From a virus, in the IMG/VR virus record IMGVR_UViG_3300048589_000908, positions 1-22,469 of that record: 22,469 bases of DNA; one strand, written 5' to 3'. The position numbers and the translations under genes are program-made. Every line of letters starts with the position of its first letter. The stretch's first letter is position 1. Under the pieces are notes generated by a model that was given only the letters and a program-made list of their open reading frames with translations, was not told the DNA's origin and did not search any database. Shown here one piece after another: positions 1 through 22,469 of the stretch.

Positions 1-151
1 TGCCGACCTTGGAGCCGCCCGGCATATGGTCCTGATACTCGGCTTCCAGGCTCGGGAGCTTCAGCTCCTGCAGGGTCAGATGCTTGGAGTTCTTTGGGTC
101 GTGATCGCCGCAGAACAGATTGGCGGCTTCGAGGACATAGAGCGTGCTCAC
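1..151 (-). CDS. Phage major tail tube protein, 5' part only (P2 gpFII-like)
   Basis: This is the start of a gene that runs off the left edge of the window. About 50 residues are visible, beginning MSTLYVLEAANLFCGDHD and continuing through TLQELKLPSLEAEYQDHMPGG. The pattern of an early beta strand followed by 'LQELKLPxLE' and a 'GG' turn is typical of P2 FII-type tube proteins, which polymerise inside the contractile sheath. The start is a GTG at 151-149, preceded by AGGAG six bases upstream (158-162), a very good ribosome-binding site. It lies 37 bp after the sheath gene on the same strand, as FI and FII do in P2, so the two are almost certainly cotranscribed. The remaining two thirds of the protein cannot be judged. 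Confidence 0.8.
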   Translation of the reverse strand, partial: MSTLYVLEAANLFCGDHDPKNSKHLTLQELKLPSLEAEYQDHMPGGSKVG

Positions 152-188
152 GTTCTGCTCCTATAACGGCAGGAATTGGAGAACCGCG

Positions 189-1694
189 TCACGCGGCGAG
201 GTCGATCTGAGACAGGAGGTCGTCGAGGAGGACGTCCAGGGCGGCGCGGTAGCGCGCCGAGCGGATACCAAGATGACGCAGCACCGGCGGCTCTTCCGCG
301 GCGAAGTCCACGGTGAATTTGCCGAGCCGCAATTGCTCCGGCGAATTCTGGTCGCGGGTAAAGCCGACCTTGTAATCGATGATGTCGCCATCGGCTTTGA
401 GGTCGCGCAGCGCAAAGCGCATGGTGTCGAGCACGTCCTGCACCGTGCCGTAGTCGATGTTGCGGCGGCCGAGGAATCCGCGAAGCGTGCGCAGGAACAT
501 CAAGTGGATGAAATCGCGGCCGCGCACGATATGGTAGAATTGCCAAAGCGGGTCTTCGGAGCAATTGTCGGTGCCGATATAGACGAAGCCGCCGGACGCG
601 ATAGCGGTTTCGACGCCCATTTCGCCGCGCACCACGATGCCGGCATTTTGCGAGAGCAGGACTTGGCCTTCGGTCGCGCCATCGGTGAGCGAGAACTCGA
701 TCGGGCGGTTCGGACCGACGATGCCCTGCACCGGCTGGTTGGCCCAGGAATGAAAGGGCCGACCGCCGAATTCCTGATCGCGGCGCACCGCAATGCCGAT
801 CACCCGGGGCGAAGCGGGTTTCACGATCGGATTGACGCCGACCTTCACCGCGGTTTCGACCGGGATCAGGCGATGGCTCTGCATGGTCTCACGCCAGTCG
901 GTATAGGCTTGCTGCGTCGTCGCCGGCCCGTCGAGCACGGCCACTGCAAGCAGCTTTTCCAGCACCGGGGTGAGGGCGGCGCAAACCGGATTGGCAAGAA
1001 TCTCGACGGTCGCGGTCGCAGTCGGAAGCTCCTTTTCCGGGTCGTCGCCGCCGCCCGTAAACGACACCGTGAGCAATCCGGAGAGATGGGCGCCCGGATG
1101 GTCGATGACGAGTGACACCACCTTGCCGGCATTATCGCCTTCGCCGAGCACGGCATGGGCCTCTGGCAGGATTTTCCCGGGATCGTTGCCGCCGCCTGAA
1201 AACTCCACGGCCGGGGCCTCGGTCAAGTTTGTCCCTTGCGTGCCGAGCACCAGCGATCCGAGCCCCTGATATTGCTGCGACGTCAGGCCAGGCACCGCGA
1301 TCAGACGCGGGATCACGCCCAGCACGGGACCGGCCAGGGTGAAGGCCCAGATGCCGGTTTTTTGAGCGGACGATCCGATCGCATTGGCGATTGTGGCCCA
1401 GATATCGGACCCCTGTTCGATCCGCACGATCACGACCAGCGCCGCGACCTGGAATTCGCCGAGCTGCGCGTTGATGCCCTCGATTGCGTCGGGGAGTGTT
1501 CCGGTTAGACCGAGCGCGGTGAGCTTTGCCTTGTCGTCGCTGTAGAGGACGACCGGCGTGTTGACCGGAAACACATCCGCGTTGGCCTGCGGGGCGGTAC
1601 CGACAAGCCCGACCACGGACATGTCGCTGACGATCGCAGGCCGCGGTTGGTTATCGACCCGCGTGATCGAAATGCCGAAAGTGGGAGAGGACAT
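189..1694 (-). CDS. Contractile tail sheath protein (P2 gpFI-like) with an inserted beta-repeat segment
   Basis: This is a 501-residue tail sheath subunit, which would contract around the tube during DNA delivery. The N-terminus (SSPTFGISITRVDNQPRPAI) and C-terminus (residues about 390-490: RDFIHLMFLRTLRGFLGRRN, then a DGDIIDYKVGF motif) match the P2/Mu-type sheath pattern, as does the core segment ANPVCAALTPVLEKLLAVAV near residues 234-253. Residues about 142-233 hold an extra Gly-rich segment with two related halves, each containing an FSGGG or FTGGG turn. It interrupts the expected run from the 'RLIAVPGLTS' strand to 'NPVCAAL'. I chose the ATG at 1694 because GGAG lies eight bases upstream; the TTG one codon earlier is less likely. 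The tube gene follows directly, and a terminator-like hairpin precedes the gene. Confidence 0.93.
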   Translation of the reverse strand: MSSPTFGISITRVDNQPRPAIVSDMSVVGLVGTAPQANADVFPVNTPVVLYSDDKAKLTALGLTGTLPDAIEGINAQLGEFQVAALVVIVRIEQGSDIWATIANAIGSSAQKTGIWAFTLAGPVLGVIPRLIAVPGLTSQQYQGLGSLVLGTQGTNLTEAPAVEFSGGGNDPGKILPEAHAVLGEGDNAGKVVSLVIDHPGAHLSGLLTVSFTGGGDDPEKELPTATATVEILANPVCAALTPVLEKLLAVAVLDGPATTQQAYTDWRETMQSHRLIPVETAVKVGVNPIVKPASPRVIGIAVRRDQEFGGRPFHSWANQPVQGIVGPNRPIEFSLTDGATEGQVLLSQNAGIVVRGEMGVETAIASGGFVYIGTDNCSEDPLWQFYHIVRGRDFIHLMFLRTLRGFLGRRNIDYGTVQDVLDTMRFALRDLKADGDIIDYKVGFTRDQNSPEQLRLGKFTVDFAAEEPPVLRHLGIRSARYRAALDVLLDDLLSQIDLAA

Positions 1695-1720
1695 CAAGCT
1701 AGCTCCGCTGCAAAGCTGGA

Positions 1721-1750
1721 AAAGAAAAGGACCGCGCGTCGCGGCCCTTT
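1721..1750 (-). terminator. Terminator-like hairpin just upstream of the sheath gene
   Basis: Read on the minus strand, AAAGG-g-CCGCG and CGCGG-t-CCTTT form a stem with one internal mismatch and a 3-nt loop, followed by TTTTCTTTTCC. This is the layout of an intrinsic terminator acting on minus-strand transcription. It would end the upstream fibre operon, or act as a leader attenuator, because the sheath start codon is only about 26 bp further on. No convincing promoter is visible between the hairpin and the sheath. The rest of the intergenic stretch up to 1927 contains no gene that I can support. Confidence 0.55.
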
Positions 1751-1927
1751 GTGGTGCATATTTGCGCGCGAACTCGCGCCTTGTTGGTCATCGTGCCGCT
1801 GGCATCACGAGCTTGCGCACTGCCTCTCGCAAGGATGATCATCAATTTGCGGGCGTTGGGTTATGGTCCTAATTGTCGCGGCAGGTTTGAAGCTAACGAC
1901 CGGGTGTATATAGAAGGGATCAACGCG

Positions 1928-2134
1928 ATGATTTCAGAATCCACAATCACCTGTCCGAAATGCGCTCATAAATCCTTGGAGCGAATGCCGACCGACGCCT
2001 GTCAGTTTTTCTATGACTGCAAAGAGTGTGGTGAGCGGTTAAAGCCATTAACCGGCGATTGCTGCGTTTTCTGTTCCTATGGCGACTTTCCATGCCCGCC
2101 GATCCAAGAAGGCGTGAGTTGCCACCGGCCTTGA
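1928..2134 (+). CDS. Small Cys-rich GDCCVxC-type protein (phage cargo)
   Basis: This 68-residue protein is on the strand opposite to the phage genes. It is very rich in cysteine: CPKC (C9, C12), C24, CKEC (C31, C34), then GDCCVFCSYG (C45, C46, C49), C56 in PCPP and C65. The GDCCVxC signature followed by a 'CPPIQ' ending marks a small bacterial family, some members of which are annotated as selenoproteins; here the key positions are ordinary Cys codons. The family is often discussed in connection with metal handling, but its biochemical function is not settled. The start at 1928 is supported by GAAGGGA about ten bases upstream, and longer in-frame starts would overlap the sheath leader. It sits between the fibre genes and the sheath gene and looks like an inserted cargo (moron) gene. 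Confidence 0.82.
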   Translation: MISESTITCPKCAHKSLERMPTDACQFFYDCKECGERLKPLTGDCCVFCSYGDFPCPPIQEGVSCHRP

Positions 2135-2169
2135 CAACGATCGCGCGTCGAGTCGCGGCACGGTTCAGC

Positions 2170-2700
2170 TCAGGGCTCGAAAGCTGCGTCGATCTGCGCA
2201 AAGCTGTCGATGACCTGATTGTCGATAGCTTGGACAACTTCAGCCTCCTTCCCGAAACAGGCCTGGATGTGGGCGGCGACGGCGAGCGCCACCGTTTCGA
2301 TTTGGGCAGCGCCGATGGTGACGAAGGAGCCGGAGGCAATCTTCCATTGCGCAGTGAAGGCCGGATTGCGTTGCGCTTGCAGATAGGCGCCCTGGATCAG
2401 CGCCTTTGAGCGGTCGTCGGTCGCAACAGCGAAGCCGCCGATCGCTATGCCGCCGGTCTCCTTGCGCCAGCGTGCCGTCGCGGCATAGGCGCGTAAAGCT
2501 ACGGCATCCGGCATGGGCTCCGCATAAGCCGCGATCGGATAGCTGCCGGTTTGCAACAGGGCACGGACCTCGTTCGTCAGCGGGGCGTCGTCGTCCGGCT
2601 CATAGGTGAACGGGAAGGTTTCGCCGCCTTGCGTGACGTCCATGTCGATCAGCACGCCGTGCGGAACGGCATAGCGAAGATTGCTGATAGTGGTGCTCAT
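2170..2700 (-). CDS. DUF4376-type tail-fibre-associated protein
   Basis: This is a 176-residue protein whose C-terminal two thirds has the DUF4376 pattern: RWRKETGGIAIGGFAVATDD, then a 'RSKALIQGA' helix, 'WKIASGSFVTI' and 'AVAAHIQACFGKEAEVVQAID'. Such proteins are regularly encoded directly after phage tail fibres and are thought to act in fibre assembly or at the fibre tip. The ATG overlaps the tail fibre stop codon (ATGA), so the two are translationally coupled. The N-terminal 60 residues, with GGETFPFTYEPDDDAPLT, look like a small beta domain. It ends 35 bp from the convergent GDCCVxC gene. Confidence 0.82.
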   Translation of the reverse strand: MSTTISNLRYAVPHGVLIDMDVTQGGETFPFTYEPDDDAPLTNEVRALLQTGSYPIAAYAEPMPDAVALRAYAATARWRKETGGIAIGGFAVATDDRSKALIQGAYLQAQRNPAFTAQWKIASGSFVTIGAAQIETVALAVAAHIQACFGKEAEVVQAIDNQVIDSFAQIDAAFEP

Positions 2701-3623
2701 GCCGTTCTCACGAAATAGCCGGCGCCACGGGTTTGGTTCGTCGTCAACTGGTTGATCTGATGTCCCGACACGTTCATCCAGGTTCCCGGTAAGCTGCCGG
2801 CCCCGGTGTCCAGTGTGAAGGCGCCGCTGAAGCTGTCGAACCCGAACACGGCGCGCCGCAAATTCGACCCGGCAATGGATGCGCCATCGTTCACTCCGCC
2901 GGAATTATTCTTGAGCGCGAGGATGAGCGTTCCGACGGGATAAGACGAGGACGGCGGAATTGGCTGAAACTTTGTATTGCCTTGCGCTACGATCGCCTGC
3001 GCAGTGCGCAACGGCGTCATCACTTTGGCATTGTCGGTGCCTCCCTCGGCCTCGGCCTGGGACGCTGCCGGCACGTCGATCGTACGATCGGCGGAAAGGT
3101 CGCCGCCGCCCGTCGCAAGCCCGGAGGTCTGGATCTGCCGCGCCGGCGGAACGCCATCGGGCGCAAGAACGGCCACGGCTTGCGCCACCCGGAGCGGCGT
3201 CATCGCCTTGGTGTTGTCGATGCCCGTTTCGGCCTCGTTTTGGGAAGCCGCCGGCACGTCGATCGTGCGGTCGTCGGAAAGACTGCCGCCGCCGGTTGCA
3301 AGGCCGGATGCGGAGATGGTTCGCGTCGCCGGCACCTTGCCGGCCAGCGCATTGGCGATGGTGGTTGCGAAACTCGAATCGTTGCCGAGCGCCGCCGCCA
3401 ATTCCTGCAAGGTGTCGAGCGCGGCCGGCGCGCTGTTCACAAGGTCGGCGATTGCCTGGTCGATCTGCGCTTCGATATTGAGATCGATTGCGCCGACCGT
3501 GTCGTCGCCCCGCCGCCAGAACAGCTTGCCGTCAGCTTCATTGATCGCAATCTGGCCGCTCTCAAGCGACGCCGGGACGGCGCCCGGCGTGGACGACCGC
3601 AAAAGCTTGATTCGTGCCGGCAT
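2697..3623 (-). CDS. Tail fibre protein with two 61-residue repeats
   Basis: This 308-residue protein opens with MPARIKLLRSSTPGAVPASL followed by 'SGQIAINEADGKLFWRRGD', a common N-terminal attachment element of short phage fibres. Next comes the collar-like helix 'APAALDTLQELAAALGND' (residues about 66-82). Two copies of a repeat follow, starting at residues 103 and 164, each reading GLATGGG-LS-DRTIDVPAASQ and ending with 'MTPLR-AQA'. The last 95 residues are rich in Gly, Ser, Asn and Thr and probably form the receptor-binding tip. The start directly abuts the TAA of the preceding gene, and the stop overlaps the start of the DUF4376 gene. A host-adhesion role is inferred from this architecture and the location; the ligand is unknown. 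Confidence 0.85.
   Translation of the reverse strand: MPARIKLLRSSTPGAVPASLESGQIAINEADGKLFWRRGDDTVGAIDLNIEAQIDQAIADLVNSAPAALDTLQELAAALGNDSSFATTIANALAGKVPATRTISASGLATGGGSLSDDRTIDVPAASQNEAETGIDNTKAMTPLRVAQAVAVLAPDGVPPARQIQTSGLATGGGDLSADRTIDVPAASQAEAEGGTDNAKVMTPLRTAQAIVAQGNTKFQPIPPSSSYPVGTLILALKNNSGGVNDGASIAGSNLRRAVFGFDSFSGAFTLDTGAGSLPGTWMNVSGHQINQLTTNQTRGAGYFVRTA
2991..3317 (-). repeat. In-frame tandem repeat inside the tail fibre, period 183 bp
   Basis: There are two copies: a full unit at 3317-3135 and a partial unit (48 codons) at 3134-2991. The period is exactly 183 bp (61 codons). Strings such as CCGGCACGTCGATCGT recur at this spacing (3068 and 3251 on the plus strand). At protein level the copies share GLATGGG, DRTIDVPAASQ and MTPLR. 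Copy number in such shaft repeats often varies by recombination. Confidence 0.9.
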
Positions 3624-3968
3624 TTAGAAAGTCCCGTCGTCGATGATGCCCTGCACCAGATCGTCGATCTGGTCGGCAAGCGCCTGGACGGCCTGCACGG
3701 ACGAGGCGATTTCCGTCTGCATCGTGTCGAACTGTGCCTCGATCTCGCTCATGCGGTTCGTGGTGTCGGCGAGAAAGTTGAGGAACGTCGTGTTGATGCG
3801 TTCCAGCGCCACCGCGGTAATCTGGTCGACCGCGGTATCGATCTTTTGACCGTCGAGCTCGCGCGCGTGCAGGCGCAAATCGAGTTCCTGGAACCGAACG
3901 TTCCAGAATTCCGGGTCGCCCAGATTGTCGCCGCGCTTGACCCGGTAAACGTCATATCGGATCGACAT
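3624..3968 (-). CDS. Hypothetical phage protein with a long helical C-terminal half
   Basis: This 114-residue protein has an N-terminal segment MSIRYDVYRVKRGDNLGDPE that looks like a small fold. It is followed by a long, mostly helical heptad-like region from about residue 45 to the end (AVDQITAVALERINTTFLNF, then SEIEAQFDTMQTEIASSVQA). A trimeric coiled coil joining baseplate and fibre is plausible but not shown. I chose the ATG at 3968, which lies one base after the stop of the preceding gene; a longer reading starting at 4007 would overlap that gene. The stop codon TAA directly touches the tail fibre ATG. I do not recognise a named family. Confidence 0.78.
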   Translation of the reverse strand: MSIRYDVYRVKRGDNLGDPEFWNVRFQELDLRLHARELDGQKIDTAVDQITAVALERINTTFLNFLADTTNRMSEIEAQFDTMQTEIASSVQAVQALADQIDDLVQGIIDDGTF

Positions 3969-3969
3969 G

Positions 3970-4155
3970 TCAGTCGAGCGCTTCGACTTGCGTGATGGCG
4001 TCCCCAATAGCTTCAGCGACCTTGCCCTTGACCATATGAGAGTCGAATGGTCGCAGCCGCACGCCGTTGAACGCCACCGTCCGGCTGAGACGAATGCGAT
4101 AGAGCCTTTCCGGCTCGAATGAAGCCGGGTTCTGCTTCTTGACGGTCCTGCTCAT
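3970..4155 (-). CDS. Small hypothetical phage protein
   Basis: This 61-residue basic protein (MSRTVKKQNPASFEPERLYR, then IRLSRTVAFNGVRLRP and an Asp/Glu-containing tail) has no recognised family. The central 'YRIRLSRTVAFNGVRLRP' reads like paired beta strands. The start is supported by AAGGGGA about seven bases upstream. It sits in the tail operon between the large appendage protein and the helical protein, with only 11 bp before it and essentially no gap after it. A small baseplate or fibre accessory role is inferred from context alone. Confidence 0.7.
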   Translation of the reverse strand: MSRTVKKQNPASFEPERLYRIRLSRTVAFNGVRLRPFDSHMVKGKVAEAIGDAITQVEALD

Positions 4156-4166
4156 GGCTTATCCCC

Positions 4167-6416
4167 TTAGAGCGCCCAATGGATGCGCTCGGCGGCATGG
4201 AACATCGATGCCGGCGAGTTGGTCGCGCCGTCGATCACGATGGTGAACCCGGAGACGGCGGCGCCGAGCTGGAAATTGAAAGTGCGCTCGATCCGCCCGT
4301 CGGCGGCGCTGACCACCCGATCGCTCACCACATCCGGCGTTTCGTCAGTGCCGCCGATGCGCAGCCGGCAGCTGCAATCATGCGGGGTGTCGTCAAAATA
4401 CTCGAGCAGGAGCCGCACGAAGATATTGTTCGATGCCGCAGCGAGCGTGATGGGTGTGGACACATGTAGAAACGAGGTTTTGGGCCGCGAAACCGACAGG
4501 CGCGATCCGCCGAGCATCAGGCCGGGCTGCATGTCGCGGGTGCCGATGAAGCGCGCGCGGAATTGCACCAGGGGCGGCGCGCCGTTGAGCGCCGGCGGGC
4601 CGCCGGATGCAAGCGGCACCCAATCGCCGCCCGGCGCCTTGATCTCATAGACGAGTTCGGTCGATTCCGGCGCGATCGTGCCGGCCAGGATATCGATCGC
4701 CCGCATGCCGCCGTCGAGGTTGATGGGTTTCAGTTCGATTGCGACCTGCGGCGCGTTGAACCGCGCACCCCAAAGCTCGATCATCAGGTCCTTGGTGAGA
4801 TCGCCGTAATAATAGGCGCCGTCGGTCGAGTAGAAGAAGGTGCCGTCGGTGTAGCTCTGCCCATAGGCCATGCCGACACGATGTGCGGCATTCGAGGTGA
4901 GCACCAGCGCATAGCGCCCGCCGGCGCGCAGGAAAGCAGGCATCACCTGCACCCGGTTCCAGGCATTCTGAAACAGCGCCGTATGCGGGACCGAAATGTG
5001 CAGAATCGCCTTCGACAGATCGGGGACGCCGTTTGCTGTTTCACACAGGGTCAGATGGACGGCTTCGTCGGCGCCCTTGGCGGTGAGGTAAAAGCCGAGC
5101 TTGGTCAGCCACATGTCGTTCGAGACCAGGAAGGACTGCGCGACCTGGGCACCGACGATCTGGTGCTCGATGACGATATGGTCCCAATAGGTCTCGTCCC
5201 AGGCGTCGATGAACATCTCGACCAGGCGGGTTTTCTTGTGCTTGCGCACCTTGTCGGGGTCGAGCACGAGGAAGCTTTCGCCGTCCTTCTTGAAGATTCG
5301 GGTCGCCGGGTCGTATTCGCCCGAAAGCCACCATTGCTTGCCGCTCGAAACCTTGAATTGCGCGCCATAGCGGATGCGCTGGCGCGACATCGTGCGCTGG
5401 ACGATATCGTGGGTCTGGAAACCGTACTGGGCGATGCCGAGATCGGAATGCATGGGACCTACCTGCAACTTCAGCACGTCCGTATAGGCCGGTAGCAGGA
5501 GCCCATTGCTCAATCGCGCGTTGGGATCGTTTGACGAGAACACATCCATCTCGGCCGCGCTTTCGTTCGCCGGGGCAAAGCGCAGGCCTTCCTCGATCCG
5601 GGCGTCGTAGCCGAGACTCTGCGTGTTCTGCGCGTCGCTCTCCTCGTCATCGAGAAATCGGTCGGCGCCATAGGCAGAGGCATCGTCCGGAAGCTCCAGC
5701 CGCTCCTTCATGCGGGCGATGTCGACATAAAGGCTCGCAATCTCGGTCATCTCGCCCTTCTGGCGGATCTGATTGGCGAGAGCGGCAAGATCGGACGCAA
5801 GAGAGGCGACCCGCGGCTCGATCTGGCGGCGGAATTCCTCCAAGGTATCAGTGCGCTGGTCGAGGGCTTCGGTGGAGGCGACCGCGTTGTCAGTCAGCAT
5901 GGTCACCGAGAGAACCTGCGTCGGATCGAGCAGGACATGCGCCACGGCGACATGCGCGACGGGAATCGCGGGCGGCTGCGGGTCGGGGCTTTCGCTGCCC
6001 GCCGTGAAGGCGAGCACCGCATCGCGCGCGCGGGTCAGCGCCACGCTGTCGGGTTCGGTCTGATTGGTTTCGACGTTGACGAGGAAGTCGCGCTCAGTGA
6101 CGTCGGTATCGTTTTCCTGACCGAACACCGACACCGCGACAATGCGCTTCGAGGCTGCGGCAAGATACGGCACCATGCTTTGGGTGAGGCTCGAACCGCG
6201 CGCGAAGACGGCACCACCCGCCTGATAGAATCGTCCCGGAGCTACCGCGATTTCGGCCTGCGCGCTCTTGGTCACGTTAAAGCCGGCATAGCGATGGCTT
6301 TTGGTGACCGCGTCATCGACGATGTGCTCGAACGACGCGCGCGCGAAGGATTGCAGATTGTTGTGATCGGACGCGGTCTGTTCCTGATAGTCACGAAAGA
6401 TGACCTGCTTTTCCAC
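4167..6416 (-). CDS. Large baseplate or tail appendage protein (DUF4815-like)
   Basis: This 749-residue protein sits at the position of P2 gene H, after gpI and before the fibre. The N-terminus (EKQVIFRDYQEQTASDHNNL and 'AVAPGRFYQAGGAVFARGSS') resembles phage structural proteins that begin with an attachment beta domain. Residues about 180-235 form a coiled coil ('ALDQRTDTLEEFRRQIEPRV', 'ASDLAALANQIRQKGEMTEI'). The middle, around residues 300-390, contains 'VLKLQVGPMHSDLGIAQYGF', a DUF4815-like stretch. The C-terminal 350 residues are beta-rich and aromatic (for example 'FFYSTDGAYYYGDLTKD'), as in receptor-binding or carbohydrate-binding modules. It is translated from a GTG six bases after the gpI stop, in the same frame; the nearest Shine-Dalgarno-like sequence is AAAGG/GAGG. 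The family assignment is tentative. Confidence 0.85.
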   Translation of the reverse strand: MEKQVIFRDYQEQTASDHNNLQSFARASFEHIVDDAVTKSHRYAGFNVTKSAQAEIAVAPGRFYQAGGAVFARGSSLTQSMVPYLAAASKRIVAVSVFGQENDTDVTERDFLVNVETNQTEPDSVALTRARDAVLAFTAGSESPDPQPPAIPVAHVAVAHVLLDPTQVLSVTMLTDNAVASTEALDQRTDTLEEFRRQIEPRVASLASDLAALANQIRQKGEMTEIASLYVDIARMKERLELPDDASAYGADRFLDDEESDAQNTQSLGYDARIEEGLRFAPANESAAEMDVFSSNDPNARLSNGLLLPAYTDVLKLQVGPMHSDLGIAQYGFQTHDIVQRTMSRQRIRYGAQFKVSSGKQWWLSGEYDPATRIFKKDGESFLVLDPDKVRKHKKTRLVEMFIDAWDETYWDHIVIEHQIVGAQVAQSFLVSNDMWLTKLGFYLTAKGADEAVHLTLCETANGVPDLSKAILHISVPHTALFQNAWNRVQVMPAFLRAGGRYALVLTSNAAHRVGMAYGQSYTDGTFFYSTDGAYYYGDLTKDLMIELWGARFNAPQVAIELKPINLDGGMRAIDILAGTIAPESTELVYEIKAPGGDWVPLASGGPPALNGAPPLVQFRARFIGTRDMQPGLMLGGSRLSVSRPKTSFLHVSTPITLAAASNNIFVRLLLEYFDDTPHDCSCRLRIGGTDETPDVVSDRVVSAADGRIERTFNFQLGAAVSGFTIVIDGATNSPASMFHAAERIHWAL

Positions 6417-6422
6417 GGCCTC

Positions 6423-7631
6423 TTACCTTTGGCTTGGGCGGCCGACGACGAAACCGTCGATACCGGCCAGGAAAATCGTTCCCGCGATGATCTGCGCCCG
6501 CGGCGCGTAGCGGATCATGAGGCGATCAGAGGCGCGCTTGGCTGCGATCAGCGCGCGCCGCGCATTGAGGGTTCGGTTGCGATCATGCGGCAGCCAGAAT
6601 TTTGAGCGCCGCAACAGGATGCCTTCGCCGGCGGCAAACCTTTTGCGGGTTGCCGGCATCGAAAGCTGGACATGAGCGGTATGCGCTGGAAAGCCATAGC
6701 GCCCGATGCCCATGAACTGGATCGCTGGCCGTCTGACGATGCGGCTGCCGTCAGCAATGGCAAAGCGCCAATAGATGCGAAGCGGCGCCGACGATGGGCG
6801 AAAATATCCGCCACGGACATAATGGCCGGAGAACACCCCGGCATCTCTGAGCCCCCCGATCTTGATCCGCTCCGGCTCCGAAGTGACCGCCTCGAGATGC
6901 GGTCCGACCGGCGCCCGCCAATGATCGCGCGTCTTTGGCGCAATCGTCACGATCCGCCGCCACGCCTCCGACGGCTGAAAGAAGCGGGCATTGAGGGCGG
7001 AGCGCACGAATACCCGCCGGCCGCCTTGCGCCTTGATGTGAAGGCGAAACCAGCTGCCGTAATCGCTTACCCGAGTGTCGGTCTCCGTGCCGCCAACCAC
7101 CCAGCGCGCCCGACGTTGCAAGCGCTTGAACGCGGTCGATGGCACCGGGAAAGCCGCTGGAAAGAAGCTCGCGAAATGATAGCCGCCGGCATGCAGCGCG
7201 AGTCCGCGATGGCCGCGCTCGCGCATCCGCCAGGTGCGCACCTGCGGCAGCCCGGACAGCCAGGCCTCGCGCTGCGCGCGCGTGAGGCGGGGTCCGGAAT
7301 AGACGACCTGGGGCGGTGCGATCACCGACAGCGGGCGCGCATCGACATAGGGCAGATAAGAGTGGATCGCGGCGAGCGTGCCCTTTTCCCGGTGCATGCG
7401 CACCGCGTTGGCAATGATGCTGCGCTTGCGCGTCAGGCTCCAATCCTCCGACCACAGATCGACTGAAAAGGCATGGGCCAGCACCGGCAGGAAGGCTGGC
7501 GGACAGGCCCAAGGATCCCAGACCTCGCGCGTCGGTGCGTTGATCGCCTCGAGCTGCGTCGACAGCGCGGCAAGCGCCTTGTTGAGGGGCGTCTCCGAGG
7601 CCGGAAGAATGTGATCGTGATAGGGGATCAT
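6423..7631 (-). CDS. Tail protein I (P2 gpI-like baseplate protein) with a long C-terminal extension
   Basis: Residues about 15-115 carry the P2 gpI pattern: a Leu/Ala-rich first helix, 'PWACPPAFLPVLAHAFSVDL', 'WSEDWSLTRKRSIIANAVRM', then 'HREKGTLAAI', as in the baseplate protein that pairs with gpJ. At 402 residues it is about twice the usual length of gpI (roughly 180). The extra half is very rich in Arg and aromatic residues and beta-like, with repeated strands such as 'GSWFRLHIKAQGGRRVFVRS' and 'YVRGGYFRPSSAPLRIYWRF'. The ATG overlaps the gpJ stop (ATGA). The extension may bind the large appendage protein encoded next. Confidence 0.9.
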   Translation of the reverse strand: MIPYHDHILPASETPLNKALAALSTQLEAINAPTREVWDPWACPPAFLPVLAHAFSVDLWSEDWSLTRKRSIIANAVRMHREKGTLAAIHSYLPYVDARPLSVIAPPQVVYSGPRLTRAQREAWLSGLPQVRTWRMRERGHRGLALHAGGYHFASFFPAAFPVPSTAFKRLQRRARWVVGGTETDTRVSDYGSWFRLHIKAQGGRRVFVRSALNARFFQPSEAWRRIVTIAPKTRDHWRAPVGPHLEAVTSEPERIKIGGLRDAGVFSGHYVRGGYFRPSSAPLRIYWRFAIADGSRIVRRPAIQFMGIGRYGFPAHTAHVQLSMPATRKRFAAGEGILLRRSKFWLPHDRNRTLNARRALIAAKRASDRLMIRYAPRAQIIAGTIFLAGIDGFVVGRPSQR

Positions 7632-8554
7632 GGTTCGACCTCGACCGCGATCGTGATCTCGCTGCAGAACGCGGCCTGAGACGGCCCGATGGCGATGTCA
7701 CCCGTGGGTGCCGTGCGCCGCACCCGCAGCACGTTGCCGATATAGGCCGCGCCTTCGATGGCGTTGGCATAAACGGTCGCTCCGATGGCATAGCGCGCCT
7801 CGGAGGCCTTGCGCACCTGCTCCTCCGCCGCCGCTGCGATCACAGCCGGCGCAGGCCCACGCGGCAAGGTGATCGTCAGCGCAATTTCGTAGGGGATGAT
7901 GTCCGCCGGCGCCACGCTGACAATATCCGTCAGCGGCTTCACGTTTGGCGCATGCAGCGCCTCCCGCACGCGATCGCAGACCTCGTCCGCCGCAGGTGCC
8001 CCATCAGGCCCGAGCAAATACACCGCAGCGCGCCCGGGAACGCCATGCACTCCCGGCCCGAGCACCGCAATGTCCCGCGCCTGCGGCCAGGCTTTAGCCG
8101 CATGATAGACGTAAGAATCCGGCGATCCGGCCGCCGGGACTGCGAATGAAGTGAGGTAGCGAAGAAGGAGAGATGAATCGCTTTCCAGCACCGCCGGTGC
8201 GTCGAGCGTTGCCGGTTCGATCACAAGGCGCTGGACATTCGCTCGGGCGGCGATGGCGTCGAGATCGCTGCCTTGTGCATAGGCCGGAAGCACCGCACGC
8301 ACCGCGGAATTCACCCGGGCGCGCATCAGGGTTTCGCGATGGGCATGCGCCTCCTGATCGATCTTGATCGGATCGAATTCCAGGCCGCCGACGTCATACG
8401 CAAAGCCGGCCTGATCGGCGCGCGCCTGGAAGTCCGCCATGCGCGCCGCAAGGATAGCTTCCTGATCGAGTTCTTCGATGGCGTTGGGCAACGGCAAATG
8501 CGCCGGATTGATCGTCGGCGCAATGAAGCGGTTGACGTTGACGACCACGGTCAT
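7628..8554 (-). CDS. Baseplate assembly protein J (P2 gpJ-like)
   Basis: This 308-residue protein is close to the length of P2 gpJ. It has the expected order: N-terminal helical segment (PNAIEELDQEAILAARMADF), 'AHRETLMRARVNSAVRAVLP', 'GSDLDAIAARANVQRL', then the core 'SYVYHAAKAWPQARDIAVLG' and 'VHGVPGRAAVYLLGPDG', and the terminal beta domain. The 'YVYHA....ARD..V' arrangement is the typical BaseplateJ signature. It forms part of the baseplate wedge with gpW and gpI. Start and stop both overlap the neighbouring genes by four bases (ATGA), so W, J and I form a tightly coupled translation unit. Confidence 0.95.
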   Translation of the reverse strand: MTVVVNVNRFIAPTINPAHLPLPNAIEELDQEAILAARMADFQARADQAGFAYDVGGLEFDPIKIDQEAHAHRETLMRARVNSAVRAVLPAYAQGSDLDAIAARANVQRLVIEPATLDAPAVLESDSSLLLRYLTSFAVPAAGSPDSYVYHAAKAWPQARDIAVLGPGVHGVPGRAAVYLLGPDGAPAADEVCDRVREALHAPNVKPLTDIVSVAPADIIPYEIALTITLPRGPAPAVIAAAAEEQVRKASEARYAIGATVYANAIEGAAYIGNVLRVRRTAPTGDIAIGPSQAAFCSEITIAVEVEP

Positions 8555-8970
8555 AGCGGATTCTCGACGGTCACCAGACCGTCCTCGTTGGCAAACAGAA
8601 CGATGCGCCGCGGCCCATCGACGGTGAAATCGCCGAGATGCGCCCGCGGGCGGTAGACGCCTTGCAGTTCCAGGCGAAGACTCCCGCTGCGCAACTCGTC
8701 GGCCTCCGAAAGCACGACAATCCTGGTCAAGGCGAAGCGTGGCTCGAAGGTGATTGCGGCGAACAGCGCGGTGAAGAAATTCAGCAGCGTCTCCGGGACG
8801 AGGTTCTCGCCGAGCAGGTTTGGGACCAGCGAGCCGATCCAGCGGCGCATGACCCGCGAACCGAACGGGGTCGAGAAGATTGCTTCCAGACTCAAGATCA
8901 CATGCCCCCAGCCGACGATCGGACGACCGGTCCAGCGATCGAGCCCGGCGCCGACAGGCTTGGCGGCCAT
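8551..8970 (-). CDS. Baseplate assembly protein W (GPW/gp25 family)
   Basis: This 139-residue protein contains the gp25-like core: 'GWGHVILSLEAIFSTPFGSR', 'VMRRWIGSLVPNLLGENL', then a helical stretch ('LLNFFTALFAAITFEPRFAL') and the 'RIVVLSEAD' strand. The TPFGSRVMRR motif is highly characteristic. The protein is a lysozyme-like-fold wedge component of contractile-tail baseplates and works with gpJ. It starts at an ATG three bases after the TAG of the small upstream gene, in the same frame, and its stop overlaps the gpJ start. Confidence 0.93.
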   Translation of the reverse strand: MAAKPVGAGLDRWTGRPIVGWGHVILSLEAIFSTPFGSRVMRRWIGSLVPNLLGENLVPETLLNFFTALFAAITFEPRFALTRIVVLSEADELRSGSLRLELQGVYRPRAHLGDFTVDGPRRIVLFANEDGLVTVENPL

Positions 8971-8973
8971 GCC

Positions 8974-9162
8974 CTATTTTCCCCGCGACGGCCGGCGCGG
9001 CGCCGCCTCGGCAAGCTTCTGGGCGCCTGCCTCGCGGATCAGGCCGCGGGCAAGCTCATACTCGGCCTCATCCTCACTCAGGACCAATACTTCGCCTGCG
9101 CGCACTTTGCGGCCGGCCACCCATTCACAGAGGCTGGTTGCTTCGTAGGCTTTTTTCGTCAT
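8974..9162 (-). CDS. Small hypothetical phage protein between gpV and gpW
   Basis: This 62-residue protein (MTKKAYEATSLCEWVAGRKV, then RAGEVLVLSEDEAEYELARG) has a beta hairpin plus a C-terminal helix that ends in a basic tail (RRPSRGK). Similar short proteins with a '...G..V.L...EA.YL...G.I' pattern are common in phage structural operons, but I cannot name the family with certainty. A GGAACGAGAC stretch just upstream may serve for ribosome binding. It lies in the baseplate cluster, 64 bp after gpV and 3 bp before gpW, in frame with gpW across one TAG. Confidence 0.75.
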   Translation of the reverse strand: MTKKAYEATSLCEWVAGRKVRAGEVLVLSEDEAEYELARGLIREAGAQKLAEAAPRRPSRGK

Positions 9163-9226
9163 GGGTCTCGTTCCGCGTTCTTATGCGGCTCAACGCACGA
9201 TCTGTTTGGTTTCGCTTAGCCGAGGG

Positions 9227-9817
9227 CTAGGCCACCTTGGCTTCAGTCTGTTTGGCGGGGCCGCCCGCGGTCAGGACTTTGGGCTTGATGCTGTCGGCCT
9301 CGCCTTCGTCATCAAGGCCAAGACGCGTGGTCTTGACCGAATAAACCGCAGCGCTCTTGACGCCGAGCTTGGTTTGGCCGACCTCGGCCACGATCTTTTC
9401 CGCAGTCATCAATAGGCGGGCTTCATTGCCGACCTTGAACTCGAGCTCGCTTTCCTTGAGCGTGACCCGCACCGAGCCGAAGGTGAGGACATGCTCGTTT
9501 TCCTTTTCTGACGGCGACTGGTTGCGGTCGCTCCATGTGAGCGGGATCGCCACCGCCTGCCGGAAATCGCCGGTCGGGTTCAGCATGGTCATCTGCTGGC
9601 CCTTGCTGGGCGGCGTATGCAGTTTCAAGTCGCCGGCGGCTTGCGCATAGGGCACCCAGGGTCCGATGAACGGCGCGCCGTCATCGCCTTCGCCAAGGCG
9701 GATGCGCAGGCGCTGCTTTTTGGCGTCGACCTCTTCGACTGTGCCGTGGCGCATCATGTTGGCGAACCGGCGCTCCAGTTCGGCAATTCGCACCACGAGT
9801 TCAGCAAGCTCGCGCAT
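9227..9817 (-). CDS. Baseplate assembly / tail spike protein V (P2 gpV-like)
   Basis: This 196-residue protein has an N-terminal helix (RELAELVVRIAELERRFANM). It is followed by an OB-fold like region ('GTVEEVDAKKQRLRIRLGEG', 'GPWVPYAQAAGDLKLHTPPS', 'KGQQMTMLNPTGDFRQAVAI'), the standard pattern of Phage_base_V. The C-terminal part has beta repeats like a short membrane-piercing spike, ending in 'AGGPAKQTEAKVA'. It would sit at the tip of the tail tube and puncture the outer membrane. AAGG lies just upstream of the ATG. This is the first gene of the P2-type V-W-J-I tail block. Confidence 0.92.
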   Translation of the reverse strand: MRELAELVVRIAELERRFANMMRHGTVEEVDAKKQRLRIRLGEGDDGAPFIGPWVPYAQAAGDLKLHTPPSKGQQMTMLNPTGDFRQAVAIPLTWSDRNQSPSEKENEHVLTFGSVRVTLKESELEFKVGNEARLLMTAEKIVAEVGQTKLGVKSAAVYSVKTTRLGLDDEGEADSIKPKVLTAGGPAKQTEAKVA

Positions 9818-9826
9818 CGCTTAGCC

Positions 9827-10636
9827 TTAAGGCTCCTGCGGTCCGAGCGCGTCGTTCGCGCTGTCCGCATTTGCCTCGAACCCACCGCCCGGAAACTTCA
9901 GCGTGGCGCCTGCGACCGGAGGCGCGATTTCGACCGGCGTCGGGTCTTCGACGATCTGGCCAAGCCCAATGCCCCGAATACCCGTCAGCCCCAGCGCGAC
10001 CCGGGCCTGCTGCCAGTCTGGAATGACCGTGCCGGCAATGAGCTGCCGCCAATATCGCGCCATATCGGCGAGTTCGACGTCAGCCTCCATGGTCGTCAGG
10101 AGATCGGCCCAAACCCCCGCAGGCTCAGCGCCGGGGATCGGCTCGGCGATCGGCTCCACTTTATATACGGCACGCAGCAGCGCCTGGCGGCGGCCCTTGT
10201 CGGCGATGGCGCCGCGGTCCCATTCGCAGAAATCCTGCGGTCCAGACCGAAACCAGAGCCTGCGAAACAGCGCAGGCCAAACCGATGTCTCGGCAAGGAG
10301 AACCTTCTCAACCTCGTAAGCGAGACTTCGCAGATACACCTCGTTGCCTTCATCCGAGGCCGGAATCCGGATCTCGGTCTCGCCGGCATCGACGGTCACT
10401 GCCTGCGCCACGAACATGTCGACCGACAGTTCGATGACTTGCGGCGCGCTGAACAGCTCACGTCCCGTAACTTGCCGCTTGCCGCTGTCGCAGTAGATGA
10501 CAATCACGGGCGCACCCTGGTCGCGCAGCGCATCGAAGGGCTCCACGGCGCTGTCGAACACGGCCTCGCCTACAGAGGTCCTGCCCTTGAGGGATCGCAG
10601 CGCCGTGATCTTGATGGCCGCAACCGCAAGGCTCAC
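9827..10636 (-). CDS. Phage neck / tail-terminator-like protein (function uncertain)
   Basis: This is a 269-residue protein. The first 95 residues ('ALRSLKGRTSVGEAVFDSAV', 'GAPVIVIYCDSGKRQVTGRE', 'VIELSVDMFVAQAVTVDAGE') resemble the alpha/beta fold of tail terminator proteins, which cap the sheath or tube at the head end. The middle is helical and contains 'VELADMARYWRQLIAGTVIP'. The final 50 residues are Gly/Pro/Glu-rich and look disordered. The start is a GTG that overlaps the stop of the preceding gene (GTGA), so it is probably coupled to it. The terminator role is inferred from position between capsid and gpV. Confidence 0.8.
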   Translation of the reverse strand: MSLAVAAIKITALRSLKGRTSVGEAVFDSAVEPFDALRDQGAPVIVIYCDSGKRQVTGRELFSAPQVIELSVDMFVAQAVTVDAGETEIRIPASDEGNEVYLRSLAYEVEKVLLAETSVWPALFRRLWFRSGPQDFCEWDRGAIADKGRRQALLRAVYKVEPIAEPIPGAEPAGVWADLLTTMEADVELADMARYWRQLIAGTVIPDWQQARVALGLTGIRGIGLGQIVEDPTPVEIAPPVAGATLKFPGGGFEANADSANDALGPQEP

Positions 10637-11028
10637 GTCACATTCCTCACCAGTGATAGAAGGACACGGGCGAGACCATCGCTTTCCACGACCGTGATCT
10701 CGAAGGCCGGGTAGTCAGGGCGATCGAGCAGGATCACGCGATCACCGACCTTTGGCCACTCGCCGCCAAGCCTCATCGCATCGATGCTGGCCACAGTGTC
10801 GGCCATCACAATGGCCCGGTCGAAATCGCGCCCCACCGCATTCTGGACCGTGCGCTTGCGATCCGGCCTCTCGGTGATGATCGCGAGCACCTGCCGCTCG
10901 GAGTGATCCGGATCGGACACAGCTTCCGCATAACCGCCCGGCCGCATCGGCACGAGGCGCACGGTCTCGGCGAAGGCGCGATCGAGCGCTGGTTGGCGCG
11001 CGGTCCAGGCTTCTAAAAATTGCGACAT
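10633..11028 (-). CDS. Putative head-tail joining protein
   Basis: This 131-residue protein is encoded 34 bp after the major capsid gene, where lambda-type phages carry their head-tail connector genes. It has an N-terminal helix ('MSQFLEAWTARQPALDRAFA'), an 'ERQVLAIITERPDRKRT' segment and a C-terminal beta region ('PKVGDRVILLDRPDYPAFEI'). That last part resembles the beta-barrel of lambda gpFII-like connectors ('vGD.v.l....y.i..v'). No clear Shine-Dalgarno sequence precedes the ATG. The product name is based mainly on position and this weak pattern. Confidence 0.78.
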   Translation of the reverse strand: MSQFLEAWTARQPALDRAFAETVRLVPMRPGGYAEAVSDPDHSERQVLAIITERPDRKRTVQNAVGRDFDRAIVMADTVASIDAMRLGGEWPKVGDRVILLDRPDYPAFEITVVESDGLARVLLSLVRNVT

Positions 11029-11062
11029 CGGGCGGGCGCAGCTGTGCGCTCATTCCACTTGT

Positions 11063-12091
11063 CTAATGATGCACGCCCTTGATCAGTGCCCGCGGGCGCA
11101 GGCACAGCGACAGAGGATTGGTTTGCATCTCAAGCCTCACCGACTTGTTATTGTCGGACGGAATCGCCTTGGCGTAGCGCGGCAGGCCAAGCGTATTCAC
11201 CGTCTCGATATAGTCCGCCGGCGCAAAGAAGGTCTTGAACAGGTTTGGTGTGCCGAGCGGAAAGAAATGCGCTTCGTTCGTGTCGATGAACGGGGTGATG
11301 GTGTCGCCCGTATCGGTGCCGCCACCAATCCAGCCACGGTAATTCTCGAAGGTAATGCCGCCATATTTAAGGGTCGAGAACACCACGCCCTCGCGCAATC
11401 GGACGCCCTCCTGGTAGCGATAGGTATCGCGCACCTCGGCATGCTCGATCAGATCGTCCCAGAAGGTGTCGCCGCAGAGCGCATATACGCTGGTGAAGGC
11501 AACGCCACCCAGCGTCTGCGCCATGGTGCGAACGAGTTGGCTGCACTTCTTGCGCACAGCCGTATTGGCACTGCCGAGGGCGAAATTGACCGGCGTGACC
11601 GCGGTGACGCCGAATTCCGAGTAGAGGTCGTAGATCGTGTTGCCGTCGCGGTCGACGATCAAACCCTTGATGGCGCCGACCCGCTGGAATTCGGTCGTGA
11701 CATCGAGCTGGGCTGTGAACATCTCCATGCGGCCTGCGAGATAGGTCTCGACAGACCGGGACTGCATTTGCGGCCCAAACTCGCGGACATTCTGCACTTC
11801 CTCGGCCAGCACATTGTCGTCGAGTTGATAATGCGGGACTTTCAGGACCCGGGCGCGGCGCAAGGGTTTAGGACGGGTCTCGCCGGGGCCGCCACGCGGC
11901 GTCGGATTGACCAGCGTCAGGATTCCGGCCTGCTCTTCGATCGCGATCGAGGTTGTCGGCACGGGCGCTTCATTGAAAAGCCCCAGCGAACCGAGCCGAC
12001 CGGGCACGAAGGGAAGCTTGTTGATCGAGTCGGTCAGCGACACAAAGTTGAAGGCGTCGTTGTTAAAGACGTCGAGGATCTGTTCCATCAT
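11063..12091 (-). CDS. Major capsid protein (lambda gpE-like)
   Basis: This 342-residue protein has the full pattern of the lambda gpE coat family: 'LTDSINKLPFVPGRLGSLGL', 'FNEAPVPTTSIAIEEQAGIL', 'RPKPLRRARVLKVPHYQLDD', the conserved middle 'GLIVDRDGNTIYDLYSEFGV', and C-terminal 'GTPNLFKTFFAPADYIETVN' with 'LEMQTNPLSLCLRPRALIKG'. The length matches lambda gpE (341). Hundreds of copies would form the icosahedral shell, assembled on the scaffold and processed with the S49 protease. Two ATGs stand in tandem (12091 and 12088); with AAGGAA just upstream, the second may be the true start. It directly follows the gpD decoration gene, as in lambda. Confidence 0.96.
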   Translation of the reverse strand: MMEQILDVFNNDAFNFVSLTDSINKLPFVPGRLGSLGLFNEAPVPTTSIAIEEQAGILTLVNPTPRGGPGETRPKPLRRARVLKVPHYQLDDNVLAEEVQNVREFGPQMQSRSVETYLAGRMEMFTAQLDVTTEFQRVGAIKGLIVDRDGNTIYDLYSEFGVTAVTPVNFALGSANTAVRKKCSQLVRTMAQTLGGVAFTSVYALCGDTFWDDLIEHAEVRDTYRYQEGVRLREGVVFSTLKYGGITFENYRGWIGGGTDTGDTITPFIDTNEAHFFPLGTPNLFKTFFAPADYIETVNTLGLPRYAKAIPSDNNKSVRLEMQTNPLSLCLRPRALIKGVHH

Positions 12092-12113
12092 CTATTCCTT
12101 GCGTTCCCGACCC

Positions 12114-12488
12114 TCAGCGTACCACGATGCCGGCGGCGCGCAGCTGATCCCACTTGGTTGATTTCTTGGGGTCGTCATCGACCGTGGCCTCGTAGCGAAG
12201 CCCGTGGCGGCTGACTTCCGCATGGCGCATCACGCCGACGGCGACCACATCTGAGGCTGTCGCATCGACCTGGCCGACCAGGATGGCCGATGCTGTTTCC
12301 GAGCCATCAGCTGCGTTTTCCGGCGATGGCACAAATTTGCGGCTTGCGATCACCTGGCCGAGCACGGTGCCGGGTAAAAGCTTCCCAGCGCCCGAGGCAA
12401 TCACGATTTGGTCGCGCGACAGCCGCCCCTCTGCATCTTCGGAAAGAATGAAGTTGCCGTCATGGGGGCTCTCATAGAGCACGGTCAT
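12114..12488 (-). CDS. Head decoration protein (lambda gpD-like)
   Basis: This 124-residue protein is of the typical lambda gpD length (110). It has the expected 'HDGNFILSEDAEGRLSRDQI', 'LLPGTVLGQV', 'ASAILVGQVDATASDVVAVG' and a C-terminal 'LRAAGIVVR'. Such proteins trim and stabilise the expanded capsid at its threefold sites. The ATG is preceded by AGGAG six bases upstream. It lies 22 bp before the coat protein gene. The usual neighbour upstream (protease/scaffold) is separated from it here by about 860 bp that holds two non-phage-looking genes. Confidence 0.92.
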   Translation of the reverse strand: MTVLYESPHDGNFILSEDAEGRLSRDQIVIASGAGKLLPGTVLGQVIASRKFVPSPENAADGSETASAILVGQVDATASDVVAVGVMRHAEVSRHGLRYEATVDDDPKKSTKWDQLRAAGIVVR

Positions 12489-12641
12489 AAAGTTCTCCTG
12501 TTCGCCGCATCGATCGATGCGCGCGCGCTCGCTGGTCTTGAAGCCGAAGCGTTATGCTTGACGAATTGGCTCGTGCCGCCGCATGAAGGGGCAGAGCATC
12601 TTGCGAGTTTTCTTGCCGCGTTGCGGGTGAGGAAATATTCG

Positions 12642-13016
12642 ATGTTAGAGCGCTGGAAGCATTGGGCGCAGCTCGTCAAGCGGGATGCACATGCCCTGTA
12701 TCTTGCCGCGCGTGATCCTCGGGTCCCCTGGGTAGCCAAAACGTTGGCACTCGCTGTCGCGGCTTATGCGCTATCGCCTATTGACCTAATCCCAGATTTC
12801 ATTCCCGTCTTTGGATACCTGGATGATCTGGTTATCGTGCCAGCGGGCATTGCGTTGGTAATAAGACTTGTGCCGCCCGACATCATGGCTGAACACCGCG
12901 CTATTGCGGTGGCAGCTCAAGATCGGCCGGTCAGCAGGAAAGTTGCGGCTATTATCGTCGGACTTTGGGTGCTGAGCATTGGCCTGACGCTGTGGTGGGC
13001 CAAACGATACATATAG
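12642..13016 (+). CDS. DUF1232 (YkvA-like) membrane protein, inserted cargo gene
   Basis: This 124-residue protein lies on the strand opposite to the head genes. Residues about 34-72 hold the DUF1232 signature: 'LALAVAAYALSPIDLIPDFI' followed by 'PVFGYLDDLVIVPAGI'. A C-terminal hydrophobic segment ('KVAAIIVGLWVLSIGLTLWW', residues 100-119) is a probable transmembrane helix. Family members are small inner-membrane proteins of unknown function that are common in host genomes. The ATG at 12642 is preceded by GTGAGGAAA. The gene is not part of any known phage assembly route, so it looks like an acquired moron. It ends in front of a strong hairpin. Confidence 0.85.
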   Translation: MLERWKHWAQLVKRDAHALYLAARDPRVPWVAKTLALAVAAYALSPIDLIPDFIPVFGYLDDLVIVPAGIALVIRLVPPDIMAEHRAIAVAAQDRPVSRKVAAIIVGLWVLSIGLTLWWAKRYI

Positions 13017-13039
13017 CGAACCTTAAGCCTTGGCCGAGG

Positions 13040-13058
13040 CCGTCCTCGTAGAGGACGG
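13040..13058 (+). terminator. Perfect 8-bp hairpin between two convergent genes
   Basis: CCGTCCTC and GAGGACGG form a perfect 8-bp stem with a GTA loop. It lies between the 3' ends of the plus-strand DUF1232 gene and the minus-strand small protein gene, 23 bp after the former. No strong T run follows on either strand, so it is a weak intrinsic terminator at best; it could also protect mRNA 3' ends. Confidence 0.45.
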
Positions 13059-13075
13059 GTTGAGAGTTCAAGTTT

Positions 13076-13291
13076 CTATCTTATTGGGAGGCCGCGGATT
13101 CTGTTGAAGATCGTGTCCTCATCCACTTCTGAAATTTCAGAGACATCAGCCGCGTGGGCCGACGAAATCTCCAGACCCAATCCCTGCCTCGGCTCTGGTT
13201 CCAACCAAGAGGAGATCGCCAACAGAGCCGCTAGCAGGGCCGGGCCTACGACCATGAAGTACGAACGAAGAGGAACCGACCGGCGTTGCAT
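13076..13291 (-). CDS. Small membrane-anchored or secreted protein, host-like
   Basis: This 71-residue protein has a basic N-terminus (MQRRSVPLRSYF), one hydrophobic segment (about residues 13-29, MVVGPALLAALLAISSW) and a soluble tail. The tail includes 'SSAHAADVSEISEVDED', which looks like a signal-peptidase region (AHA-AD). The 'RSYFxxVGxALLALLL' start is what I recall from a widespread small-protein family in Bradyrhizobium and relatives, of unknown function. It lies in the gap between scaffold and gpD, next to the DUF1232 gene, on the same strand as the head genes. No strong ribosome-binding site is visible. An internal start at M13 is possible. It is probably a cargo gene of host origin. 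Confidence 0.6.
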   Translation of the reverse strand: MQRRSVPLRSYFMVVGPALLAALLAISSWLEPEPRQGLGLEISSAHAADVSEISEVDEDTIFNRIRGLPIR

Positions 13292-13348
13292 AAAGCGGAA
13301 ACGCCGGCTCAGCTCCAGCGTTCCACACGACCGTGTTTCACGCCCGCC

Positions 13349-13798
13349 TTACTTGGATGCGGCAGCCACCGCTGCTCGCCGGCGCGCGTAGACGTCTTCG
13401 GTGCTTATCACGCGTGGCGGCTGATTGGTGGTCCGCTCGCCTCCGGAGCCGAGCTTCGGCTGCGCCTCCCGCGCCATCGCTTCGTCGAGACTTCCCTTGG
13501 TCGCCGGTGATTTGGCGAGGGCCGCGAGCGCGACCTCTGCCGGGAACTCGGTGTCGAAGGCAAAGTACTGGGCAAGGTTTTCGCGGCCCTTTGCAGCTTC
13601 ACTCGTCAGAATGCCTTTTATCCGCTCCCGTTCCGTCAAGACGCCCCGTTGCACACCCTCGGTAGCACCCGCTGAACGCGCTTCACTCAGTTTGGTCGCG
13701 ACGTCATTGACGGCCTGGACCGGTTCCGTCGGTTCGCTAGGGGGCGTCGTTTCGCTTTCGGGCGCAGCTCCTGCGGCGGCTAGGATTACGTCTCGCAT
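13349..13798 (-). CDS. Capsid scaffolding protein (C-terminal domain type of S49 head proteases)
   Basis: This 149-residue protein has a low-complexity Pro/Glu N-terminus followed by the helical pattern 'TERERIKGILTSEAAKGREN', 'LAQYFAFDTEFPAEVALAAL', 'AKSP'. That is the region usually found at the C-terminus of phage S49 capsid proteases and corresponds to lambda Nu3. Scaffold guides assembly of the coat protein and is then removed. The gene begins nine bases after the protease TAG and in the same frame; AGGAG within that short gap is its ribosome-binding site. A fused form would be about 459 residues. The C-terminal end (AAVAAASK) is short, basic and Ala-rich. Confidence 0.85.
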   Translation of the reverse strand: MRDVILAAAGAAPESETTPPSEPTEPVQAVNDVATKLSEARSAGATEGVQRGVLTERERIKGILTSEAAKGRENLAQYFAFDTEFPAEVALAALAKSPATKGSLDEAMAREAQPKLGSGGERTTNQPPRVISTEDVYARRRAAVAAASK

Positions 13799-13807
13799 TG
13801 CTGTCTC

Positions 13808-14728
13808 CTAATGTCTGGCCTTGATCGCTTTGACGAAGCCGTCGAAGGCCTCCAGTGCATGACCGGTGGCGTCGGCAAGCCCGAGGGCCACCGCATCCCG
13901 GCCGCGATAGTCCTGCGCCTCGGTCGCCAAGGCGGCCTGCGCGGTGAAACGCGAGCCACGGTGACGCCCAACGCTCTCAGCAAACGTCTGCCGGGCCGCT
14001 TCGAGATCGCCGACCATCCGCTGGGCGACCTCGTCGGAAAGAGCTTCGAACGGGTTGCCCGCCATTTTTCGGGCGCCCGCCCGTAGCACCGTGACCTTCA
14101 CACCCTGCTGCTCAAGCGCTTTCGACCAATCAGTGTGCAACGTCACCACGCCGATCGAGCCGGCGCGCCCGTGTTCGGGCATCACGATCTGGCGCGCTGC
14201 GGACGCCAGGAGGTAACCCGCAGACAGGGCGTGATCGGTCAGAATGGCTAAGGTCGGCATTTCGGCCGACAGGCGGGCGATCAGGTCGGCGGTCTCGAAA
14301 GCGCCGGCAAGCTCGCCGCCAAAACTGTCGATCTCGAACACCGCGGCCTTAATGGCGGGGTTGCGCATGGCGCGCAGCACCTGCGCTTGCAATCCCTCAT
14401 AGGAAGTCCGCCCCGACATGGCGCCGACATAAGCACCCTTGTGCACCAGCGTGCCTTCGATCGGGATTAGCGCGACCCCATCGATCGTGTCGAACATGGC
14501 TGACCCGTTGGCCTCATATCGCCGACCCGTACGATCGCCGATACGACCAGCCAGTGGCCGGCCATCTTCAAACGCCGTATGATTGACGCGCTCGCCAGCT
14601 CCCTCCAGCACCACGCCGCCCTCGACGATCCGTCCGCCGATGCCGGCGAGCGCAGCATCCAGCTTGCCTGAATGCATCAAGAGCGGCGTGTTGAACACCC
14701 GCGCGGCCAGTTCAGGGCGCAGGATCAT
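13808..14728 (-). CDS. Capsid assembly protease, peptidase S49 family (lambda gpC-like)
   Basis: This 306-residue serine protease of the SppA type would process head proteins during capsid maturation. 'DTIDGVALIPIEGTLVHKG' (about residues 80-98) opens the ClpP-like fold. 'FEIDSFGGELAGAF' follows, then the nucleophile Ser169 in 'DHALSAGYLLASAA'. 'GSIGVVTLHTDWSKALEQQG' comes next, then the general-base Lys221 in 'GARKMAGNPFEALSDE'. Both catalytic residues are present, so the enzyme looks intact. Its ATG overlaps the stop of the terminase-portal frame (ATGA). It stops at a single TAG, after which the scaffold continues in the same frame. Confidence 0.93.
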   Translation of the reverse strand: MILRPELAARVFNTPLLMHSGKLDAALAGIGGRIVEGGVVLEGAGERVNHTAFEDGRPLAGRIGDRTGRRYEANGSAMFDTIDGVALIPIEGTLVHKGAYVGAMSGRTSYEGLQAQVLRAMRNPAIKAAVFEIDSFGGELAGAFETADLIARLSAEMPTLAILTDHALSAGYLLASAARQIVMPEHGRAGSIGVVTLHTDWSKALEQQGVKVTVLRAGARKMAGNPFEALSDEVAQRMVGDLEAARQTFAESVGRHRGSRFTAQAALATEAQDYRGRDAVALGLADATGHALEAFDGFVKAIKARH

Positions 14729-17457
14729 GCCAGGGCCTTTTGCTGCTTGGACGGCGATTGATCGTCAGTGTCACCGGAAGGCGCGGCCTTACGATCGAAC
14801 ATCGCATCGGGATCAAGGCCAAGCGCAAGCATCTCCTTGCGCTCGCGGGCTCGCTGCTGAATGGTCTCGAGATAATCCTCGCCCTGTTCGGAGCATTCGC
14901 GCTCAAGCGTCGACAAACCTGCCGCTAGGCGCTCGGTCGCGGCCGTCGCCTCCTTGTGCGGATCGACCCAGCCGCGACCGGGACCGATCCATTTGGCCGC
15001 GCAATAGGCAGCCTTGGCCTGCGCAAATTCAGGCGCCCCCTTGGGCAGCGTGACGACGCCACGGTCGATCGCTTCTTCCAGCCAGCCAGCATAGATCGGC
15101 GCCATAAAAGCTTGCGCGAAGTGCTCCTTGCGGGCGGTGAAGCCGCGCCAGACTTCGAGTAGAGCCGCGCGGGCCGAGGAATAGTTGACCTGGCCCCAGT
15201 CCATCGACAGCTGCTCATAGGTCATGCCCATGGCGGCTGCCACATTGCGCAGGCTCGCGCGCTCGAAGGCCTCGAATACGCTGTTGGGATGGTTCGGCTT
15301 GGTCAGTGTTACCTTCTCGCCCGGGAACGTAAACGCGATCTTGGCGCCACCGACATTGATCGGTGCGGCCTGGTAATAGTCGAGGCGCTGCTGCTGGTAG
15401 GCTGACAGCTCCTCGCCGCCGCCAAGCGCCGAGGCAAACTGGTCATGATCGAACGGGCTCTCGACAAAAGCCGCCATCACCGCGTTGAGGACGGCAGCCT
15501 GCAGTTCGGCCTCATCGTAGCGCCCGAGCATCCGCAACCGTTTGACGATCGGCGCCAGTACGGAGACGCCACGATACTGGCCGGCGCGGCCCGGTTCGAA
15601 GGCGTGCACCACCACCCGGCGGCCGAAGCTGGTCTCTCGCGGAATGCGCTCCCAGCTCCAGAACATCGGATGAAACACATTCTGGTCGCCCGGATGGGCT
15701 CGACGGATATGATAGGCGAGCGGTTCGCCATGTTCGCCAAGCTCGATGCCCTGCCGGCGCCAATAGGTATCGACCGCGTTGTAGGGATTCGATAGCCGGT
15801 CCGGATCGATCACCTGAACCGCGGTCGCGTATGGTCCGCCGCGCGGCAGCCAGAGAATCGCGGCAAGCGCCTCGCCATCCATCAGTCGATGCCGGACCCG
15901 TGCGTGCCGGCGGCAGAATTCATAGACCCGGTGCTCGGGGACTTCATCCTTCTTGCCGGGCCGAAAGCCGGAATCGATGAACGCGCGGCGGATCACAACG
16001 CCGCCGATCGGCCGCGCCAGAAGTTCGGCGAGATCGGTCCAGACCTCGCCCTGTTCGGTCGCTCCCCAAATCTCGTTCTGCTCGATCAGCCAGCTTTCCT
16101 GGCGGGTGCCGAACCCGCGGATGACATAGACCAGCCGGTTCTTCTGGACGTCGATGCCAGCGGTGAGCAGCAAAACGCCGTCCGGAATCTCACCCGAGCG
16201 GTAAGGCAGCTTCAGACGGGCGACATCCGCCCATTCCGGCGCATCCCCGCCGGTCGGGGCCCACAATTCGCCAAAGCCGCCATTGATGACAGTCTGGACT
16301 TCTTCCTGATCGCCCGAGTTCAACGCCTCGACATAGCGGCCGGCACGCTCGCCGAACGACACGAAAGGCGACGCAAGTCCTGAGACCCAGAAGCTCAGGG
16401 TCGTGCCCTCCGGCGGATCGCCAATCACGCGGCCGTCCGGTTCGATCCGCTGTCCTGGCGCAACATAGACGCCGTGGGCGTTCATCTCGAACTTGTGCTT
16501 CTCCTCGATGACGCCGTCACAATTGGGACATTGCAGAAAAGCGAGCCTCCGCGTCTCGATCGCGGTCGCATCGCGCTCGATGTTCTCTTTGCCGCCCTTC
16601 GGGGTGATGTCGATCTTCGGGATAACCAGGCAATCGAACCGCGGGATGAAATAGTCCTCGCAATGCGGACAGGGCCAGGCCCAATGGTAACGGGTCCCCC
16701 GCTGCCAAAGCTTCCAGATCGGGCTGTCGAGGCCCTCGATGTCGTCCTGCTCGACGACCTTCCAGAATTTAAGCCCCGTTGCCTCGTCTTTCTCGATCTC
16801 GACCGATCCTTCGGTCGGCGTCGACGTCACTCCGAGAGTAAAGTCGGCGTGGGTATCGCCGCGAACCTCAAGGAGGCGTACGGGGTCACCCTCGCCCTTG
16901 ATGTTCTTGGCCATGCCGTCGCGTTCATCGACGATGGCGAGACCTGCCGGATCCGACTTGAGCTGGTTCGCAGAGCCTGCCCAGGCCAGACGCACCGGCA
17001 CGCCGGAGACGATCTTGCGCGTCTTCTTGTTCTTCTTGCCGCGCGCCAGCTTGATCGACAGGCTCGGCGATCGGTTGAGCGCATCGTCGAACCGCGGCTC
17101 GAACTGGTCCGTCACGAAATTTCGGTCGGGGCCTGCATAGATGATCGGCACCGGACGCTGATCGAGCCGCGACAGAATCACATCGATAACAGAATCGGTT
17201 TTGCCCATCTGGCCGCCACAGACGAACACCACGGTATTGTAGCGCGCGTCCTCAAAGGCCCGCATGAACGGGATCATATAAGGGGTCAGCGCCGGGTCCT
17301 TCGGCCCGGGCCGGCCCGATGAGAGCGGATAGACCCGGTTCTCGCGCGCCCACTGGTCAGTCGATACCTTCCTCGTCGGGCGCAGGATCCTCGTCACCCG
17401 ATCGATAAGAACGACGGAGTTTTGCGATGCGGTCGGCCACTTCGGTGAGCGCATCAT
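14725..17457 (-). CDS. Chimeric large terminase (gpA-like) fused in frame to the C-terminal part of a portal protein
   Basis: This 910-residue frame has two parts. Residues 1 to about 518 are a GpA-type large terminase: Walker A 'CGGQMGKTDS' (80-89), Walker B 'LAIVDERDG' (173-181), zinc-ribbon pairs CPHC (263-266) and CPNC (310-313), and the first two acidic nuclease sites, D436 in AGIDVQ and D495 in FIDSG. After 'HRVYEFCRRHARVR' it switches to a lambda-family portal: 'RLMDGEALAAIL', 'AVQVIDPDRLSNP', 'RRVVVHAFEPGRAGQYRGVS' and 'AELQAAVLNAVMAAFVES'. The last part of the terminase nuclease, a gpW-like gene and roughly the first third of the portal are absent. An in-frame deletion fits better than a designed fusion. 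The start at 17457 overlaps the small terminase by 101 bp; GTG codons downstream are alternatives. Confidence 0.88.
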   Translation of the reverse strand: MMRSPKWPTASQNSVVLIDRVTRILRPTRKVSTDQWARENRVYPLSSGRPGPKDPALTPYMIPFMRAFEDARYNTVVFVCGGQMGKTDSVIDVILSRLDQRPVPIIYAGPDRNFVTDQFEPRFDDALNRSPSLSIKLARGKKNKKTRKIVSGVPVRLAWAGSANQLKSDPAGLAIVDERDGMAKNIKGEGDPVRLLEVRGDTHADFTLGVTSTPTEGSVEIEKDEATGLKFWKVVEQDDIEGLDSPIWKLWQRGTRYHWAWPCPHCEDYFIPRFDCLVIPKIDITPKGGKENIERDATAIETRRLAFLQCPNCDGVIEEKHKFEMNAHGVYVAPGQRIEPDGRVIGDPPEGTTLSFWVSGLASPFVSFGERAGRYVEALNSGDQEEVQTVINGGFGELWAPTGGDAPEWADVARLKLPYRSGEIPDGVLLLTAGIDVQKNRLVYVIRGFGTRQESWLIEQNEIWGATEQGEVWTDLAELLARPIGGVVIRRAFIDSGFRPGKKDEVPEHRVYEFCRRHARVRHRLMDGEALAAILWLPRGGPYATAVQVIDPDRLSNPYNAVDTYWRRQGIELGEHGEPLAYHIRRAHPGDQNVFHPMFWSWERIPRETSFGRRVVVHAFEPGRAGQYRGVSVLAPIVKRLRMLGRYDEAELQAAVLNAVMAAFVESPFDHDQFASALGGGEELSAYQQQRLDYYQAAPINVGGAKIAFTFPGEKVTLTKPNHPNSVFEAFERASLRNVAAAMGMTYEQLSMDWGQVNYSSARAALLEVWRGFTARKEHFAQAFMAPIYAGWLEEAIDRGVVTLPKGAPEFAQAKAAYCAAKWIGPGRGWVDPHKEATAATERLAAGLSTLERECSEQGEDYLETIQQRARERKEMLALGLDPDAMFDRKAAPSGDTDDQSPSKQQKALA
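15874..15906 (-). other. Probable deletion junction between terminase and portal
   Basis: The residues around positions 518-528 (HARVRHRLMDG) mark the change from terminase-like to portal-like sequence within one open frame. Upstream, 'VYEFCRRHA' is the strand that precedes the last third of GpA nuclease domains. Downstream, 'MDGEALAAIL' matches the mid-N-terminal region of lambda-type portals. The exact joining base cannot be fixed without homologues. Confidence 0.7.
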
Positions 17458-17878
17458 CCACTTCTCGCTGCAGCTGCTCCCGCTGCTCGATGTTGCGGGT
17501 CAAGCGCGCCGGAATCGCATTGACCCGTGCGACCACGGCGCCCGCCACCTCGTCCACCAGCGTCATGGCTTCCACCAGAGGCACGAGCTCTCGCTCGGTC
17601 TGCGCGACCGCCAGTTCCTCCTTGCGGGTCCGAATATCTTGCAGCCGGCTGAGCGAGGCCGTCTTGCTCGACCGACGCGCTTCGTCCTTCAGGAACCGGA
17701 TATAGCCCTGCACCACATCGACCACGCGGTAGCGGCCGCGCTGGACCTTGGGGATCCAGCCGTCCTTGGACAGCCGCCGGATCCACTCCGGCGTCACCAT
17801 CAAGAGCCGTGCCGCGACCTCGACCGTTATCGTGCCGGCGGCCTCATCGCCGCGCTGCGCGTCCGTGGTTTTCGCCAT
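17357..17878 (-). CDS. Terminase small subunit (Nu1-like)
   Basis: This 173-residue protein starts with a winged-helix DNA-binding domain ('ITVEVAARLLMVTPEWIRRL', 'SKDGWIPKVQRGRYRVVDVV', 'QGYIRFLKDEARR'), as in lambda Nu1. A long helical, charged region follows ('SRLQDIRTRKEELAVAQTER', 'LTRNIEQREQLQREVDDALT') and would mediate oligomerisation. It ends in an acidic tail. It would recognise phage DNA and load the large subunit for packaging. The ATG has no clear Shine-Dalgarno sequence; a palindrome lies seven bases upstream. Its end overlaps the large terminase start by 101 bp. It is the first gene of the late head operon. Confidence 0.9.
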   Translation of the reverse strand: MAKTTDAQRGDEAAGTITVEVAARLLMVTPEWIRRLSKDGWIPKVQRGRYRVVDVVQGYIRFLKDEARRSSKTASLSRLQDIRTRKEELAVAQTERELVPLVEAMTLVDEVAGAVVARVNAIPARLTRNIEQREQLQREVDDALTEVADRIAKLRRSYRSGDEDPAPDEEGID

Positions 17879-17884
17879 TATGCG

Positions 17885-17901
17885 CGATCATTTTGTGATC
17901 G
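17885..17901. promoter_or_regulatory. Palindrome in the leader of the small terminase gene
   Basis: CGATCA and TGATCG are perfect inverted arms separated by TTTTG, six to seven bases before the terminase start codon. This could be an operator for a regulator of the late genes, or a short mRNA hairpin that masks translation initiation, since no Shine-Dalgarno sequence is visible there. Confidence 0.4.
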
Positions 17902-17933
17902 TGGCGCCGCCATCTTTGTAATCAAACGATCCG

Positions 17934-17963
17934 ATTATCTACTTGGCTTTGGCGCCGATTGAA
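17934..17963 (-). promoter_or_regulatory. Possible minus-strand promoter for the head operon
   Basis: On the minus strand, TTCAAT (17963-17958), an 18-bp spacer and GATAAT (17939-17934) form a sigma70-like promoter. The -10 matches five of six consensus bases; the -35 is weak. Transcription would begin near 17927, about 50 bp ahead of the small terminase gene, with the palindrome in the leader. Confidence 0.3.
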
Positions 17964-17995
17964 GCGTGTATGCGGCAACCCCGATGGAGACCGCA

Positions 17996-18217
17996 ATGCG
18001 CCGCAGCCCCGACAACCGCAACGCCCTTGACGCTTTCATGGCCCGCAAGGCGGAGATCGACGCCATGCTCGAACGCCTCAAGGCGCTGAGCGACGACCAC
18101 TTTGGCTGTGCGCCCGATGAGATCGAATGGGGGCATGTGGGCACGCTCGCGCACTACTCCGAACTGCTCAAGCGCATCACCGATTCAGCCTTCAAGGAAG
18201 GCGAATACGCCGAATAA
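17996..18217 (+). CDS. Small conserved-looking hypothetical protein
   Basis: This 73-residue protein (MRRSPDNRNALDAFMARKAE, then 'LERLKALSDDHFGCAPDEIE', 'WGHVGTLAHYSELLKRITDS') is mostly helical, with one Cys. I recall similar short proteins from rhizobial genomes, but no function is known to me. I chose the ATG at 17996 because GGAGA lies seven bases upstream; an earlier in-frame ATG at 17984 lacks such a site. It is on the plus strand, divergent from the terminase operon, and precedes the DUF3489 gene by about 100 bp. The two may be cotranscribed. Confidence 0.7.
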   Translation: MRRSPDNRNALDAFMARKAEIDAMLERLKALSDDHFGCAPDEIEWGHVGTLAHYSELLKRITDSAFKEGEYAE

Positions 18218-18279
18218 GCGCTTCGGCTCCTCCCCATCGCCCTGCACCGTCATGGCCCGCGGGGCTCAGGCCGGTGGCA

Positions 18280-18300
18280 GGGCCGCGATGGTCGTGGCCC
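18280..18300 (+). promoter_or_regulatory. Strong RNA hairpin in the leader of the DUF3489 gene
   Basis: GGGCCGCGA and TCGTGGCCC pair over nine bases as RNA (one G-U pair) around a TGG loop. It lies eight bases before the AAAGGAG ribosome-binding site of the next gene. A smaller hairpin (GCCC-GCG-GGGC) precedes it at 18255-18265. No T run follows, so it is not a classical terminator. It could regulate translation or stabilise the downstream mRNA. Confidence 0.45.
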
Positions 18301-18321
18301 GTCTGCCAAAGGAGCGATGTC

Positions 18322-18603
18322 ATGACTTCACGTTCGAAGAAATCCAAGAGCCAGGCGCGGAAGTTCGCAAAACCGAAGAAACAGAAAACGCCACGCGCCC
18401 GCGAGAACAGCAAGCAAGCGCAGCTCGTCGCGATGCTACGAGACACCAAGGGCGCCACCATCGACGAGATCGCCAAGGCGCTGTCCTGGCAGCCGCACAC
18501 CGTGCGGGGCGCTATGGCCGGGGCGCTGAAGAAGAAGCTCGGGCTTGAGGTAACCTCGGAGAAGGACGACAAGCGCGGGCGCGTCTACCGCATCGGAAGC
18601 TAG
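18322..18603 (+). CDS. DUF3489-type protein, putative winged-helix
   Basis: This 93-residue protein has a very basic N-terminus (MTSRSKKSKSQARKFAKPKK). A compact helical domain follows: 'KQAQLVAMLRDTKGATIDEI', 'AKALSWQPHTVRGAMAGALK', then a two-stranded wing ('LGLEVTSEKDDKRGRVYRI'). This is the DUF3489 pattern and reads like a small winged helix that could bind DNA or RNA; its function is not known. The ATG follows AAAGGAG with ideal spacing. In other alphaproteobacterial genomes such genes tend to occur near phage or recombinase genes. It ends 11 bp from the convergent methyltransferase gene. Confidence 0.88.
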   Translation: MTSRSKKSKSQARKFAKPKKQKTPRARENSKQAQLVAMLRDTKGATIDEIAKALSWQPHTVRGAMAGALKKKLGLEVTSEKDDKRGRVYRIGS

Positions 18604-18614
18604 ATTAGTAGCAA

Positions 18615-19871
18615 TCAACCGTGCGACTGCGGAAACATCTGACCGGTGGCGGCGTGCCTTGCGCTGCCGCCGGTTGCTTCCTGCCAGCGGGCGACAATGA
18701 CGTCGGCATATTTCGGATCAAGCTCGATCAGCCTCGCCCGCCGTCCTGCACGCTCCGCCGCGATCAGCGTGGTGCCTGAGCCGCCGAACGGGTCGAGCAC
18801 GATGTCGCGGCTCTTGGACGAGTTGCGGATCGCCCGCTCGACCAGTGCCACCGGCTTCATCGTCGGATGCAGATCATTTTTCGCCGGCTTATCAAAAAAC
18901 CACACGTCGCCCTGATCGCGGGCGCCGCACCAATAGTGGTCGGCGCCGTCCTTCCAGCCATAGAGGATCGGCTCGTACTGGCGCTGATAATCAGACCGGC
19001 CAAGCGTGAAGGTGTTCTTGGCCCAGATCACGAAGGTCGACCATTTGCCGCCGGCTTTGCGGAAGGCCTGCTGCAGCGCGTCTAATTCGGATGACGACAT
19101 GCAGACGTATACGGCACCCTTGGTGACGGTGAGGATGTTGACGCAGGCGTCGTAGAGGAACGCCCCAAACTCCAGGCCGAGATTGTCGTTCAGGATCGGC
19201 CGGTTCTTCCCACGCTTTTTGTCCTCAGCCGAATTTGCGTAGTTCACGCCATAGGGTGGGTCGCAGAACGTCATGTCCGCGAGCTCACCATCCAGCACCT
19301 TCTCGACGTCGCTCAGCACCGTGGCGTCGCCACAGAGGACCCTGTGCTCGCCACAGATCCACAGATCGCCAGGGCGGCTGATCGGGTCTGCCGGCGGCTC
19401 GGGCGCCTTGTCAGGGTCGCCGTCGAGGTCGGCGCCGACCTGCAGCAGTCTGTCGAGTTCGTTTTTGGAGAAGCCGGTCAACGTCAGATCGAAACCGGCC
19501 TCGCGCAGATCGCCGAGCTCAAGCCGCAGGAGCTCATCGCTCCATTCACTTGCTTCCGTCAGCCGGTTGTCGGCGATCGCGTAGGCCTGGCACTGCGCCT
19601 CGGTCCAGCCGCGGGCGACAATCGTCGGCACATCGACGATGCCCTCCAGCCTGGCGGCGTCAAGCCGGCCGTGGCCGGCGATCAGCATGCCGCTTTCGCG
19701 CACCAGCACCGGCATGGTCCAGCCGAATTCGCGGAGCGAGGCTCGGATTTGCTCGACCTGTTCGGGGCTGTGAACGCGGGCGTTGCGCGGGTTCACGGTC
19801 AACCGCTCGATCGGCCACAGTTCGACCTTGGCCGCAGGCCAGGCGATCGACGGTTTGACGAGGGAATTCAT
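18615..19871 (-). CDS. ParB-domain DNA methyltransferase (N4/N6 class)
   Basis: This 418-residue protein has two domains. Residues about 19-105 are a ParB/sulfiredoxin-like N-terminal domain ('LWPIERLTVNPRNARVHSPE', 'LIAGHGRLDAARLEGI', 'QAYAIADNRLTEASEW'). Residues about 165-400 are an adenine-N6 or cytosine-N4 methyltransferase: catalytic DPPY at 204-207 (CDPPYGVNY), 'HPTMKPVALVERAI' at 335-348, and the SAM-binding DPFGGSGTT at 360-368. The DPPY motif precedes the FxGxG motif, as in beta-class enzymes. Such orphan methyltransferases are common in phages and probably protect phage DNA from host restriction or mark it for packaging. No restriction enzyme partner is visible. The target sequence cannot be predicted from this. 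Confidence 0.95.
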   Translation of the reverse strand: MNSLVKPSIAWPAAKVELWPIERLTVNPRNARVHSPEQVEQIRASLREFGWTMPVLVRESGMLIAGHGRLDAARLEGIVDVPTIVARGWTEAQCQAYAIADNRLTEASEWSDELLRLELGDLREAGFDLTLTGFSKNELDRLLQVGADLDGDPDKAPEPPADPISRPGDLWICGEHRVLCGDATVLSDVEKVLDGELADMTFCDPPYGVNYANSAEDKKRGKNRPILNDNLGLEFGAFLYDACVNILTVTKGAVYVCMSSSELDALQQAFRKAGGKWSTFVIWAKNTFTLGRSDYQRQYEPILYGWKDGADHYWCGARDQGDVWFFDKPAKNDLHPTMKPVALVERAIRNSSKSRDIVLDPFGGSGTTLIAAERAGRRARLIELDPKYADVIVARWQEATGGSARHAATGQMFPQSHG

Positions 19872-19929
19872 CGATTTTGCGAGCTTTTTGCGGGGTCAAA
19901 ACCCAACCAAACTGAGAATTTTCGAACTG

Positions 19930-19947
19930 GAAAAACGCGCGTTTTTC
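19930..19947. promoter_or_regulatory. Perfect 18-bp palindrome upstream of the methyltransferase gene
   Basis: GAAAAACGCGCGTTTTTC is a perfect 18-bp palindrome 58 bp before the methyltransferase start codon, inside a 138-bp gap that is clearly more AT-rich than its surroundings. A dimeric repressor site fits this shape. It could alternatively act as a weak terminator for the gene before it (gpZ), as the hairpin would be followed by only a short T run. Confidence 0.45.
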
Positions 19948-20009
19948 GGGCGGCGGCGCCACCGCTTGTGAGGCCCCCAAAGGAAGGACCCGTTGACTTG
20001 CTCCGAGCG

Positions 20010-20540
20010 TCAGCGCGACAGCATGCGTCCGATCTCGTGGCCAACGCGTGCGATGATGCTGCTGACGCCCCTGTGCCAAGCGGCAGCGCTGTAGTCCTTC
20101 ACCAGCTCGCGTCCGAGGTTGGGGCCATAGAGCCAGCGGATCGGCAGGCGCTTGTTCGACGTTCGAATGAAGGCGCGACCAAACCGCGGCACGATGAATG
20201 CGTGCCGGAATATGCGGCGCTTGTTCCAGGGCGCAGCCGACACGCCCTTGCCGCGCTGCTTGCCACCGAACCAGGCGATGTTGGTTTCCTCTCCGCGCGC
20301 CTTGAGTTGATAGGTCAAGCTTGCCGGCGTCGAACGGATGGTAGCCATCGCTTTGTCGATCGCGCCGTATTTGATGCCGGTCTGCTTGACCAGAGTGCGC
20401 TTGACCTGTGTTCGCCCCTTGTCGCCCTCGTGGTTCAGCGCGCGTGACATGGCGGTGCGGGCTTGGCCCTCGCCCAGAGCGGCAAGTTGATTACCGTATC
20501 GCGCCAGGACTTGGTCCGTGGCGTTGATGATTAATTTCAT
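20010..20540 (-). CDS. Minor tail protein Z-like (gpZ family)
   Basis: This 176-residue basic protein matches the gpZ pattern: N-terminal helices ('YGNQLAALGEGQARTAMSRA', 'LNHEGDKGRTQVKRTLVKQT'), the middle 'AMATIRSTPASLTYQLKARG', and 'APWNKRRIFRHAFIVPRFGR' with C-terminal 'PIRWLYGPNLGRELVKDY'. Lambda gpZ joins the tail to the head. Here the gene is far from the other connector genes, upstream of the methyltransferase. No clear ribosome-binding site is visible. The 175-bp gap before it (20541-20715) has no gene; a TTGACG at 20639-20634 is a possible but weak promoter element. Confidence 0.82.
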   Translation of the reverse strand: MKLIINATDQVLARYGNQLAALGEGQARTAMSRALNHEGDKGRTQVKRTLVKQTGIKYGAIDKAMATIRSTPASLTYQLKARGEETNIAWFGGKQRGKGVSAAPWNKRRIFRHAFIVPRFGRAFIRTSNKRLPIRWLYGPNLGRELVKDYSAAAWHRGVSSIIARVGHEIGRMLSR

Positions 20541-20715
20541 CGCAGTGATGTGGTCGGTTTCGATCCGTCCCGCCGTCGGTTCGTTGGCGCATTAGTGGAC
20601 CGTGGTGAAATGAGTAGACTTGCATCGGACACCCGTCAATTTGAAATCGAACGCCCGCTGCATTTTGTCTGCAAGCGATTGATCCGACTCAAGAATCACA
20701 ACGAAGATCGTTGTC

Positions 20716-21258
20716 TCATCGCCCGTCTGTTTCGCGAATGCCGTAGTGCTTCATCAGGACACCAAGGGCTGCGAGCAGTATCCCCTGCGCGCTTTCCTGC
20801 CGCACCGGTCGTCCGCTCCAACCCCGGCGGAGCGCCCACTCGCGGATCGAGGTCTGCATGCCGACGACATGCCAGACGCATGAGCCGGCCGGCGAACCAT
20901 GTCCACCGAGAGCGTCGAGCGCTTTCGCCACGCGTTCGCGTGCGGCGATCTGTGTATCGCTAAAGTCAGCGGGGCGATATTTGCCGGGAGTTGGCCTCGC
21001 CATGAGCATCAGATTTGATCGCGGCATGGAATCGAAGCAGGCGATCGTAAACGCGGCCTGGAAGTCACGCGCCGCATCATGCATCGCAGGCGTGATCGCC
21101 CTCGATCGCAGCATGAGCCCGAGCGTGTCGACGGTCCGGTGATGGGTGACTTTAATGCCGTTGGGGTCGAACTCTGTAACCGTTCGTGTTGTGCGCCGCT
21201 GGCCGGCGGGAGCGCTGTTTTTTGAGCCGCGGACTTTCCGCTTCTGCTTCGTCGTCAT
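20716..21258 (-). CDS. DUF6456-like phage protein, putative regulator
   Basis: This 180-residue protein has a basic N-terminus (TTKQKRKVRGSKNSAPAGQR). Its C-terminal domain is of a type I associate with alphaproteobacterial DUF6456 proteins: 'ARERVAKALDALGGHGSPAG', 'SCVWHVVGMQTSIREWALRR', 'GWSGRPVRQESAQGILLAAL', 'GVLMKHYGI'. The middle holds 'AITPAMHDAARDFQAAF'. The related host proteins are linked to transcription control, so a role in phage gene regulation is possible but not established. The ATG overlaps the stop of the TSCPD gene (ATGA). The 3' end faces a gene-free gap. Confidence 0.8.
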   Translation of the reverse strand: MTTKQKRKVRGSKNSAPAGQRRTTRTVTEFDPNGIKVTHHRTVDTLGLMLRSRAITPAMHDAARDFQAAFTIACFDSMPRSNLMLMARPTPGKYRPADFSDTQIAARERVAKALDALGGHGSPAGSCVWHVVGMQTSIREWALRRGWSGRPVRQESAQGILLAALGVLMKHYGIRETDGR

Positions 21259-21539
21259 GGCTGTCTCGACTCTCGGGCGATCAAGTCAGCAAGCGCACCG
21301 ATGATAGAGGCGGGCGTTTCACCGTCGCCGATCCGGCCCATGCTGGCGGCGAGGGCATCAGGCGACACGCCGTGCTGGAGGAGCAGCGACAGCGCGACAC
21401 AAGCATCGTCAAGGAGGCGTTCCATGGCGGAGCCGATCTTGGCGCCATGCGTGAACACTTCGCCGATGCGATCGTTTGCGACATCGAAGCCAAGCGTGAC
21501 CGAGTAGTTGTTCGCCTCGTAGACGAATTGCATGGTCAT
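21255..21539 (-). CDS. TSCPD-domain-like small protein
   Basis: This 94-residue protein (MTMQFVYEANNYSVTLGFDV, then 'RIGEVFTHGAKIGSAMERLL', 'DDACVALSLLLQHGVSPDAL') matches the TSCPD-type domain found at the end of some ribonucleotide reductases and as small free-standing alphaproteobacterial proteins. The last part (ASIIGALADLIARESRQP) is a helix. I chose the start at 21539, where the domain begins; a start at 21605 would overlap the resolvase gene. Its stop overlaps the next gene, so the pair are cotranslated. Its function is not known. Confidence 0.8.
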   Translation of the reverse strand: MTMQFVYEANNYSVTLGFDVANDRIGEVFTHGAKIGSAMERLLDDACVALSLLLQHGVSPDALAASMGRIGDGETPASIIGALADLIARESRQP

Positions 21540-21571
21540 GCTTGGCCGTCGGTCAGGCAGGCGTGTCCTGG

Positions 21572-22108
21572 TCACGACACGCCTCCATAGTTCTCGATTG
21601 CCCACAGCAGGATCGAGATTGCGTCGGCCTCGTTGTCGTCGGCCGGCGCGAAGCCGCGTGCCTTTACCGCGGCGATGACCGCTCGCTTGTCGGCGTTGCC
21701 CTTGCCGGTGATGAATCGCTTGATCGTGCCTACCGGCACGCCCTGGTAAGGGACGTCGCGGAATTCGGCCCAGGCTTCGAGGTGGGCGAGAAAACCGCCG
21801 TACACGTGGGCCGCCAGCGTGCCGGCATGTGCACGCACTTCCTCGAAGAACACCGCGCCGATCGGGCCTGAGCTCTCGGCGAGTTCACTGAGCCAATGAT
21901 TGAACCGCAGGAAGGCCATGCCGCCGCCTTCGAAGCGGTTTGGCCGAAACTGCTGCATGCCGCTGGTGATGGCGCCGTCGGCGCCACGAAGCGCCCAACC
22001 CGTGTGCGAGCCGAGGTCAAGGGCAAGGACGGCCGATCCTTGATCGCAAAAGAGCTTCGCGGCAGGCTCACGAGCCCGCGACGGCAGAGATGCTTGGGAG
22101 AAGTTCAC
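21572..22108 (-). CDS. RuvC-like Holliday junction resolvase (RNase H fold)
   Basis: This 178-residue protein has the RuvC/phage resolvase pattern: 'VLALDLGSHTGWAL' with D31, then 'AVFFEEVRAHAGTLAAHVYG' with E89/E90, 'GVPVGTIKRFITGKGNADKR' and a C-terminal acidic cluster 'PADDNEADAISILLWA' (D157, D158, E160, D162). All expected acidic positions are present, so it should cleave branched DNA during phage replication or packaging. The start is a GTG at 22108 with no strong Shine-Dalgarno sequence; the first 25 residues precede the fold and may not all be translated. It heads the early block next to the repeat region. Confidence 0.9.
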   Translation of the reverse strand: MNFSQASLPSRAREPAAKLFCDQGSAVLALDLGSHTGWALRGADGAITSGMQQFRPNRFEGGGMAFLRFNHWLSELAESSGPIGAVFFEEVRAHAGTLAAHVYGGFLAHLEAWAEFRDVPYQGVPVGTIKRFITGKGNADKRAVIAAVKARGFAPADDNEADAISILLWAIENYGGVS

Positions 22109-22469
22109 GATGAAGGCTCACGAGATGTGGGCCTTCGGCTTTGGTCGGATCGGATTCTAGGTTTTCGGACTCAGCATGCAAGGGAATTCGATGCCTGCCC
22201 TGTCGAATTCGCGAGAGCGCCTCTCGTGTCACCGACCTCTAGCACCGTTGGTGACGCGACTTTGTTGAAGAAAGTCACAGCGTTATCCGATTTCGTCACC
22301 AACCTCCGTGTCACCAACGGGTCGAAAAACATCTCTATAGGAAAAATGAATCCGCCGATCGAACATCGATTTCCGCGTATGACTCTCTAGACCGTTGGTG
22401 ACGTTGGTGACGTTGGTGACACCATTGTTTTTGCAGCGATTTTCGTGTCACCAACCTCGCTAAAGAGGT
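22109..22469. other. Gene-free region at the right end, holding a GTTGGTGAC repeat array
   Basis: I see no supportable complete gene in these 361 bp. The stretch is more AT-rich than the genes around it. It carries eight copies of a 9-bp repeat in both orientations (see the separate repeat entry) upstream of the resolvase gene. A 3' end of a minus-strand gene entering from outside the window (stop TAG at 22389-22387) is possible, because the frame is open from the right edge to that stop, but I cannot support it. Confidence 0.6.
22228..22455. repeat. Iterated 9-bp repeat GTTGGTGAC / GTCACCAAC
   Basis: Direct copies lie at 22247-22255, 22394-22402, 22403-22411 and 22412-22420; the last three are tandem without spacing. 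Inverted copies lie at 22295-22303, 22310-22318 and 22447-22455, plus one with a single mismatch at 22228-22236. The copies at 22412-22422 and 22445-22455 extend to an 11-bp perfect inverted repeat (GTTGGTGACAC). The contexts TCTAG-ACCGTTGGTGACG and GTGTCACCAACCTC also recur. These may be regulator binding sites or origin-type iterons. Confidence 0.85.

Follow-up and report, generated by a model that had tools for sequence, protein, structure and literature searches.

A 22.5-kb virus record (IMGVR_UViG_3300048589_000908, analysed at its full length of 22,469 nucleotides and called the window below) carries genes for tail, head and packaging, and its tail sheath gene raises the question of whether a Gly-rich stretch within the sheath is a genuine addition to a P2-type sheath and, if so, where it would sit on the virion and what it could do there. 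The original prediction had described this stretch (window 996–1274, sheath residues about 142–233) as two related beta units inserted into the sheath. The coordinates were right, residues 142–233 corresponding to window 996–1271, and insert-less relatives set the best limits at residues 139–233 (996–1280). The features referred to in the text are as follows.

192..1694, minus strand: tail sheath protein of 501 aa, with its stop codon at 189–191
1281..1310, minus strand: left flank PRLIAVPGLT, residues 129–138, conserved core directly before the insert in the alignments
996..1280, minus strand: inserted module, residues 139–233, delimited by alignments with R2-pyocin, P2 FI and insert-less relatives; six strands predicted by AlphaFold2 with pLDDT about 83–92
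1137..1262, minus strand: unit 1, about residues 145–186, strands 142–150, 162–167 and 178–184 (unit HMM and AlphaFold2; approximate boundaries)
996..1127, minus strand: unit 2, about residues 190–233, strands 192–199, 208–213 and 226–233 (unit HMM and AlphaFold2; approximate boundaries)
972..995, minus strand: right flank ANPVCAAL, residues 234–241, conserved core directly after the insert in the alignments

The protein belongs to the contractile phage tail sheaths (PHROG_23), as indicated by a full-length profile match (residues 7–497 on profile positions 26–478, E = 1.8e-48) and by whole-chain fold comparison with the R2 pyocin sheath (VIA Z of 27–28 to 3j9r/6u5b/3j9q, rmsd of about 16 over 303–310 aligned residues). 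The R2-pyocin sheath 3j9q was also the nearest solved structure by sequence (E = 1.2e-24), and whole-chain fold searches returned sheaths, with R2 pyocin first, followed by A-1(L), phage 812, P1, Mu, T4 and others. A long plus-strand ORF lying over the sheath gene (144–1115) looks like an antisense open frame in GC-rich DNA and was rejected as a gene.

Whether the segment is an insertion was evaluated by aligning the sheath with P2-type sheaths and with its own relatives. The R2-pyocin sheath is contiguous across the site (query residue 142 aligns to chain residue 138 and query residue 237 to chain residue 139), and P2 FI can be aligned as far as sheath residue 141 (P2 144), after which about 90 residues are absent before the next aligned segment (sheath residue 299 = P2 212), so the segment is not an ordinary part of P2-like sheaths. 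Many of the 80 loci in viral contigs that were matched with the window's sheath code for a 415-aa sheath with a core about 70% identical but only 7 residues (e.g. SQRTGTD) where the window's sheath has 95; overall, its close relatives have 7–14 residues at the site. When 166 distinct sheaths were aligned after adding genome and further viral loci, the lengths at the site fell into three classes of 3–14, 77–95 and 160–169 residues; about 245 related sheaths were compared overall. These alignments confirm the segment as a real insertion relative to P2-type sheaths, as had been predicted. They also show, at the level of sequence, that the module is dispensable for a conserved sheath gene, because close relatives with an intact and conserved core are without it.

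The internal repeat was evident when the two units, about 40 aa each, were compared with each other: the BLOSUM62 local score was 76, against a mean of 23 (sd 4.8) for shuffled sequences, and none of the 2000 shuffles scored as high. The two units are therefore called homologous, in agreement with the original prediction. The consensus of one unit is roughly VTAITVTNPGSGYTSAPTVTFTGGGGTGATATAVLGTGADAGKV, from which the two copies in the window have diverged. AlphaFold2 placed the insert between a core strand (131–133) and a helix (236–248) and predicted three strands in each unit; in a four-unit relative, strands were likewise predicted throughout the insert. On the question of an Ig sandwich, matches to the sheath core took up the results of the whole-chain fold searches, and a Pfam search of the two- and four-unit inserts at E values up to 1 matched no family, Ig-like ones included. 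Against PDB sequences the module gave nothing convincing, the best hit (E = 0.0077) being a partial and unrelated-looking match, and neither Pfam nor PDB sequences matched it to any binding domain. The motif GSGYTSAP occurred in none of the papers in the collection searched.

Sheaths with an added domain are known. Evseev et al. 2022 (PMC9230969) distinguished one-domain sheaths (type 1) from two-domain sheaths (type 2), the latter including Jilinvirus Arya, ep3, Mu and SfV. Two-domain sheaths are common and have been modelled for the small phages Arya (477 aa), ep3 (475 aa) and Mu (PMC9230969), and both Arya (L003) and ep3 (L005) have this two-unit module in the corresponding position; the suggestion that such decoration is rarely described in small contractile tails thus does not hold. 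With a one-domain-like core and one extra, mostly beta domain (about 90 aa of insert relative to P2 and pyocin, with six predicted strands), the window's sheath probably belongs to type 2, and its accessory domain probably faces outward. Type 1 sheaths (P2 FI, R2-pyocin FIR2, Vibrio phage MAR) share the same core, with P2 and pyocin aligning on both sides of the insert, but have none or few residues where the window's sheath has 95, which sets it apart from the P2/Peduovirinae type; in our tree, the type 1 sheath of MAR (L009) was placed among two-unit sheaths. As for orientation, the added domains were described as lying away from the tube, with adhesion or stability proposed as their role (PMC9230969), in Mu gp39 a divergent domain III points to the outside (PMC11915804), and in R-type sheaths domain II is on the surface and domains III and IV, inserted in 'Russian doll' fashion, are expected to be there likewise (PMC6088184). 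By analogy with Mu gp39 domain III and R-type domain II, the module is likely to sit on the exterior of the sheath. Domains III/IV of the T4 gp18, phage 812, Mu gp39 and AlgoCIS sheaths are variable additions to the surface domain that face outward; a profile comparison with T4 gp18 and Mu gp39 for a common insert site gave no usable alignment and no sequence match. The type 2 kind of sheath and the published carriers Arya and ep3 are thus already known. The published account of type 2 sheaths does not contain the two-unit repeat, the even copy number or the recurrent gain and loss, and the word 'repeat' is absent from its text (PMC9230969); what is newer is the even-number rule, together with the recurrent switching at a single loop and the occurrence of the module across other virion proteins. 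What the additional phage sheath domains do was still being asked in a 2026 review (PMC13324602).

The number of units at the site was counted with the unit HMM. Two units were found in 60 sheath inserts, four in 5 and an odd number in none, and a second sample of 79 distinct sheaths contained 71 with two units, 3 with four, 2 with none and 3 apparently odd cases (L402, L374 and L388). Two of these three resolve to two units by eye: the third match in L402 lies in the core, and L374 has a second, degenerate unit that is visible by eye. The remaining one, L388, was cut by the counting limits. Across about 245 sheaths, whose retrieval began from two- and four-unit sheaths and whose units were counted with a profile trained on two-unit inserts, the unit count at the site is thus zero, two or four, with no clear case of an odd number. 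Such strict pairing suggests that a folded domain is being kept. Tandem arrays of at least two units in other viral proteins were also mostly even (53 even versus 8 odd), a count that includes related proteins, making its p-value only a guide. An alternation of unit classes in long arrays, in which unit n would be closer to n+2 than to n+1, was unsupported (19 arrays, p = 0.92). Within sheaths, class-specific profiles split first from second units in 120/120 cases, but on the training set. By unit class the four-unit inserts read 1-1-2-2 in L172, L097 and L148 and 1-2-x-2 in KA2-1, so that four-unit arrays seem, from these patterns, to have at least two modes of origin, nesting of a pair within a pair in the former and end-to-end addition in the latter.

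To follow the module through the family, a quick IQ-TREE phylogeny of 78 sheaths was built with the insert left out; the tree is unrooted and has some long branches. The insert-less state needs 10 changes on this tree, 9 of which are forced by starred (well-supported) branches, and the four four-unit forms occur in four separate places, having arisen several times; since the tree has no root, gains and losses are not separable. The closest pair with zero versus two units (L098/L122) has 89% core identity, and the closest pair with two versus four units (Arya/KA2-1) has 94.6%. In the DNA of the latter pair, part of the module region is about 60% identical, compared with about 90% in the flanks, a contrast that points to exchange and not to gradual divergence. 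The unit pair behaves as a unit of gain, loss and duplication. Single MAGs were seen to contain a pair of prophage-type sheaths of which just one has the module (L098/L122 in Alphaproteobacteria 6_bin.59 and L124/L134 in Devosia ginsengisoli), so the module does not go with a particular host. A different domain of about 110 aa occupies an N-terminal loop (sheath residues about 37–150) in L190, L242 and L010 (phage ZRG1), which are without the Gly-rich module; L190 is a close relative of the four-unit L172, and this N-terminal loop is another place in the sheath where insertions recur.

Similar beta repeats on other phage structural proteins had been anticipated, and the paired unit was indeed matched in tube, neck, baseplate, fibre and head proteins. 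A two-unit module lies inside a lambda-like siphophage tail tube protein (L308:2006-2884, PF16460), another follows a T4-type neck (head closure) domain (L256:1898-2842, PF11649), and the paired unit also occurs in large structural proteins of other viruses; several of the module-bearing non-sheath proteins face the virion exterior. On these sequence matches, the unit pair has become distributed over various structural proteins in tailed phages. The module alone (L030:3412-3672 and L040:3412-3894) matches PHROG_460, 708, 701 and 5342 (head closure, baseplate wedge, virion structural and tail fiber), and profile matches of the 'baseplate wedge', 'head closure' or 'tail fiber' kind can consequently stem from the module alone and mislead annotation. 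The Ig-like accessory domains of phage virion proteins are likewise promiscuous beta domains over sheath, tube, neck, fibre and head, but the module differs from them in consisting of two repeats and in lacking both a Pfam family and a convincing match among PDB sequences. It could represent an unnamed virion-surface domain made of obligate pairs of units of about 40 residues, which would be mobile in unrelated tailed phages among sheath, tube, neck, baseplate, fibre and head proteins, would grow only by whole pairs, end to end or nested, and would have a hot spot in one loop of the sheath; we consider this generalization evenly balanced between right and wrong.

Selection on the insert was estimated from eight near relatives, the window's sheath included. 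The pN/pS was 0.16 for the insert and 0.045 for the core (ratio 3.5, bootstrap 2.0–6.3), that is, the insert evolves about 3.5 times faster than the core, yet under purifying selection, constrained but relaxed; the C-terminal stretch 381–480 is nearly frozen (dN/dS = 0.003). Since it is constrained, the insert is not junk. Diversifying selection is ruled out by the insert's pN/pS of 0.16, with no sign of an arms race, and the lack of the kind of diversification that might be expected for a specific receptor binder counts against that role.

The explanation that we favour, and regard as probably correct, is an outer accessory two-unit beta-domain in the domain II loop that adds weak adhesion or stability and whose pair of units is mobile. 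The two homologous three-stranded units would form a small beta-domain within one of the loops of domain II, the sheath's surface domain, at the place of 'domain III'; six copies per ring would project outside the sheath, away from the tube, and the contractile core would be left unchanged. What the domain adds would be an accessory virion property: most likely the virion would stick weakly and multivalently to glycans on cells or in the environment, the alternative being added stability. Weak adhesion taken by itself falls a little short of an even chance, and the lack of a binding-domain match in Pfam or PDB sequences and of diversifying selection counts against it. A purely stabilising role, in which contacts between the modules of adjacent subunits would cement the sheath in its extended state, appears rather unlikely: stabilisation is a general proposal for added sheath domains, as with domain II of phage 812, which touches its neighbour (PMC9230969), and would fit the purifying selection on the insert, but relatives with 89–95% identical cores freely gain, lose and double the module, and the module is also found on neck, tube and fibre proteins, whose geometries differ. 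Frequent gain and loss, evolution faster than the core and many unrelated carriers would in turn suit a near-neutral mobile filler that is tolerated in a solvent-facing loop with no real benefit. We find this the least probable reading, given the clear purifying selection, though that might only keep the fold, and the strict pairing of the units, which suggests a kept folded domain.

The segment could also be ancestral and ordinary in the sheath family and have been lost by P2 and pyocin, which would make 'insertion' the wrong word. Its presence in both the Jilinvirus-like and the alphaproteobacterial sheaths, which lie on branches far apart in the tree, is compatible with this, the unrooted tree giving no direction, but insert-less forms occur in many separate clades and four-unit forms show that the unit number changes within the family too; we think an ancestral segment doubtful, and it would alter only the direction of change and not the nature of the domain. 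The role of an outer accessory domain of the favoured kind is directly testable, because natural near-isogenic pairs exist, with sheaths 85–95% identical in the core and differing by zero, two or four units, some of them in cultivated phages (Enterobacter phage Arya with two units and Klebsiella phage KA2-1 with four).

Two observations were made elsewhere in the window. A single ORF of 910 aa (14725–17457, minus strand) consists of a terminase large subunit (residues 1–521) that breaks off within the nuclease domain and is fused to a portal protein without its first ~106 residues; the two parts lie about 1.1 kb apart in relatives (e.g. L344 and L337), the joined form is also found in one other contig (L336), and it represents either a deletion in the population or an assembly artefact. 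Between the sheath and tail-fibre genes, in the opposite orientation, lies a gene for a GDCCVxC domain (seleno)protein of 68 aa (1928–2131, plus strand; NF041374, E = 4.3e-30), which is present in several, not all, of the near relatives and looks like a moron gene.
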